In this document: positions 1-64,000 of the stretch, one piece after another
Layout: every line of letters starts with the position of its first letter
How positions within the stretch are numbered: position 1 is the first letter of the stretch
Assembly (NCBI GenBank): GCA_025056865.1
Contig: JANWVO010000003.1
Location: 124,001-188,000, forward strand
Direction of reading: 5' to 3'
Origin: Bryobacteraceae bacterium
Lineage (GTDB): Bacteria; Acidobacteriota; Terriglobia; Bryobacterales; Bryobacteraceae
DNA length: 64,000 nt
Made by a program: the position numbers and the translations under genes
The notes under the pieces: generated by a model
Told to the model about the DNA's origin: nothing
Seen by the model: the letters and a program-made list of their open reading frames with translations, nothing else
The model's database searches: none

Positions 1-2
1 CT

Positions 3-800
3 GCCGGGCAGCGATGGTCGTACCGCATGGAGCTGGTCCACGACCGGCTGCTGACGCCCATCCTGCTTCAGATGGCCGTCTTTTCCGCGCTGGAAGCGAC
101 TGAGCGTGCCGCCGGCCTGTCTACCGTCATTCTCCGCGGACAGCTCCGGATGCAGAGCGGCGAGCCGGTGCCCCTTTCCAACGTGTACGCAGCCGAGCTG
201 GGCGCGCCGTCCATGGTGGCTGCCGCCGTGGCCGCGCCGGTGGCGGCCATCCTGCAAAGCGGTTTCGACACGCTGAAGCTGGCGGGCATCGACGTGGAAT
301 TGGAAGTCAGCAACGAGAAGCGCCAGGTGCAGCTCGACGGCGTGTGGAGCTCGCGCCGCGCCGTCCGCCCGGGTGAATCGGTGGAGATCACGGCGCTGTT
401 TCTGGGCGAGAGCGGCATTGAGCTGACCCGCACCGTCCGCTACCAGGTGCCGGTGGGAGCCCCCGCAGGCCCGCTCTATTTCACCGTCACTGACGGCTCC
501 ACCGCGAACCTCGCCGAGTTCCGCCAGTTCCTGCTGACGCCCCCGCGCTCGGCCGAGCAGCTCCGCGCCTTCCTGACGAAGCTGCATCCCAATGACCGGC
601 CCTATGTCCGCGTCTGGCGCGCCTCGCCTACCTTGCAGGTGCAGGGGGAGAATCTGCCCCTGCTGCCGCCTTCGATGGCCGGCGCGCTGCTGCAAAGCGC
701 GTCACAGCAGGCCAACTCCCTGGTGGCTTCGTTGCGCATGGATCCGGCGCCGTATCTTTTCACCGGTTCCAGAACCATCCAGGTGGAAGTGAAAGAATGA
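3..800 (+). CDS. C-terminal part of a secreted protein, probably SpoIVB-like (S55) peptidase family (5' truncated by window edge)
   Basis: The frame is open from the window edge (first in-frame codon at 3), so the ATG at 27 is probably internal and the gene begins upstream. About 265 residues are visible. The segment around LTPILLQMAVFSALEATER and the following beta-rich region with a conserved VWSSRRAVRPGESVEI stretch recall the C-terminal part of acidobacterial secreted proteins carrying an S55 (SpoIVB-type) peptidase domain; this is recognition from memory, not a search result. The catalytic domain would lie outside the window, so peptidase activity cannot be checked. The stop overlaps the next start (ATGA, 797-800), indicating translational coupling with a secreted beta-propeller protein. 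It could instead be an unrelated envelope protein. Confidence 0.6.
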   Translation, partial: AGQRWSYRMELVHDRLLTPILLQMAVFSALEATERAAGLSTVILRGQLRMQSGEPVPLSNVYAAELGAPSMVAAAVAAPVAAILQSGFDTLKLAGIDVELEVSNEKRQVQLDGVWSSRRAVRPGESVEITALFLGESGIELTRTVRYQVPVGAPAGPLYFTVTDGSTANLAEFRQFLLTPPRSAEQLRAFLTKLHPNDRPYVRVWRASPTLQVQGENLPLLPPSMAGALLQSASQQANSLVASLRMDPAPYLFTGSRTIQVEVKE

Positions 801-3037
801 AACGCACACGCCCGCTTCCCGCCCTGTGTCTCGCCTGCCTGTTGTGCTTCGCAGGGAGCACCGGCACGTGGGAATGCAACACCTACAACGATTTTCTGAA
901 GGGACGATTCCAGGGCGTCTCGCTCACGCGGGACGGCCGGCTGACGCTGGCGCCGCGGCTGGAGACGTTGGCCGAAACGGGCGAAGCGGGCGTCTGGAGC
1001 GTCGCCGCCGCCCCGGACGGCACCGTGTATTTCTCCACCGGCCACCGCGGCCGCGTCTACCGCTGGAAGGCGGGCGAGAAGCCGGTTCTGCTGTGGTCTG
1101 CTCCGCAACCGGAGGTTTTTGCGCTGGCGCTGGACGCGAAAGGCGTCCTCTATGCCGCTTCGTCGCCCGACGGCAAGATCTGGCGCATTGAAAACGGCAA
1201 GGCGGCCGAGTACTTCGATCCGAAGCAGAAATACATCTGGTCGCTTTGCGCAGCCGCCGACGGCGCGCTGTATGCGGGCACGGGACAGGAGGGCAGGATC
1301 TGGCGCATCAGCGGAGCGGGGCAGGGAGAGGTCTGGTATGAGACAGGACAGACCCATGTCACGGCTCTCGCCGTGGACGCCAGGGGGCGGCTGCTGGCCG
1401 GCACCGAACCCAACGGGATCCTCTACCGGATCGAGGGCAAGGGCAAGGCCTTCGTGCTGTATGATTCGAGCCTGCCGGAGATCCGTTCCATCGTGCCCGC
1501 GCCAGACGGCTCGGTGTATGTCGCCGCGATGGGCGGGGCCTATGCCCGCCGCCAGGCGCAGACCGCCGCCACCGCCGCCGCGCAGCAAACCACCGGCATG
1601 GTGACCACCACGATCACCGTCTCGGCGGACGCCGACGCCGCCGCGCAGCGCGGCATCGAGATCCAGCCGAAGGCCGAGCAGCCGAAGCCCGCCGCGCCGG
1701 TCGTGGAAACGCCTCCTCCGGCTCCCGCGGTCGACCTGAGCGCGGAGAAGTCCGCACTCTACCGCATCTATCCGGACCATCTGGTGGAAACGCTCTGGTC
1801 CAGCAGGGAAGAGAACGTCTATGACCTCGCCGTGCGCGGAGCCGAGCTGTACTTCTCCACCGACCTCAATGGCCGCATTTACCGGCTCTCGCCGGATCTC
1901 AAAGCGGCGCTGCTCGTGGAGACCCGGGAAGGAGAAACCACGAGGCTCGCAGAATCCGGCGCCAGCCTCATCGCCGCCACCAGCAATCAGGGGAAGCTGT
2001 ACCGGCTGAACGGGGCGGCGGCAGAGACCGGCATCTACGAATCCCCCGTGCATGACGCGGGCAACGCCGCACGCTGGGGCCGCCTCGAGTGGCGCGCCGA
2101 AGCCCGCCCTGGCCAGCTTGTCTTCCGCACCCGCAGCGGCAACTCGGCGCGCCCGGACTCCACCTGGAGCGAATGGTCCGATCCGATCACCGACCTCGGC
2201 CGCAACCGCATCGCCAGCCCCAACGCCCGCTACATCCAGTGGCGCGTCGAGATGAAGCCCGATGGCGGGCCGCCACCGATTGTGGATTCTGTCGCTGTCA
2301 GCTACCAGCCGCAGAACGGGCGGCCCGTGGTCCGCAGCATTCAGGTGACGCCGCAGTGGACCGCCGCGCAGGCCAAGCCCGCCACGCCCGCCCAGTCGTC
2401 TTCCTCTTCGGTGTCTTACAGCATCACGGTCACCGACACCGGCGAAGCCGGACAGCAGACCAGCGCCGGCACGCCCACCCAGGCCGTCAGCCGCACCGGC
2501 ATGCAGCAGATCTATATCACCTGGCAGGCCGACGACCCCGACGGGGATCCGCTCCTTTACAGCGTCTACTTCCGCGGAGAGGACGAGAAGGAGTGGAAGC
2601 TACTGAAAGGCGACCTGAAAGAAAACACGCTCCAGCAGGACGCCGAGGTCTTTGCTGACGGGCGGTACTTCTTCCGCGTGGTGGCGTCGGACCGGCCCGG
2701 CAACAGCCCCCAGGCGGCCCGCGAATCCGATCTGGTCAGCCAGCCCGTGCTGATCGACCAGACGCCGCCCCGCGTCGTCCTCTCTCCCCCCAGGCGCGAA
2801 GGCGCGGAATGGGTCATTGAGGCGCGCGCCGCCGATGACGCCTCGCCCGTGCGCCGCGCGGAGTTCTCCGTCAACGCCGCACCGTGGACCCTGGCCGAAC
2901 CCGCCGACGGCATCTGGGACAGCCGCGAAGAGTCCTTCACCATCCGCGTGCCGGCCGGGGGCGGCGAGCGCGCGGTCGTCGTCCGCGCTTTCGACGCCGC
3001 CGGCAATCCGGGGCTCGCCAAGGTCATCCTGCATTAG
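797..3037 (+). CDS. Secreted beta-propeller protein with C-terminal Ig/Fn3-like region
   Basis: A 746-residue protein with a basic start, a hydrophobic leader (about residues 7-22) and then repeated propeller-blade motifs of the type DGTVYFSTG, GRIWRI and GILYRIEG over roughly residues 60-240. A low-complexity Ala/Gln/Pro linker follows (about 250-310), then more blade-like repeats (about 310-410). The C-terminal third (about 430-746) is beta-sandwich-like, with a DPDGDPLLYSVYF motif typical of Fn3/cadherin-type domains. No catalytic signature is seen, so it is likely an extracytoplasmic binding or scaffold protein. The start overlaps the preceding gene by 4 nt, so the two are probably co-translated and may act together. 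Function is unknown. Confidence 0.85.
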   Translation: MKRTRPLPALCLACLLCFAGSTGTWECNTYNDFLKGRFQGVSLTRDGRLTLAPRLETLAETGEAGVWSVAAAPDGTVYFSTGHRGRVYRWKAGEKPVLLWSAPQPEVFALALDAKGVLYAASSPDGKIWRIENGKAAEYFDPKQKYIWSLCAAADGALYAGTGQEGRIWRISGAGQGEVWYETGQTHVTALAVDARGRLLAGTEPNGILYRIEGKGKAFVLYDSSLPEIRSIVPAPDGSVYVAAMGGAYARRQAQTAATAAAQQTTGMVTTTITVSADADAAAQRGIEIQPKAEQPKPAAPVVETPPPAPAVDLSAEKSALYRIYPDHLVETLWSSREENVYDLAVRGAELYFSTDLNGRIYRLSPDLKAALLVETREGETTRLAESGASLIAATSNQGKLYRLNGAAAETGIYESPVHDAGNAARWGRLEWRAEARPGQLVFRTRSGNSARPDSTWSEWSDPITDLGRNRIASPNARYIQWRVEMKPDGGPPPIVDSVAVSYQPQNGRPVVRSIQVTPQWTAAQAKPATPAQSSSSSVSYSITVTDTGEAGQQTSAGTPTQAVSRTGMQQIYITWQADDPDGDPLLYSVYFRGEDEKEWKLLKGDLKENTLQQDAEVFADGRYFFRVVASDRPGNSPQAARESDLVSQPVLIDQTPPRVVLSPPRREGAEWVIEARAADDASPVRRAEFSVNAAPWTLAEPADGIWDSREESFTIRVPAGGGERAVVVRAFDAAGNPGLAKVILH

Positions 3038-3114
3038 ATTTGCGGGCTTTGTGACTGGAGTCATCGAACCGGAGGCGCGGATCCTCTACTCTGCAAACAG
3101 AGGACACCGACCCA

Positions 3115-4365
3115 GTGAGCGAACTCATCGACAACCGGACGCAGCGCATCCGCCAGTTGAAACACATCATCCGGCAGCTCCACCAGGGCGTTCCGGCCGG
3201 CGCCGTGCGGGATCAGCTCCGCGCCATCGTCCGTGAGACGGACTACTCCGAAATGGTCGCCATGGAGCAGGAGCTGATGGCGGAAGGCATGCCCGCCGAG
3301 GAGATCATGTCCATGTGCGACCTGCACTCGCAGCTCGCCCGCGAGGTGCTGGTCCCGCCGCCGGCGCGGAGCGTGCCGCCCGGCCATCCCGCAGACACGA
3401 TGCGGCGCGAAAATCAGGCTCTGCGGGAAGTGGTGGCGCGCATGCGGGACGTCATCGCATCCATCTCCGCGCTCGCCGACCCGTCCGCACTCCCGCCGCT
3501 GCTCGACCAGTGGCGGCAGTGCGCCAACGAGCTGATGGACGCCGACAAGCACTATCAGCGCAAGGAGCAACTCTTCTTCTCCCGGCTGGAAGCCCACGGC
3601 ATCACTGGCCCCTCGAAGGTGATGTGGGGCAAGGACGATGAAATCCGCGCCATGCTGAAGAGCCTCCAGCAGGCGCTTTCGGTCCGGGAGGCGAAGCTCG
3701 AGGAGTGGAAGCTTGTGGCGCAGACCATCGGCCGCAGCGCCGCGGCGGCCATCGAGGAGATGATCTCCAAGGAAGAGAACATCCTTCTCCCTCTGTGCCT
3801 GGACGTCTTCACCGAAGACGACTGGGGCCAGATCTGGGCCGATTCGCCGCGCTACGGCTGGTGCCTCGCCGCGCCGCTGGAGGGCTACCGCCCGCCGGAA
3901 GGCGTGCTGCGCGAGGGGCTCCGGCTGGAGGGAGCCCAGGCAGTCCAGCTTCCCACCGGAAGCCTCACGCTCGAACAGCTCCTCGCGATCTTCCGCACGC
4001 TGCCCGTGGATCTGACCTTTGTCGATGCGGACGACCGCGTCGCCTTCTTCAGCGAGGGTCCGGACCGCATTTTCGCGCGCTCGAAAGCGATTCTCGGCCG
4101 CAAGGTCCAGCACTGCCACCCGCCGCGCAGCGTCGATGTCGTCGACCGGATCCTTGAGGACTTCCGCTCCGGGCGTCACAGCGTGGCCGAGTTCTGGATC
4201 CAGTTCCACGGCCGCTTTGTCCACATCCGCTACTTCGCCGTGCGGAACGAAGCGGGCCAGTACCTCGGCACGCTCGAAGTGACGCAGGACATCACGCGCA
4301 TCCGCTCGCTCGAAGGCGAACGCCGCCTGCTTCAGTACGAAGAATCCGCAGTCCAGGGAGCCTGA
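3115..4365 (+). CDS. DUF438 protein with hemerythrin-like and PAS domains
   Basis: A 416-residue cytoplasmic protein starting with GTG. The N-terminus (about 1-65, SELIDNRTQRIRQLKHIIR) matches DUF438. The middle (about 95-240) is an all-helical hemerythrin-like region with HYQRKEQLFF, GKDDEIR and KEENILLPL motifs. The C-terminus (about 285-410) is a PAS domain ending in the typical LEVTQDITRIRSLEGERR. There is no kinase or output domain, so it probably senses a diatomic gas, redox state or small ligand and passes the signal to a partner. The next gene begins 3 nt downstream of the stop and carries DUF1858/DUF2249-like regions, a pairing known from nitrogen-oxide and anaerobic metabolism loci. 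Domain calls are firm; the signal sensed is inference. Confidence 0.85.
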   Translation: MSELIDNRTQRIRQLKHIIRQLHQGVPAGAVRDQLRAIVRETDYSEMVAMEQELMAEGMPAEEIMSMCDLHSQLAREVLVPPPARSVPPGHPADTMRRENQALREVVARMRDVIASISALADPSALPPLLDQWRQCANELMDADKHYQRKEQLFFSRLEAHGITGPSKVMWGKDDEIRAMLKSLQQALSVREAKLEEWKLVAQTIGRSAAAAIEEMISKEENILLPLCLDVFTEDDWGQIWADSPRYGWCLAAPLEGYRPPEGVLREGLRLEGAQAVQLPTGSLTLEQLLAIFRTLPVDLTFVDADDRVAFFSEGPDRIFARSKAILGRKVQHCHPPRSVDVVDRILEDFRSGRHSVAEFWIQFHGRFVHIRYFAVRNEAGQYLGTLEVTQDITRIRSLEGERRLLQYEESAVQGA

Positions 4366-4368
4366 CGC

Positions 4369-4926
4369 ATGATTACGCCCATTCAGCCCGACACCCGCCT
4401 CGCCACGCTGCTTGCGGAGCACCCGGAGCTTGAGACCCGCCTGCTGGCGGCCATCCCCGCGCTGGCATCCGTGCGGAACGAAACGCTTCGCCACAGCCTG
4501 CTGCAAGGAACCACGCTGGAGCAGGCCGCGCGCCTTACCGGCCTGCCCGCGGGCGAATTCGTGGCCGTGGTCCGCGCCTGGGCCGGACAGGCGCAGGAAG
4601 AAGAGGCATCCTGCGGCCCCGGAGGCCACGTCCCTCTGCCGCCCACGCCGCGGCCCGCATGGGCCCGGGAGTTCATCGTCCGCTTCCGAGTGGATGCCGA
4701 CGAAATGCTCGCCACGGGCCTGCACCCGGCGGGCACGGTGAGGCAATGCGCGTCGGCGCTTCAGCCCGGCGAGATGGTCGTCCTTGTCAGCTCGTTCTGC
4801 CCATCGCCGCTGATCCACGGGATGCGCCACGCCGGCTTCGAGGCATGGACCGGGGAGACCGCCCCCGGCCGCTGGGAGTCCTGCTTCCGCCGCCGGCAGG
4901 ACGCGGCCAACGCTACAGGCTCTTGA
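4369..4926 (+). CDS. DUF1858 / DUF2249-like two-domain protein
   Basis: A 185-residue protein. Residues about 1-70 (ITPIQPDTRLATLLAEHPEL...) follow the helical DUF1858 pattern but lack the CxC cysteines often found there. Residues about 100-180 (FIVRFRVDADEMLATGLHP... through ALQPGEMVVLVSSFCPSPLI) resemble the TusA-like DUF2249 fold. It starts 3 nt after the DUF438 gene and is surely co-transcribed with it. The 3' end overlaps the convergent rpe gene by 14 nt. Proteins of these families sit near nitric-oxide, nitrite or sulfur-carrier functions, but no catalytic residue is visible here. Function unknown; the partnership with the DUF438 sensor is the best clue. Confidence 0.75.
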   Translation: MITPIQPDTRLATLLAEHPELETRLLAAIPALASVRNETLRHSLLQGTTLEQAARLTGLPAGEFVAVVRAWAGQAQEEEASCGPGGHVPLPPTPRPAWAREFIVRFRVDADEMLATGLHPAGTVRQCASALQPGEMVVLVSSFCPSPLIHGMRHAGFEAWTGETAPGRWESCFRRRQDAANATGS

Positions 4927-5575
4927 GCCATGCGTGCACGGCCGCCGGATCCGCCGCCCCGCAAAGCAGGGACCCCGGAACGATGCCGCCCGCGCCCGAG
5001 GCGCGCAGCAGCGGGACAGTCTCCTCGCGGATGCCTCCGTCGGCCAGCAGCCGCGCCGTCGACCCTTCCAGCAGCGCCGCCGCCTCCGCCATGCGGTCGC
5101 AGGCGCGCTCGTCCAGCCCGCAGCCTTTCACCCCGGGCGGCGTGCCCATCAGCACGATGTGCGACACGCGGTTGCGGAACCCGCGGACCATCTCCACCGG
5201 CGTTTCCAGCTCCAGCGACACCCCGGCGCGAACCCCGCGCGCCTGCGCCTGCTCAATCGCCTGCCACACCCGCTTGCCCGTTTCAATCGGAAGCGTCACC
5301 CAGTCTGCTCCGGCATCCAGGAACAGCGGCAGCAGATCCATCGGCCGCGTGGCGAACAGATGCACGTGCAGCGGCTTCTTCGTGATCTGTCGGATCCGCG
5401 CCACCAGGTCCGGAAAGAACAGCAGCGTGCGGACGTAGTGGCCGTCGGCAGCGTCCAGATGGAAGCTGTCGGCGAACGGCTCCAGCCGCCGGATCTCGCT
5501 TTCCAGGTTGGCCAGATCCGCCGACCAGAGCGAAACGTCGAGCCAGAGAGGCCCGGAAAACGGCAGCAGGTTCAT
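4913..5575 (-). CDS. rpe: Ribulose-phosphate 3-epimerase family protein
   Basis: A 220-residue TIM-barrel protein on the minus strand. Motifs typical of the family are present: LWLDVSLWSADLANLESEI at the N-terminus, FHLDAADGHYV (metal-binding D and H), LHVHLFATRP, and a C-terminal phosphate-binding LADGGI...GAGGIVPGS. The enzyme interconverts ribulose 5-phosphate and xylulose 5-phosphate in the pentose phosphate pathway. The family also includes allulose-6-phosphate epimerases, and some substitutions (for example VKGCG in place of the usual FGGQ) mean the exact sugar phosphate is not certain. Convergent with the upstream DUF gene, overlapping it by 14 nt. Confidence 0.8.
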   Translation of the reverse strand: MNLLPFSGPLWLDVSLWSADLANLESEIRRLEPFADSFHLDAADGHYVRTLLFFPDLVARIRQITKKPLHVHLFATRPMDLLPLFLDAGADWVTLPIETGKRVWQAIEQAQARGVRAGVSLELETPVEMVRGFRNRVSHIVLMGTPPGVKGCGLDERACDRMAEAAALLEGSTARLLADGGIREETVPLLRASGAGGIVPGSLLCGAADPAAVHAWLKSL

Positions 5576-5660
5576 CTCAGCCGCTCCGCCAGGTGCGCCG
5601 CCAGGCCGAAAGGAACGCCGGAGTGGACCGCCAACCGCATGCTAACTTTAAGGATAGACG

Positions 5661-6563
5661 ATGCATCGGCTTACCAGTACCCTCATTGCTGCATTCCTGT
5701 GCGTTTCCGCCACGGCCACGGCGGCCATCCAGCAGCCGCCTGCGGAAAGCGACGACCCCGTGGTCGTGGTCATCGAAGGCCAGCCCTGGCGGCGAAGCGA
5801 GATCGAAGGTTTGATCAACCGGCTGCCCCCCAATGTCGCGCAGAACTTCCTGGTGGACAGGCGGAACTTCCTCGTTCAGTACGCTCTCATGCAGCGGCTC
5901 GCCGCCATGGCCGAGAAGGAAGGAGTTGCTGACTCGGAGCCGCACAGGACGCGCCTTGCCTATCAGCGGTCCATCTATCTGGCACAGGCGGCCATGGATC
6001 AGGCGGCGATGCGCATCCAGATCCAGCCCGAGGAGCAGAAGCGTTACTTCGAGGAGCACAAGCAGGACTTCTCCCGCGCCCAGGTGCGCGTGATCTACCT
6101 CAGCTTCAATGACAACCCGCCCCCCTCGAAGGATCCGAAGGCGAAGCGGCCGCGCACCAGCGCCGAAGCCGGGAAGCTGGCCCGCGAGCTCGTGGCGAAG
6201 GCCCGCGCCGGAGCGGATTTCGCCACGCTGGCCCGTCAGTTTTCCGACGACGAAGAGACCAGAGGCAAGGGCGGCGAATTCCGCCCCGTGAAGCCGAACG
6301 ACCAGAACCTGCCACCGGAGATCCGCACGGCCATCTTCTCGCTCCGCCCCGGCCAGGTGTCGGATCCCGTGCGCCAGACCGGCGGGTTCTGGATCTTCCG
6401 GCTCGAGGACTACACGGAGCCAGCCTTCGAAGAAGTCCAGAGTGAGATCTTCGACACGCTCCGGGAGGCGCGGTTCCGGGAATGGATCGAGAGCGTCCAG
6501 AAATCGCTCCAGATCGAGTTCAGGGACGAATCGTACCTGGGCGGCGGCTCGCCGAAGCAATAG
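5661..6563 (+). CDS. Periplasmic parvulin-type peptidylprolyl isomerase
   Basis: A 300-residue protein with a signal peptide (MHRLTSTLIAAFLCVSATATAA), an N-terminal SurA/PrsA-like chaperone region (about 30-140) and a parvulin PPIase core (about 145-265) with the typical ARAGADFATLARQFSDDEET and KGGEFRPV segments and the IRTAIFSLRPGQVSDPV stretch. It should catalyse prolyl cis-trans isomerisation and assist folding of exported proteins. An AAGGA-type ribosome site lies about 6 nt before the ATG. The 3' end overlaps the open frame of the downstream HExxH protein. Confidence 0.88.
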   Translation: MHRLTSTLIAAFLCVSATATAAIQQPPAESDDPVVVVIEGQPWRRSEIEGLINRLPPNVAQNFLVDRRNFLVQYALMQRLAAMAEKEGVADSEPHRTRLAYQRSIYLAQAAMDQAAMRIQIQPEEQKRYFEEHKQDFSRAQVRVIYLSFNDNPPPSKDPKAKRPRTSAEAGKLARELVAKARAGADFATLARQFSDDEETRGKGGEFRPVKPNDQNLPPEIRTAIFSLRPGQVSDPVRQTGGFWIFRLEDYTEPAFEEVQSEIFDTLREARFREWIESVQKSLQIEFRDESYLGGGSPKQ

Positions 6564-7102
6564 GCATTCGCGCCCGGGCCCGACTGCGGTTTGAAGGCCG
6601 CCCCGTCCGCCTCGCCTGGGCGCGCCGCCTCCGCGCCTGGCGGGGCAGGCTCGTGTTCGGCGAAGGTCCGGGGCAGGAAGTTCATGCCGCCAGCTTCATC
6701 CGCGAGCGCAGGCTTGTGCTCGATGAGGCGCTCCGCCGCTCGCCCGGCGAGCTTTCCCGCATCGCTCTTCACGAACTCTTCCACTTCGTCTGGGTGCGGC
6801 TTTCCAACGCCGAACGCCGCTGCTGGGAAGAGCTTTTGCGTCAACAGATGGCGCTGGGAGCCACCGGCGAGCTGGGCTGGTCCGCCGAGAAGCGTCTCGC
6901 AAGCCTCCGCCCCGCCGACATCGAGCGGCGCTCGCGCCGCTGGCGGGAGTATGTCTGCGAAAGCTTTTGCGACTCCGCCGCCTGGGCGTTCGGCCTCCTC
7001 CGCCGGCACGGGGAATTTACCCTTCCGGAACCCTTCCGCAGCCAGCGCCGGCAAACGTTGGCCGGGATTGTTCGTCACCACGGAGGGGTCTTGCCCATCT
7101 AA
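6482..7102 (+). CDS. Putative zinc metallopeptidase-like protein (HExxH); start uncertain
   Basis: The protein carries HELFH (residues 97-101 counting from the ATG at 6482), the HExxH zinc-binding/catalytic signature, followed about 55 residues later by a CESFCDSAAWAF segment that could supply the third ligand. No signal peptide or membrane segment is seen. The ATG at 6482 lies 82 nt inside the parvulin gene, and the first ~30 residues look like out-of-frame reading of that gene. The likely true N-terminus is near RARARLRFEGRPVRLAWARR, but between there and 6482 there is no ATG, GTG or TTG, only ATA, ATT (around 6560-6566) and a CTG at 6584. Either a rare start is used or the overlap is real. 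Substrate unknown. Confidence 0.65.
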   Translation: MDRERPEIAPDRVQGRIVPGRRLAEAIGIRARARLRFEGRPVRLAWARRLRAWRGRLVFGEGPGQEVHAASFIRERRLVLDEALRRSPGELSRIALHELFHFVWVRLSNAERRCWEELLRQQMALGATGELGWSAEKRLASLRPADIERRSRRWREYVCESFCDSAAWAFGLLRRHGEFTLPEPFRSQRRQTLAGIVRHHGGVLPI

Positions 7103-7137
7103 CCTGATAGAATTTCGGAAGGGATCCGCCTGTTTCC

Positions 7138-7674
7138 ATGAATTTCCGCCTCCCCGGACTCACTGCTTTCCTGTGTGCCGCCCTGCTTGCCCTTTCTGGT
7201 TGTGCTTCCATCATCACGAGGGGCGAGCCGGCCTCCCGGAACGCGCGGAAAGCAGCGGACCGCAAGCCCGCGCCTGACTTCGAACTGAAGGACGTCCATG
7301 GCAGGACCATCCGGCTTTCGGAATACCGCGGCCAGGTCGTTCTGCTCAACTTCTGGGCGACATGGTGCGGTCCCTGCAAGATCGAGATCCCGTGGTTCGT
7401 CGAGTTCCAGCGCACGTTCAAGGATCGCGGCTTCACGGTCATCGGCGTGAGCGTGGACGAGGATGGCTGGGATGCCGTCCGTCCCTTCCTCGCTGCCCGG
7501 CAGGTGAACTATCCCGTCGTCATCTCCACGCCGGAGGTGGAGATGAAGTACGGCGGCGTGGAGGCCCTGCCGATGTCCTTCCTCATCGACCGCGAAGGGC
7601 GCATCGCCAGCACCCATGTCGGGCTGGTGACAAAGAAGACGTATGAAGAAGAAATCCGCCAGTTGCTGGATTAG
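7138..7674 (+). CDS. TlpA/ResA-type thioredoxin-like lipoprotein
   Basis: A 178-residue protein with a lipoprotein signal (LLALSGC, lipid-modified Cys22) and a thioredoxin fold with the active site WCGPC (Cys77/Cys80). PDFELKDVHGRTIRLSEYRG before it and GVEALPMSFLIDREG (cis-Pro loop) after it are classic for the TlpA/ResA/AhpC-TSA family. It is anchored outside the cytoplasmic membrane and probably reduces periplasmic disulfides, for example in cytochrome maturation. The stop lies 32 nt inside the next gene, which encodes a DsbD N-terminal domain, so the two are translationally linked and may form one thiol relay. Confidence 0.92.
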   Translation: MNFRLPGLTAFLCAALLALSGCASIITRGEPASRNARKAADRKPAPDFELKDVHGRTIRLSEYRGQVVLLNFWATWCGPCKIEIPWFVEFQRTFKDRGFTVIGVSVDEDGWDAVRPFLAARQVNYPVVISTPEVEMKYGGVEALPMSFLIDREGRIASTHVGLVTKKTYEEEIRQLLD

Positions 7675-8122
7675 CCTGCTCTCGGCGCTGCTGGCCGCAC
7701 CTGCCGCCGCGCAGTCCCAGCAGATCCTCACCCTCCAGGAGCCGCAGAAGGTCGTCGTCCCCAGGCAGGAAGAGGTGCGAATCCCGCTGAAAGCGACCAT
7801 CCGGCCCGGCTATCACGCCAACTCGGACAAGCCCTCGGAGGACTATCTCATTCCTCTGCGCCTCACCTGGGACGCCCAGGGCCCCTTGCAGCCGGTGGAG
7901 ATCATCTACCCGAAGCCGAAGTTCGAGAAGTTCGCGTTCACGGAGAAGCCGATTGCGGTCATCGACGGCGACTTTGAAATCGTCACGCGCTTCCGCCGTC
8001 CGCCGAACGCCATGCCCGGGCCCGCGCTTCTTGCCGGCAAGCTCCGCTATCAGGCGTGCAACGACCGCATGTGCTTCCCGCCGAAGACGGTCGAGGTGAA
8101 AGTGCCCTTGATCCTTCAGTAG
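7643..8122 (+). CDS. Stand-alone DsbD N-terminal (DsbD alpha-like) domain protein
   Basis: A 159-residue secreted protein with a signal peptide (basic start MKKKS, hydrophobic core, AAAQ cleavage region). The remainder matches the periplasmic N-terminal immunoglobulin-like domain of the thiol:disulfide interchange protein DsbD, including the redox pair in LRYQACNDRMCFPP. There is no membrane DsbD core or C-terminal thioredoxin domain attached, so electrons must come from another protein, plausibly a CcdA-like protein encoded elsewhere. It overlaps the TlpA gene by 32 nt. Domain assignment is strong; its partner is inferred. Confidence 0.85.
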   Translation: MKKKSASCWISLLSALLAAPAAAQSQQILTLQEPQKVVVPRQEEVRIPLKATIRPGYHANSDKPSEDYLIPLRLTWDAQGPLQPVEIIYPKPKFEKFAFTEKPIAVIDGDFEIVTRFRRPPNAMPGPALLAGKLRYQACNDRMCFPPKTVEVKVPLILQ

Positions 8123-8641
8123 CGCCTTCCTGCGATGTCCGGCCTGCCGCCAGCGGGCAGCCTGTTTCTGCGTGACGGTCTGCTGCTCCCGGCGCACTTC
8201 CGCAATCTGGGCTCGTGCAGTCCCACGCGGCTTCCACATGCCGGGCATCCCCCGCCCCTGCCGGTTGGCTGACAGGAGTCCGCCCAGCTTGCGGCACACG
8301 CAGGGCCATCGCAGCAACCCTACCTCAGCTCTTGCGAAGGGATTCGCGCCCCGGCCCAGGGGAGTGCCGGCGGCGAGACACACGCTTCGCGGGCATTTCG
8401 CGCCACTTTCCATGATCTGCTTCCGCAGAGAACAGCAGAGCGCGGGGATGCGGCCCTGCGACCGCAGGGAAAGCAGCAGCCGGATCTGGCAGTCCGCTGG
8501 AAGCCCACCGTGCAGGGTGATGGAGGCAGGATGTGGACTCCCCACCCCCCTGCACGGATCGATTTTCAGCCCATGTCGCTCCGGCCCGGCCTGGATGCTC
8601 CAGTTGCCGGATCCGCATGGAGTCCTCCGGGCGCGGCATGT
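8123..8641. other. Gap without recognisable gene
   Basis: About 520 bases between the DsbD-like gene and the convergent TonB receptor. Both strands have open frames, but none shows a recognisable domain, a good ribosome site or plausible protein composition. A weak GC hairpin followed by tgttt (about 8140-8170) could end the plus-strand operon. The rest could be a decayed gene. Confidence 0.5.
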
Positions 8642-10813
8642 TCAACGGGCGTGCCTGCATCCGGTTGGCGGCGCCGCGGCACTGGCGCGGGCCGACCAGC
8701 TCCAGACAAAGCCGCCATATACGGTCCGTCCTGACATCGGATAGTGGACGAAGGTCTCGAAGCGTTTGTCAAGCAAGTTGACCACCTTGACAAACCCAGC
8801 CAGCTCGCTCCGGTCGGAGCGGTGCACCGTCCGATTCAGTCCGAGATCCCAGATGACGCTGCCGCCGATACGGTTCGTTCCGGGATCCAGACCGAATTTC
8901 ATGATCGGATCCCGCGTGGGGCCGCGCCAGCGGCCGAGCAGATTGAACGAAGTATCCCGGCCCAGATTGCCAAGCAAACCGAGATTGCCAAGCATCCGGT
9001 AAGCGCCGGGTATGTTGGCTCGCCCCGCGGCGGGAATGACGAGGCTTCCGATGGACTGGTTGAGCGCGGCCTGCGCCTGCGGCCCGGCAAGCGGCCCCTC
9101 GTAAAGCCGTACTCCGGGGAGCGCCTCCGCGTCGGCACGCAGGTAGTAAGAGTAGTTGGCGAACATCAGCAAACGCGGCCGGATCCGGGTATTGAGTGAA
9201 GCCTCGAGTCCTTCCGAACGCTCGACGAGGGGAACATTGCGCTCGAAGCTCGCCAGCGCTGCTGCAAAGCCGGGCGGAATTCCGGGAGCCGGGCGGATGG
9301 GGACAACCTCGAAGGAGCTTGTTCCCGTCGGCCCCGCCAGCCTGTGAGCGAACAAAGCCAGGCGGGCTTCCTCCAGACGTCCGAAGCGCAGTTTCCACCC
9401 TCCCTCGAAGCTGCGAAACTGTTCGAAGTCCAGTTGGCGCGCGGGCTCCGAGAATCCGGCAGCCAGAAAGGGCGGCCCCAGCAGCCTGGCCGGGCGAAGG
9501 AACGTGTTGACTTCGTTCAGCGGAATCCACCGGTTGGATTTGCCCACTACGGCATAGGCGGAAAGCCGGCCCCGCATCAACTCCTGCTCGAGCGCGAATT
9601 GCCATGCGGGCCGGAGCCGTCCGATCGAGGTCTGGCCATCCAGACGTCCTCCGGCCGTCAGGACCGCGCCCCGCCACGGCTGGGCCGTCGCCTCCAGAAA
9701 CGCGCCGTAATGGGATTGGGAGCTGATCCAGCGGAAGAAGACGTACTCATCATTCGTCCTGCCGCGGCTGCGATGCGCCTCGCCGCCGGCGGAAAGCCAC
9801 AGGCGCGCGCCCAGCGGGCGGGCGAAGCTGCCGAGAAATCCGAATCGTTGCCGCTCCTGGTCTCCCCAGTGCACGTTGTAGGCCGGATTTTCCGGAAATT
9901 GCGCGTTCAGACTCTCCTCCTCCAGATTGAGATAAGTCGCCAGGGAGAATTCCGTCGCCGCTTTTGCCGGGGAGACCGCCTCGAGGAAAATCCCCTGCAT
10001 CGAACGCCGCCTTTTCTGCGGGCGTCCATAGTGCAGGCCTTCGCCGTAATATTTCTCCAGCTCCACAAGCTGGGCGTGGGCATGAAGCTCGAGGAATGGA
10101 AACAACTTCCAGTCCGTTTTCAGATAGGGATTGAACATGGTTGCCCGCCGGTTGGAGTAGGTCCAGCGGTCCAGCACGCCTGACAGCGAGTTGCCCGTTT
10201 GGCCCATGGTCCGGTCAAAGTTCAGGTTGGCAAGCCAGGAAATCCGCCCGGGGTGCTCGAGGACGAGGTTGGCGCGGGCCGTCTCCTGGGACCCTCCCGC
10301 CACAGACGCAAGTCCAGACTTCGTGCGTGGCTCGGCCGTGCGGATGTCGACCACCGTGTGGAACCCGCCATATCGCACCGGCACGGGACCGAAATAGACC
10401 GTAATCGAGTCAATGATTGCCACAGGAATGTCGTCAAATTCCACCGTGAAATTGTTGGAAAGATTGACCGGCCTGCCGTCCAGCAGAACAAGGGTCAGGC
10501 GGCTGTTGTCTCGGCCGAAATTCCGGACAATGAACCAGTTTTCGGCCCCTGGATCCCCCGTGCTGCGGAAGGTCAGGCCCGCTTTCAGCGAAAGGATCGA
10601 GAGGATGCCGTAAGGATCGTCGGCAGTTGCCCCAATCAGCAGCCTCTGCAACTCCTCGCCGGTAATCCGGATCGAGTTGGGAGCGGGGGCAGTCCGGTGC
10701 TGCCTTCGCAGCGGGGCGCCTTCGCCCGGCACGGCAGCATGCAGCAGGATGAAGGCGGCAAACAGGACTTCTATCGCGGGAATGACACGCGCCTTCTTCA
10801 GAAGCAGAATCAT
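8642..10813 (-). CDS. TonB-dependent outer-membrane receptor
   Basis: A 723-residue receptor. The start at 10813 is set by a perfect ribosome site (GGAGGAAAC-ATG); reading further upstream only gives the antisense of mgtC. A signal peptide (LLLKKARVIPAIEVLFAAFIL...) is followed by a plug domain (about 45-160) with typical FIVRNFGRDNSRLTLVLLDG and GPVPVRYGG segments, then a beta-barrel rich in aromatic, alternating strands. The last strand YGGFVWSW is followed by an unusual tail of some 15 Ala/Arg-rich residues. No carboxypeptidase-regulatory domain is present, unlike the larger receptor at 39.6 kb. The ligand is unknown; it lies downstream of the Mg2+ transport genes but 269 nt away, so a shared role is only a guess. 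Confidence 0.88.
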   Translation of the reverse strand: MILLLKKARVIPAIEVLFAAFILLHAAVPGEGAPLRRQHRTAPAPNSIRITGEELQRLLIGATADDPYGILSILSLKAGLTFRSTGDPGAENWFIVRNFGRDNSRLTLVLLDGRPVNLSNNFTVEFDDIPVAIIDSITVYFGPVPVRYGGFHTVVDIRTAEPRTKSGLASVAGGSQETARANLVLEHPGRISWLANLNFDRTMGQTGNSLSGVLDRWTYSNRRATMFNPYLKTDWKLFPFLELHAHAQLVELEKYYGEGLHYGRPQKRRRSMQGIFLEAVSPAKAATEFSLATYLNLEEESLNAQFPENPAYNVHWGDQERQRFGFLGSFARPLGARLWLSAGGEAHRSRGRTNDEYVFFRWISSQSHYGAFLEATAQPWRGAVLTAGGRLDGQTSIGRLRPAWQFALEQELMRGRLSAYAVVGKSNRWIPLNEVNTFLRPARLLGPPFLAAGFSEPARQLDFEQFRSFEGGWKLRFGRLEEARLALFAHRLAGPTGTSSFEVVPIRPAPGIPPGFAAALASFERNVPLVERSEGLEASLNTRIRPRLLMFANYSYYLRADAEALPGVRLYEGPLAGPQAQAALNQSIGSLVIPAAGRANIPGAYRMLGNLGLLGNLGRDTSFNLLGRWRGPTRDPIMKFGLDPGTNRIGGSVIWDLGLNRTVHRSDRSELAGFVKVVNLLDKRFETFVHYPMSGRTVYGGFVWSWSARASAAAPPTGCRHAR

Positions 10814-10876
10814 GTTTCCTCCTGGCAAGTCTGCTCGTCCGCATTCCAGGGCCGTGCCCTGGCCGCGGGCGTCTGG

Positions 10877-10899
10877 GCGCGGAGGAAAAGCCTCCGCGC
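10877..10899. repeat. Perfect GC hairpin between mgtC and the TonB receptor gene
   Basis: A 9-bp perfect inverted repeat (GCGCGGAGG / CCTCCGCGC) with a 5-nt A-rich loop. No U-tract follows on either strand. It lies in the 269-nt intergenic region and could be a structured leader element of the receptor mRNA or the end of the mgtC transcript. Confidence 0.6.
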
Positions 10900-11082
10900 G
10901 GCACCAATGCGGGAGCCGCCTCCGGAACCCGGCTCCCCGCGGGCCGCGCAGAGAGCGCGCTAGGGAAGTGCGCCCCGGTTCCGGCAACAGGCTCCAGAAC
11001 AGGCGCCAAGACGCTGCCGGAGCGTCCTGGCGCGCGCGCAAGTTGAACCTTCGGTCTTCATGAGCCTCGCCTCCGCGGGAAT

Positions 11083-11823
11083 CTAACCGTGCCGCGAGGC
11101 GGACAAAGCAGCGGGCAGCTCGCATCCGGGAGGATCGCTGCCCCGGATTTCCCACCGGATCCGGCTGACCCCTTTTTCCAGCGAAAGCCGCGCAACCAGT
11201 TGCTCGAGCTGCCGGTCCTGGCGGCCGGCGCTGCGCAGCTCGGCGCGGACATGGACGATCCGCGCATCGGCAGAGTCCTCGCTGTCGAGCGAGACCAGCG
11301 TCAGCGGCAGCGTCTGGATCGAGTGCAGAAGAAGCGCGCGCACGTGGGCCTCGTCGGCTGTGAGGCACGTACAGGTAAAGGCGTAGCTGACCTCGTCCTC
11401 CGCCGCGGCCGGGGTGGTGGTTTCGATCCGGCGCGCCAGCGGGCGCAGAACCACGTTGGCCAGTACCACCGCGAGGGCGCCGGCGGCGGCGAACGCATGA
11501 CGCCCTTCCCCGCAAAGGGTGCCGATGGCTGCCGAGCACCAGAGCGTGGCGGCCGTGTTCAGTCCCCGGACATTGATGCCGTCGCGGATGATCACGCCCG
11601 CGCCGAGGAAGCCGATTCCCGAAACGATCTGGGCCGCAATCCGGCCCGGACTGGCATCGCCGGGCAGAAAAGCCGCCAGCATGGCGAACAGCGCCGAGCC
11701 GATGCTCACCAGGCTGTTGGTGCGCAGTCCCGCCAGTTTTTGCCGCCACTGCCGCTCGGCGCCGATCAGCGCGCCCAACGCAAATGCGAGCGCAAGACGG
11801 AAAAGAAAGTCGGCGAAGTGCAT
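11083..11823 (-). CDS. mgtC: MgtC/SapB family membrane protein
   Basis: A 246-residue protein with four or five hydrophobic helices in the first ~130 residues carrying the family signature: LGALIGAERQW, LVSIGSALFAMLA, QIVSGIGFLGAGVII and GLNTAATLWCSAAIG. A cytoplasmic ACT-like regulatory domain (about 145-235) follows. MgtC proteins modulate ATP synthase or phosphate handling and help growth at low Mg2+. It starts 9 nt after the mgtA stop on the same strand, so mgtA-mgtC form an operon, as in enteric bacteria. Confidence 0.93.
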   Translation of the reverse strand: MHFADFLFRLALAFALGALIGAERQWRQKLAGLRTNSLVSIGSALFAMLAAFLPGDASPGRIAAQIVSGIGFLGAGVIIRDGINVRGLNTAATLWCSAAIGTLCGEGRHAFAAAGALAVVLANVVLRPLARRIETTTPAAAEDEVSYAFTCTCLTADEAHVRALLLHSIQTLPLTLVSLDSEDSADARIVHVRAELRSAGRQDRQLEQLVARLSLEKGVSRIRWEIRGSDPPGCELPAALSASRHG

Positions 11824-11832
11824 CGGGTCACC

Positions 11833-14466
11833 TCACGAGTAATATCCGAAGCGCCGGTGGTACCAGCGCTTCACTGCTTCTGCCAGCAGGCAATAGGAGA
11901 CGATCATCGCCAGCAGGCAGGGGAAGTACGCCGTCGGCAGCGGCTGCATGCCCAGGCTGGCTCCCAGCCGCGTGAAGGGGATCGCCAGGCCGGCGGCGAT
12001 CACCGCGCCCGTGGTGAACAGAAGCGCGCCCGACGCCCGGCTCTCGAGAAACGGAATCCGGCGCGTGCGGATGATGTGAACGATCAGCGTCTGCGAGATG
12101 AGTCCTTCGACGAACCAGCCGGACTGAAACAGGGACTGCGCCAGCGGCGAGTTCGCCCCGAAAACGAACCACATGAGCGCAAAGGTCGCATAGTCAAACA
12201 GGGAGGACACCGGTCCCAGGCACAGCATGAAGCGCGAAATCGACGCGGCGTCCCATCGCCTCGGCCGGCGCAGATACTCCTCGTCCATCCCGTCGAAGGG
12301 GATGCCGGTCTGGGAGAGGTCGTACAGCAGGTTCTGCACGAGAAGCTGGAGCGGCAGCATGGGCAGGAACGGCAAAATCAGGCTTGAACCCAGGACGCTG
12401 AGCACGTTGCCGAAGTTGGAGCTCGTGCCCATGCGGATGTACTTCAGGATGTTGCCGAAAGTGCGCCTGCCCTCCAGAACGCCTTCTTCCAGCACCATCA
12501 GGCTCTTTTCCAGCAGGATGATGTCGGCCGACTCCCGCGCAATATCGACGGCCGTGTTTACCGAGATGCCGACGTCCGCCTGGCGCAGCGCGGGAGCATC
12601 GTTGATGCCGTCTCCCAGAAAGCCGACGACCGCGCCCCCGGCCTGGAGCGCGCGCACGATGCGGGCCTTGGCCTCCGGCGAGACGCGCGCGAACACATCC
12701 GCGTGGCGGACCGCTTCGGCGAGCTCCCCGTCGCTCATGCGGTCGATGTCCGGGCCAAGGAGGACACCCCGGACCTCCAGCCCCACTTCGCGGCAGATCC
12801 GCAGCGTCACCACCTCGTGGTCGCCCGTCACCACCTTCACGCGCACGCCGTGGTCGGCCAGGGCGCGCAGCGCAGGCGCCGCAGAGTCCTTGGGCGGGTC
12901 GAGGAAGGCCATGAAGCCTGCCAGGGTCATGCCGGCTTCGTCGGCCTGCGTGTAGATGCCGCGTCCCAGGGGGAAGCGCCGGTAGGCGATGGCGATCACG
13001 CGGAAGCCCTCCTCGCTGAGCTCGCGCACCAGCCGCCGCGCCTCCTCCCGGGCGGCGTCATCCAGCGGATGCTGCTTCCGGTCGATCTCCACTTCGCTGC
13101 ACGCGGCAAGCACCTCTTCCACGGCGCCTTTGGTGATCAGCAGCTCTTCCCGCTTCTCTGTCTCTACGCAGACCGACATCCGCCGGCGGCTGAAGTCAAA
13201 CGGAATCTCGTCCACCAGGCGGTAGTCCGTGGCGACCCGCAGCCCGCTCTCCAGTTCGGCATGCTCCAGCACCGCCTCATCCAGGAGGCTCTTCAGCCCG
13301 GTCTGGTAATAGCTGTTCAGATAGGCGAGCTGAAGCACCTTTTCCGACTCCCGCCCCAGCACGTCGAGGTGCCGCTCCAGGATCACCCGCCCCAGCGTCA
13401 AAGTGCCCGTTTTGTCCGAGCAAAGCACGTCCATCGCGCCGAAATCCTGGATCGAAGGCAGGCGCTTCACGATCACCTTGCGGCGCGACATATTGACGGC
13501 GCCGCGGGCCAGGTTCGCCGTGACGATCATCGGCAGCATCTCCGGGGTCAACCCCACGGCCACCGAAAGCGCGAAGAAAAACGACTGCGTCCAGTCGCCC
13601 TTGGTGAATCCGTTGATGAAGAACACGACCGGCGCCATGACAAGCGTGAAGCGGACCAGCAGCCGGCTGACGCGGCTCACGCCGCGGTCGAATTCCGTCT
13701 CGACGCGGCGGTCCGCCACCTGCCGCGCCAGCGAGCCGAACACCGTTCGCGGTCCCGTCGCCACAACCACGCCGGTGCCCGTGCCGCTCACCACGTTTGT
13801 GCCCATGAAGCACAGCCGCGGATCCTCCAGAGCGCCCGCGCCCGCCGCGGCAGCGCCATGAGGGGACTTCTCCACCGGCATGGACTCTCCCGTCAGCGCC
13901 GCCTGGCTGACGAACAGATCCTTGGCCGTGATGAGCCTCAGATCGGCCGGAACCATGTCGCCGGCCGAGAGATGGACGAGGTCGCCCGGCACGATCTCCT
14001 GCACCGGAATCTCGCAGCGCTCTCCTCCCCGCGTCACCGTGGCCGTCGTCTCCACCATCTGCTTCAGCCGTTCGGCGGCGAGGCTGGAACGGTACTCCTG
14101 CGTGAAGCGCAGCACCACGCTCGCCAGCACCATCGCCGCGATGATGGCAGCCGCCTCGAAATCGCGCGTCAGCGCGGCCACGGCGGCCAGCGCGGCCAGC
14201 AGCAGAATGAAAGCGTTCTGGCACGCATGCCAGAGCTGCGTCCACCAGCGGGGCGCCTTCCCGTCTGCCACGGCGTTCGGGCCGGTCTCCGCCAGCCTCG
14301 CGGCCGCTTCTTCCGCCGACAGCCCGGGTGCGTCTGGTCCGGACTGCGGGAAGCTGCCTTCCGCTTCCGCCCGGAAAACAGCCGCGTCCGCCATGGAATT
14401 CCTGCGGATTTTCTGCGGCTTGCCGATGAAATTCTTGCTGAATTTTTTCGCCGGAATTGCAAACAC
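11833..14466 (-). CDS. mgtA: Mg2+-importing P-type ATPase (MgtA/MgtB type)
   Basis: An 877-residue P-type ATPase, close to the 898 residues of E. coli MgtA. Seen are the actuator loop LTGESMPVEKS, the phosphorylation motif CSDKTGTLT (Asp351), the hinge GDGINDAPALRQADVG and about ten membrane helices. It imports Mg2+ at the cost of ATP. The GTG at 14466 is preferred because GGAGGTGA lies 6 nt upstream; an ATG at 14394 is an alternative and would remove a basic 24-residue extension. It is headed by a good sigma-70 promoter and a structured leader, and followed closely by mgtC, consistent with Mg2+-responsive control. Confidence 0.95.
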   Translation of the reverse strand: MFAIPAKKFSKNFIGKPQKIRRNSMADAAVFRAEAEGSFPQSGPDAPGLSAEEAAARLAETGPNAVADGKAPRWWTQLWHACQNAFILLLAALAAVAALTRDFEAAAIIAAMVLASVVLRFTQEYRSSLAAERLKQMVETTATVTRGGERCEIPVQEIVPGDLVHLSAGDMVPADLRLITAKDLFVSQAALTGESMPVEKSPHGAAAAGAGALEDPRLCFMGTNVVSGTGTGVVVATGPRTVFGSLARQVADRRVETEFDRGVSRVSRLLVRFTLVMAPVVFFINGFTKGDWTQSFFFALSVAVGLTPEMLPMIVTANLARGAVNMSRRKVIVKRLPSIQDFGAMDVLCSDKTGTLTLGRVILERHLDVLGRESEKVLQLAYLNSYYQTGLKSLLDEAVLEHAELESGLRVATDYRLVDEIPFDFSRRRMSVCVETEKREELLITKGAVEEVLAACSEVEIDRKQHPLDDAAREEARRLVRELSEEGFRVIAIAYRRFPLGRGIYTQADEAGMTLAGFMAFLDPPKDSAAPALRALADHGVRVKVVTGDHEVVTLRICREVGLEVRGVLLGPDIDRMSDGELAEAVRHADVFARVSPEAKARIVRALQAGGAVVGFLGDGINDAPALRQADVGISVNTAVDIARESADIILLEKSLMVLEEGVLEGRRTFGNILKYIRMGTSSNFGNVLSVLGSSLILPFLPMLPLQLLVQNLLYDLSQTGIPFDGMDEEYLRRPRRWDAASISRFMLCLGPVSSLFDYATFALMWFVFGANSPLAQSLFQSGWFVEGLISQTLIVHIIRTRRIPFLESRASGALLFTTGAVIAAGLAIPFTRLGASLGMQPLPTAYFPCLLAMIVSYCLLAEAVKRWYHRRFGYYS

Positions 14467-14832
14467 ACTTCACCTCCGCGGAGCATCGGCCGCGCAGCCG
14501 GGGACGGACCCGCGCGGAAAGGCTCGCCGCGCAGGCCGGGGTTATCCCCTGGCGGCTACAGGCCTCGGCTCGTTCGTGCTGCTGTTCAGGCGGCAGGGAA
14601 CTGCGCGTTGCGGAGGGGGCTTCGGCGGCCCGCTGGACGCTGCTTCTCACCGCGTCCAGCCCGCCTCAGCGCATCAGAAAGCGGAGGAAGAAGCGGAGCA
14701 GACAGACGCGGCGGAAACGCGGTGGACCGGCCTCGCCCCCATGCACAACGGGGGCTCCTCCCGCCGGGATATCGAGTTTTCGCCAGTCATGGTTTTCTCG
14801 GGAATTGAGCCGGACTTCTCCGGCCCTTTTGT
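14467..14832 (-). promoter_or_regulatory. Long structured 5' leader of mgtA
   Basis: Between the promoter and the GTG start lie about 360 nt of transcribed leader. Three perfect hairpins are visible: 14809-14824 (6 bp, at the very 5' end), 14735-14755 (6 bp) and 14632-14660 (9 bp, 11-nt loop). A short open frame of 38 codons starts at the ATG around 14789 (MTGENSISRREEPP...). A long leader with hairpins and a possible leader peptide is how mgtA is controlled in enteric bacteria; the known M-box consensus is not recognisable here. Regulation is inferred. Confidence 0.5.
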
Positions 14833-14862
14833 AGTGTAGGCCAGGGCGGCAGAAACCGTCAA
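14833..14862 (-). promoter_or_regulatory. Sigma-70-type promoter for mgtA
   Basis: On the minus strand TTGACG (14862-14857), an 18-nt spacer and TACACT (14838-14833). Transcription would start near 14826, giving a leader of roughly 360 nt before mgtA. This is one of the best matches to the vegetative consensus in the window. Confidence 0.65.
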
Positions 14863-14951
14863 GCAAAAATTCGCATAAATTTCCTGCACAGACGGACGGC
14901 ACTCCGGCAAGGCGTCGGCGCGCCACAGGTTCCGGAAGGAAGGAGCCAGTC

Positions 14952-16445
14952 CTAGCCGGCTGCCTCCCGCGTCCAGCGAACGCGCGGCTTGCGGGCTGCG
15001 CTCACCTCGTCCACCCGCGAAACGCGCGTCGAATGCGGCGCCGATTTCACCAGCTCCGGGTTCTCTTCCACTTCCTGCGCGATCGCGATCAGCGCGTCGC
15101 AGAACGCGTCCAGCTCGGCCTTCGGCTCGGTCTCGGTGGGTTCGATCATCATCGCCCCGTGGACGATCAGCGGGAAGCTCACCGTGTAGGGATGGAAGCC
15201 ATAGTCGAGCAGCCGCTTGGCGATGTCCATCGTGCGAACGCCGCGCTTCTCCTGCCGCGCGTCGCTGAAAACGCACTCGTGCATCGAGCGCGAGGGATAG
15301 GCGATCTGGTAGTACGGCTCCAGCCGCGCCCGCACGTAATTCGCATTCAGCAGCGCGTCCAGCGTGGCCCGGCGCAGGCCCTCGCCGCCGTGGGCGAGGA
15401 TGTAGGCCAGCGCGCGGATCATCACGCCGAAGTTGCCATAGAAGGCGCGCACCCGGCCAATCGATTGCGGCCGGTCATAGTCCCAGCGCAGCAGGCCGCC
15501 CTCGCGCTTCAGCCGCGGCACGGGCAGGAAGGGAGCGAGGTGCGGCTTCACGCCCACCGCGCCCGCGCCCGGGCCGCCGCCGCCATGCGGCGTCGAAAAG
15601 GTCTTGTGCAGGTTGGCGTGCAGCACATCGACTCCGAAGTCGCCGGGCCGGGCCACACCCACCAGCGCGTTGAGGTTGGCGCCGTCCATGTAAAGCTGCG
15701 CGCCCTTCGCGTGCAGGATCTCCGCGATCTCCTCGATGTGCTCCTCGAAGACGCCCAGGGTGTTCGGGTTCGTGATCATCAGCGCGGCGACGTCTTCGTT
15801 CACCGCCGCGGCCACGGCCGCCGGGTCGGTCATTCCGCGGTCGTTCGAGGCCAGCGTCTTCACCTCGTAGCCGGCGATGACGGCCGTCGCCGGGTTGGTG
15901 CCGTGCGCCGAGTCCGGCACGAGCACCACCTTGCGGGGATTGCCCTGCGCCGCCAGATACGCCCGGATCAGCATGATGCCGGTGTACTCGCCGTGGGCGC
16001 CCGCCGCGGGCTGCAACGTCACCTCGGACATGCCGAAGATCTCGGCCAGATACTGCTCCAGCGTGGCGATGATCTCCATCGCCCCCTGGCTCAGCTCCTC
16101 GGGCTGATAGGGATGCGCCCACGCGAGCGGCTCGACGCGCGCCGCGGCCTCGTTGATCCGCGGGTTGTACTTCATCGTGCACGAACCCAGCGGAAACATG
16201 CCAAGATCGATGGCGTAATTCCAGGTGGAAAGGCGCGTGAAATGGCGCAGAACTTCCACCTCGCTCAGCTCGGGAAAATCTTCGATTTCGCGGCGGACAT
16301 TCTCCGCGCCAAGCGCTTCCTCGGGGCTGGCCTCCGGCACGTCCAGCGGCGGAAGCTGGTAGCCGCGCTTGCCGGGCCGCGACAGCTCGAACAGCAGCGG
16401 CTCGTTCTGCGTGGGATGCGGACGGACCTTTCCGAGCGTCGGCAT
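14952..16445 (-). CDS. gcvPB: Glycine dehydrogenase (decarboxylating) subunit 2, P-protein beta
   Basis: A 497-residue PLP enzyme subunit. The pyridoxal-phosphate lysine is in HANLHKTFSTPHGGGGPG, and LGSCTMKYNPRINE and PAAGAHGEYTG are conserved in the family. With subunit 1 it decarboxylates glycine and passes the aminomethyl group to the lipoyl arm of GcvH. The start at 16445 is set by the 1-nt TGATG overlap with the gcvPA stop; an upstream extension in the same frame is antisense-like. The C-terminal ~20 residues (ARKPRVRWTREAAG) are basic. Confidence 0.95.
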   Translation of the reverse strand: MPTLGKVRPHPTQNEPLLFELSRPGKRGYQLPPLDVPEASPEEALGAENVRREIEDFPELSEVEVLRHFTRLSTWNYAIDLGMFPLGSCTMKYNPRINEAAARVEPLAWAHPYQPEELSQGAMEIIATLEQYLAEIFGMSEVTLQPAAGAHGEYTGIMLIRAYLAAQGNPRKVVLVPDSAHGTNPATAVIAGYEVKTLASNDRGMTDPAAVAAAVNEDVAALMITNPNTLGVFEEHIEEIAEILHAKGAQLYMDGANLNALVGVARPGDFGVDVLHANLHKTFSTPHGGGGPGAGAVGVKPHLAPFLPVPRLKREGGLLRWDYDRPQSIGRVRAFYGNFGVMIRALAYILAHGGEGLRRATLDALLNANYVRARLEPYYQIAYPSRSMHECVFSDARQEKRGVRTMDIAKRLLDYGFHPYTVSFPLIVHGAMMIEPTETEPKAELDAFCDALIAIAQEVEENPELVKSAPHSTRVSRVDEVSAARKPRVRWTREAAG

Positions 16446-17758
16446 CAGGCAAGCACCTCCTTCAGCGCGTCCATGTCCTCGCGCCGGTTCATCTCGGTGG
16501 CGCACACAAGCAGGCAGTCCGCCAGCTCCGGATAGAAGCGCGCCAGCGCCACGCCGCCAAGGATTTTCTTCTCAAGCAGCCGCTCCAGCGCCTGCTGCGG
16601 CGTCATCCGCCGCGGCTTCACCACGAATTCGTTGAAGAACTTCCCCGTGAATCTCAGCTCCAGCCCGCCGGCAAGGTAGTGCGCCTTGGAAAGGTTCTGC
16701 ACGGCCAGCTCGCGCAGCCCCTGCTTGCCGTAAACGCTGAGGAAGACCGTCGCCATCAGCGCCACCAGCGCCTGGTTGGTGCAGATGTTGGACGTGGCCT
16801 TCTCCCGGCGGATGTGCTGCTCTCGCGTCGAAAGCGTCAGGCAGAAGGCGCGGTTGCCGTCCTGGTCTCTGGTTTCGCCCGCCAGCCGGCCCGGAATCTG
16901 GCGGATGTACTTCTCCTTCGTGGCGATGACGCCCGCAAACGGGCCGCCGTAGCTCGGGCTGATGGCGAAGGATTGCAGCTCGCCGGCCACGATGTCGGCA
17001 TCCCGCGGCGGCTCGAGCAGGCCCAGCGAAACAGCCTCGGTGAAGACCACCACCAGCAGCGCGCCGCGCCGGTGGGCGATTTCTGCGGCGGCCCGCACGT
17101 CCTCGACGACTCCGAAGAAGTTGGGCGATTGCAGGATGACGCAGGCGGTCTCTTCGTCCAGCAGCCGCTCGAGCGCGGCCAGATCGGCCTGGCCCGTGGC
17201 CGCGTCATACGGATAGGTGGCCACGCTCATCCGCGCATTGTGCGCCGCCGTGTCCAGCACCTGGCGGTATTCGGGATGCAGATTCAGGGGGGCGAAAAAC
17301 TTCGATCTGCCAGTGATGCGGTAGGCCATCATCGCCGCTTCGGCGACGGCGGTCGAGCCGTCATACATCGAAGCGTTGGCCACTTCCATCCCGGTGAGCT
17401 GGCAGATCAGTGTCTGGAACTCGAAGATCGATTGCAGCGTTCCCTGCGCGTATTCGGCCTGGTAGGGCGTGTAGGAGGTGAGGAACTCGCCGCGCTGCGC
17501 GATGACATCGCACAGCACCGGGCGGTAGTGGGCATACACCCCGGCGCCGAGAAACGACGCATAACCGTGCGCCATTTTCTCCGCCTGGGCGCGGAAATAC
17601 GCCATGATTTCGTATTCCGACATGCCCGGGGGAATTTTCAGCGGCTCGCGGATCAGCGCGTTTTCAGGAACGTGCCGGTAAAGGTCTTCCAGCGAGGAAA
17701 GGCCGCAGGCGGCGAGCATGGCCTGCCTGTCGGCATCGGAGTTGGGTAGATAGCGCAA
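16445..17758 (-). CDS. gcvPA: Glycine dehydrogenase (decarboxylating) subunit 1, P-protein alpha
   Basis: A 437-residue subunit starting with TTG at 17758; GAGGG lies about 9 nt upstream. Family signatures include [14 protein letters not shown] at the N-terminus, [43 protein letters not shown] and a C-terminal [13 protein letters not shown]. It pairs with GcvPB to form the P-protein of the glycine cleavage system. The stop overlaps the gcvPB start by 1 nt. A TAGAAT box (17786-17781, minus) without a good -35 could be its promoter; the genes are separated from gcvT-gcvH by an opposite-strand methyltransferase gene. Confidence 0.95.
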
Positions 17759-17917
17759 GGATCAGGCCCTCGGAAACACCATTCTATCGGAGCGGGAGGC
17801 AGTGCACACCACCCTGTAGAGGGTGATGCGCGCCGGTACCCATCTGCTCCAGGATCTGCTGCGCAGGCGGAACGGCAGGCCTGTGTGGTGGGAATGGGGA
17901 AAGCTACCATTAGTGTG

Positions 17918-19285
17918 ATGAGATTCCCGCGGCTGCGCCTGTTCCGGCGCATCGGGCGCCACCCTGAGGGCTTGCTCGGGCCGGGCTGCCAGGTGCCAGC
18001 CACCCGGCAGGCGTCCCCGGATCGCATCTGGAAAGACTGGAGCCTGTGGATCCGTGAGCGCTGCGAAAGCCTGGCGCCTGACGCCAGAAGGGTGCTCGAG
18101 ATCGGCGGCCGCGGGCTGGAGCTCGAAGGCTGGCTGGAAGGCCGGGAGTTTCATGCGCTGAATTTCCCCGTCGCAGACATATGTCGGCCCACGCCTTTCC
18201 CGGACGGGTATTTCGATGTTGTTTTCACCAAGTACTCGTTGGAGCATTTCTATGATCCAAGGGCCGCGGCAGAGGAGATGACGCGGCTTCTGGCGCCCGG
18301 CGGGCTTCTGGTCGTGATCACCGTGTGGGCATGGCGCTATCACACTGCGCCGGGCGTGGAGGATTTCTACCGCTATTCCACGGCGGGACTCCGTCAGCTC
18401 TTTCCCCGCCTGGAAGTGATCGAATGTGACTACGACCTGACGGACCGGCGCACGGACTGCCGGATGGATTCAGTGCCGGTCGACGATTTGGGCGGCTGGA
18501 GAGAGCACTGGTCTGTCTATCTGGTTGCAAGAAAGCCCCTGGTACGCGAGAGTCCGGCTCCCCCAGTTTCCCGGTCGATGAACTTGGCGGTCTTCGGCTA
18601 CACGCTCCAGCAGGTGCTGGACTATGGAGCGGAGATCAGCACGGCGGCGGAGTGCGCCACGGCGTTGGAGAAAGTCATGGCACTCACGCCAGACCAGGTG
18701 GATCCAGGACTTTTCGGTGAGGGTGAAAGGGCGCTTCCAGCCATGCCCCACTACCTGGAGACCGGCTATTCGCGCATGATGCTGGCGCGTTATCTGGTCC
18801 CCGGCGCCCTGTTGTGCAGGGGGCTCAGCGTCCTGGATGTAGCCTGCGGGCTAGGTTGGGGGGCCTATCTTGTCTCGCAGTATGCCTCCCGGGTGACCGC
18901 CTTTGACCGGGATCGGGAAGCCGTCGGCTTTGCCCGGCGTTCTTGGGATGCCCGCAACATCGAGTGGCTGACAGGGGACGTGCTGGACGAGGGATTTCTG
19001 ACAGACCGCCACTTCGACATCGCCCTCGCGATGGAGATTCTGGAGCACTTCACGGAAGCCGAGGCGGCGCGGATCATCGCGTGGCTGGCCGATCGACTCA
19101 GGCCCGGAGGCGTTTTGGTTGCAACATCCAGCTTCCCTGGCACCCGGGACGAGGCAGGGCGGCTGGCATCGCAAAACCCTCATCACCGGCGGATCTTCAC
19201 CGAAGAGGAAATCCGCGCCCTCCTCCGACCCCATTTCTGCCGCACGGCCATCATCGGAGGCTGGATGTTGCTGGCGCTTCGGTGA
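17918..19285 (+). CDS. Tandem (two-domain) SAM-dependent methyltransferase inserted in the gcv cluster
   Basis: About 455 residues with two class-I methyltransferase-like halves. The first (about 1-200) has a degenerate SAM loop RVLEIGGRGLEL and a conserved FTKYSLEHFYDP plus LAPGGLLVVIT. The second (about 240-455) has a clean SAM loop LDVACGLGWGAYL, ALAMEILEHF and LRPGGVLVATSSFPG. The halves are different enough to suggest an old fusion with one active and one degenerate domain. Starts at 17885 and 17894 are also possible; 17918 (MRFPRLRLFRR) is preferred for its basic N-terminus. It lies on the plus strand between gcvPA and gcvH, divergent from gcvPA. The substrate is unknown; LPS or glycan-locus methyltransferases look similar. 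Confidence 0.8.
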   Translation: MRFPRLRLFRRIGRHPEGLLGPGCQVPATRQASPDRIWKDWSLWIRERCESLAPDARRVLEIGGRGLELEGWLEGREFHALNFPVADICRPTPFPDGYFDVVFTKYSLEHFYDPRAAAEEMTRLLAPGGLLVVITVWAWRYHTAPGVEDFYRYSTAGLRQLFPRLEVIECDYDLTDRRTDCRMDSVPVDDLGGWREHWSVYLVARKPLVRESPAPPVSRSMNLAVFGYTLQQVLDYGAEISTAAECATALEKVMALTPDQVDPGLFGEGERALPAMPHYLETGYSRMMLARYLVPGALLCRGLSVLDVACGLGWGAYLVSQYASRVTAFDRDREAVGFARRSWDARNIEWLTGDVLDEGFLTDRHFDIALAMEILEHFTEAEAARIIAWLADRLRPGGVLVATSSFPGTRDEAGRLASQNPHHRRIFTEEEIRALLRPHFCRTAIIGGWMLLALR

Positions 19286-19296
19286 CTGCCTGGGCC

Positions 19297-19677
19297 TCAC
19301 TCGCCCAGATACGCCTGGTAGTCCGCCGCGCTCATCAGCCCGTCCAGCTCCGCCGGATTTGCCAGCCGGATCTTCACCAGCCACGCCGCGCCGTGCGGGT
19401 CTTCATTCAGCTTCTCCGGAGCGGTGGCCAGCAGCTCGTTGACCTCGACCACCTCGCCAGAAACCGGCGAATAAATATCGCTCACCGCCTTGACGCTCTC
19501 CACCGAGCCCATCGCCTTTCCCGCCTCCACCGCCGTGCCTGGCTTCGGCAGGTCCACGTAGACGATATCGCCAAGCTCCTTCTGGGCATGGTGGGTGATG
19601 CCCACCGTGCCCGTGTCGCCTTCGACAAGAATCCACTCGTGCTCTTTCGTATAACGGAAATTCTCTGGATAGCTCAT
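19297..19677 (-). CDS. gcvH: Glycine cleavage system H protein
   Basis: A 126-residue lipoyl carrier with the lipoylation site GSVESVKAVSD (Lys63) and the family start FRYTKEHEW. It shuttles the aminomethyl group between the P, T and L proteins. The start overlaps the gcvT stop (19674-19677, ATGA), so gcvT-gcvH are translationally coupled. A methyltransferase on the opposite strand ends 11 nt away. Confidence 0.97.
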   Translation of the reverse strand: MSYPENFRYTKEHEWILVEGDTGTVGITHHAQKELGDIVYVDLPKPGTAVEAGKAMGSVESVKAVSDIYSPVSGEVVEVNELLATAPEKLNEDPHGAAWLVKIRLANPAELDGLMSAADYQAYLGE

Positions 19678-20762
19678 TTCGGCCGCCGATAGAAAGGAAG
19701 GGGGACGGTGACCGCCTCGACAGGCTGCTCGCGCACGACGATCTCAATCGCCGTGCCAGGCTGGGCCAGCTCCGCAGGCAGGTAACACATCCCGATGTTC
19801 TTGCCGAGCGTCGGGGACGGGCCGCCGGAGGTGACCCAGCCGGCGGGCTGGCCGCCGACGCGCACTTCGTAGCCGTCGCGGCCGATGCCGCGGCCGCGCA
19901 TCTCAAAGCCAATCAGCTTCCTGCGGACGCCCTCGGCCTTCTGCTTCTCCAGCCGCGCCCGCCCGCAGAAATCTCCCTTGTCCCACTTGACGATCCACTC
20001 CAGCCCCGCCTCCAGCGGGGTGATGGATGCGTCGATCTCGTGCCCGTACAGTGCCATGCCCGCTTCCATCCGCAGCGTGTTGCGCGCGCCCAGCCCGCAG
20101 GGCCTCAGCCCGGCCTCGCGGCCCGCATCGAGCAGCGCCTGCCAGACTTCGGCCGCGTCCCCGGGCGACAGGTACAGCTCAAAGCCGTCTTCGCCGGTGT
20201 AGCCGGTGCGGGCGATCCGCGCCGGCCGCGAGCACACTTCGCCATCGCGGAAGCGGTAATAGCGGATCTCGCTCAACGCCACGGGCGTCAGCTTCTGGAG
20301 GATCTCCGCCGCCCGCGGTCCCTGGATGGCCAGTTGGGCGTAGTCGGCGCCGCGGTTCTCCACCGTGCAGTTCCAGCGGTTCTGCGCGCGGATGTGCTCG
20401 AAGTCCTTGTCCTGGTTGGAGGCGTTGACGCAAAGGAAGTAATGGTCCGCCGCCACGCGGTGCACGAGGATGTCGTCCACGAAGCCGCCGTGCTCATAAA
20501 GCAGCCCGGAATACTGCACCTGGCCGTCGGCGAGCTTCGCCGCGTTGTTCGTCGTCGCCTGTTGCACCAGTTGCAAGGCTTCCGGCCCGCGGATCTCGAT
20601 CTCGCCCATGTGGCTGACGTCGAACAGCCCCGCCGCCGTGCGCACCGCGCGGTGCTCTTCAAGGATGCCAGTGTATTGCAGCGGCATCTCCCAGCCGCCG
20701 AAATCCACCATCTTCGCCCCAAGCGCGCGGTGAACGGCCGCGAGCGGGATCTGCTTCAGCAT
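19674..20762 (-). CDS. gcvT: Aminomethyltransferase, glycine cleavage T protein
   Basis: A 362-residue T protein with GLFDVSHMGEIEIRGP at the N-terminus, RTGYTGEDGFELYL in the middle and EAGLEWIVKWDKGDFCG plus the C-terminal GYVTSG-like GWVTSGGPSPTLG segment. It releases ammonia from the aminomethylated H protein and transfers the one-carbon unit to tetrahydrofolate. It is the first gene of the minus-strand gcvT-gcvH pair and is divergent from the bacterioferritin gene. The upstream region was checked for a glycine riboswitch and none was recognised. Confidence 0.95.
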   Translation of the reverse strand: MLKQIPLAAVHRALGAKMVDFGGWEMPLQYTGILEEHRAVRTAAGLFDVSHMGEIEIRGPEALQLVQQATTNNAAKLADGQVQYSGLLYEHGGFVDDILVHRVAADHYFLCVNASNQDKDFEHIRAQNRWNCTVENRGADYAQLAIQGPRAAEILQKLTPVALSEIRYYRFRDGEVCSRPARIARTGYTGEDGFELYLSPGDAAEVWQALLDAGREAGLRPCGLGARNTLRMEAGMALYGHEIDASITPLEAGLEWIVKWDKGDFCGRARLEKQKAEGVRRKLIGFEMRGRGIGRDGYEVRVGGQPAGWVTSGGPSPTLGKNIGMCYLPAELAQPGTAIEIVVREQPVEAVTVPLPFYRRPK

Positions 20763-20872
20763 GGCGACTTTAGCCTACCATACCCGCGCCCGGCCCGGCG
20801 CGGGCCGCCGCTGCCTTGGAAGGCGCGGCCAGTTGCAACCCAGTTGCCTGCAAGTGATTGTATTTAAAGACG

Positions 20873-20902
20873 TTGTTATCCGAACGCCTTTCCGGATACA
20901 AT
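20873..20902 (+). promoter_or_regulatory. Promoter of the bacterioferritin gene with inverted repeat in the spacer
   Basis: TTGTTA (20873-20878), 18-nt spacer, TACAAT (20897-20902). A short inverted repeat, ATCCG (20878-20882) and CGGAT (20893-20897), spans the spacer exactly between the two boxes, where a repressor would block RNA polymerase. It does not resemble a Fur box clearly. Confidence 0.6.
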
Positions 20903-20953
20903 GCGGGTGTTGTCCGAAGCCATTTCCACCCGCCACAGGCACCAGGAGGCACG

Positions 20954-21430
20954 ATGAAAGGCGATCCGAAAGTTCTCGAGTTCCTTCAGGAAGTTCTCAC
21001 GGCCGAACTCACCGCCATCAACCAGTACTTTCTCCATGCCGAAATGATGGAGAACTGGGGTTACGAGCGGCTGGCAAAGATCACCAAGAAAGAGTCCATC
21101 GAGGAGATGCGGCACGCCGAGGCGCTGCTGCACCGCATGCTCTATCTCGACGGCTCGCCCAACATGGCGAAGCTGTTCCCGCTGCGCATCGGCCAGAACG
21201 TGAAGCAGATGATCGAAAACGATCTCCAGCTCGAATACGAGGCCGTGCCGCGCCTGAACAAGGCGATCCAGGCGGCCGTGGAGGCGGGCGACAACGGCTC
21301 GCGCGACCTGTTCGAGTCGATCCTCAAGGACGAGGAGCACCACATCGACTTTCTGGAAGCGCAGTTGCACATGATCCAGGAAGTCGGCTACGAGAACTAT
21401 CTCGCCGAGCAGATCAGGGAAGACGAGTAA
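20954..21430 (+). CDS. bfr: Bacterioferritin
   Basis: A 158-residue ferritin-like protein, the usual length for bacterioferritin. It has the N-terminal KGDPKVLEFLQEVLTAEL, ferroxidase ligands in AINQYFLHAEM (Glu, preceding) and EEMRHAEALLHR, the second EEHHIDFLEAQL set, and Met52-equivalent region RMLYLDG for haem binding. It stores iron as a ferric mineral and detoxifies Fe(II)/peroxide. The start at 20954 is fixed by AGGAGG 4 nt upstream. A monocistronic unit with its own promoter and terminator. Confidence 0.95.
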   Translation: MKGDPKVLEFLQEVLTAELTAINQYFLHAEMMENWGYERLAKITKKESIEEMRHAEALLHRMLYLDGSPNMAKLFPLRIGQNVKQMIENDLQLEYEAVPRLNKAIQAAVEAGDNGSRDLFESILKDEEHHIDFLEAQLHMIQEVGYENYLAEQIREDE

Positions 21431-21451
21431 GCTACCGCACTGGCATGGAAG

Positions 21452-21500
21452 GCCCGTTCCGGCCGGGGCGGCGGCTCCGGCCGGAGCGGGCTTCTTGTTT
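21452..21500 (+). terminator. Rho-independent terminator after bfr
   Basis: A 15-bp stem (21452-21466 with 21477-21491, one G-U pair) and 10-nt loop followed by a T-rich stretch (ttcttgttt). It lies 22 nt after the bfr stop. Confidence 0.85.
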
Positions 21501-21553
21501 GGGCTTCGGCGCGGGGAAGGGCTGTCTCACTAGAATGGGAAAACCGGACTCCG

Positions 21554-24064
21554 ATGACGACACGAAGGCGCGTTCTTTCTCTTGGCCTGCTGCTCGGACT
21601 GGCGGCGCCTGCCGCCCCTGCCGCCTGGCGGGCGCCCTCTGGCGCGGCGGCGGTGAAGCAGCGGCTCGAACGGCTGCGCGTGGTGGGCAGCGTGCTCATG
21701 ATCGCCGCGCATCCCGATGATGAAAACACCGCGTTTCTCGCATGGTGCGCCCAGCGACGCCACCTCCGTACCGGCTACCTTTCGCTGACGCGCGGCGAGG
21801 GCGGGCAGAACCTCATCGGCAACGAGCAGGGCGAGCTGCTCGGCGTCATCCGCACCCAGGAACTGCTGGCCGCGCGGCGCGTCGACGGCGCCGAGCAGTT
21901 CTTCACCCGCGCCATCGACTTCGGCTTCTCGAAAACCGCCGCCGAAACGCTCGCCAAATGGGGCCGTGAAGAAGTCCTCTCCGACGTTGTCTGGGTGATC
22001 CGCGCCTTCCGCCCCGACGTCGTCGTCCTGCGCTTCAGCGGCACGCCGCGCGACGGCCACGGCCACCATCAGGCGTCGGCGATCCTCGGCCGCGAGGCCT
22101 TCCGCCTCGCCGGCGACGCGAACGCTTTTCCGGATCAACTGAAGCGCGTGCGCCCGTGGCAGCCCCGGCGGCTGTTCTGGAACACGTTTTCGTTCACCCG
22201 CCAGCAGGAGGCCGAAGCGGAGAAAATGCCGCAGCGGCTGGTGATCGACACCGGCGAATACAACGCGCTGCTCGGCATGAGCTACGGCGAAATCGCCGGA
22301 CTGAGCCGCAGCCAGCACCGCAGCCAGGGCATGGGGTCGCCGGAGCGCCGCGGCGCAGCGCCGAATTACCTGGTGCTGTACGACGGCGAGCCCGCGCAGC
22401 AGGACATGTTCGACGGCATCGACACGAGCTGGAACCGCCTTCCCGGCGGCGCTGCCGTGGCCGCGAAGCTTGACGCTGCGCTGGCCGCGTTCTCGGCCGA
22501 CGCGCCTGAACGCGTCATCCCCCACCTGATGGAAGCGCGCCGGCTGATGCAGCAGATCGACCATCCGGATGCGCGCCGGAAGCTCGGGGAGCTGGATGAA
22601 ACAGTCGCTCTGGCCGCGGGACTCTGGCTGGACGTGAGCGCCGCCCGGCCTGCGGTGGCGCCCGGCAGCAGCGTGACGCTGAATCTCAGCGCGGTGAACC
22701 GCTCGGCGCTGCCCGTGCGGCTGGAGCAGGTGGAAGTGCAGGGCCTCGCGGGCGCGCCCTCGTTCGGCCCTGCCGAGCTGGCCTTCAACCGCCTCCACAC
22801 GCAGAGCGCCCAGCTCCAGATCCCTGCCGATGCCCCGCTCTCGCAGCCCCTGCAATTGCGGCACCCGCCGAAGGGCAATCTCTACGGGATTCCGGACCTC
22901 GCCGGCATCGGCCCGGCGGAGGCCGATCCGGTGCTCACCGCGGTGTTCCGCGTGGCGATCGGCGGCGGCGTCATCGAGGTGAAGCGGCCCGTGGAGCACC
23001 GCTACATAGACCGCGTGCGCGGAGAACTGACCCGTCCCTTCGTCATCGTTCCCGCGGTTTCCATCCGGCTGCCGGAGACCCCGCTCCTGTTCCGCTCGCG
23101 CGAGCCGCGCCCGGTGCCCGTCGAAGTGCGCGCCACGGCGGGGCCCGCGGCCGGGTCGCTGAAGCTGGATGCGCCCGAAGGCTGGCGCGTCGAGCCGCCC
23201 TCGCAGAATTTCGAAATCGCCGACGCCGGCCAGGCCACGACGCTCGTCTTCCGCGTCTCCGCGCCGGAAGCGCCCGCGCGCGGATGGCTGCGCGCCACGG
23301 CGCAGACCGGCGGGCGCGCCTGGAGCCACCTCGTGACGAACATCGAATACGAGCACATCCCCCCGCAGACCGTTCTCCGCGCCGCCGAAACGCGGCTGCT
23401 GCGCGACAACATCCTCGTTTCGGCGCGGCGCGTCGGCTACGTCATGGGCGCCGGCGACACCGTCCCGGAGGCGTTGCGGGAGCTCGGCTGCGACGTGGTG
23501 CTGCTCGACGAGGCGCAACTGGCGCACGGCGATCTGTCCGCTTTCGACGCGATCCTCACCGGCGTCCGCGCCTGGAATGTGCGCGCCGATCTTCGCGCGG
23601 CGCATGCCCGGCTGCGCAGCTACATGGAGCGCGGCGGCACGCTCATCGTGCAGTACAACACGCTTGAGGGCTTCGGCCCGGAGGCCTCGGACTCGATCCT
23701 GCGCAACGTGGGCCCGTTCCCGCTGCGCATCGGCCGCAACCGCGTCACGGTGGAGGAAGCGCCAGTGCGGTTCCTCCTGCCGGATCACCCGCTGCTGCGG
23801 CAGCCGAACCGCATCACGCCGGCCGATTTCGAAGGCTGGGTGCAGGAGCGCGCCCTCTACTTCCCTGCCGAGTGGGACCCGCGCTATGAGGCGCTGCTGG
23901 AAACGGCGGATCCGGACGAACCCCCGCAGCGCGGCGGGCTGCTGTTTGCGCGTGTCGGCAAGGGAGCCTATATCTACACTTCCTTTGCCTGGTGGCGCCA
24001 GCTTCCTGCGGGCGTGCCCGGGGCATGGAGGATTTTCGCCAATCTGGTGAGCGCGGGAAGATGA
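21554..24064 (+). CDS. Secreted PIG-L/LmbE family deacetylase with C-terminal amidotransferase-like domain
   Basis: An 836-residue protein with an RRR-containing signal peptide (possibly Tat-type). Residues about 45-290 form the LmbE/PIG-L domain with the zinc motif AAHPDDE (52-57), LTRGEGGQ and the second-ligand GHGHHQAS. PIG-L enzymes remove acetyl groups from N-acetylglucosamine-type sugars. A beta-sandwich region (about 370-600) and a C-terminal Rossmann/GATase-like domain (about 620-836, VGYVMGAGDTVPEALRELGC) follow, an architecture frequent in secreted deacetylases of Bacteroidetes and Acidobacteriota. It overlaps the next small gene (ATGA, 24061-24064) and is probably in an operon with a solute symporter. 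Substrate unknown, likely an acetylated amino sugar. Confidence 0.88.
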   Translation: MTTRRRVLSLGLLLGLAAPAAPAAWRAPSGAAAVKQRLERLRVVGSVLMIAAHPDDENTAFLAWCAQRRHLRTGYLSLTRGEGGQNLIGNEQGELLGVIRTQELLAARRVDGAEQFFTRAIDFGFSKTAAETLAKWGREEVLSDVVWVIRAFRPDVVVLRFSGTPRDGHGHHQASAILGREAFRLAGDANAFPDQLKRVRPWQPRRLFWNTFSFTRQQEAEAEKMPQRLVIDTGEYNALLGMSYGEIAGLSRSQHRSQGMGSPERRGAAPNYLVLYDGEPAQQDMFDGIDTSWNRLPGGAAVAAKLDAALAAFSADAPERVIPHLMEARRLMQQIDHPDARRKLGELDETVALAAGLWLDVSAARPAVAPGSSVTLNLSAVNRSALPVRLEQVEVQGLAGAPSFGPAELAFNRLHTQSAQLQIPADAPLSQPLQLRHPPKGNLYGIPDLAGIGPAEADPVLTAVFRVAIGGGVIEVKRPVEHRYIDRVRGELTRPFVIVPAVSIRLPETPLLFRSREPRPVPVEVRATAGPAAGSLKLDAPEGWRVEPPSQNFEIADAGQATTLVFRVSAPEAPARGWLRATAQTGGRAWSHLVTNIEYEHIPPQTVLRAAETRLLRDNILVSARRVGYVMGAGDTVPEALRELGCDVVLLDEAQLAHGDLSAFDAILTGVRAWNVRADLRAAHARLRSYMERGGTLIVQYNTLEGFGPEASDSILRNVGPFPLRIGRNRVTVEEAPVRFLLPDHPLLRQPNRITPADFEGWVQERALYFPAEWDPRYEALLETADPDEPPQRGGLLFARVGKGAYIYTSFAWWRQLPAGVPGAWRIFANLVSAGR

Positions 24065-24183
24065 CGGAAGAAGAGAAGCCGCCTTTCTGGGGAAGCTGGG
24101 CGCGGGTCTATGCAGGCGTCGCCGTCTATCTCGCGCTGCTGATCCTGCTGTTTGACTGGTTCACAAGGAGCTGGAACCGGTGA
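24061..24183 (+). CDS. Small single-span membrane protein (40 aa)
   Basis: Forty residues beginning MTEEEKPPFWGSWARVYAG with one membrane helix (about 17-33, VYAGVAVYLALLILLFDWF) and a short basic tail. It overlaps the deacetylase stop (ATGA) and its own stop overlaps the GTG start of the symporter (24180-24183), so three genes are chained by 4-nt overlaps. Such tight coupling favours a real gene. It may be a subunit or chaperone of the symporter, as small accessory proteins occur for other transporters; that is inference. Confidence 0.75.
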   Translation: MTEEEKPPFWGSWARVYAGVAVYLALLILLFDWFTRSWNR

Positions 24184-25823
24184 GGCCGCTTGACTGGGCC
24201 GTGCTGGCGGCGTCGCTGGCCGGCATTGTCTTCTACGGCATGTGGCGCAGCCGCGGCAGCCGTACCACCTCGCAGTATCTGCTTGCCGGCAAGACCATGC
24301 CCTGGTACGCGATGGCGCTGTCCATCATGGCGACGCAGGCCAGCGCCATCACCTTCATCTCCACCACCGGCCAGAGCTACGTCGATGGCATGCGCTTCGT
24401 CCAGATGTACTTCGGCCTGCCGCTGGCCATGGTGCTGATTTCCGCCTTCGCCGTGCCGCGCTTCCACAACGCGGGCGTGTACACGGCCTACGAGTATCTG
24501 GAGAAGCGTTTCGACGGCAAGACGCGCGCCCTGGCCAGCATCATCTTCCTGCTCTCGCGGGGCCTGGCCGTCGGCGTCGCCCTTTCGGCGCCCGCGGTCG
24601 TTCTGACGGTCATGCTTGGCTGGCCGAGCCACTGGACGACGCTCGTCATGGGCGTGCTGGTCGTGGCCTACACGGCTGGCGGCGGCATCGCCGCAGTCAC
24701 GTGGACCGAGTTCGTCCAGATGCTGGTGATGACCGCCGGGCTGCTGGCCGCGCTTCTGACCGTCATCCTGCTGCTGCCTTCCGAGGTCAGCTTTCCGGAC
24801 GCGCTCGCCGTGGCGGGGGCCGCCGGCCGGCTGAACGCTGTCGTCTGGCGCTTCAACCCAAATGACCAGTACAACATCTGGAGCGGGCTCATCGGCGGGA
24901 TGTTCCTCGCGCTGGCCTATTTCGGCTGCGACCAGAGCCAGGTGCAGCGCTATCTCACCGGGCGCAGCATCACGCAGTCCCGGCTTGGGCTGCTGTTCAA
25001 CGGGATCGCCAAGATCCCGATGCAGTTCTTCATCCTGTTCACCGGCGCGATGGTCTTCGTCTTCTACGTCTACACACAGCCGCCGCTCATCTTCCAGCCG
25101 CAGGCCATGGCGGCGCTCGAACAGCTTCCCGAGGCGCCGCAGGTCCGGGCTGACTATGACGCGGCCTTCGCCATGCGGCGCGAAGCGGCCCGGCGCCTTG
25201 ATTTCGAGGCCTTCCGCGCCGCCCAGAAGCGCGTCGACGAGGTGCGGCGCCGTGCCCTGGCTCTGGCCGGCGAAGCCACCGGGCAGGGTCGCATCAACGA
25301 CACCAATTACATCTTCCTGTGGTTTGTCATTCACCACATTCCGGCTGGCGTCGTCGGATTGATCATGGCCGCCATCTTCGCCGCGGCCATGTCGACCATC
25401 TCGGCTGAAATCAACTCGCTGGCCACAGTGAGCATGGTGGACATCTACCGGCGCTTCCTGCGCCGGAACGCCGAGGACCGCCACTATCTGGCCGCCTCGC
25501 GGTGGCTGACCGTTTTCTGGGGCGCCTATGCGATCGTCACGGCGCTCTATGCGCAGAACCTCGGATCGCTGGTCGAGGCCGTCAACCGCCTCGGCTCGCT
25601 TTTCTACGGCACGCTGTTGGGCGTTTTCGTGCTCGCGTTTTTCGTGCCGCAGGCACGGGGCACGTCCGCTTTCTGGGCGATGCTGTTCGGAGAGGCGGTG
25701 GTGCTCGCCGTCTGGCAATTCACCGGCATCGCCTTCCTCTGGCTCAACGTGCTCGGCTGCCTTTGCGTCGTCGCGTTCGGGTTTGCAGCCGGCCTTCTTG
25801 CCAGCCGGGGCCGGGCCGGCTGA
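24180..25823 (+). CDS. Sodium:solute symporter (SSS family)
   Basis: A 547-residue protein with about 13 membrane helices, the LeuT-fold SSS pattern, and signatures such as YLLAGKTMPWYAMALSIMATQASAITFI near the N-terminus and AAAMSTISAEINSLATV in the later core. A charged cytoplasmic or periplasmic insert (about 310-370, rich in Arg/Glu/Ala) interrupts the usual topology. It starts with GTG overlapping the 40-aa gene. Together with the PIG-L deacetylase it probably takes up a sugar or amino sugar released by deacetylation. The solute is not predictable from sequence. Confidence 0.92.
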   Translation: MRPLDWAVLAASLAGIVFYGMWRSRGSRTTSQYLLAGKTMPWYAMALSIMATQASAITFISTTGQSYVDGMRFVQMYFGLPLAMVLISAFAVPRFHNAGVYTAYEYLEKRFDGKTRALASIIFLLSRGLAVGVALSAPAVVLTVMLGWPSHWTTLVMGVLVVAYTAGGGIAAVTWTEFVQMLVMTAGLLAALLTVILLLPSEVSFPDALAVAGAAGRLNAVVWRFNPNDQYNIWSGLIGGMFLALAYFGCDQSQVQRYLTGRSITQSRLGLLFNGIAKIPMQFFILFTGAMVFVFYVYTQPPLIFQPQAMAALEQLPEAPQVRADYDAAFAMRREAARRLDFEAFRAAQKRVDEVRRRALALAGEATGQGRINDTNYIFLWFVIHHIPAGVVGLIMAAIFAAAMSTISAEINSLATVSMVDIYRRFLRRNAEDRHYLAASRWLTVFWGAYAIVTALYAQNLGSLVEAVNRLGSLFYGTLLGVFVLAFFVPQARGTSAFWAMLFGEAVVLAVWQFTGIAFLWLNVLGCLCVVAFGFAAGLLASRGRAG

Positions 25824-25849
25824 GTCCACCGGCGCTACAATTCGATTGG

Positions 25850-25945
25850 GGAAGCTCCACTGGGCCGGTGCCTGGCCTGGTCTTCAAAACCAGCGGGCGG
25901 CGCCTTCGCGCCGCTGGTGGGTTCGACTCCCACGAGCTTCCGCCA
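25850..25945 (+). tRNA. selC: tRNA-Sec (UCA anticodon), selenocysteine
   Basis: A 96-nt gene with all hallmarks of selenocysteine tRNA: 8-bp acceptor stem GGAAGCTC/GAGCTTCC, 6-bp D stem (with two wobble pairs), anticodon stem CTGGT/ACCAG with loop CTTCAAA and anticodon TCA (25884-25886), a long variable arm with a 7-bp stem and CTTC loop, T loop TTCGACT and encoded CCA after G73. The 3' part closely follows E. coli selC. A TACAAT box (25836-25841) sits 8 nt before the 5' end. The gene predicts UGA decoding as selenocysteine in this organism; selA, selB and selD are not in the window. Confidence 0.97.
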
Positions 25946-26063
25946 CCGCTCCCCCCTTCTTTCCAATTCTTTCGGAATTTTCACGAATTCATCCGGCCGG
26001 CGCCACCGTCTTTTTCGATAAAATATGGCCGGTTCCTGCCGCCGTGAATCAAGGGGGTCTGAC

Positions 26064-27092
26064 ATGAGCCAGATGGAACGGATTTACGTGATCCACCGCA
26101 TGCTGGAACGCGGGCGCGCCGTACCGCTGAGCCGAATTATCGAGAAGCTGGAAATCAGCCGGGCTACCGCGAAACGGGATATCGAATTCATGCGGTACCG
26201 CCTCGATGCTCCCATCCAGTACGACCGCGAACTCGGGGGATACCGCTATGCTCCGGCGGCGGAAGGGGACGGCCAGCCGCAGAAGTATCAGTTGCCGGGA
26301 ATCTGGCTCACCTCCTCCGAAATGAGCGCCCTGCTGCTCATGCGGCATCTGCTCGAACACCTGAATTCGGACGTGTTGTCAGAGGCCCTCGGCCCGGCGG
26401 TGGAAAAGATCGAAGCGATGGCAGGAGTCGGGGAGAGGACTCTCCGGGATCTCCGCAGACGTTTCCGCGTGCTGGCCGCCCGCCACCGTCCGGTGAATGA
26501 TCAGATTTTCCGCATCGTCAGCACCGCCGTTACCCAGCGGAAGAAGCTCAGGCTGACCTATTTCAGCCGTTCGCGCGGCGAAATTCTTACCCGCGATGTG
26601 AGTCCGCAACGTCTCATTTGGTACAACTCCAACTGGTATCTCGACGCGTGGTGCCATTTGCGGCAGGATTTCCGCAGTTTCGCGCTCGACGCCGTGCGGG
26701 GCGCCGAAATCCTGGAGCAGAAGGCCGATGAGCATCCGCAGGACGTTCTCGACGAGCGCCTCGGAGCAGGATACGGCATTTTTGCGGGGCGGCCCGACAA
26801 GACCGCCGTCCTGCGTTTCCGCTTGCCCGCCTCCCGATGGATCGAGCGGGAAGAGTGGCATCCGAACCAGCGTGTCACGGCGATCTCGACCGAAGAGGTG
26901 AGGCTGGAGGTGCCTTACTCGGATCCGCGCGAGCTGGTTCAGGACATCCTGCGCTTCGTCCCGTACGTCATTGTGGAGTCGCCCGAATCTTTGCGCGACG
27001 AGGTCATCCGGCACCTCAGCGACGGTCTCGCCGCCATGCAGGCCGAACGGCGCAAGCCCGCTGCAAGCCAGCAGAAGTTTTCTGCCAGGTGA
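26064..27092 (+). CDS. WYL-domain transcriptional regulator (YafY/DeoR-like)
   Basis: A 342-residue protein. The N-terminal winged HTH (about 1-65) contains RIYVIHRMLERGRAVPLSRIIEKLEISRATAKRDIEFMR. The WYL domain (about 150-235) has the signature region RLIWYNSNWYLDAWCHLRQDFRSFALDAV, and a C-terminal WCX extension (about 245-325) follows. WYL regulators bind nucleic acids or nucleotides and often control DNA-repair and phage-defence operons. A start at 26064 fits an AGGGGG site upstream. The next two genes, 172 nt downstream on the same strand, encode SbcD- and SbcC-like proteins, which it probably regulates. Confidence 0.92.
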   Translation: MSQMERIYVIHRMLERGRAVPLSRIIEKLEISRATAKRDIEFMRYRLDAPIQYDRELGGYRYAPAAEGDGQPQKYQLPGIWLTSSEMSALLLMRHLLEHLNSDVLSEALGPAVEKIEAMAGVGERTLRDLRRRFRVLAARHRPVNDQIFRIVSTAVTQRKKLRLTYFSRSRGEILTRDVSPQRLIWYNSNWYLDAWCHLRQDFRSFALDAVRGAEILEQKADEHPQDVLDERLGAGYGIFAGRPDKTAVLRFRLPASRWIEREEWHPNQRVTAISTEEVRLEVPYSDPRELVQDILRFVPYVIVESPESLRDEVIRHLSDGLAAMQAERRKPAASQQKFSAR

Positions 27093-27186
27093 GATGTTGC
27101 CGAAGGCTCAATCTGTGAGCCTGTTCCCGGTGGAGGATGGAGGCAGGGAGGAGGACATCGGAGGAGACGCCGGACGGGGCGGGAGT

Positions 27187-27218
27187 CCCGCTGCGGGTGG
27201 CTCCCTGCCCGCAGCGGG
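27187..27218. repeat. Perfect 11-bp inverted repeat upstream of the SbcD-like gene
   Basis: CCCGCTGCGGG and its exact reverse complement (27208-27218) separated by a 10-nt loop, lying between the WYL regulator and the nuclease gene. No T-run follows, so it is not an ordinary terminator. It is a candidate operator for the WYL protein or a structured mRNA leader. Confidence 0.6.
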
Positions 27219-27263
27219 CGGCCCAGCCCCGCCTCGGCCGTCCCCCGGAAAGGAGATGCGGAC

Positions 27264-28364
27264 ATGGGCGTGCGCTTCCTGCACACCGCGGACTGGCAGA
27301 TCGGAATGAATGCGGCCCACACGGGCCGGGCATCTCAGCGCGTTCGCGAGGCCCGCTTCGGTACGGCGCGGCGGCTTGCGGAAACCGCTGCCCAAGAACA
27401 CGTCGATTTCGCCGTGCTGGCGGGCGACACCTTCGAGAATCACGCCGTCTCGCTGTCCGACGTCGAACGCACCGCGGAAATCCTCGCCCTCTTCCCCTGT
27501 CCCGTCTTCGTCCTCCCGGGGAACCACGACCCCGCCGGCCCAGGCTCGGTGTGGGAGCTGCCGGTCTGGCGGACCCTCGCCAACGTGAGAATCCTGGATC
27601 GCGCCGAGCCTTGCGATGTCGGCGAAGCCGTGCTGTTTCCATGCCCCCTGTCGGCACGGTGGTCTGGCCACGATCCCACGGCCTGGATTCCTGCCGGGCC
27701 GTATGCGGACCGCATCCGCATCGGCATTGCCCACGGAACGCTGGACTGCCTTCCTTCGGCGGACCGCGCCCATCCCATCCCCGAGGACGCCGCCTGGCTG
27801 CGGCGCCTGGACTATCTCGCTCTGGGCGACTGGCACTCCGAGCGGATCTTCGGGGACGGGGAACGCGGATTCCGCATGGCCTACAGCGGCACTCCGGAAC
27901 CCACGCGGTTCGGCGAAGACGCGAGCGGGCGCGCGCTGATCGTCGAGATCGAAGCCCCGCGCGCACTCCCCCGCCTGTATTCCGTCGAAACTGCCCAGCT
28001 CGTCTGGCTTCAGCGGGAGCATGAGATCCTGCATCCCGGCCAGTTGGCCGAGGTGAAACGCGAACTCGAGGCGCTCCAGGGGCAGCACGTCCTGCTCACC
28101 GTCCGGCTGCGCGGCACGCTGCCTCCTGAAGACGCAGGCCTGCTCGAGGAACTCCGGCAGTTGGAAGCAGGATTCCTGTTCTTCCGGCTTGAGGAGAGCG
28201 GACTCGTCTCCGCACTCGACCTGAGTCTTCACGAGGTCAGCGACCCTGTCGTCCGCGAAGCGCTCGCGCGGCTGGCCCGGCAGTCGCAGGAGGGGCCAGA
28301 ACAGGACGCGGCCCGGCTCGCCATGCAAACCCTGCTGCGGCTGGCGAAAGGAGCAGGCGCATGA
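27264..28364 (+). CDS. SbcD/YhaO-like metallophosphoesterase (putative DNA repair nuclease)
   Basis: A 366-residue protein of the Mre11/SbcD calcineurin-like superfamily. Metal motifs: FLHTADWQIG (Asp10), LAGDTFEN, LPGNHDP, IAHGTLD and LALGDWHSE. In motif I the usual DxH histidine is glutamine (Gln12). The C-terminal ~120 residues would bind the coiled-coil partner. A GGAG site lies 7 nt before ATG. The stop overlaps the start of the SMC-like ATPase (28361-28364), as sbcD-sbcC pairs do. The pair probably processes abnormal DNA ends; a defence role is possible given the WYL gene upstream. Confidence 0.9.
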   Translation: MGVRFLHTADWQIGMNAAHTGRASQRVREARFGTARRLAETAAQEHVDFAVLAGDTFENHAVSLSDVERTAEILALFPCPVFVLPGNHDPAGPGSVWELPVWRTLANVRILDRAEPCDVGEAVLFPCPLSARWSGHDPTAWIPAGPYADRIRIGIAHGTLDCLPSADRAHPIPEDAAWLRRLDYLALGDWHSERIFGDGERGFRMAYSGTPEPTRFGEDASGRALIVEIEAPRALPRLYSVETAQLVWLQREHEILHPGQLAEVKRELEALQGQHVLLTVRLRGTLPPEDAGLLEELRQLEAGFLFFRLEESGLVSALDLSLHEVSDPVVREALARLARQSQEGPEQDAARLAMQTLLRLAKGAGA

Positions 28365-30763
28365 TCATCCATTCCGTGGAACTCGAGGGCTTCGGCTGCT
28401 TTCTCCAACGCGCCCGCTTCTCCTTCTCGGCAAGCCAGCCGAACCTCATCACCGGCCCGAACGGCAGCGGGAAATCGACGCTGTTCGGAGCCCTGGCAGC
28501 GGCGTTCGTGATTCACCACCGCGCAAACGCCGAAGATATCCGCCGGTGGAAACCGTGGGGCCGGGACCTCGCGCCGCGCGTCACCGTGGAATTCGAATGC
28601 GGCGGAACACGCTACCGCCTGACCAAAGTCTTTCTCCGGCAAATGCAGGCCCTGCTGGAACAGGAAGGGCCGCATGGGTTTGCGCCGTCAGCCTCGGGCG
28701 ATGCGGTCGAGGAACGTCTTTCCGGGTTTCTGGGAGGCTCTCCGGCGCCCGGCATCGATGCGCGAACGCGGCGCTGGCTGCTGGCAGGCCTGCTCTGGGT
28801 GCCGCAGCATCAGCTTCTCCACACCGAGGTGGATGAAGCCGTGCAGGAATCCGTCCGCCGGACGTTTGGCGCCCAGACGCGAAACCCTGCTCTCCAAAGA
28901 ATCCTGGCGGAAGTGGAAAGGCTTTACGCGCAGGACTGGACGCCCACCGGACGCGCAAGGGCGAATTCGCCGCTTCAAACGCTCCCGCCGCAAATCGAAC
29001 AACTGGAAGAGGAGATCCGCGAGCTGTCAGCCGGCCTGAGCCAGCTCGAGACGCTCCGGGACAGGATGGCCGAACTGGAGAGACAGATCGCGCTCCTCGA
29101 AGCGGAACGCGCCCGCCTGACCGGATCGGTCCGGGGGCTGGAGGCAGAGGACCAGCGGCGGAGCCAGATCCAGGCGGACCTCGAAAAGAAGCGCCTCGAT
29201 AAGGTCTGGGCAGAGGCCGAATATGGCCGCCTGAGCGGAATCCTCGATGCCCGCGCCACCCTGGGGAACCGTCGGCTCGCGGCGCAGCGGCGCGTGGAAG
29301 CCCTGGAAGCCGGTCTCCAGGATGCCTCAGCCCGCCTCCATGGCGCCGATGAGGCCTTTCGCAAGGCCTGCGAGGAAGCGGACCAGCACATCGCGGCTGC
29401 GGAGCGCGGGCTGGAGCAGGCACACGCGCCAGATGCACGGGAACTGGCGCAGATGGAGAGGCTGGCCCGCGAACGGGCGGAGCTGACGGTGAAGCTCGAC
29501 AGCGCGCTGCTCCATGCCGAAATCATTCCGGAAGTCGACGGGCGCCTGGAGGTGCTCGAAGGCGAACCCCGCGGCTGGATGGAGCTGCACAGCCTTGAAT
29601 CGGCGCGGATCTCGGGCTCGCCCCGCATCGAGCTGCGCATTCCGGGATTCGGGCGGCTGCGGTTGAGCGGACCAGCCGAGTCTGCCGCGGAGCTGCGGGC
29701 GCGTCTGGCCGAAATCGAGGAGGCATGGCGGAAACTCGTGGAGCCTTACGGGAACGGCGGGCTCGAAGAGCTCCGACAGCGTCGGCAGCACGCGGATGCC
29801 CTGGCGCTGGAACTGGAACGCTGGCGCGCGGCGCGCGCCTCCCATCAGGAAGGACGCAGCGCCGAAGCGGTCGCCCGGGACGCCGCGCGGACGGAATTCG
29901 GCCTCCTCCAGACGCAACTGGCGGAGGCCCAAGGGGAGCTGGACTCTCTGGAAGAGGAGGCCATGCGGCTTCAGGCGGAAGGCCGGTCCGACGCCGAGAT
30001 CCGGCAGGAGCTCGATCGGCTTGCTCTCGACGTGCATGGACTCACGGAAGCCATCGCGCAGCTCGGCCGACAGATGGAGGCGTTCCCCGCGGATCTCGGT
30101 GACCGACTGGAAAGGCTCCGCCAGTCCGCAGCGGCCCTGGAGACGAACCTCGCCACGGCACGGGAAGAGCTCCAGCAATATCGCGACCGCCTGAACCAGC
30201 TCCAGGGGCAGGCCATTTACTCTTCGCTGGCAGAGAAGCAGGCCCTGCTGGAGCAGAAGAAACTCGACCTCGAGAGAGAGCGCCTGCGGGCGGACGCCAA
30301 CCGCCTGCTCAGAACCACTCTGAATGCCATCCTCGACGAAGCGCAGAGGCAGGTGCTGCCCCGCCTCGAGGTGCAGGTCCTGGAGCTGCTCGACGAGATC
30401 ACGGCGGACTTCGCCCGCCAGGTGGCCCTCGAACCCGGGTCTTGGGCGCCACGCCAGATCCTGCCCGCCATTGCGGATGTGCAAGTGCCCCCTGCCCAGT
30501 TCTCGGGCGGCGAGCAGGAGCAGCTCCACCTCGCTGTCCGCCTGGCGCTCGCCGACATTCTCACTCAGGAAGAGCCATTCCCCGTGGTGCTGGACGATGC
30601 CATGCTCTCCACCGACGACGGGCGTCTTTTCCGCATCTTGCGCATGCTGGAACAGCGCCAGGGCCGCATCCAGTGGATGATCCTCACCTGTCATCCCGAG
30701 CGGTTCGCCTCGCTCGCAGGAGCTCATGTCATCCGTATGGGCACCCACGATGCAGCGGCGTGA
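28361..30763 (+). CDS. SbcC/SMC-like ATPase lacking a zinc hook
   Basis: An 800-residue ATPase. Walker A TGPNGSGKST (31-40), the ABC signature FSGGEQEQL (714-722) and Walker B FPVVLDDAM (740-748) form the head. Two long coiled coils (about 200-390 and 475-670) flank a short beta-rich insert (about 395-460, LEVLEGEPRGWMELHSL to RIELRIPGFGRLRLSG). The apex of Rad50/SbcC normally carries a CxxC zinc hook; none is present, so dimerisation may use the beta insert. It is coupled to the SbcD-like gene by a 4-nt overlap. Total length is short for SbcC (about 1,050) and closer to YhaN-type proteins. Confidence 0.9.
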   Translation: MIIHSVELEGFGCFLQRARFSFSASQPNLITGPNGSGKSTLFGALAAAFVIHHRANAEDIRRWKPWGRDLAPRVTVEFECGGTRYRLTKVFLRQMQALLEQEGPHGFAPSASGDAVEERLSGFLGGSPAPGIDARTRRWLLAGLLWVPQHQLLHTEVDEAVQESVRRTFGAQTRNPALQRILAEVERLYAQDWTPTGRARANSPLQTLPPQIEQLEEEIRELSAGLSQLETLRDRMAELERQIALLEAERARLTGSVRGLEAEDQRRSQIQADLEKKRLDKVWAEAEYGRLSGILDARATLGNRRLAAQRRVEALEAGLQDASARLHGADEAFRKACEEADQHIAAAERGLEQAHAPDARELAQMERLARERAELTVKLDSALLHAEIIPEVDGRLEVLEGEPRGWMELHSLESARISGSPRIELRIPGFGRLRLSGPAESAAELRARLAEIEEAWRKLVEPYGNGGLEELRQRRQHADALALELERWRAARASHQEGRSAEAVARDAARTEFGLLQTQLAEAQGELDSLEEEAMRLQAEGRSDAEIRQELDRLALDVHGLTEAIAQLGRQMEAFPADLGDRLERLRQSAAALETNLATAREELQQYRDRLNQLQGQAIYSSLAEKQALLEQKKLDLERERLRADANRLLRTTLNAILDEAQRQVLPRLEVQVLELLDEITADFARQVALEPGSWAPRQILPAIADVQVPPAQFSGGEQEQLHLAVRLALADILTQEEPFPVVLDDAMLSTDDGRLFRILRMLEQRQGRIQWMILTCHPERFASLAGAHVIRMGTHDAAA

Positions 30764-30784
30764 ACGGCTTCCCGCAGGCACAAC

Positions 30785-30825
30785 GAAAAAGGAGAACCGC
30801 CCGCATAGGCCGCAGGCGGTTCTCC
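30785..30825 (-). terminator. Rho-independent terminator of the PEP-CTERM pseudogene
   Basis: An 11-bp perfect stem (30791-30801 with 30815-30825), 13-nt loop, and on the minus strand a TTTTTC run right after it. It terminates minus-strand transcription 23 nt past the PEP-CTERM reading frame and may also block plus-strand reading from the nuclease operon. Confidence 0.85.
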
Positions 30826-30847
30826 GGAGAAGGATCGGCTGTTCTCT

Positions 30848-31555
30848 TTATGCGAGGCGCCGGCGGAGGAAGCCGATTGCTGCAAGTCCCGCGCCGATCA
30901 ACGCATAAGTCCCGGGCTCAGGCACATACCGGCCGGAAATGACTACGTCATTGTAGTCCCAGTCCCCCATGGTTCTGTCCTCGAACCCGAAATAGTACAG
31001 ATGGCTGGCGGGCGTGTAGTGGAAAGCCGCCACACCCAGCGGATTCTGGTCGGAGAATAGCAGGTAGGGCGTGTCGCTCAGATAGAGAGCGAATGGACTT
31101 GCCGCATTCAGAACAGCCACGTCGCCAACAGTGTTCGTCTGGTTGAAGAGGGGGAAATAGACCGGTAGTGGACTCGATGGGAAGAAATAGCCCACGGTAA
31201 ACGTGTTCGACCCCGCGATTCTGCCCTTCAGCGTGAAAGTCCATTCGCCCGCCGACAGCAGGAATGGCGTTGCGCCATCGTTGGCCGAATAGTATTCCAG
31301 GTTGGCGCCCCCCAGATTCAGTCCACCGCTGGGAGTTCCGTTTTTCAGATTGCCGCACGGGCCGAACCCTCCAGCCAGGAAGAATCCCACGTTGCATGGA
31401 GTCCCATCGAATGAGGTCCGGTCCTAGAACGGAACGTTGTTGTTGTTGACCGTTGGCCAGCTGCTCCAGCTGCCACTTCCGATGACAGGCGACGCAGCGG
31501 CAACCGCACCAAGAACGACGGCAAGCGTCGTCAGTGATGCAATTGGGGTGAGCAT
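30848..31555 (-). pseudogene. PEP-CTERM protein interrupted by an in-frame amber codon
   Basis: The gene starts at 31555 (ATG after GAGGAGGA at good spacing) with a signal peptide MLTPIASLTTLAVVLGAVAAAS and runs in one frame to a C-terminal PEP-CTERM sorting signal (VPEPGTYALIGAGLAAIGFLRRR). Codon 44 (31426-31424) is TAG, after NNNNVPF; the frame continues beyond with DRTSFDGTPCN. The C-terminal part includes FGFEDRTMGDWDYNDVV, as in DUF4114 domains that bind calcium. PEP-CTERM proteins are secreted and processed by exosortase; none is in the window. It is most likely a recent nonsense mutation or sequencing error; selenocysteine would need TGA, not TAG. Confidence 0.8.
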
Positions 31556-31947
31556 CCGACATCCTCCTCGGAACCTTGCGCTCTTCTGCGTTGCAGGGCA
31601 GGCTGGAAAGCTCCTGTCCGCCCCGCTCTCGAATCTCTTCGGGGATCCTGAGGCGCGCAGACACAGCACCCCATCTCTACGTACCGGACCCAGATCGCGC
31701 GTCAGTCAGCCGCCGCGCCTACCGCATCCCACTGGCATGGGCGAAGTCCAGGGCTGCTTCGGGCTTTCCGCGCCCGTGAACGCTATTGCCAAAGCCGTCT
31801 CAGAACCAGCGCTCTACCCGTCCTGCCGCTGGACCCCGCCAATGCCGGGCTCCCCCTCGATGGCCCCAGCGCCCCAGCCGCCACCGCCATGACCCGGCGT
31901 GCAGCCTGCGAAGCCGGCCCATGGCGGAGGCAGCCCGGAACGCGTCT

Positions 31948-32643
31948 TCAGGCGCGGATCCTGCGACGCAGCAGCAGCCCGATTCCGATCAATCCCCCGC
32001 CGAGCATGGCCATGGATCCGGGCTCCGGCACGGGCTGCACTTCGGCATCAAAGCTCGTCACCTTCCTGGACCCGGTGTGATTGATGACAACTTTGATGCC
32101 AACCATGTAGTCGTTAACTGCCAGGTCGGCGAAGTCAACGGCAAAGGAAGTGGTTCCGCTGAACGATGGAAGAGGCACTGAAGAATACGGCCCTAACTGG
32201 ACGTCTTCGCAGTTGCCCAGCATGACCCCGGCGCATGCGTAAGCTGTGACGTTGCCGCCGGTCGTTCCGCCAATGCTGAACAGGAAGCCGGGAGGTGGCG
32301 GCACGGTGAAGCCGCCCTGGGTGAGCAGCAGGGTCAGTGTGCCTGGCCCGGTTGATAAATTGACACTGTTCAGATCCAGATCAGGCCAGGAGAGGCTTCC
32401 CAGAAGCGGGTAGCCCAATCCCGTGCTCACATTGACCGTCCATGTGCCCAACGAGCCGATCCAGGTCACTGCTCCCAGAGCGCTGTTCGCGTCACCTACG
32501 CCTTGATCAACTACGGTTACGGTGTTCGAGCCATCGCTCACTTTCAGCGTGAGTGGGGTAGCCGTCGCGGGATTCCCTGCCAGGAGAGCCAGAGCACAGG
32601 CAGCTCCCAGGCCCAGCCAAGGATTTGTCTTCCTCCGTCTTGG
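31948..32643 (-). CDS. PEP-CTERM secreted protein with no identifiable start codon
   Basis: The frame encodes a signal peptide (RRRKTNPWLGLGAACALALLAG, ending before ATATP), a beta-rich extracellular domain of about 180 residues and a C-terminal sorting signal (VPEPGSMAMLGGGLIGIGLLLRRR). The in-frame stop upstream is TGA at 32646-32644, and between it and the signal peptide there is no ATG, GTG or TTG. The GTG at 32541 would remove the whole signal. A start codon was probably lost (an AGG sits where ATG would be expected), or an indel lies upstream. It is therefore probably a damaged gene, like its neighbour. The domain is not recognised. Confidence 0.6.
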   Translation of the reverse strand, partial: PRRRKTNPWLGLGAACALALLAGNPATATPLTLKVSDGSNTVTVVDQGVGDANSALGAVTWIGSLGTWTVNVSTGLGYPLLGSLSWPDLDLNSVNLSTGPGTLTLLLTQGGFTVPPPPGFLFSIGGTTGGNVTAYACAGVMLGNCEDVQLGPYSSVPLPSFSGTTSFAVDFADLAVNDYMVGIKVVINHTGSRKVTSFDAEVQPVPEPGSMAMLGGGLIGIGLLLRRRIRA

Positions 32644-32646
32644 TCA

Positions 32647-33232
32647 GATGCCTCTGACTCTGTCAGCTTGAGGGGTCCCGTGAATTTGTACAACCCCGCA
32701 GGGTTCCCGGACTGCCGCCAGGTCCGATGGCACTGCGGCAGGCCGCCCTTGGCTAAGCACATGAAATCACAAGCAAATCTCACCTCTTGAGAAACCGCCT
32801 TAGGCAACCGGAACCACTGGTACTTTGACGGGGTTTCATCGTGGCCTTTCCCCGGATCAACGGCCTCTGCTGGAGAACGGCCCTCCGCTTCCGGCGAGGA
32901 CTGATCCCTTCGCCTATAACCCGGGAAGAACCTCTTCGATCCCTGGAAGGCTCTCGCGGACGCCCGCGCCCTCATCGCGCGCCTTCGCGCAACCTTGGCG
33001 GGGATTTGATACGGGACGCCCGTATTACGCGTGTCCGGACACCCTCTTCGCCGGAGTGCTTCTCTTCACCCGTGGGCGGCCCGCAGCATTGTCGGAAGCC
33101 GCTCTCGGGAGAATCCGGTTGCCTGCGCCTGGGCTGTCAACAGGGTGGGTATTCATGTGGTCATCGCGGTTCGCGGGGATGCCAGCATCAGGGGCGAAGC
33201 GGGTGGTGGAATCCGAGGGAGGACGGGAAGGT
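32647..33232. other. Gap without recognisable gene
   Basis: About 590 bases between the PEP-CTERM gene and tRNA-Met. No open frame has a convincing start, composition or domain. It holds the inverted repeats at 33009-33042, described separately. Confidence 0.5.
33009..33042. repeat. Two adjacent inverted repeats
   Basis: ATACGGG/CCCGTAT (33009-33015 and 33019-33025, 3-nt spacer) followed six bases later by a perfect 12-bp palindrome GTGTCCGGACAC (33031-33042). Compact paired palindromes of this kind are typical protein-binding sites. Confidence 0.5.
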
Positions 33233-33309
<77 letters not shown>

Positions 33310-33314
33310 CTTGC

Positions 33315-33343
33315 ATCTTAACAATTCATCGCCCGCCGCGCAA
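33315..33343 (-). promoter_or_regulatory. Likely promoter of the initiator tRNA
   Basis: Minus strand TTGCGC (33343-33338), 17-nt spacer, TAAGAT (33320-33315). The predicted transcription start falls close to the mature 5' end of the tRNA. Confidence 0.45.
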
Positions 33344-33794
33344 GACCCACGCCTGCTCGCGGCCGCCACCCTGCCCCTTGTAGGGTGACCGACCGAAGTC
33401 GGAGCACTCCAGCGCCCCCGTGGCCGCGGGCTACCCGAGGGCCGTTGGCCCGGCACCCGAGCCGGACATGGATGGATGCGAACTCACCTCTGGGGTGAAC
33501 TCCGCTCCTTCCCAGGGAAAGCGGCCCGCCGGAAAACGACAGTCGTCCTCGCGCTCCCGAGGACGACATCAGGGAACCGCCCGTCCGCGCCCCCACCCGG
33601 CTGCGTCACGCGGCCCTGCCCGCCATTACGCGCCTTGCCCTCGCGCTGCCACGGCAACCCCTGTCCAGAATCTGAGCCGGAACTGTTCTTCTCCCGGCCG
33701 GCACACCCCTGCCTCGCCGGCGCCTTGCAGCGCCTGGCCCCGGCCACCCCCCTGATTTTCCTCAGGAATCCGGCCGGCCTGGCGTGTTGGCCGC

Positions 33795-33832
33795 CGCGGG
33801 GGTTCTCCATAAGCCTACTCGGCACCCCCGCG
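33795..33832. repeat. 9-bp inverted repeat with 20-nt loop
   Basis: CGCGGGGGT (33795-33803) and ACCCCCGCG (33824-33832), perfect pairing, 20-nt loop. It lies within the non-coding region before the 48-aa membrane protein gene. Confidence 0.55.
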
Positions 33833-33856
33833 CGCAGCCGCAGGATCAAATCTTTT

Positions 33857-33886
33857 CGCGCGCGGCACCCGGCGGTGCCGCGCGCG
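33857..33886. repeat. 13-bp perfect hairpin with CGGC loop
   Basis: CGCGCGCGGCACC and its exact complement around a 4-nt loop. On the plus strand a TCTTTT precedes it, so on the minus strand it is followed by AAAAGA, not a U-tract. It lies 59 nt downstream of the 48-aa gene stop and could end that transcript by another mechanism, or be part of a structured RNA. Confidence 0.6.
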
Positions 33887-33944
33887 CACAAACGGCTCCT
33901 GGCCCGCTGTGGGCCGGCTCACGGGAGTCCGGAGAAATGCCCGG

Positions 33945-34091
33945 CTACTCGAGCAACCGGACGCCCATATACAGGCCGCCGAACAGCAGAACCGAGACGA
34001 CACCCACAAGAACCCACTTGAGCCAGCGCTCGCGGGGCGTCGTGGTTTCCATCTCGTCGTGCTTCATCTGGTCGTCGAGAGACTCGAACAT
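33945..34091 (-). CDS. Small single-span membrane protein (48 aa)
   Basis: A 48-residue protein starting MFESLDDQMKHDEMETTTP with an acidic N-terminus, a basic patch (RERWLKW) and one membrane helix (about 26-43, VLVGVVSVLLFGGLYMGVR). GGGAGG lies about 6 nt upstream of the ATG at 34091. Composition, ribosome site and positive-inside charge pattern support a real gene, although it is too short for usual gene calls. Similar short membrane proteins occur in related genomes, from memory. Function unknown. Confidence 0.7.
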   Translation of the reverse strand: MFESLDDQMKHDEMETTTPRERWLKWVLVGVVSVLLFGGLYMGVRLLE

Positions 34092-34260
34092 TCTGGACCT
34101 CCCGGTTTCAAGGATTGGACGATGCCACTACATAGGATTCCAGGCGCCCTTCATTCTAGCTCCAGCGCCACTCGAGGGGAAGCCCTTTTTTCGCCTCCGT
34201 GCGGCCTTTGCGGCTCTGGCATGGCTCGGTGCCGGCCCTGCGCCGTGGCAACATGGCAGT

Positions 34261-34563
34261 ATGGCGTGGCATCCGTTGCTGCCCGAGACGGAACTCCCGG
34301 AAGGCGCCATGCGGGCGGCCGAAGCCGCCGGCGTCCGCCTCGTCCTGTGCCGCCACCGGGGCCGCGTCCACGCCTTCGAGGACCGCTGCCCCCACGCCAA
34401 CGGGCCGCTCACCGGAGGCAACTTCGCTGACGGCCGCCTCATCTGCCCCTGGCACGCGTGGGAGTTCCTGTGCGAGACCGGCGCGCTGGACTTCAACCCG
34501 GCAATCGTATTGCGGCGCTTCCCCGTCCGCTGCCAGGACGGGATGATCCTCGTCGATGCCTGA
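34261..34563 (+). CDS. Rieske [2Fe-2S] ferredoxin-like protein
   Basis: A 100-residue protein with the Rieske cluster motifs RCPHANGPL (Cys43, His45) and ICPWHAWEF (Cys62, His65), spaced as in nitrite-reductase small-subunit/BphF-type soluble Rieske proteins. It carries electrons to an unknown oxygenase or reductase. The stop lies 8 nt inside the mutM gene, so the two are co-translated, although their roles seem unrelated. Confidence 0.9.
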   Translation: MAWHPLLPETELPEGAMRAAEAAGVRLVLCRHRGRVHAFEDRCPHANGPLTGGNFADGRLICPWHAWEFLCETGALDFNPAIVLRRFPVRCQDGMILVDA

Positions 34564-35347
34564 GCTGCCGGAAGTCGAATGCATCGTGCGCTCGCTGCGC
34601 CCGCGCCTGGAGGGACTGCGGCTGAAGCATGTGGAGCTCCGCTCCGCGATCGTGGCCTCGCCGGACTCCGCCAAAGCGATCGCGCGCCTGTCCGGCGGCT
34701 GCGTCAGATCCCTGGGCCGCCGCGGCAAGTTCCTGCTCCTGCACATGGAGTCCGGCTGCTGCGCCATTCACCTGCGGATGACCGGAAGGCTCATCTGGGA
34801 GGGAGACACTGGCCCGTACACCCGCGCCGTGTTCCACTTCGATTCAGGCCGGCTCGTGCTCGACGATCCGCGTCAGTTCGCCCGCATCGAGGCCGGCGCC
34901 GCGCTGCCGGAATCCGTCCTGCGCCTCGGCCCCGAGCCGTTCGACCTTTCCCCGGAGGAGTTCGCCGCACGGCTCCGCGCGCGCCGCGGGCGCATCAAGC
35001 CGCTGCTGCTCGACCAGCGCTTCCTGGCCGGCCTCGGCAACATCTATGCCGACGAAGCGCTGCACCGCGCGCGCATCCACCCGCTCGCCCGTGCCGGCCG
35101 CATCGCCCGCAGCCGCGCCGCCTCTTTGCATGCGGCCATCCTCTCGCTGCTCGAAGAAGCCATCGCCGCTGGCGGCTCCTCCATTTCGGACTATGTGGAC
35201 GGCACCGGCGCGCGGGGCGCATTCCAGCAGCAGCACCGCGTCTACGGCCGCGAGGGCCAGCCTTGCCCCGCCTGCGGCGCCTCCATCCGCCGCATCGTCC
35301 TCGGCCAGCGCGGAACCTGGTTCTGCCCGCGCTGCCAGCGCCTCTAG
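34556..35347 (+). CDS. mutM: Formamidopyrimidine-DNA glycosylase
   Basis: A 263-residue base-excision repair enzyme starting MPELPEVECIVRSL, where Pro1 (after Met removal) and Glu2 are catalytic. Signature RRGKFLLLHMESG, the helix-two-turn-helix QRFLAGLGNIYADEALHRA and a C-terminal zinc finger CPACGASIRRIVLGQRGTWFC with CPRC are intact. It excises 8-oxoguanine and ring-opened purines. It overlaps the Rieske gene by 8 nt and ends convergently against the CBS gene (4-nt overlap). Confidence 0.97.
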   Translation: MPELPEVECIVRSLRPRLEGLRLKHVELRSAIVASPDSAKAIARLSGGCVRSLGRRGKFLLLHMESGCCAIHLRMTGRLIWEGDTGPYTRAVFHFDSGRLVLDDPRQFARIEAGAALPESVLRLGPEPFDLSPEEFAARLRARRGRIKPLLLDQRFLAGLGNIYADEALHRARIHPLARAGRIARSRAASLHAAILSLLEEAIAAGGSSISDYVDGTGARGAFQQQHRVYGREGQPCPACGASIRRIVLGQRGTWFCPRCQRL

Positions 35348-35787
35348 TAGCGGCCCGAGATGTAGTTCGTCAGGTGGGCGATGGTCTCCTCCTGCTCGGA
35401 GATGATCGCCTTCACCAGGTCTCCAATGGAGACGACGCCCAGCACGCGGCCGCCGCTCACGATCGGCAGATGGCGGATGCGGTGGTCCGTCATGATCCGC
35501 ATCCCGTCCACGACGGTGATCTCCGGCGGCGCGGTCACCACTTCGCGCGTCATGATCTCCTCCACGAGCGCCTCGCGCGAGCTGCGCCCTTTCAGGATCA
35601 CCTTGCGCGTGTAGTCGCGCTCGCTGACGATGCCCGCGAGCTGCTCTCCCTCCATCACCAGCAGGGCGCCCACGCCCTTTTCCGCCATCATCGCAATGGC
35701 GTCGTAAACAGTTGCCTTCGGGTGGATGGCGTACACCTGCCCGCCTTTGGCATCCAGAATGGCGCGGATGGTTGTGCTCGGCTTCAT
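35344..35787 (-). CDS. CBS-domain pair protein
   Basis: A 147-residue protein made of two CBS motifs (about 15-68 and 78-132) with typical ending RIRHLPIVSGGRVLGVVSIGDLVKAI. CBS pairs bind adenine nucleotides or SAM and regulate partner proteins. It starts 3 nt downstream of the korB-like stop, in the same direction, so it may sense energy charge for that operon. Confidence 0.9.
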   Translation of the reverse strand: MKPSTTIRAILDAKGGQVYAIHPKATVYDAIAMMAEKGVGALLVMEGEQLAGIVSERDYTRKVILKGRSSREALVEEIMTREVVTAPPEITVVDGMRIMTDHRIRHLPIVSGGRVLGVVSIGDLVKAIISEQEETIAHLTNYISGRY

Positions 35788-35790
35788 GGC

Positions 35791-36831
35791 TTAGCGGAAC
35801 TCCTCGTTGATCTGCTCCAGCGCTTCGCGCGGCGGCCGCACGCGCTCCTGCGGCAGCAGCGCCAGCGGCTCATCGCAAAGACCCAGAATCTCGGTGAACG
35901 TCGGACGGTTCGTCTCCAGATAAATGATCCCTGTCAGCACCTCCCCCCGGCGCGCCGCCTCGTGCAGCACCTCCAGGGCGTGAATGCGGTTCGAGGGATC
36001 GTAGTCGCGCTCCAGCTTGTGCAGCAGCAGCTTCGATCCGTCGTGCAGCTCCACCATCCGCGACTCGCCCTCCTCATAGTCGACCTCGATGTCGGCGAAG
36101 AACGGAATGAAGTCGACTTCGTGCAGCGGCTCGTCATGGTCCTTCATATAAGCGTAAGACTTCGTCGAGCCTTCATGGTCGTTGAAGGTCACGCACGGGC
36201 TGATGACGTCGATCACCGCCAGCCCGTTGTGCGCGATCGCCGCCTTCAGGATCGCCGAAAGCTGCCGCTTGTCGCCGGAAAACGACCGCGCCACGAAGCT
36301 CGCCCCCAGCTCGATGCCCAGCAGGCACACGTCGATCGGATGCAGCGGATTCACGGCGCCGCTCTTCAGCTTCGCCCCCAGGTCCGCTGTCGCCGAAAAC
36401 TGCCCCTTGGTCAGCCCGTAAACGCCATTGTTCTCGACGATGTAGACCAGCGGCACGTTCCGCCGCAGCATGTGGACGAAATGCCCGATGCCGATCGACG
36501 CCGTGTCGCCGTCGCCGCTCACCACCACGGCGCGCAGCCGGTGGTTGGCCAGCAGCGCGCCGGTCGCGGTCGTCGGCGCGCGCCCGTGCACGCCGTTGAA
36601 TCCGTGCGCCTGATTCAGAAAATACGCGGGCGTCTTCGACGAGCAGCCGATCCCGCTGAGCTTGGCCACGCTCCACGGCTCGATGCCCAGCTCCCAGTAG
36701 GCTTCGATCAGCCGCTCGGTGATGGCATTGTGCCCGCAGCCCGCGCACAGCGTCGTCTTGCTGCCGCGGTAAGGGGCCAGGTCCAGCCCGATGCGGTTCA
36801 CCTTCGGCGGTGTGGCTGGCGTCGAGCTCAT
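35791..36831 (-). CDS. korB: 2-oxoacid:ferredoxin oxidoreductase, beta subunit
   Basis: A 346-residue thiamine-diphosphate-binding subunit, with ALCAGCGHNAIT-like segment (TTLCAGCGHNAITERL), the TPP motif VVSGDGDTASIGIGHFVHMLRRNV and VENNGVYGLTKGQFS. It decarboxylates a 2-oxoacid (probably 2-oxoglutarate) and passes electrons to ferredoxin. The start overlaps the alpha-subunit stop by 4 nt. Exact substrate is not certain; pyruvate or branched-chain acids remain possible. Confidence 0.9.
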   Translation of the reverse strand: MSSTPATPPKVNRIGLDLAPYRGSKTTLCAGCGHNAITERLIEAYWELGIEPWSVAKLSGIGCSSKTPAYFLNQAHGFNGVHGRAPTTATGALLANHRLRAVVVSGDGDTASIGIGHFVHMLRRNVPLVYIVENNGVYGLTKGQFSATADLGAKLKSGAVNPLHPIDVCLLGIELGASFVARSFSGDKRQLSAILKAAIAHNGLAVIDVISPCVTFNDHEGSTKSYAYMKDHDEPLHEVDFIPFFADIEVDYEEGESRMVELHDGSKLLLHKLERDYDPSNRIHALEVLHEAARRGEVLTGIIYLETNRPTFTEILGLCDEPLALLPQERVRPPREALEQINEEFR

Positions 36832-38687
36832 CCCTGCACCTCCTGCGCGAGAATCTGCTCCGTCACCGTCCGGGCGTCCAGCGGAAGCCCGCCGTAATAG
36901 CGCACGCTGCGCAGCTTCGCAATGCAGTGCGCCGGCAGGTCCAGCCGCATCAGTCCCAGAAGCTGCGCGTCGCGGTTCTGGTCGATCACATAGACGCGTT
37001 CATGCTGTTCGATGAACGCCTCCAGCTCCGGCGGGAACGGATACGCCGTCAACCGCATCCAGCTCGCCTCGATGCCCGCCTCGCGGCTCAACTGATCCCG
37101 GCTCTCTTCCATCGCGTAGCGCGACGTGCCCGCGCCAACCAGGCCGATTCGCGCTCCCGCAGCCAGGAACTGCGCCGGCGGCGGCAGGTGCTTGCGCAGC
37201 GTCTCGAACTTCCGCGCAATGCGGTCGATGTTGCGGATCCAGTCCTCCGGCTTCTCGCTGTAGGTGGCCTGTTCGGTGTGCCCCGTGCCCCGCGTGAAAT
37301 AGGCCGCCTTCGGATGGGGCGTGCCGGGAAGCGTGCGCCAGCCTACCCCGTCGCCGTCCACGTCCCTGTAGCGCGCGAAGCCGCCCAGCCGCTCCAGATC
37401 TTCCGCCGTCAGCACTTTGCCGCGCTGCATCGGCTTGTCCGGATAGGGCAGCGGATCCGACATCCACAGGTTCATTCCGAGGTCCAGATCCATGTTGATG
37501 AACACCGGCGTCTGGAACTGCTCGGCCAGATCGAAGGCGTCGATCGCCATCGTGAAGCACTCTTCCGGGCAGGACGGGAACAGGATCGGGTGGCGCGTGT
37601 CGCCGTGGCTCAGCACCGCGTTCTTCAGCGTGTCTCCCTGCATCGTCCGCGTCGGCAGCCCGGTGGAGGGCCCGACGCGCTGCACGTCGATGATCACCAC
37701 CGGAATCTCGGCGAAGTAGGCCAGCCCGACGAATTCCGACATCAGCGAGATGCCCGGCCCCGATGTGCACGTCATCGCCCGCGCGCCTGCCCAGCCCGCG
37801 CCCACCGCCATGCCGATGCTGGCCAGCTCGTCTTCCGCCTGCACGATCGCGTACGTCGCCTTGCCCGTCTCCGGATCGCGGCGGAAGCGCTCCATGAACG
37901 CCATCAGCGCCTCGGCCAGGCTCGACGATGGCGTGATCGGATACCACGTGCACACCGTCATCCCGGCGAACATGCAGCCCAGCGCCGCCGCCGTGTTGCC
38001 TTCGATCACCAGCTTGCCCGCGGTGCGGTCCATCGGCTCGATGAAGTACGGGTCCGTCTTCGGCAGATTCGAACGCGCGTAATCAATGCCTGCCTGCACC
38101 GCGCCCCAGTTCAGGTCCGCGGCCTTCTTCTTCCGCTCGCCGAACTGCTTGTACAGCGCCTTGCGGATCTGTTCCGGATCGATGCCCAGCAGCTCCGCAA
38201 GAATGCCGACATAGATCATGTTCCGCACCAGCTTGCGCAGCTTCGCCTCCGGACACACGGGCGCCACAAGCCGGTCGAACGGCGCCGCGTAATAGTGAAG
38301 GTCGCTGCGCAGCCCCGTCAGTTGCAGCGGCTCGTCGTAAAGCACCGCCGCGCCCGGCGGCAGCGCCAGCACGTCCTCCCGCGCCGACTCCGGGTTCATC
38401 GCCACCAGGAAATCGATCTCCTTCTTGCGCGCGATGTAGCCGTCGCGGTTGGCGCGGATCGTGAACCACGTCGGCAGCCCCTGAATGTTCGACGGGAACA
38501 GGTTCTTGCCGGAAACCGGCACGCCCATCTGGAAGATGGAGCGCATCAGCACGAGGTTCGCCGTCTGGCTTCCGCTGCCGTTGACGGTCGCCACCTGGAT
38601 GCTGAAGTCGTTGACGATGCGCCCTCCCCGCGGGAGACGCTGCGGCTGCTCCGCCGGCATGGGCGGAGGCTGGTGGCTGGCTTGCAT
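36828..38687 (-). CDS. korA: 2-oxoacid:ferredoxin oxidoreductase, alpha subunit (fused gamma-alpha)
   Basis: A 619-residue subunit with the gamma domain at the N-terminus (about 25-205, VNDFSIQVATVNGSGSQTANLVLMRSIFQMGVPV) and the alpha domain after it (GNTAAALGCMFAGMTVCTWYPITPSSSLAEAL). The ATG at 38687 is chosen over an upstream extension because GGAGG precedes it and the extension overlaps the SDR gene region. A TATAAT box (38726-38721, minus) lies upstream. It acts with KorB, with CoA and ferredoxin, in carbon metabolism such as a reductive or anaerobic TCA step. Confidence 0.92.
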   Translation of the reverse strand: MQASHQPPPMPAEQPQRLPRGGRIVNDFSIQVATVNGSGSQTANLVLMRSIFQMGVPVSGKNLFPSNIQGLPTWFTIRANRDGYIARKKEIDFLVAMNPESAREDVLALPPGAAVLYDEPLQLTGLRSDLHYYAAPFDRLVAPVCPEAKLRKLVRNMIYVGILAELLGIDPEQIRKALYKQFGERKKKAADLNWGAVQAGIDYARSNLPKTDPYFIEPMDRTAGKLVIEGNTAAALGCMFAGMTVCTWYPITPSSSLAEALMAFMERFRRDPETGKATYAIVQAEDELASIGMAVGAGWAGARAMTCTSGPGISLMSEFVGLAYFAEIPVVIIDVQRVGPSTGLPTRTMQGDTLKNAVLSHGDTRHPILFPSCPEECFTMAIDAFDLAEQFQTPVFINMDLDLGMNLWMSDPLPYPDKPMQRGKVLTAEDLERLGGFARYRDVDGDGVGWRTLPGTPHPKAAYFTRGTGHTEQATYSEKPEDWIRNIDRIARKFETLRKHLPPPAQFLAAGARIGLVGAGTSRYAMEESRDQLSREAGIEASWMRLTAYPFPPELEAFIEQHERVYVIDQNRDAQLLGLMRLDLPAHCIAKLRSVRYYGGLPLDARTVTEQILAQEVQG

Positions 38688-38766
38688 CCCAGGCCTGCCT
38701 CCTCTGACAGGTTTGCGCTCATTATATGGCAGGCCAGGTTGGAGCGCTAGCGGAATCGCAGACCCG

Positions 38767-39543
38767 TCATTGCGCTCCGCTGCGCCGGTAGACCTCGATC
38801 GTGAACGGTCCGGCGGCACTGGCGCCGCCGTCCACGCGGATCACCTGCCCGGTGATGTAGCCCGCCTCTTCCGACAGCAGCCACTCCACCGCCGCGGCCA
38901 CCTCTTCGGCCCGCGCCATGCGTTGCAGCGGAATCGTCCGCTCGCGTTCGCGCAGCCGCTCCGCCCCGTACAGCCCTTCCAGCATCTCGTTCCACACCGG
39001 GCCCGGAGCCACCGTGTTCACCGTGATCCCATGCGCGGCCAGCTCCACCGCCATCACCCGCGCCAGCGCCTCCACGCCCGCCTTCACCGCGGCGTACGCC
39101 GCAAAGCCGAACTGCCCGAACGCCGCCGCAATCGTCGACACATGCACGATCCGCCCCCAGCCGCGCTTCGCCATCTCCCGCGCCGCCGCCTGCCCGCCGT
39201 AAAATGCCCCGCTCAGGTGGATGTCCACCAGCCGCTGCCACGTCCCGGCGGAGAACTCCAGAAACGGCTCCATCTTCACCAGCCCGGCGTTGCTGATCCA
39301 CGCGTCCAGCCGCCCCGTCTTTTCCACGGCAAACCGCGCCAGCGCGGCGTTGGTCTCCGGCAGAGCAATATCGCCGAGAAATGTTTCGGCGTCGCCGCCG
39401 CATTCGGCGCGCACCGCCTCCGCCCTCGCGCCGTCCGTTCCGTGGATCACGACACGCCACCCGCCGCGCGCCAGCCGCAGCGCCATCTCGCGTCCCAGCC
39501 CCCGGGTGGACCCGGTAATCACTGCCGTTCGCCGTTCTGTCAT
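38767..39543 (-). CDS. SDR-family short-chain dehydrogenase/reductase
   Basis: A 258-residue NAD(P)-dependent oxidoreductase. N-terminal cofactor motif TGSTRGLGREMA, NAG-type ISNAGL, catalytic Ser/Tyr/Lys region ending YAAVKAGVEAL and the PGPVWNEML loop are typical of classical SDRs. Substrate cannot be read from sequence. It is upstream of korA on the same strand, about 80 nt away, with a promoter in between. Confidence 0.9.
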   Translation of the reverse strand: MTERRTAVITGSTRGLGREMALRLARGGWRVVIHGTDGARAEAVRAECGGDAETFLGDIALPETNAALARFAVEKTGRLDAWISNAGLVKMEPFLEFSAGTWQRLVDIHLSGAFYGGQAAAREMAKRGWGRIVHVSTIAAAFGQFGFAAYAAVKAGVEALARVMAVELAAHGITVNTVAPGPVWNEMLEGLYGAERLRERERTIPLQRMARAEEVAAAVEWLLSEEAGYITGQVIRVDGGASAAGPFTIEVYRRSGAQ

Positions 39544-39623
39544 CGTGTTGCGCCCGTTCTTTCATCCACCAGCAGGGAGTGGTGGCTTATACTGGTATTT
39601 ACCCCACTTCGAGGAGTCTCCGC

Positions 39624-42600
39624 TTGTACAAGAAGATAATCTACGCCCTCTGTGCTGTGGTCTGTCTGTGGGCCGCGGCGGCCGCGCACGCCCAGTCGCT
39701 GGCCGGCCTCGGCGCCATCAACGGAACCGTCCGCGATGCAAGTGGCGCCGTGATTCCTGGCGCGTCGGTTGTGGTCAGCAACCCGTCGCTCGGCATCCGG
39801 CGCAATCTGGAAACCAATGAGGCCGGCCTGTTCGCGGCCCCGTCGCTGCCCCCGGCCACCGGCTATCAGGTCTCCGTCACGCGCCAGGGCTTCGCTCCCT
39901 GGGAGGCGAAGGAAATCCAGGTGCTCGTCGGCCAGAACGTCACGCTGAATATCGTTCTGGACGTGCAGGCCCAGGTGCAGGAGATCACCGTCACCGAATC
40001 CACGCCCATCGTCGATCAGCTCAAGACCGGCGTCTCGCAGGTCGTCGAAGACCGCGACATCATGAACCTGCCCATCAACGGCCGCCGCGTCGACAGCTTC
40101 GTGCTGCTGACGCCCGGCGTCACCGAAGACGGCACCTTCGGCCTCGTCACCTTCCGTGGCGTGCCCGGCGGCAACGCCTTCCTCACCGACGGCAACGACA
40201 CCACCCAGGGCTACTACAACGAAAACGCCGGCCGCACCCGCATCAGCTCCAACATAAGCCAGGACGCCGTGCAGGAGTTCCAGGTGCAGAGCTCCGGCTT
40301 CGCCGCCGAGTTCGGCCGCGCCGTCGGCGGCGTCATCAACACCGTCACCAAGAGCGGCACCAACGACGTTCACGGCACCGGCTTCTGGTTCTTCCGCAAC
40401 CAGGACTTCAACGCCCGCGACCGCTACGCCACCTTCAACCCGCCCGAGCGCCGCAACCAGGCCGGCGGCTCCATCGGCGGCCCCATCCGCAGGGACAAGA
40501 TCTTCTACTTCTTCAATGGCGAAATCTCCCGCCGCTACTTCCCGCTGGCCAGCTCCGTCACCAACCCGCAACTGTTCACCGCCACCGGCGAGTTCATCGG
40601 CACCTGCGGCGCGCCCGCCACGCCCCAGCAGTGCCAGAACGCCATCGACTACTTCAAGCGCTTCTTCGGGCAGGTGGAGCGCAACGCCGACCAGAACGCC
40701 GTCTTCGGCAAGATCGACTGGCGCCCCAACGACCGCCACTCGCTCGCCATCAGCGGCAACGTCATGAACTGGTTCTCCCCCAACGGCATCCAGACGCAGG
40801 CCACGCTCAACACCGGCGCCGGCGTCGGCAACAACGGCGACTCGAGCGTCCGCACCCGCTTCGCCCGCCTCTCCCACACCTGGCTGCTGACGCCCACCCT
40901 CGTCAACGAAGCGCGCTTCGGCTACATGAAGGACCGCCTCTATGACGCCGTCAACCCCAAGCTCGCCCCGCCCAACGGGCTGCTCGGCCAGCTCACCGTG
41001 CAGGGCCAGACCAACCTCGGCGTCGCCACCTATCTGCCGCGCGTCCAGCCCACCGAAGACCGCTTCCAGTTCGCCAACAACCTCACCTGGCTCAAGGGCC
41101 GCCACACCGCCAAGTTCGGCATCGACTTCGCCCACACGAAGGACGTCGTCGACCTGCTCAACAACGGCCGTGGCACCTACACCTACGCCACCTTCACCGA
41201 CTTCGCCCGCGACCTCACCAACCTCGACGGCGGCAAGCGCTGGCAGCGCTACCAGCAGACCTTCGGCCGGCCCAAGATCAGCTTCTTCATCCGCGACTGG
41301 AACCTCTTCGCCCAGGACCAGTTCAAGATGACCCGCCGGCTCACGCTGAACTACGGCGTCCGCTACGAGTACGCCCAGTTCTTCCAGCCCGACGTCATCA
41401 ACCCGGACTATCCGCAGACCGGCCGCATCCGCCAGCCGAAGACCAACTTCGCTCCGCGCGTCGGCTTCGCCCTGACGCTTGACAGGAACGCCAAAACGGT
41501 GCTGCGCGGCAGCTACGGCATCTTCTACGCCCGCATGCCCGGCGCCCTGCTCGGCAACCTCCTCCAGGGCAACGGCGTCGAACAGCGCGCCATCACGCTT
41601 CAGAACAATAACGCCGCCCAGCTCGCCGCCGGGCCCGTCTTCCCCAACTACCTCACCGGCGACGGCTCCAACCTCCCGGCGGGCACCTCCAGCATGGGCT
41701 TCGCCGATCCCAACCTCGCCACGCCCTACACGCAGATGTGGGACTTCGGCATCGAGCGCGAGATCACCCGCACCATGGGCATCACCGTCTCCTACATCGC
41801 CAGCCGCGGCGTGAAGTTCTTCATGGCCCGCGACCTCAACATCGGCCCCACCGCCCAGACGGTCACCTACAGCATCTACGACACCGCCGGCCAGGTGGTC
41901 GGCACCTATTCGACGCCCGTCTACCTTGCCGCCAACCGCATCGATCCCAAGTACCAGCGCATCAACCAGCTCGAAAACGGCGGCCGCCTCTGGTACGACG
42001 GCCTTGTCGTCCAGTTCCGCCGCCGCGCCGGCAAGTGGATGCAGGGCAACCTCTCCTACACCTGGTCCCACGCGCGCGACCTGAACCAGGGCGCGGCCAA
42101 CAACAACCTCTTCATCGCCACCGACTCGCTGCGCACCCTCTCCAACGGCAACTACGCCGAACAGAAGGGCACCAGCCAGCTCGACCAGCGGCACCGCCTC
42201 GTCATCAGCGGCGTCATCGCCCCGCCGCGCATCCAGATGACGAACCGCTTCGCCGACCACCTCGTCAACGGCTGGAACCTCTCCGTCATCTCCACCATCG
42301 CCAGCGCCCGCTACGCCACGCCGACGCTCCGCGTCGTCAGCCTGCCCTTCAGCGGCGCGGCCTTCAACAACACGCTGAACGGCTTCGGCGGCGATTTCCG
42401 CGTCCCCTTCTGGGCGCGCACCTCGCTGCCCATCGACTCCATCGCCCGGCTCGACGCCCGGCTGTCGAAGAACTTCCGGATCAATGAGCGCATGAGCGCC
42501 ATGTTCCTGTTCGAAGCCTTCAACGTGTTCAACAACGTCTACAACACCAGCGTGTTCACCGAAGCCTTCCAGTCCACCGGCACGGCCATCCGCCCGGTGC

Positions 42601-42686
42601 CCTACGGCGGCGGCTCCGCCAGCCAGGGCTTCCCGGACGGCACCAACGCGCGCCGCGCCCAGATCGGCGCACGCTTCGTGTTCTGA
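39624..42686 (+). CDS. TonB-dependent receptor with carboxypeptidase-regulatory-like N-terminal domain
   Basis: About 1,020 residues. The TTG at 39624 is preferred: GAGGAG lies 7 nt upstream and the protein then starts with a proper signal peptide (LYKKIIYALCAVVCLWAAAAAHA); the GTG at 39579 would overlap a TATACT box at 39588. A CarboxypepD-regulatory-like domain (about 30-120, GTVRDASGAVIPGASVVVSN) precedes the plug (about 125-240, GRRVDSFVLLTPGVTE) and a long beta-barrel. This Oar-like architecture is common in Acidobacteriota, where it transports large polymers or sugars. Codons are strongly biased to C-ending ones. It ends before a strong terminator. Confidence 0.93.
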   Translation: MYKKIIYALCAVVCLWAAAAAHAQSLAGLGAINGTVRDASGAVIPGASVVVSNPSLGIRRNLETNEAGLFAAPSLPPATGYQVSVTRQGFAPWEAKEIQVLVGQNVTLNIVLDVQAQVQEITVTESTPIVDQLKTGVSQVVEDRDIMNLPINGRRVDSFVLLTPGVTEDGTFGLVTFRGVPGGNAFLTDGNDTTQGYYNENAGRTRISSNISQDAVQEFQVQSSGFAAEFGRAVGGVINTVTKSGTNDVHGTGFWFFRNQDFNARDRYATFNPPERRNQAGGSIGGPIRRDKIFYFFNGEISRRYFPLASSVTNPQLFTATGEFIGTCGAPATPQQCQNAIDYFKRFFGQVERNADQNAVFGKIDWRPNDRHSLAISGNVMNWFSPNGIQTQATLNTGAGVGNNGDSSVRTRFARLSHTWLLTPTLVNEARFGYMKDRLYDAVNPKLAPPNGLLGQLTVQGQTNLGVATYLPRVQPTEDRFQFANNLTWLKGRHTAKFGIDFAHTKDVVDLLNNGRGTYTYATFTDFARDLTNLDGGKRWQRYQQTFGRPKISFFIRDWNLFAQDQFKMTRRLTLNYGVRYEYAQFFQPDVINPDYPQTGRIRQPKTNFAPRVGFALTLDRNAKTVLRGSYGIFYARMPGALLGNLLQGNGVEQRAITLQNNNAAQLAAGPVFPNYLTGDGSNLPAGTSSMGFADPNLATPYTQMWDFGIEREITRTMGITVSYIASRGVKFFMARDLNIGPTAQTVTYSIYDTAGQVVGTYSTPVYLAANRIDPKYQRINQLENGGRLWYDGLVVQFRRRAGKWMQGNLSYTWSHARDLNQGAANNNLFIATDSLRTLSNGNYAEQKGTSQLDQRHRLVISGVIAPPRIQMTNRFADHLVNGWNLSVISTIASARYATPTLRVVSLPFSGAAFNNTLNGFGGDFRVPFWARTSLPIDSIARLDARLSKNFRINERMSAMFLFEAFNVFNNVYNTSVFTEAFQSTGTAIRPVPYGGGSASQGFPDGTNARRAQIGARFVF

Positions 42687-42708
42687 CGCCCTTTCCCCCG
42701 TTCGAACC

Positions 42709-42742
42709 GGCCCGCGGCGGCAACGCCGCGGGCCTTTTCTTT
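42709..42742 (+). terminator. Rho-independent terminator after the TonB receptor
   Basis: An 11-bp perfect stem (42709-42719 with 42724-42734) capped by a stable GCAA tetraloop and followed by TTTTCTTT. It lies 22 nt after the receptor stop and upstream of secG. Confidence 0.92.
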
Positions 42743-42820
42743 CCGGCCAGCCGCCACGATATACTGAAAGTTTGAGCGCGGCTGCGCTGCCTGAGCGCCC
42801 CGCCATTTCCGGGAGTCCCC

Positions 42821-43186
42821 ATGATCATCCTCGTTACGATCCTTCACGTGCTCGTTTGCCTGTTTCTGATCATCGTCGTGCTGCTTCAGAGCGGCAAGGC
42901 GGCTGACCTCGCCGGCGCCTTCGGCGGCATGGGCTCCCAGACGGCCTTCGGCCCGCGCGGCTCGGCCACCATCCTCTCCAAGGCCACCACCATCAGCGCG
43001 GCACTCTTCATGCTGACGTCGTTGTCGCTCGCAATCCTCTACACCCGCGAAGGCCACACCACCGGTTCCGTGCTCGACAAGGCTCCGGTCACCAAACAGG
43101 CTCCGGCGAAGCAGTCGACCACGACTCCCGCCATCCCCGGCCAGGCGCCCGCGCAGGGCGGCCAGCAGGCCCCTGTCAAGAAGTAG
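42821..43186 (+). CDS. secG: Protein translocase subunit SecG
   Basis: A 121-residue protein with two membrane helices (about 3-22 and 52-72) and the SecG signature LLQSGKAADLAGAFGGMGSQTAFGPRG between them. It forms the SecYEG channel. The C-terminal ~45 residues are Gln/Pro/Ala-rich and longer than in E. coli (110 aa total). A TATACT box lies at 42760-42765. Confidence 0.95.
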   Translation: MIILVTILHVLVCLFLIIVVLLQSGKAADLAGAFGGMGSQTAFGPRGSATILSKATTISAALFMLTSLSLAILYTREGHTTGSVLDKAPVTKQAPAKQSTTTPAIPGQAPAQGGQQAPVKK

Positions 43187-43201
43187 CGAACGTCGTATAA
43201 T
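43173..43201 (+). promoter_or_regulatory. Promoter of tRNA-Leu
   Basis: CTGTCA (43173-43178), 17-nt spacer, TATAAT (43196-43201), start expected near 43208, a few bases before the tRNA. The -35 box lies in the last codons of secG. Confidence 0.6.
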
Positions 43202-43214
43202 AGGGAATGGATCT

Positions 43215-43301
43215 GCGGTCGTGGCGGAATTGGCAGACGCACTAGCTTGAGGTGCTAGCGGGAGCAATCCCGTGGAGGTTCAAGTCCTCTCGACCGCACC
43301 A
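43215..43301 (+). tRNA. tRNA-Leu (GAG)
   Basis: An 87-nt class-II tRNA with acceptor GCGGTCG/CGACCGC, anticodon stem CTAGC/GCTAG, loop TTGAGGT (anticodon GAG at 43249-43251), a long variable arm and encoded CCA. It is the usual secG-tRNA-Leu neighbourhood seen in many bacteria. Confidence 0.95.
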
Positions 43302-43645
43302 AAGATTTTGCCCCGAGGGGGACGGCGCACCCCCCACCCACCTTTCCCCGCCCCGCCGTCCCCCACCCTCCGTTCACGCCGTCCACGGACAGTTTGGCAG
43401 GATCCGTTCCTTTCCTGAACCCGCCCCGCCGGCTCCACTCCATCCCGCCGCCTGCCCGGCGCAGTCCGGACGGACCTCGCGCCACCGGCTGCATACCCCT
43501 CGGCATGCGACTTGCCCGTCCGCCTGCGGGACGCCCGCTCCGGCGCCCGCCGGAGGAGAAGGGAAGGCCCCTGCCACGGACGGATGCAGCGCGGCGTTGC
43601 CCGAGCCGCGCTCCGCCCGCCTGTCCGCGCGGCAACGCCCGCGCC
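43302..43645. other. Gap without recognisable gene
   Basis: About 340 C-rich bases between tRNA-Leu and the DUF1080 gene. One hairpin (43593-43601 with 43631-43639, 9 bp, 29-nt loop) lies just past the DUF1080 stop and may mark its transcript end. Nothing else was identified. Confidence 0.5.
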
Positions 43646-44281
43646 TCACTCCAGCGGGCGGATGCGGATGTTGCGGAAAGCGATCTCGAAGCCCTCGGCT
43701 TCCAGCCCGATGTAGCCTTTGCGCAGCGCCACGCCCTTCATCACGCTCGTCACCCCGCCGTTGACAGTCAGCGTGATGGTGTCGCCCTCCGCGCGGATCT
43801 CGTACCGGTTCCACTCGCCCGCCGCCTTCACGCGGTTCTCCTTCATCTGGTCGCGCAGGTTGAAGCGCGCCAGCTCCCCATTGGCGAAGTTCATGCCGAA
43901 CAGCCACCCGCCGGCCAGCCCCGTCTGCGCCTGCACCCAGAGCTCTCCGTAGCGCGACAGCCGCACGCCGACGCCCGAGTTGTACTTCGTCTCGCCTTCC
44001 CGCGGCGTGAACCGCCACTCCAGCTCCAGCACGAAGTCGCCGAAAGGCTTCTCATACATCAGCCACTCATGGCCGCCCTTGCCGGTGCAGAGAATCGTCT
44101 TCGCCGCCGCATCCACGCTCCATTGCGGCGTCGGGTTCGCCGGACCGGCGGGCGGAATGGGCACCCGCATCCAGCCCGGAATCTCCCGGCCCAGCGGCGT
44201 GTCGGGCGGCGTCAGGTCCATCCAGTCGGCAGCCGCCGCCGGGAAAACGGCAAGGCAAAGGAACAGGGCGCGGTACAGCAT
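43646..44281 (-). CDS. Secreted DUF1080 / 3-keto-disaccharide hydrolase-like protein
   Basis: About 211 residues with a signal peptide (MLYRALFLCLAVFPAAAA) and a concanavalin-like beta-sandwich typical of DUF1080: TKYNSGVGVRLSRYGELWVQAQTG, GEWNRYEIRAEGDTITLTVNGG and a C-terminal GYIGLEAEGFEIAFRNIRI. Some members hydrolyse 3-keto-glucosides; here the role is carbohydrate-related at best. It lies 40 nt downstream of the sugar porter gene (same strand) and is likely its operon partner. Confidence 0.85.
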   Translation of the reverse strand: MLYRALFLCLAVFPAAAADWMDLTPPDTPLGREIPGWMRVPIPPAGPANPTPQWSVDAAAKTILCTGKGGHEWLMYEKPFGDFVLELEWRFTPREGETKYNSGVGVRLSRYGELWVQAQTGLAGGWLFGMNFANGELARFNLRDQMKENRVKAAGEWNRYEIRAEGDTITLTVNGGVTSVMKGVALRKGYIGLEAEGFEIAFRNIRIRPLE

Positions 44282-44320
44282 GACAGCCGGCAATCTATCA
44301 CAGCGGCGCGCCGCGCCGCT

Positions 44321-45649
44321 TCATTCGATCCCCAGCCGGTGCTGCATCTCCTCGAGCGTGTGCCCCTTGGTCTCGGGGAAGAACGCCAGCACCACGAAGA
44401 ACTGGAGCGCCATCATCGCCGCGAACAGCACGAAGGGCGCCGCGCCGCTCTCGGCCGCGATCACCGGGAAGACGCCGCTGATCAGCGCGTTCATCGCCCA
44501 GTGCGTGAAGCTGCCCAGGCTCTGGCCCTTGGCCCGCACGCGCGTCGGGAAAATCTCGCTCAGGTACACCCAGATCACCGCGCCCTGCGAGAAGGCGAAG
44601 AACGCAATGAAGGCCACCAGCAGCCACACCAGCAGGTGCTGGTGCGCTCCGGTCGAAAAGATCCAGGCCACCCCCGCCAGGCTCGCCGCGCAGCCGACGC
44701 TGCCCGTCAGCAGCATGCTCTTTCGGCCGATCCGGTCAATCACGCTCATCGCCACGATCGTCGACACCAGGTTCGTGAACCCCACTGCCACTGCCTGAAG
44801 GTCGCCGGAAACCTTGTCGAACCCGGCGCGGGCAAAAATGTCGTTCAGGTAATACAGGATCGCGTTGATCCCGCTCAACTGGTTGAACATCCCGATGGCG
44901 ATGGCAAGCAGCACCGGGCGCCGGTACTTGCGCTGGAACAGCGGCTCGTCGGCATGGCCATGCTCGGCGTCGATCGACGCGACGATCTCGGCGAGCTGCT
45001 TCTCCCAATCCGGCTCGCCGTTGTTGCGCAGCACCTCGCCGGCTTCGGCCACTCGCTGCTTCTTGGCCAGCCAGCGCGGGCTCTCCGGAATCGTGTAGAG
45101 CATCAGCAGGAACAGCGCCGCCGGTGCCGCGGCCACGCCCAGCTTCCAGCGCCATTCCGCCTCTCCGAAGCCGCCCAGCCCGATCAGGTAGTTCGAAAAA
45201 TACGCCAGCAGGATTCCGAAGACGATGTTGAACTGAAAGAACCCCACCAGCCGCCCCCGCCACCGCGCCGGGGCGATCTCGGCGATGTACATAGGGCCCA
45301 GCACCGAGGAGCCGCCAATGGCCAGTCCGCACACGAACCGCGAGACGACAAACGAGGTCCAGTTCCACGCCAGCGCGCACCCCAGGGCGCTGACCAGATA
45401 AAACAGCGCCAGCAGCCGCAGGCTGGCCCGCCGTCCCCAGCGGTCGCCCGGGATGCCCGCGAACATCGCTCCGGCAATCGTGCCGTACAGGGCGCTGGCC
45501 ACGGTCAGGCCCAGCATTGCCGGAGACAGTTCGAAGAGCCGTTGCAGGGCGCTGGTCGCCCCGGCGATCACCGCCGTGTCAAAGCCGAACAGCAGTCCGC
45601 CGAGAGCGGCCACAACGGTGGACTTGACGAGCGTGGCGTTCAGTCGCAT
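44321..45649 (-). CDS. Sugar porter (MFS, SP family)
   Basis: About 442 residues with twelve membrane helices and sugar-porter signatures: GGLLFGFDTAVIAGA, GDRWGRRASL, RFVCGLAIGGSSVLGPMYIAEIAPARWRGRLV, PESPRWLAKKQ and PETKGHTLEEMQ at the C-terminus. It imports a hexose or related sugar with H+. A start further upstream (GTG 45682) is possible. With the following DUF1080 protein it probably serves sugar degradation. Confidence 0.93.
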   Translation of the reverse strand: MRLNATLVKSTVVAALGGLLFGFDTAVIAGATSALQRLFELSPAMLGLTVASALYGTIAGAMFAGIPGDRWGRRASLRLLALFYLVSALGCALAWNWTSFVVSRFVCGLAIGGSSVLGPMYIAEIAPARWRGRLVGFFQFNIVFGILLAYFSNYLIGLGGFGEAEWRWKLGVAAAPAALFLLMLYTIPESPRWLAKKQRVAEAGEVLRNNGEPDWEKQLAEIVASIDAEHGHADEPLFQRKYRRPVLLAIAIGMFNQLSGINAILYYLNDIFARAGFDKVSGDLQAVAVGFTNLVSTIVAMSVIDRIGRKSMLLTGSVGCAASLAGVAWIFSTGAHQHLLVWLLVAFIAFFAFSQGAVIWVYLSEIFPTRVRAKGQSLGSFTHWAMNALISGVFPVIAAESGAAPFVLFAAMMALQFFVVLAFFPETKGHTLEEMQHRLGIE

Positions 45650-45753
45650 GGGCAGAGAAGGAGTCAGCGGCGACTCTATCACTGCGCGGCGCGGCGCGAC
45701 AAGTCGCCCGCCGCGCGCCCGCCGTCTGCGGGCCCCGCGCGCTCGCGACGGCG

Positions 45754-45811
45754 GGGAAGGGAACTGCGCCGGCCCCGCGCCCGCGGCAGGCCCGCCCCGC
45801 GTTCCCTTCCC
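45754..45811. repeat. 11-bp inverted repeat downstream of the esterase
   Basis: GGGAAGGGAAC (45754-45764) and GTTCCCTTCCC (45801-45811), perfect, with a 36-nt GC-rich loop. It lies 23 nt past the esterase stop and lacks a U-tract. Confidence 0.55.
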
Positions 45812-45833
45812 GGACTTCCCGCAATGCGCCGGC

Positions 45834-46979
45834 TCAGAACAGCAGCGGCGCGAACTCGTTCAGATACTGCCGCCACACGATCCAGGTGTGCGCGCCCGGC
45901 GTCTCCTGCCAGTCCACCTGAAAGCCGTACTTGCGGAACAGCTCCACCGTGGCGCGGCTCGTCTCCAGCAGGAAATCCTCCTTGCCGGTCCGGAACCAGA
46001 ACAGCTTCAGCCCCTGCCGCGCCTTCGCGTCGCTGAGGGCCGCCTTGTGCTGCTCCTCCCACGACGGGCCCTGCGGCTGCGGCATGTTCGGCCGCGGCAC
46101 AATGCCGAAGATGCCGGAGCTGTACACGCCCACGTAGCCAAAGTGGTTCGGGTTCGCAAACGCGATGTTCAGCGTCTGCGCCCCGCCCATCGACAGCCCG
46201 GCCAGCGCCCGGTGCGCGCGGTCGGCAATCACCCGGTAGTGCTTCTCGATGTAGGGCAGGATGTCGGTCATGAACTCCTGCGGAAACTCGTCCTTCGTCA
46301 GCACCCCGGGCGTGCGCGGCGCGCGGCTCGTGTGCCCGGCTGGCATCACCACGATCATCGGCTTCGCCTTCTTCGCCGCAATCAGGTTGTCCAGGATGAA
46401 GCCGGCGCGTCCGACCGTGCTCCACGAATCGTCCGAGTCGCCGCCGCCGTGCAGCAGATAGAACACCGGATACCGCCCCCCGCCCTGCTCATACCCCGGC
46501 GGCGTGTAGACGTGCATCCGGCGGAACCGCTTCAGCACGGTCGAATAGTAGGTCACCTCCGCCACCGCGCCATGCGGCACGTCCGCCGTGTCCATGAAAG
46601 CGTGGCCGGGAATGTGGAACAGGCTCCAGGAGTTGTTGTTGGACTCGCTCGTCGACGGATTGCGCGGGTCGATCACCGCCACGCCGTCCACAAGGAAGAA
46701 ATAGCGGTACGAGCCCGGCTCGATCGGGCCCAGCACCACTTCCCACACCCCGTTTTCCGCCTTTTTCAGTTCGGCGCCCTTCTGGTTGCCGGGAATGTCG
46801 GTCCCGATCAGCCGCACCTCGGACGCCTTCGGCGCATGGATCCGGAACGCCACCCGGTTGCCCTCCAGCAGCTCGGGCGAGACAAACTGCGGAATCGCCG
46901 GCTGCTGCGGCGGCTGGGCGGCAACAGGGAGGGGAAGAGCAAGGAGAATGGCAGCGAACAGAGCACGCCTGTTGGGCAT
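45834..46979 (-). CDS. Secreted esterase with N-terminal E-set domain (XynZ/feruloyl-esterase-like)
   Basis: About 381 residues. A signal peptide (MPNRRALFAAILLALPLPVAAQ) is followed by an E-set/CBM48-like domain (about 30-115, VAFRIHAPKASEVRLIGTDIP) and an alpha/beta-hydrolase of the esterase-D type. Catalytic nucleophile in GLSMGG, LLHGGGDSDDSW before it and a C-terminal PGAHTWIVWRQYL with the catalytic His. Likely acts on carbohydrate esters outside the cell. The start at 46979 has GAGG upstream; 46994 also possible. Confidence 0.9.
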   Translation of the reverse strand: MPNRRALFAAILLALPLPVAAQPPQQPAIPQFVSPELLEGNRVAFRIHAPKASEVRLIGTDIPGNQKGAELKKAENGVWEVVLGPIEPGSYRYFFLVDGVAVIDPRNPSTSESNNNSWSLFHIPGHAFMDTADVPHGAVAEVTYYSTVLKRFRRMHVYTPPGYEQGGGRYPVFYLLHGGGDSDDSWSTVGRAGFILDNLIAAKKAKPMIVVMPAGHTSRAPRTPGVLTKDEFPQEFMTDILPYIEKHYRVIADRAHRALAGLSMGGAQTLNIAFANPNHFGYVGVYSSGIFGIVPRPNMPQPQGPSWEEQHKAALSDAKARQGLKLFWFRTGKEDFLLETSRATVELFRKYGFQVDWQETPGAHTWIVWRQYLNEFAPLLF

Positions 46980-47093
46980 CGTAGACCTCGACATCAGAGC
47001 AGGATTCGAATCCGCGCGCGCCACCCGGCCCGCGGGATCCTGTCTGATGGGCGCGCCCTGCCCGCCCAAGGTAACGGCCGGAACGCGGCCGGC

Positions 47094-48671
47094 CTACTTC
47101 TCCAGCAGGAAGTGCCCCACCACCATTGCGTCGATGCCCGAGGAGTAGAAGCTGCGCACCGCGTCGCGCGGCGTGCACACCAGCGGGTCGCCGAACAGGT
47201 TGAAGCTCGTGTTGTATAGCACCGGCAGCCCCGTCTTCCGGCCCCATTCCTCCAGCAGGCGGTGGAACAGTGGATTTTCTTCCTTCGAAACGATATGCAC
47301 CCGCACCCAGCCCGGCCCCAGCACCGCAGCCTCGAACGTCTTGCGGTGCTTCTCCTTCACCCGGCCCACGGTGGCCAGGAAGCGCGCATTGGGCCCCGTC
47401 TCGAAGTATTCCCCGGCCGCCTCTTCCGGCACCGAGGCGGCGAACTTGCGGAAGCCCTCGCGGTGCTTGATGTAGACGTTCAGGTTCTCCGTCGAATACG
47501 GATCCAGCGGCGAGGCCAGAATCGAGCGGTTGCCCAACGCCCGCGGCCCGAACTCCATCCGGCCCTGCATCCACGCCACGATCCGGTCCTGCCGAAGCTG
47601 ATCGACGGCCGCCTCCAGCAGCTCTTCCCGCGTCGGCAGGTAGCGGAAGCGCAGCTTGCAGTTCTCGAGCACGCGCTTGATCTGCTCGGCGCTGAACTCC
47701 GGTCCCAGGCACAGCGTGCGCAGCGGCGCGCGCGCGGCCTCCGGACGCTCGTGATACCACGCCGAGTAGGCAGCGCCGATCGCCGTGCCTGCATTGCCCG
47801 CCGCCGGCTGCACAAAGACGTTCTCCCAGCGCCCGCTGCGCTCCAGCGCCGCCACCAGCAGCGCATTCAGGCCCAGCCCGCCCGCCAGGCACAGGTTGCC
47901 GCCCTCGCCGGCGAATTCCATCACCATCTGCTCGACGGCTGCCTGCACGCTGGCTGCAAGGTCCGGCTTCATCTCCTCCGGAACCGGGCTGCCCTCGGGC
48001 AGCCCCAGCGCCTGATAGAACCGCGCGCCGAATCCGCCCGCTTCGCGCCGGTCCATGTCGAACCAGCTCTGGTCAGCGCGGAAGCCCGCGCCTTCGCGGC
48101 GCAGGATCTCGCGGAACACGTGCGCGTACTTCGGCTCGCCCGAAGCCGACAGCCACTGCACCTTGTGCTCGTCCATCGACGGGCGGAACCCCAGCAGCTC
48201 GGTGACGCGGCTGTAGAGGTCGCCCAGCGAGTCCGGGAACGAAAGCTCGGCCTCCAGCCGCAGCTCGTTGCCCTCGGCCCGCCAGCGCGACCCGCAGCGG
48301 AAGTCGCCCGCATTGTCCACCGCCACCACCGTGGCGCGGTCGAAGGGCGAAGCATAGTAGGCCGAGGCCGCGTGGGCGCGGTGATGATCCACGCTCGCCA
48401 CGCGCGCCTGCGGAAACTCGCGCCGCAGCTCCAGATGAATGTGGCGCGCCGCATGGCCCTCGCCCAGCGGCCGCGCCAGCGCCACCGCCTGCACCTGTTC
48501 GGGCCGCACGCCCGCCGCGTCCAGCGCCGCGCGGATCGCTTCCTGCGGCAGCCCGCCCCGCAGGTGCCGCGGAGCCACCTTCTGCTGCTCCACCGCCGCC
48601 GCCAGCTCGCCCTCTTTCAGCACCGCGCAGGCGGCGTCCTTCAGCAGTCCGCCGAGACCAACTACGATCAT
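47094..48671 (-). CDS. Carbamoyltransferase (NodU/CmcH family)
   Basis: About 525 residues. N-terminal Kae1-like fold with [29 protein letters not shown], the metal/adenylate motif [29 protein letters not shown], then the C-terminal domain with [18 protein letters not shown] and [25 protein letters not shown]. Family members transfer carbamoyl groups to sugars or antibiotics using carbamoyl phosphate and ATP. The DGxGE motif is altered (DNAGD). The start overlaps the glnS stop by 4 nt, an unusual partner; the acceptor is unknown. Confidence 0.9.
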
Positions 48672-50386
48672 GCCTTCTCCGGATTCAGCTTCTTTTCCAC
48701 CTTCGCCCACGTGTCCCGCAACCCGATCGTCCGGTTGAACACCATCTTCTCCGCCGTCGTGTCCGGATCCACGCAGAAGTAGCCCAGCCGCTCGAACTGG
48801 AACCGGTCGCCCGGCTTCGCCGCCTTCAGCGACGGCTCCATCTTGCAGCCTTCCAGCACCTCCAGCGAATTCGGGTTCAGGTTCGACGTCCAGTCCTTGC
48901 CGGGCTCCGTATCGTCCGGATCCGGCTTCACGAACAGGTTGTCATACAGCCGCACTTCCGCTTCGAAGGCGTGCGGCACGCTCACCCAGTGGATGGTGCC
49001 CTTCACCTTCCGCCCGTCCGGCGTGTCGCCGCCGCGCGTGGCCGGGTCGTAGGTGCAGCGGACCTCCACCACGCGCCCCTCGGCGTCTTTCACGCACCCC
49101 GTGCAGCGGACGATGTAGCCGTAGCGCAGCCGCACCTCGTTGCCCGGGTACAGCCGGAAGTAGCCCTTCGGCGGCGTCTCGCGGAAGTCGTCCTGCTCGA
49201 TCCACAGCTCGCGGCTGAAGGGCACCAGCCGCGTCCCCGCCGAGGGATCCTCGGGGTTGTTCACCGCCTCCATCATCTCCACCTGCCCTTCCGGGTAGTT
49301 CTCGATCACCAGCTTCACCGGCCGCAGCACCGCCATCACGCGCGGCGCGCGCCGGTTCAGGTCTTCCCGCAGGCAGTGCTCGAGCAGCCCCAGCTCCACC
49401 ACGCCGTTGGTCTTCGACACGCCAATGCGGCTGCAAAAAGCGCGGATCGCCTCCGGCGTGTACCCGCGCCGCCGCATCCCGCTCAGCGTCGGCATCCGCG
49501 GGTCGTCCCAGCCCCGCACGAAGCCCATCTCCACCAGCCGCAGCAGCCGCCGCTTGCTCAGCACCGTGTAGGTCAGGTTCAGCCGGTCGAATTCGATCTG
49601 CTGCGGCGCGTAGATCTCCAGCTCGCGCAGGAACCACTCGTACAGCGGGCGGTGGTCCTCAAACTCCAGCGTGCAGATCGAGTGCGTGATCCCCTCGATC
49701 GAGTCCGACTGCCCGTGCGCGTAGTCGTAGGTCGGATAGATGCACCACTTGTCGCCCGTGCGGTGATGCGTCGCATGCAGGATGCGGTACATCACCGGGT
49801 CCCGCATGTTCAGGTTCGGCGACGCCATGTCGATCTTGGCCCGCAGCGTCCGCGCCCCGTCCGGAAACTCGCCGTTCTTCATCCGCTCGAACAGCTCGAG
49901 ATTCTCCTCGACGCTGCGGTTGCGGTACGGGCTCTCCCTGCCCGGCTCGGTCAGCGTGCCGCGGTACTGGCGCACCTCCTCCGGGCTCAGGTCGCACACA
50001 TACGCCTTGCCCTTGCGGATCAGCTTCTTCGCCCATTCATAGAGCTGGTCGAAGTAGTCCGACGCGTAGTACAGCCCGTCCCACTCGAATCCCAGCCAGC
50101 GGACGTCCTCCATGATGGCCTCGACATACTCCACCTCTTCCTTGCACGGGTTGGTGTCGTCGAAGCGCAGGTTGCACTTGCCGCCGAACTCGCGCGCCAG
50201 CCCGAAATTCAGGCAGATGCTCTTGGCGTGCCCGATGTGCAGATACCCGTTCGGCTCCGGCGGAAAGCGCGTATGCACGCGCCCGCCATACTTGCCCGTC
50301 TCGATGTCGCGGAGGATGATGTCCCGGATGAAGTTCGACGGCCGCGGCTCTTCCGCCGCCGCGTCCCTGGGTTTCTCGTCTGCCAT
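48668..50386 (-). CDS. glnS: Glutaminyl-tRNA synthetase
   Basis: A 572-residue class-I synthetase, near the usual 555. HIGH-type motif [19 protein letters not shown]-type VLSKRRL and the C-terminal anticodon-binding domain ending [13 protein letters not shown] are intact. It charges tRNA-Gln with glutamine. It lies 6 nt after gltX in a minus-strand cluster; having both means gltX is probably the discriminating enzyme. Confidence 0.96.
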
Positions 50387-50392
50387 GGCTTC

Positions 50393-51841
50393 CTACGGCT
50401 CCTGCTGCAACAGCGCGATCGCTTTGCCGATCCGCTCCAGGCAGGCCTCGCGGCCCACCACTTCCAGCGTCTCGAACAGCGGCGGGGCGTTCTTGCGCCC
50501 GCACACGGCCACGCGGATCGGCTGGAACATCTGGCCCGCCTTCAGGCCCAGCTCCGCGGCCGCCGCCCGCAGCCGCTCCTCCAGCGCCTGATGCGTCCAG
50601 TCCCCGTCGGCCAGCACCGCGTGCGCCTTCTCCAGCGCCCGCAGCGCCATCGCGCGGTCGCCCTTCTGCGGAATCAGCTCGGCCGCGTCATACGGCCGCA
50701 GCTCCTTCAGAAAGAAGAAATCCGCCACCGCAACGGCGTCGTTCAGCGTCCTGATCCGCTCCTGGATGAGCGGCGTCACCCGCAACGCCTTCTCCGCCGT
50801 CGCCTCGTAACCCGCCTTCTGCCACACCGGCAGCAGCAGCCCCGCCAGCGTCTCCACCGGAAGCGAATAGATGTGCTGCGCGTTCAGCCACAGCGCCTTC
50901 GGGTCGATCGGGTCCTCTTCGGTGAAATTCACCACCGCGTTGGACCGGTTCACGCCCTCCAGCGTGAAGGCTTCGATCAGCTCCTCGAGCGTCATCTTCT
51001 CCCGGTCGTCTTTCGGGTTCCACCCGAGCAGGCACAGGAAGTTCACATACGCCTGCGGCAGGAAGCCCGCGTCGCGGTAGGTCAGCACGCTCACCACCGG
51101 TCCGTGCCGGCGCTTGCTCAGCTTCGCCCCGTCGGGCGCGATCAGCAGCGGCAGGTGCGCGAACTCCGGCATCTGCCCGCCCAGCGCCTCGAACAGAAGG
51201 ATGTGCTTGAACGTGTTCGTCAGATGGTCCTGCCCGCGGATGATGTGCGAGATCCGCAGGTCCGCATCGTCCACGCAGGAGGCGTGGTGGTACGTCGGAG
51301 CCCCGTTGGAGCGCAGCAGCGCGAAGTCCTCGATGTCCGCCGTCGACTTCGCCTGCTCCCCGTACACCAGATCCCGGAAGCGCACCGTCCGCTCCGGCTC
51401 GCGCGGCACGCGGAAGCGCAGCACGAACGGCTCGCCCGCCGCGGCGCGCCGGTCGGACTCCTCCCGGCTCATCGCCCGCATCTCGGGATGGCACAGCCAC
51501 CCGCCCTTGCCTTCGCCCTCTTCCGCGCCCGCCTTCGCCTCCGGGGGCGTGAAATCCCGGTAGGCGAACCCCTTCTCGAGCAGCGCCTGCGCCGCCTCCC
51601 GGTACAGCGGGAACCGTTCGCTCTGACGGTATTCCTCGTCCCAGCCCAGCCCGAGCCAGCGCAGCCCTTCGAAGATCGACTCGAGCGACTCCTCCGTGTT
51701 CCTCTCGACGTCCGTATCGTCGATCCGGAGGATCATCGTGCCCTTGTGATGCCGGGCGAAGAGCCAGTTGAAGATGAACGTCCTCGCGCTGCCGATGTGC
51801 AGATAGCCCGTCGGCGAAGGTGCGAACCGAACTCTGACCAT
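50393..51841 (-). CDS. gltX: Glutamyl-tRNA synthetase
   Basis: A 482-residue class-I synthetase with [17 protein letters not shown] and the KMSKS-type KLSKRRHG. The anticodon-binding region continues to the C-terminus. It charges tRNA-Glu. It lies 15 nt after ksgA on the same strand. Confidence 0.96.
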
Positions 51842-51856
51842 GAAACTTTCAGTATC

Positions 51857-52591
51857 TCACGCCCGCCCGCGCGCCCATTCGCGCCGCACCTGCTCCAGCT
51901 CTTCCACTGTCAATTCCTCGGCGCGCCGCGCCGCGTGCGGAATCTCGCCGCAGCCCAGATTGTTGCGCAGCGTCTTGCGCTTCTGGCGGAAACACCGGGC
52001 GGCGAATTCGAGAAAGGCCGCATAGTCCTCCACCCGCGGCGCCTCCAGCGGCGTCAGCCGCACCACTGCGCTGTCCACTTTGGGCGGCGGGCGGAACGCG
52101 CCCGCGCGCACCGCGCAGATCCGCTCCACTCTGCACAGCGCCTGCGCCGCCACGCTCAGGAATCCGTAGTCCCGGCTGCCGGGCTGCGCCGCCAGCCGCT
52201 CGGCCACCTCGCGCTGCACCAGGAACACGGCGCGCTCCAGCCCCCGCCCCAGCGCCAGCGTCTTTTTCAGGATCGGCCCGGTGATGTAATACGGGATGTT
52301 GCCGCAGACCACCGCCGGCGACAGCGGCTCGAAATCCACTTCCAGAACGTCGCCTTCCACCAGCCGGAACGCCGCATCGGAGGCGAACTGCCGCCGCAGC
52401 TCCGCCGCCAGACGCGCGTCGGTCTCGATGCCGATCACTTCCTCGGCGCGCTCCAGCAGGAAACGGGTCAGCGTCCCCGGGCCGCAGCCGATTTCGATCA
52501 CGCGCCGCGCCCGCGCGCCGCAGGCCGCCTCGGCGATCTTTTCAAGAATCGATTCCTGGAAAAGGAAATGCTGTCCCAGACGGCGTCCCAC
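51857..52591 (-). CDS. ksgA: 16S rRNA dimethyladenosine transferase
   Basis: A 244-residue rRNA dimethyltransferase. LGQHFLFQESILEKIA, SAM motif VIEIGCGPGTLTRFLLE, VVCGNIPYYITGPIL (catalytic NIPY) and a C-terminal helical domain. It dimethylates two adenosines near the 3' end of 16S rRNA. It starts 9 nt after the anti-sigma gene in the same cluster. Confidence 0.95.
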   Translation of the reverse strand: MGRRLGQHFLFQESILEKIAEAACGARARRVIEIGCGPGTLTRFLLERAEEVIGIETDARLAAELRRQFASDAAFRLVEGDVLEVDFEPLSPAVVCGNIPYYITGPILKKTLALGRGLERAVFLVQREVAERLAAQPGSRDYGFLSVAAQALCRVERICAVRAGAFRPPPKVDSAVVRLTPLEAPRVEDYAAFLEFAARCFRQKRKTLRNNLGCGEIPHAARRAEELTVEELEQVRREWARGRA

Positions 52592-52600
52592 GCGCGCCGA

Positions 52601-53299
52601 TCAGCCCCGCACGTCGATCTCGCTGCGGCCGCGGAACTTCACCCGCACCCAGCCGCTCACCGGCTGCCCGAACGCCGTCGCCGGGTTGAAGTAGGTCATC
52701 AGCAGCGTCGCCGCCAGCCGCCGCCGCATCTCGTGCGTCGCCACCGAGCCGTAGCTCTCCGGGATCACAAAGTCCAGCACCCGCCCCTGCTCATCGACGA
52801 AAATGTCGAGCGTCACTTCGGAGTCGTCCGAAAGATCGAACAGCACGCTCCGCACCGTCGGCGCGGTCACCACCGCCAGCGGCACGTCGTTCGGATGCTC
52901 CCGCACGATGCCCTGGAAGTTGGTCAGCACCAGCGTGAACAGAAAGACCGCGGAAACCAGCCCGCCCGCCGCCGGCAGCGCCACCGGACGCATCAGGTTG
53001 TTCACCCACAGCGACGCCCGCTCGCCGAAGGCCCGCAGGGCGCCCTTCAGACCGGCATAGTAACGCCGCCGCGCCGCTTCCTTCGATGCCAGGGACCGCA
53101 GCGCAAACTGCACCCGCGGCGGCACCGGCCGTCTCGGCAGGCTCCGCAGAGACTGCCGGACCAGCTCAAGCTGCTCCAGCCGCTCGGCGCACGCCGCGCA
53201 CTCGGCCAGATGCTGCTCGATCTGCCGCCGCTCGCCATCCAGCACGCGGCCGTCCTGGAACGCGGATAGCGTCAACTTCACCTGTTGGCAGTCCATCAT
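52601..53299 (-). CDS. Anti-sigma factor (zf-HC2) with C-terminal TonB-C-like domain
   Basis: About 232 residues. The N-terminal zinc finger with HLAECAAC (HxxxCxxC, preceded by DCQQVKLTLSAFQDG) is typical of ZAS anti-sigma factors; one membrane helix lies at about 115-135 (LPAAGGLVSAVFLFTLVL). The C-terminal periplasmic part (about 165-232, VTLDIFVDEQGRVLDFVIPES) looks like the TonB C-terminal/energy-transducer fold, a sensor-like arrangement. It follows the ECF sigma gene after 13 nt and most likely binds it until an envelope signal releases it. The start may be 53296. Confidence 0.85.
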   Translation of the reverse strand: MMDCQQVKLTLSAFQDGRVLDGERRQIEQHLAECAACAERLEQLELVRQSLRSLPRRPVPPRVQFALRSLASKEAARRRYYAGLKGALRAFGERASLWVNNLMRPVALPAAGGLVSAVFLFTLVLTNFQGIVREHPNDVPLAVVTAPTVRSVLFDLSDDSEVTLDIFVDEQGRVLDFVIPESYGSVATHEMRRRLAATLLMTYFNPATAFGQPVSGWVRVKFRGRSEIDVRG

Positions 53300-53312
53300 C
53301 ACGATCCAGCCC

Positions 53313-53987
53313 TCAGTCAGATGCCGTCTGCGGCGACCACGCAAGCCCCCGCGCGGGCTCCAACTTCTCCACCAGCGCCCTGCGCAGCGCCTCGCGCCCC
53401 CGCAGGATTCTGGACTTCACCGTGCCGATCGATACATCCAGGATGTCGGCAATCTCCTCGTAACTCAGCTCCTCGAGGTCCCTCAGGACCACCGCGGAGC
53501 GGAACACCGGATTGATCCCCTCCAGCGCCTCCTCGATGGCCGAACGCATCTCGTTGTTCAGCGTCCAGTCATAGGGCGTCCGGCCATGATCGCTCAGCCG
53601 ATCCAGGCGGTCGGAGCCTTCCTCCTCGCCGCCCAGCACCACCTCCGGCTTGCGGTGCCGGCTGAACCAGCGCCGCCGGTTATGGGCCTCGTTCACCGCG
53701 ATCCGGTAGATCCACGTCTTCAGCGAACTCTGGCCGCGGAAGCTGCCCACGCCCCGGAAGACTTTCAGAAAGACGTCCTGCACGACGTCGCCCGCCTCAT
53801 TCGGGTCGTCGAGCAGCCGGCACACGAGTTGATAAACCGGAGTCTGGAACCGTTCGAGCAGCGCTTCGTAGGCCGCATCGTCTCCTTCGCGCAGCCCCTC
53901 AAGCAGCCGCTCTTCGTCCCCGAACCCCGGCCACTCCGCCGGAGCCTCTTCTTCCACCGGGCCGAACCGCTTTTCATCTGGCAGCAT
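53313..53987 (-). CDS. ECF sigma factor (RpoE-like)
   Basis: About 224 residues with region 2 (YQLVCRLLDDPNEAGDVVQDVFLKVFRGVGSFRGQSSLKTW) and region 4 (LEELSYEEIADILDVSIGTVKSRILRGREALR). It directs RNA polymerase to envelope-stress type promoters. The ATG at 53987 has GGGAGG upstream. A perfect RpoE-type promoter lies about 55 nt upstream, so the gene probably activates itself. The next gene is its likely anti-sigma factor. Confidence 0.93.
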   Translation of the reverse strand: MLPDEKRFGPVEEEAPAEWPGFGDEERLLEGLREGDDAAYEALLERFQTPVYQLVCRLLDDPNEAGDVVQDVFLKVFRGVGSFRGQSSLKTWIYRIAVNEAHNRRRWFSRHRKPEVVLGGEEEGSDRLDRLSDHGRTPYDWTLNNEMRSAIEEALEGINPVFRSAVVLRDLEELSYEEIADILDVSIGTVKSRILRGREALRRALVEKLEPARGLAWSPQTASD

Positions 53988-54040
53988 GACTGCCTCCCGC
54001 CGGCCACTCCGGCGCCGCAACCTGGCGCGCCGCTATCTGT

Positions 54041-54069
54041 TCAGACACTGCCCGCTTCACTTTGGTTCC
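54041..54069 (-). promoter_or_regulatory. RpoE-type (ECF) promoter of the sigma factor operon
   Basis: On the minus strand GGAACC (54069-54064), 17-nt spacer, GTCTGA (54046-54041), matching the classical ECF consensus (GGAAC-N16/17-GTCTRA). It is about 55 nt upstream of the sigma factor start. Confidence 0.75.
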
Positions 54070-54100
54070 TGCTACTTTCAGTTTCCACCCTCGAAGTCTT

Positions 54101-56233
54101 TTATTCAATCACGAATGCCAGCCTCTCTTCCGCCACCGGCCGCCCCCCGGCCACCAGCACCGCCCGCACGTCGTACTGCCCGGCGGGCCATCCCCCCACC
54201 GGAATCTGCGCGATGTACGGGATCCGCCCCTGCCGGTCCGGCTCCGGCAGCGGAGCCTCGCCCTGCCCCACCGCCTGCCCGTCCCGGCTGAACTCCATCC
54301 GCAGCTCGGGCTTCGGCTCTCCGGGCACGGTCTGGATCAGGCAGTAAATCCCGGCCTGCGCATTCGGCCCCGCCGCGATCCGCCCCTCCAGGTCCGGCAC
54401 CACGCGCCCTTTCTCGAAGCGGAACGGGTTGCTGCCGTCGTCCGGCCCCTCGGCAGGCTCCACCCGCCGGATCAGCACCAGCGACGACAGCGACGGCGCG
54501 CCCCCCGCCTGCGCCACCAGCGCTGCCCGCCGCGCCCCCGCCTTCTCCGAAAACCAGTCCATCACCGCCGTCTCCAGCGTGTAACGGCCCGGAGCCAGCT
54601 CCATCGGCTCGGCAAAAGTGAAATTGCCCGCCCGGTAGCCCTCCAGCCGGTCCAGCTCCCGCACCAGCGGAAAGTCGCGCTGAAACTTCCTCACCACCTG
54701 CCCTTCCGCGTTCTTCACCAGCCCCAGCACGGAAAAATGCATCGCGAACGTCTTCTTCGCCTCGTCCCGCCGCGCCTCCAGGTTCCGCAGCGGCACCTCC
54801 ACCGCCGCCACGTGCTTCACCAGCCCTCCCGCGCTGCCGAAGCGGTACATGGCCGAACGGAACTCCACGTCGCGCGGCAGCCGCGGCTGCGCCAGCATCT
54901 TCAGCACCGGCACCTCCCACGGAAACAGCACGTCGCGGAATTCCGGCGGCAGGGCGAAATACCCCGCCCGCGACTGCGCCACCGCATTTTCCCTCTTCAG
55001 CCGCACCGAAAGCTGGCGGTATTTTCCGTCAAAATTCCGGTTCTGCGGCTTGTAGGTCGCCTCGTAATACGCGTAAATATCTTCGATGATCCGCTCCATC
55101 GGGCGCCGGAAATCGTTCGTCTCCCCCACCAGGAATCCCCCCGTGGACACGGCCAGGCTTTGCAGCCACGCCTGCGGGTTGTTCCGCGTCGCCGCCACCT
55201 GGCGGTCTGTCCGCTTCATCCCGTCGGCCGTCTCCTGCGTGCGCGTCGCCGTGTTTTCCAGCCCCGTCGGCAGCTCGTTCACCGATTGCAGCGTGTCCAC
55301 GCTCGGCGCGCTCTGCGACCACGTCGTCAGCCCCTTGGCGTCCACCGTGTAGAACGTGAAGTTCGTGCGGTTGGCCTCGCCCACCAGCGTCTGGTACATC
55401 GTGTCCTGCGCCTCGTCCACCATGAACCATTCGGTGAAATAGATCGCCGTCTTCCGCCCGGCCAGCCCCTGCTGCCCTTTCACCAGCGCCAGCAGCGAGG
55501 TCAGCGACAGCGATCCCTGCTGCTCCCGCGTCGTCTGCTCGAGAAACTGCTCCATGTTGCGCAGCGCGCGCGCCATCGCCTGCTCGGCGTAGTTGGCCCC
55601 GTCCGCCGCCTGCCCTCCGGCCGGCGGCTGCGCCGCCCGCGCCGCATCGGCTGCCTGCGCCTGCGTCCGCGCCGCCCGCGCCTCGTCCCGCTCCGGGCGC
55701 AGGTTCGTGCCCACGCCGCTCGTGGCCCGCTCGATCGCCTTCCGCAACAGCCCCTTGTCCCGCGTGAACCCCTGCAACACCCGCAGCGCCGGATCCACGC
55801 GGAACACCGCGAAATACACGTTCGGATCCGTCTCCCGGGCCACCAGATGATTCGCCGCGTCCCGGCTCAGCCGCATCGCCTCCGGCCCCAGCCGCTCGAA
55901 CACCAGGCTCACCAGCCGCAACTGCCGCAGCGGATCGAGCGTCACCCGCTGCTGGTTCTCCAGCACCGCCTGCGGCCCTTCGATCAGCCGCAGCGAGCGC
56001 ACCTCCTGCCGCTGCCCGTTCTCGAAGATCTCGATCTCCTCCGGCCGGAGGTCCTTGAGGAGCCTTCCGCGCCGGTCGCGGACGATCAGGTCCACCACCA
56101 CCTCATCGACGTCCACCGTGATCACCGGCGCCGCCGGCTTCGGCGGCTCCTGCCGCGCCTGCGCCGCCGCAGCCAGCGCCAGAGAAACCGCAATCAGCCT
56201 CTGAAGGGCCGGAAACGCATTGAAGCATGCCAT
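54101..56233 (-). CDS. Secreted VWFA-related protein (acidobacterial VWFA-like domain)
   Basis: About 710 residues with a signal peptide (MACFNAFPALQRLIAVSLALAAAAQA). The N-terminal domain (about 25-210) reads VDVDEVVVDLIVRDRRGRLLKDLRPEEIEIFENG, the start typical of the acidobacterial VWFA-related family; the VWA-like region follows with KTAIYFTEWFMVDEA. A large Ala/Gln-rich insert (about 185-240) interrupts it. The C-terminal ~250 residues are beta-rich. These proteins are abundant in Acidobacteria, with unknown roles, probably in surface adhesion or export. Confidence 0.88.
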   Translation of the reverse strand: MACFNAFPALQRLIAVSLALAAAAQARQEPPKPAAPVITVDVDEVVVDLIVRDRRGRLLKDLRPEEIEIFENGQRQEVRSLRLIEGPQAVLENQQRVTLDPLRQLRLVSLVFERLGPEAMRLSRDAANHLVARETDPNVYFAVFRVDPALRVLQGFTRDKGLLRKAIERATSGVGTNLRPERDEARAARTQAQAADAARAAQPPAGGQAADGANYAEQAMARALRNMEQFLEQTTREQQGSLSLTSLLALVKGQQGLAGRKTAIYFTEWFMVDEAQDTMYQTLVGEANRTNFTFYTVDAKGLTTWSQSAPSVDTLQSVNELPTGLENTATRTQETADGMKRTDRQVAATRNNPQAWLQSLAVSTGGFLVGETNDFRRPMERIIEDIYAYYEATYKPQNRNFDGKYRQLSVRLKRENAVAQSRAGYFALPPEFRDVLFPWEVPVLKMLAQPRLPRDVEFRSAMYRFGSAGGLVKHVAAVEVPLRNLEARRDEAKKTFAMHFSVLGLVKNAEGQVVRKFQRDFPLVRELDRLEGYRAGNFTFAEPMELAPGRYTLETAVMDWFSEKAGARRAALVAQAGGAPSLSSLVLIRRVEPAEGPDDGSNPFRFEKGRVVPDLEGRIAAGPNAQAGIYCLIQTVPGEPKPELRMEFSRDGQAVGQGEAPLPEPDRQGRIPYIAQIPVGGWPAGQYDVRAVLVAGGRPVAEERLAFVIE

Positions 56234-56321
56234 CCTGGGACCGCTCCCGCCGCCAGCCGCGGCGCCTGCCTCCGCCACTCTATCTTCCGCAGCGCGGGGA
56301 GGCAACCGCGCGCGTTCCTCT

Positions 56322-57287
56322 TCACAGCACGAAATTGAACAGGTATCCCACCGAGATGATCCCCGCCGTCATCACCCCGGCAAACACCGCCAGCAGCGGC
56401 GGCCGCAGCACGTTGCGCAGGATGATCATCTCCGGCGCCGACAGCGCCGTCACCGCCATCGTGAAGGCCAGCACCGTCCCCAGCGGCATTCCCTTGCCCG
56501 CCAGCGCCTCGGTAATCGGCAGCACCCCGGCGACGTTGGCGTACAGCGGCACCCCCAGCAGCACTGCCACCGGCACCGCGAACGGATTGCCCGGCCCCGC
56601 CCACCGCATCACCAGCTCCTCCGGCACATAGCCGTGAATGAACGCCCCGGCCGCAATCCCGCCCACGATGTAGGGCCACACCTTGCCGAAGATCTCCCGG
56701 CTTGAACGCCACCCTTCCGCGATCCGCGCCCGCAGAGTCAGCTCGGCCACGCCGCCCGCCGCCGCGGGAACCTCCCACACGAACGGCTCCACCCACTTCT
56801 CCAGCCGCAGCAGCCCGATCACTGTCCCGCCCGCGATCGCCAGCGCCACGCCGAAGCCGATGTAGATCGCCGCCACCCGCCACCCGAACAGCCCCCACAG
56901 CAGCGCCACCGCCACCTCGTTCACCATCGGGGCCGAGATCAGGTAGGAGAACGTCACCCCCAGCGGCACGCCGCCTTTCAGGAATCCGATGAACAGCGGC
57001 ACCGCCGAACAACTGCAAAACGGCGTGAAGATCCCGGTCACCGCCGCCGCGATGTTGCCGAACAGGAGCCGCCGCCCTTCCAGCATCCGCCGCACCGCCT
57101 CCGGTTGCAGCCAGGTCTGAAGCGTGCCCACGGCGAAGCTCACCGCCAGCAGCAGCGTGAGCACCTTCGGCACGTCATAGAGGAAGAACTCGACGCTGGA
57201 GCCGAGCCTCGACGCCGGGTCCAGCCCGAAGACGCGCTCCGTGCACCAGCGCGCGAACTGCTCGTAGGGCGCGAACAGGCCCGGCAT
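56322..57287 (-). CDS. Permease (ArsP/DUF318 family)
   Basis: A 321-residue protein with about eight membrane helices and the family motifs TPFCSCSAVPLFIGFLKGGVPLGVTFSYLISAPMVNEVA and GMPLGTVLAFTMAVTALSAPEM. ArsP-type permeases export organoarsenicals; others of the family handle Cu/Zn or unknown ions. It follows the arsR and thioredoxin-like genes in one operon. Substrate not certain. Confidence 0.9.
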   Translation of the reverse strand: MPGLFAPYEQFARWCTERVFGLDPASRLGSSVEFFLYDVPKVLTLLLAVSFAVGTLQTWLQPEAVRRMLEGRRLLFGNIAAAVTGIFTPFCSCSAVPLFIGFLKGGVPLGVTFSYLISAPMVNEVAVALLWGLFGWRVAAIYIGFGVALAIAGGTVIGLLRLEKWVEPFVWEVPAAAGGVAELTLRARIAEGWRSSREIFGKVWPYIVGGIAAGAFIHGYVPEELVMRWAGPGNPFAVPVAVLLGVPLYANVAGVLPITEALAGKGMPLGTVLAFTMAVTALSAPEMIILRNVLRPPLLAVFAGVMTAGIISVGYLFNFVL

Positions 57288-57297
57288 CGCCCGTCCT

Positions 57298-57534
57298 TCA
57301 GCCCTGCGCCAGGATCGGCTTCAGCTCCTCCGGCGTGGCCACCCGGCCCGCCAGCTTCAGCCTGCCGTCTATCGCCAGCGCCGGCGTCACCAGCGCTCCC
57401 AGGCGCGCGATCTCGCCGAAATCGGTGATCTTCTCGATCTCGAAATCGAGGCCCAGCTCCCGCGCCGCGGCCTCGGCGTTCTCCCGGAGCTGATTGCACT
57501 TCTTGCAGCCGGAGCCGAGTATCTGGATCTTCAC
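57298..57534 (-). CDS. Thioredoxin-like small redox protein (CxxC)
   Basis: A 78-residue protein beginning MKIQILGSGCKKCNQL (redox CxxC) and ending TPEELKPIL, of the redox-active disulfide protein 2 / thioredoxin family found beside permeases. The GTG start is supported by GGAGG 7 nt upstream, and the start overlaps the arsR stop (57531-57534). It may reduce or guard metal(loid) substrates. Confidence 0.88.
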   Translation of the reverse strand: MKIQILGSGCKKCNQLRENAEAAARELGLDFEIEKITDFGEIARLGALVTPALAIDGRLKLAGRVATPEELKPILAQG

Positions 57535-57842
57535 TTCGCTACCTCCCTGCGCGCCCGTTCCGCGATTCTCGCGGCGCATTCCAGCATCCGCAGCGGCCAG
57601 CGTCCGCGCAGGCGGTACCACACCTGCGCCCCGCGCTTCTCGCGCTCCACCACGCCGGCGCGCCAGAGCTGCCCGAGGTGCCGGCTCACCGTGGAGAAGT
57701 CGCCGCCGGCCGCCTCGTGCAGCTCGCACACGCAGCGCTCGCCGCGCCCCAGCAGCTCCACCAGCAGCACCCGCGTCGGGTGCCCCAGCGCCTTCAGCAC
57801 CGCGGCGCGGCGGCTGCGCCGCCTGGAATCGGATGCCGTCAT
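57531..57842 (-). CDS. ArsR-family metalloregulator
   Basis: A 103-residue winged HTH protein: ALGHPTRVLLVELLGRGERCVCELHEAAGGDFSTVSRHLGQLW. The RCVCEL segment gives the cysteine pair used for As(III)/Sb(III) sensing in ArsR. It represses by binding an operator; a perfect inverted repeat overlapping its own promoter lies just upstream. First gene of the arsR / redox protein / permease operon. Confidence 0.93.
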   Translation of the reverse strand: MTASDSRRRSRRAAVLKALGHPTRVLLVELLGRGERCVCELHEAAGGDFSTVSRHLGQLWRAGVVEREKRGAQVWYRLRGRWPLRMLECAARIAERARREVAK

Positions 57843-57851
57843 CCGTTTCTC

Positions 57852-57881
57852 AGGCTAGCAGGGATTTGCAGAAATCGTCAA
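57852..57881 (-). promoter_or_regulatory. Promoter of the arsR operon
   Basis: Minus strand TTGACG (57881-57876), 18-nt spacer, TAGCCT (57857-57852), about 10 nt upstream of the arsR start. It overlaps the operator at 57862-57885 and lies just after the yqhD stop. Confidence 0.7.
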
Positions 57882-57885
57882 ATCC
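57862..57885. promoter_or_regulatory. ArsR operator (inverted repeat)
   Basis: GGATTTG (57862-57868) and CAAATCC (57879-57885), a perfect 7-bp inverted repeat with a 10-nt spacer, covering the -35 box and spacer of the arsR promoter. An inner repeat GATTT-gcag-AAATC is also present. Strong sign of autorepression. Confidence 0.7.
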
Positions 57886-57890
57886 GGAAA

Positions 57891-59054
57891 TCACGCCGCC
57901 AGGCTGCGCGCAAGAATCTCCTCCACCGCCGCCGGCCCGACGGCGCCGCGCTCGCCCAGCTTCGCCATCCCGCGCTTCTCCAGCCGCTCCGCCACCAGCT
58001 TCGGCGTCTCCGGCTTCACGCCCTCGTAGCGCGCCAGCCGCGTCGGCACGCCCAGCGACTCGAAGAACTCCTCCGTGCGCCGGATCGCCGCCTCGATCCG
58101 CTCCTCTTCCGTCCCCTCGCGGATGCCCCACACCCGCTCGCCGTATTGCAGCAGCTTCGCCGCCTTGTCCCGCTTCATCACGCGGTACAGGTGCGGCGCC
58201 ACCACGGCCAGCGTGCGCGCGTGGTCGATCCCGTACAGCGCCGTCAGCTCGTGCCCGATCATGTGCGTCGCCCAGTCCTGCGGCACGCCGCAGCCGATCA
58301 GCCCGTTCAGCGCCATCGTCGCCGTCCACACGAACGTCGCCCGCGCGTCATAGTCCTTCGGGTCCGCCAGCGTCTTCGGCCCGGTTTCGATCAGCGTCGA
58401 CAGAATCGACTCGGCGAACCGGTCGTTCAGCTCTGCGTGCGCCGGAAACGTCAGGTACTGCTCCATCACGTGCACGTACGCGTCGACGATCCCATTGGCC
58501 ACCTGCCGCGGCGGCAGCGTGAACGTCGTCTCCGGATCGAGCACGGAGAACTTCGGATACACGTGCCGCGACGAAAACGCCAGCTTCTCGCCCCTCTCCG
58601 ACCGGCTGATCACCGCATACGGGTTCGCCTCCGAACCCGTCGCCGGCAGCGTCAGCACGCTGCCCAGCGGCACCGCCGACTTCACCTCCGCGCCCTTCTC
58701 GACGATGTCCCACGGCTCGCCCTCGAACGGAATCGCCGCGGCGATGAACTTCGTCCCGTCCAGCACCGAGCCGCCGCCCACCGCCAGCAGGAACTCCGCC
58801 TTCTCGGCCCGGGCAAGCCGCACCGCCTCCATCAGCGTCCGGTATTCCGGGTTCGGCTGGATGCCGCCGAATTCGAGCACGGCGCAATGCTTCAGCGCCG
58901 CCATCACCTGGTCGTAGACGCCATTGGAGCGGATCGAGCCGCCTCCATACGTCACCAGCACCCGCGTGCCCGCGGGAATTTCCCGCGAAATCGAGGCAAT
59001 CTGCCCTTTTCCAAAGAGGATTTTCGTCGGATTCCAGAATTCAAAATTCAACAT
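57891..59054 (-). CDS. yqhD: NADPH-dependent aldehyde reductase (YqhD-like iron-containing alcohol dehydrogenase)
   Basis: A 387-residue enzyme, the same length as E. coli YqhD, with FGKGQIASISREIP, LLAVGGGSVLDGTKFIAAA, TLPATGSEANPYAVIS and the metal ligands in VANGIVDAYVHVMEQY, ATHMIGHELTALYGIDHARTL. It reduces reactive aldehydes, often induced by oxidative or aldehyde stress. Its stop lies only about 10 nt from the arsR promoter. Assignment is strong; physiological substrate is inferred. Confidence 0.95.
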   Translation of the reverse strand: MLNFEFWNPTKILFGKGQIASISREIPAGTRVLVTYGGGSIRSNGVYDQVMAALKHCAVLEFGGIQPNPEYRTLMEAVRLARAEKAEFLLAVGGGSVLDGTKFIAAAIPFEGEPWDIVEKGAEVKSAVPLGSVLTLPATGSEANPYAVISRSERGEKLAFSSRHVYPKFSVLDPETTFTLPPRQVANGIVDAYVHVMEQYLTFPAHAELNDRFAESILSTLIETGPKTLADPKDYDARATFVWTATMALNGLIGCGVPQDWATHMIGHELTALYGIDHARTLAVVAPHLYRVMKRDKAAKLLQYGERVWGIREGTEEERIEAAIRRTEEFFESLGVPTRLARYEGVKPETPKLVAERLEKRGMAKLGERGAVGPAAVEEILARSLAA

Positions 59055-59306
59055 GGCACCACTCCCTGCAAATCAGAATCTCACCCCTGCGCCGCCGGTC
59101 GCGCCGCGTGCGGACGGAGCGCGGAAAAGCCGTCCGCCGGAGCGCCGCCCGCAGCCGCCATCACGGAATCCGGAGGCCCTTGCGACGGATGTTCCTGCCA
59201 GGCCCCTCCAGCCGCGGCTTCCCCAGTGGGGCGCACCCGGTCCGCGCCGGCGGCGGCAGGATCCATCCGGCCTGCCGTCCCGGGCCGGGAAATCCGGCTC
59301 ATGAAT

Positions 59307-62490
<3,184 letters not shown>

Positions 62491-62493
62491 CGC

Positions 62494-63162
62494 TCACGCC
62501 CTGCGCCGTTCGCCGAACAGCGCCGTCCCCACCCGCACCACCGTCGCCCCTTCTTCGATCGCCGCCTCCAGGTCGTGCGACATCCCCATCGACAGCCCGC
62601 TCAGCCCCAGCCGCTCCGCCAGCTCGCGCAGCCTCCGGAAATACGGCCGCGACTGCTCCGGATCCTCCGACCACGGCGGCATCGTCATCAGCCCCGTCAG
62701 CCGCAGGTTCGGCAGCGCGCGGATCGCCTCCGCCAGCGCCTCCACCTCCTCCGGCGCGCAGCCCGCCTTCGTCTCCTCCGGCGACAGCTTCACCTCGATC
62801 ATCACCTCCAGCGGCCGCCCCAGCGCGTCCAGCCGCCGCGCCAGCTTCTCGCTGTCCACCGTCTGAATGACGTCGAAAATCTCCCCGGCCCGCCGGCTTT
62901 TGTTCGATTGCAGATGTCCGATCAGATGGAATTTCGCCCCTTCCAGATGCCGCACCGCCGGATATTTCTGCTCGAATTCCTGCACATAATTCTCGCCGAA
63001 ATGCCGCAGCCCCAGCGCATGCGCCTCCAGAATCGCCTCCGCCGGAAACGTCTTGGTCACCGCCACCAGCGTGACCTCTTCCCGGCGCCGCCCCGCGCGC
63101 CGGCAGGCCCGCTCGATGCGCTCCTCTACCTGCGCCACCCGTTGGGAGAGACCGGAGTCCAC
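62494..63162 (-). CDS. YggS-family PLP-binding protein (PLP homeostasis)
   Basis: A 222-residue fold-type III PLP protein with the lysine in [37 protein letters not shown] and [37 protein letters not shown]. YggS/PLPBP proteins control intracellular PLP levels. The divergent start is only about 15 nt from the plus-strand gene at 63177. Confidence 0.95.
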
Positions 63163-63176
63163 TGTCCGCCATTATA

Positions 63177-64000
63177 ATGGGGCCGTTGTCCGGCCTCCGC
63201 CGCGAAGGCCGCGCAGAGCCCGCCGCCGCGCTGCGCGCCGGGGTCGAGCGTTTCCTCGCCTCCTGCCGCGATCCCGTCCTCCTTGAGCCCGGCGAGGCGC
63301 CCTTCGCCCTCTCCGAAGGCCACGGCCTCCATCTGTCCGCGCGCGGAGCCTGCCTCCTGCTGGAAGCCTGGGACGGCGCCCGCACTCTCGCCCGCCGCAT
63401 CGTCGGCATCGTCGAGGCCCGCCCCGCCCGCCTCGTCCTCGCCACGGAACGCTTCGGCGGCCGCTCCGGCACGCTCGCCCTGGCCGACCGCGCCGCCCCC
63501 GCCGCCGCTCCTGCACTCGCGCGCGGCTCGCGCGCCGTCCTGCTGGAAAGGCTCCGCCGCTGGCTCGCCCGCCAGTTCCCCGGCTGGCAGCTCCGCGATC
63601 TCAGCGCCGGCATGGATCTGGAAAACTCGCTCTCGCCCGCCTGCCCCCGCGCCCTGCTCACGCTCGGCACACGGCGCCTCGCCGCCATCGCCGCCGATGC
63701 CGCGCACGCCTCCGCTGCCCTCGCCCAGGGCCTGCTCTGGCTGGACTGCCTCCGCCGCCGCGACGGCGTCGACACCCGCGCGCTCGCCCTCTTCCTCCCC
63801 CGCGGCTCGGAGACCGCCGCCGCCCTCTGCCTTCCTCACCTCTGCGTGGAGGCGCGTCTGTTCCTGTACGGCGAATCGGGCGACGAGGAGCCCGCCGCCT
63901 TCGAGGACGCTGGCAACCGCGTCCGCGAACTCGCTCCCTGGATCGATCCGCCCCCGCCCGCCGCCGGCGAATCCGCCCGTTGGGTTCACGAACTCGCGCT
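63177..64000 (+). CDS. Unidentified protein, 3' end outside window
   Basis: An open frame from ATG at 63177 runs off the window (about 274 codons visible), with third positions almost all G or C, which argues for coding; the opposite strand also has long open frames that are probably its shadow. The protein begins GPLSGLRREGRAEP and has no signal peptide; residues 30-110 (FLASCRDPVLLEPGEAPFAL, ARGACLLLEAW) are alpha/beta-like. No known domain is recognised. The ATG overlaps a TATAAT sequence (63173-63178), so the true start may be the TTG at 63186. Confidence 0.6.
   Translation, partial: MGPLSGLRREGRAEPAAALRAGVERFLASCRDPVLLEPGEAPFALSEGHGLHLSARGACLLLEAWDGARTLARRIVGIVEARPARLVLATERFGGRSGTLALADRAAPAAAPALARGSRAVLLERLRRWLARQFPGWQLRDLSAGMDLENSLSPACPRALLTLGTRRLAAIAADAAHASAALAQGLLWLDCLRRRDGVDTRALALFLPRGSETAAALCLPHLCVEARLFLYGESGDEEPAAFEDAGNRVRELAPWIDPPPPAAGESARWVHELA

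Follow-up and report, generated by a model that had tools for sequence, protein, structure and literature searches.

In Caulobacter, the WYL activator DriD acts at a palindrome whose distance to the -10 element is constant and which has the -35 element at its centre (PMC12340889). Mycobacterial PafBC, a heterodimer of two WYL proteins, serves a damage response by acting on a regulon at the -35 position through sigma adaptation (PMC11804915). DNA damage is described as the trigger for both. BrxR and CapW, from BREX and CBASS defence loci, are described as WYL repressors that act on their own locus, and the inverted-repeat operator of BrxR, with its 5-bp spacer, lies downstream of the -10 element (PMC9122601). 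Control of many dispersed defence systems by one pathway has been described for Gac/Rsm in Pseudomonas, where it is post-transcriptional (PMC11888443).

The locus considered here lies in a 64-kb window (the whole stretch of DNA that was analysed) and combines a WYL regulator with a pair of genes related to SbcCD. Its features are as follows:

25850 to 25945, + strand: tRNA-Sec, a conserved upstream neighbour (context outside the system)
26064 to 27092, + strand: WYL-domain regulator (HTH, WYL, WCX), predicted activator; Pfam scores over cut-off
27105 to 27121, + strand: palindrome GGCTCA-ATCTG-TGAGCC, predicted WYL operator replacing the -35 element
27133 to 27138, + strand: -10-like hexamer GAGGAT after an 11-nt spacer; a weak match (nAnnnT only)
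27187 to 27218, + strand: 11-bp inverted repeat whose loop, GGTGGCTCCCTG, is largely kept in the genus
27264 to 28364, + strand: SbcD/Mre11-like metallophosphoesterase with Gln in motif I; from Pfam and fold comparison
28361 to 30763, + strand: SbcC/Rad50-like SMC-type ATPase without a CxxC hook; from Pfam and cysteine positions

The trio had been recognized on one strand from the letters alone, and this assignment holds, as all of its Pfam domains score over their cut-offs. For the regulator, the bit scores (cut-offs in parentheses) are 72.7 (21.8) for WYL, 46.3 (23.9) for WCX and 26.8 (25) for HTH_11, making it a member of the WYL-domain transcription regulators. It is the only PF13280 protein found in its genome; in each of the other four genomes of the genus likewise one WYL protein was found, an orthologue with 67-71% identity. 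Among solved sequences PafBC is nearest (E 4e-20), and the match to DriD is weak (E 6e-4).

Thirteen nucleotides past the WYL stop codon begins a 17-bp palindrome, GGCTCA-N5-TGAGCC. The exact palindrome occurs 34 times in the five genomes of the genus (8, 11, 5, 1 and 9), and the reversed pattern occurs in none of them. The genome with a single exact site (G003) has it inside a gene, and the regulon sites there carry a one-base change. Nineteen exact copies were found in 27 genomes of the same family without a WYL relative, and eight in five WYL-bearing genomes outside the genus (1.6 versus 0.7 per genome, a small excess); five of these eight have no evident promoter position. Control palindromes were the 25 exact copies present in 51 searched genomes that lack a close relative of the WYL protein. 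Only 10 of these 25, versus 31 of the 34 genus sites, lie outside predicted genes (Fisher p 3.5e-5), with gene calls and starts from a codon-score script trained on genes of the window, so that genes in the control genomes may be under-called.

The hexamer GAGGAT is a poor -10 element, yet its spacing recurs. The 34 exact sites give 68 strands; at a spacer of 11 nt, nAnnnT was found on 22 of these, a count free of site choice, and on none of the 50 control strands (p 1.2e-6). At every other spacer from 5 to 21 it appears on 0-6 of the 68 strands. Counted on either strand, the spacer-11 motif is present at only 18 of the 34 exact sites. Among 48 sites chosen and oriented by hand, nAnnnT stands on the gene-ward strand in 32 and on the opposite strand in 6; this count leaves out exact sites L167, L175 and L177 and those fetched one-mismatch matches that lie within genes or not before one (in L178-L183, L200-L203, L206-L209 and L211-L214), there are many more one-mismatch matches than those fetched, and orientation is arbitrary for L137, L142, L148, L171 and L173. 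The spacer-11 motif is missing from three of the four csm6 sites, both first PD-(D/E)XK sites, the cas3 site and all M48 or secreted-protein sites; most sites without it still have A in second place.

Because the -10-like hexamer lies exactly 11 nt downstream, the palindrome covers the -35 region. Its arms are nearly invariant, no conserved -35 hexamer is found at the sites, and a search of 25800-31000 for sigma-70 consensus promoters returned none (0.2 expected). An operator over the -35 place at one fixed distance from the -10, here at spacer 11 only and in several promoters, is the arrangement of the DriD/PafBC type. On this basis, the palindrome is probably the operator of the locus, rather than the repeat singled out by the sequence-only reading.

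The genes behind the palindrome are diverse. Leaving aside the site at the trio itself, 33 exact sites remain, of which 13 face defence-type genes at unlinked loci, including csm6 of a type III-A CRISPR system (in four of the five genus genomes), a PD-(D/E)XK-like nuclease (three), hmaC (two), a Cas3e-type cas3 (one), an SNF2 helicase and an ADP-ribosylglycohydrolase/AAA pair. A tie to defence and DNA-end processing, suspected from the trio itself, is thus supported, as the palindrome of the phosphoesterase also precedes CRISPR, Hma and nuclease genes in the genus. Another 12 of the 34 exact sites face genes without a known defence or repair tie: the gene after era (four), a 100-aa gene (three) and M48-type or other secreted proteins (five). 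For these families, a connection with immunity or damage can now be tested. Five sites are near transposases or unassigned genes, and three (L167, L175 and L177) lie within genes or more than 1 kb from any gene start. No classical SOS gene was seen among the sites.

The sequence-only reading had also pointed out that WYL proteins often govern defence islands. The defence tie stands, but the locus is not a mobile island: an SSF transporter and the tRNA-Sec are fixed neighbours in all five genus genomes, which makes the trio a core locus. Nor is it a locus common to all relatives without a damage or defence connection, the outcome named beforehand as speaking against the idea, since the ATPase is present in only 9 of 61 relatives and the tie exists. 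Among 84 listed loci, some with short flanks, a home-made WYL profile placed a WYL gene directly upstream of the pair only in L020, L024 and L026. In a second genus (G033) the WYL orthologue is on a separate contig from the pair, and the exact palindrome nevertheless persists 24 nt before the phosphoesterase; the second exact site of that genome lies between AAA and ADP-ribosylglycohydrolase genes, an arrangement also present in G004. A third genus (G014) has, in order, WYL, the palindrome with one mismatch, sbcD, sbcC, PD-(D/E)XK and UvrD genes. In G022 and G024 the palindrome follows WYL, yet no nuclease gene is next.

We consider it fairly likely that the WYL protein is an activator of the DriD/PafBC sort, serving dispersed targets through palindrome promoters. 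A WYL dimer would bind GGCTCA-N5-TGAGCC sites that stand in for the -35 element, 11 nt upstream of the -10, and housekeeping RNA polymerase would start there once WYL was bound. Both the binding and the activation are predicted. Targets would include the SbcCD-like pair, the csm6-led type III-A CRISPR operon, cas3 (in one species), Hma, the PD-(D/E)XK-like nuclease, the SNF2 helicase and the ADP-ribosylglycohydrolase/AAA pair, as well as small or secreted proteins without an assigned role. The signal is likely a nucleic acid made in DNA damage or infection, for example single-stranded DNA as a ligand of the WYL domain. A dispersed regulon for immunity and DNA-end processing would thus be under a WYL activator that senses damage or infection.

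In its widest form, to which we give slightly less than even credence, the proposal is that one nucleic-acid-sensing WYL activator governs a genome-wide immune regulon in this Bryobacterales-like genus. Through one palindrome standing in for the -35 element, the appearance of DNA ends or single strands would induce in concert type III CRISPR-Cas, cas3, Hma, several nucleases and the SbcCD-like processor of DNA ends that lacks a hook, in the way that LexA/RecA controls repair. Defence systems that a genome newly acquires would join by gaining the promoter. This bears on the coordination of the many separate immune systems of a bacterium. Here WYL seems to own a promoter class common to CRISPR, Hma and nuclease genes at unlinked loci, and the rule of palindrome, 11 nt and hexamer predicts more members in any genome with the regulator. 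It also places a widespread hookless SbcCD-like pair in a defence or damage context.

The predicted switch resembles DriD in combining HTH and WYL domains with a fixed-distance palindrome centred on a poor -35 at several unlinked promoters. The DriD site, ATACGAC-N7-GTCGTAT, is different, and the targets named for DriD are damage-type genes, without CRISPR or Hma among them (PMC12340889). PafBC shares the action at -35 and the regulon, but here one protein would face a symmetric site (PMC11804915). Like BrxR and CapW, the regulator adjoins defence-type genes, and BrxR also has the inverted repeat with a 5-bp spacer; these are local repressors, whereas here the targets are unlinked and the site lies over -35 (PMC9122601). 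An operator of the BrxR/CapW type confined to its own locus was rejected, as the site recurs at unlinked genes. With Gac/Rsm the likeness is in the many dispersed defence systems under one pathway, here predicted to be a one-protein promoter switch (PMC11888443).

Several other explanations bear on parts of this proposal. The strongest, though on balance rather unlikely, is a regulon for DNA damage and not immunity, with the pair and RecB/UvrD-type genes as its core and defence genes as occasional passengers. The gene order in G014 and the damage triggers described for PafBC and DriD fit this idea, and the sites at csm6, hmaC, cas3 and the PD-(D/E)XK-like nuclease, together with the lack of any classical SOS gene among the sites, argue for an immune role. 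WYL might instead own the sites as a repressor that covers the -35 region until a nucleotide or nucleic-acid signal releases it; BrxR and CapW, found at defence loci, are WYL repressors of their own loci (PMC9122601). This is unlikely given the one exact spacing over the -35 place and the lack of a conserved -35 hexamer for unaided RNA polymerase; the geometry, moreover, matches the activator DriD, and PafBC is the nearest solved sequence.

It is less likely still that the promoter class is real but bound by another regulator, with the WYL gene merely a neighbour. Sites in G014, G024 and G034 do mainly adjoin WYL itself. However, the palindrome adjoins WYL in every examined WYL-phosphoesterase locus (with two mismatches at most), it does so in G014, G022 and G024 despite different downstream genes, and the excess of sites is confined to the genus carrying this sole WYL protein. 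That the palindrome is an RNA hairpin of untranslated regions and not a DNA operator seems very improbable. It could fold, and it lies 8-14 nt after WYL stop codons in several genomes, but the arms are nearly invariant and the -10-like hexamer downstream at a fixed distance puts the palindrome outside the transcript started there.

The perfect 11-bp repeat (arms 27187-27197 and 27208-27218) on which the sequence-only reading proposed a gel-shift of the WYL protein is present, but the predicted WYL site is the other palindrome, with its own -10. As an operator the repeat was rejected, being hardly above chance: the window holds five perfect repeats of at least 11 bp with loops of 3-30, and four base-composition shuffles gave 0, 0, 2 and 3. 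Relatives keep only a shorter hairpin at its position. If the promoter is read correctly, the phosphoesterase mRNA would carry the repeat in its 5' leader. With up to two mismatches allowed, the loop box GGGGTGGCTCCCTGCCC is matched best beside the trio of G000-G003, and the remaining two-mismatch matches are equally frequent in other relatives and a reversed control. Rfam gave no match to the leader at gathering thresholds and only chance-level matches at E up to 10, and a consensus structure of six leader sequences had a covariation term of 0.

Enzymes of the Mre11 family have DxH in motif I, and SbcCD/Mre11-Rad50 complexes have a CxxC zinc hook within the coiled coil of the ATPase. The pair shares with them the phosphoesterase fold, the Rad50-like head and the D-then-C order with a 4-nt overlap, which had been noted earlier and is confirmed. 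Pfam scores are above cut-off for Metallophos (41.4 bits), SMC_N (48.9) and AAA_23 (37.5), and the model of the phosphoesterase (pLDDT 87.9) has an Mre11-type fold, matching E. coli SbcD 7yzo at E 2.7e-16. The view that this is not a standard sbcDC locus also proved sound. Curated models score far below cut-off (sbcd 40.3 versus 77.65 needed, sbcc 34.2 versus 478.5), Pfam finds no SbcD_C domain in the phosphoesterase, motif I reads DWQ, and the ATPase has cysteines only at 13, 80, 337 and 777, and thus no CxxC hook. Gln is in motif I in all nine rows of alignment A1; by pattern it is Gln in 75, His in 4 and unassigned in 5 of the 84 listed loci, one of the two search patterns favouring Gln. 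None of 75 listed relatives longer than 700 aa has CxxC in the middle 40% of the ATPase.

A search of genome contigs with the ATPase alone returned no matches, and alignment A1 as query returned at least 576 relatives, of which 80 were kept. Within its own genome the phosphoesterase matched itself alone at E up to 0.01. PADLOC, run on the trio proteins, matched the ATPase to LmuB (4e-18); within the trio a Lamassu system was rejected, as neither other protein matches LmuA or LmuC. By analogy with SbcCD, the role of the pair beside WYL would be DNA-end processing.

A survey of neighbourhoods, proposed with the original observation, also pointed to defence. At 25 loci (of 32 suitable) where other phyla carry the pair, many defence families were matched among 88 of 120 listed neighbours, mostly short ORFs having been removed by hand, and a control was run with random genes drawn from other genomes.

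The three genes lie on one strand at the coordinates and with the 4-nt phosphoesterase/ATPase overlap that the sequence-only reading had given, and Pfam supports their domains:

26064-27092, +, WYL regulator (HTH, WYL and WCX, each above cut-off)
27264-28364, +, SbcD-like phosphoesterase (Metallophos above cut-off)
28361-30763, +, SMC-like ATPase (SMC_N and AAA_23 above cut-off)

Of 61 related genomes, 9 carry a relative of the ATPase: the five of the genus, two of the family and two of the order. The gene order SSF transporter, tRNA-Sec, WYL, phosphoesterase, ATPase is identical in all five genus genomes (the G002 ATPase is truncated by a contig end), so the trio belongs to the inherited core of the genus. 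Identity to the window within the genus is 81-90% for the transporter, 67-71% for the regulator, and lower for the phosphoesterase (53-70%) and ATPase (37-55%). The tRNA-Sec gene (25850-25945 in the window) directly precedes the regulator in all five genomes.

A conserved palindrome stands directly 3' of the WYL stop in the WYL-phosphoesterase gaps of related loci. The form GGCTC-N5-GTGAGCC is common in the genus; elsewhere its counts stay close to background. Exact copies of GGCTCA-N5-TGAGCC number 8, 11, 5, 1 and 9 in G000-G004, the genus genomes, of which G000 is the window's own (34 in total), versus none of the reversed control pattern in any of them; the 27 genomes of the same family that have no WYL relative hold 19 in total. 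Allowing one mismatch, the counts are 14, 26, 17, 19 and 17, versus 0, 6, 4, 3 and 4 for the reversed pattern. Only 3 of the 34 exact sites fall inside predicted genes (in loci L175 and L177, and in L144 at the extreme end of the gene preceding csm6), versus 15 of 25 controls (Fisher p 3.5e-5). The controls are the exact copies in the 51 genomes searched that have no close WYL relative, G058, with a 25% match, being treated as lacking WYL. At several targets in G003, and partly in G002, one half site is changed to GGATCA (L204, L205, L210, L174), as if regulator specificity had shifted. Copies also occur near transposase-like genes (L148:2495-2511, and a tandem pair 46 nt apart at L171:2473-2535).

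The palindrome is positioned relative to a -10-like hexamer. Among 48 sites that were hand-picked and oriented toward genes, nAnnnT follows at a spacer of 11 nt in 32 on the gene-facing strand versus 6 on the opposite strand, and any other spacer from 5 to 21 gives at most 5 in 50 rows (two divergent sites counted both ways). A occupies the second hexamer place in 43 of the 48, versus 14 of 50 control strands. Without selection, taking all 34 exact genus sites in both directions, nAnnnT follows at 11 nt on 22 of 68 strands and at each other spacer on 0-6; on control strands it follows at 11 nt in 0 of 50 (Fisher p 1.2e-6). The full hexamer rule holds on at least one strand of 18 of the 34 sites; in the window, with up to two mismatches, it occurs once, at 27105-27138. 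Because a 17-nt spacer would place the -35 hexamer on the variable N5, no conserved -35 is left.

The finding exceeds the trio, in that this promoter class is common to unlinked immune and DNA-end-processing genes. All 34 exact sites, the trio's own included, were inspected for the gene they face.

Genes faced by the exact palindromes of the genus
Phosphoesterase: 1 site, the trio's own, in the window
csm6: 4 sites (L133, L144, L151, L170), in G000 first in the type III-A operon
PD-(D/E)XK-like nuclease (weak match to CARF nucleases, E 2e-6): 3 sites (L139, L166, L169)
hmaC: 3 sites (L140, L165, L152)
cas3, best model Cas3e: 1 site (L150)
SNF2 helicase with ZorD/DpdE-like matches: 1 site (L168)
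ADP-ribosylglycohydrolase adjoining an IetA/TRIP13-like AAA gene: 1 site (L149)
Gene after era: 4 sites
100-aa gene: 3 sites
M48-type or other secreted proteins: 5 sites
Transposase-near or unassigned: 5 sites
In-gene, or more than 1 kb away from every gene start: 3 sites (L167, L175, L177)

Defence-type or pair genes are thus faced by 14 of the 34, a raw share taken without a genome-wide background of defence genes. The G000 csm6 locus also holds cas10, csm2 to csm5, cas6, cas1 and cas2, and the G004 hmaC site precedes hmaC, methylase and helicase genes. If the GGATCA variants in G002 and G003 are included, all five genomes keep the site before the gene that follows era and likewise before the 100-aa gene. 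With site and hexamer together, the former family is represented by L138, L143, L147, L172 and L205 and the latter by L135, L141, L146, L204 and L210 (five of five genomes each); both may encode new proteins of immunity or of the damage response. One further protein family carries the site in L136, L145, L174 and L176, the L176 member being an M48 peptidase by Pfam and the others similar. A BepA-like protein is also named in a description of the Gac/Rsm immune regulon of Pseudomonas (PMC11888443).

The likely owner of the promoter class is the WYL regulator, a predicted activator; a search of each of G000-G004 gave no PF13280 protein besides it. In G033, from a second genus, the WYL orthologue (47%) is on a separate contig from the pair; the pair has a different gene upstream yet still carries an exact palindrome, 24 nt ahead of its phosphoesterase gene. 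None was seen by the G033 WYL gene itself, where the contig covers just 117 nt of the downstream side. The other exact site in G033 falls between an AAA gene and an ADP-ribosylglycohydrolase gene, the two that adjoin each other in G004 as well. In G014, from a third genus, a WYL orthologue, SbcD (with SbcD_C), SbcC, PD-(D/E)XK and UvrD-type genes are consecutive on one strand (L227:1-9435), with a one-mismatch palindrome between WYL and sbcD. The palindrome also stands about 12-14 nt after WYL in G022 (exact) and G024 (one mismatch), with no nuclease gene after the site in either. G356 has a site 36 nt upstream of a gene matching RNase_H_2 and AAA_11, which we take to be a nuclease/helicase of the TM0106 type. 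Across 12 WYL sequences the HTH regions are similar. Outside the genus the support is thin: five genomes with WYL hold 8 exact sites, of which 3 are in clear regulatory places. That a different protein owns the palindrome is unlikely.

Among proteins of solved structure, PafBC is the nearest match of the WYL regulator (4e-20) and DriD a weaker one (6e-4). DriD activates from sites at a fixed distance to the -10, with the -35 element at the site centre (PMC12340889), and PafBC acts by sigma adaptation at the -35 region and is turned on by single-stranded DNA (PMC11804915). The palindrome shares with DriD sites its geometry relative to -10 and -35. This shared geometry makes activation the best reading, and we infer that WYL would activate at the palindrome in response to a sensed signal. 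A WYL activator running a dispersed immunity and DNA-end-processing regulon is probable; that this single activator senses nucleic acid and governs a genome-wide immune regulon is put forward tentatively. Confidence in both is tempered because the full rule covers only 18 of the 34 exact sites and extra-genus evidence is thin. Our literature search, which covered few subscription journals, found no WYL regulator with a regulon of unlinked CRISPR and other defence genes. BrxR reportedly represses the island in which it lies (PMC9122601), and Gac/Rsm in Pseudomonas is reported to control a genome-wide immune regulon (PMC11888443), so immune coordination is not new as such; the switch would be.

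The suggestion that this is not a standard sbcDC locus holds. The ATPase is Rad50-like and lacks a CxxC hook, and CxxC was absent from the middle 40% of all 75 ATPase relatives longer than 700 aa. Motif I of Mre11 is DxH; the phosphoesterase has DWQ, with Gln in nine of nine aligned rows, and a pattern search of 84 loci, with one pattern biased toward Gln, assigned Gln in 75 and His in 4, leaving 5 unassigned. Scores fall far under the SbcC and SbcD model cut-offs. By these features the pair is classed as SbcCD-like rather than SbcCD. The phosphoesterase AlphaFold model (mean pLDDT 87.9) best matches structures of E. coli SbcD (7yzo, E 2.7e-16) and Mre11.

A scan of named genomes gave at least 576 phosphoesterase relatives across many phyla, of which 80 were kept; among the matches listed, the closest named one is from a Bryobacterales bacterium (L024, from G356; 54%), on which basis the host is termed Bryobacterales-like. 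The ATPase is matched in 82 of 84 scanned loci, the remaining two stopping at a contig end, and WYL is directly upstream in just three (L020, L024, L026). A set of 88 proteins flanking the pair in 25 loci of other phyla (within L027-L092) gave matches to 52 PADLOC families (E 1e-20 or better), versus one, subtilase, for 72 proteins around control sites, a rough control drawn from different genomes. Among the 25 of the 52 families that were listed, nearly all have one member each, and they include DdmE, type I restriction enzyme, DarT, DarG, GajA/Old, BrxF, PglX and Pycsar cyclase. The hookless pair may in its own right form a defence module not yet described. In Myxococcus xanthus, a second SbcD, MXAN_0149, adjoins the RecN-like MXAN_0148, and both were reportedly lower after 10 h of mitomycin C (PMC12288472); MXAN_0149 may belong to the hookless family.

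The sequence-only reading had proposed a defence or repair role and pointed to an 11-bp inverted repeat between regulator and phosphoesterase. This interpretation is supported in part: the tie to defence and DNA-end processing is borne out by the shared palindrome at unlinked genes. The repeat is present (27187-27218) but carries little weight, as the number of such repeats hardly exceeds that in shuffled sequence (the window has 5, four shuffles have 0, 0, 2 and 3). The predicted phosphoesterase mRNA leader (27139-27263) is conserved in the genus, with runs of purines (in the window, GGAGGACATCGGAGGAG) and, inside GGTGGCTCCCTG, a hairpin whose loop is CUCC. The hairpin shows one double change in each of two pairs (covariation term 0), and the leader has no Rfam match. 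These elements possibly serve translation control.
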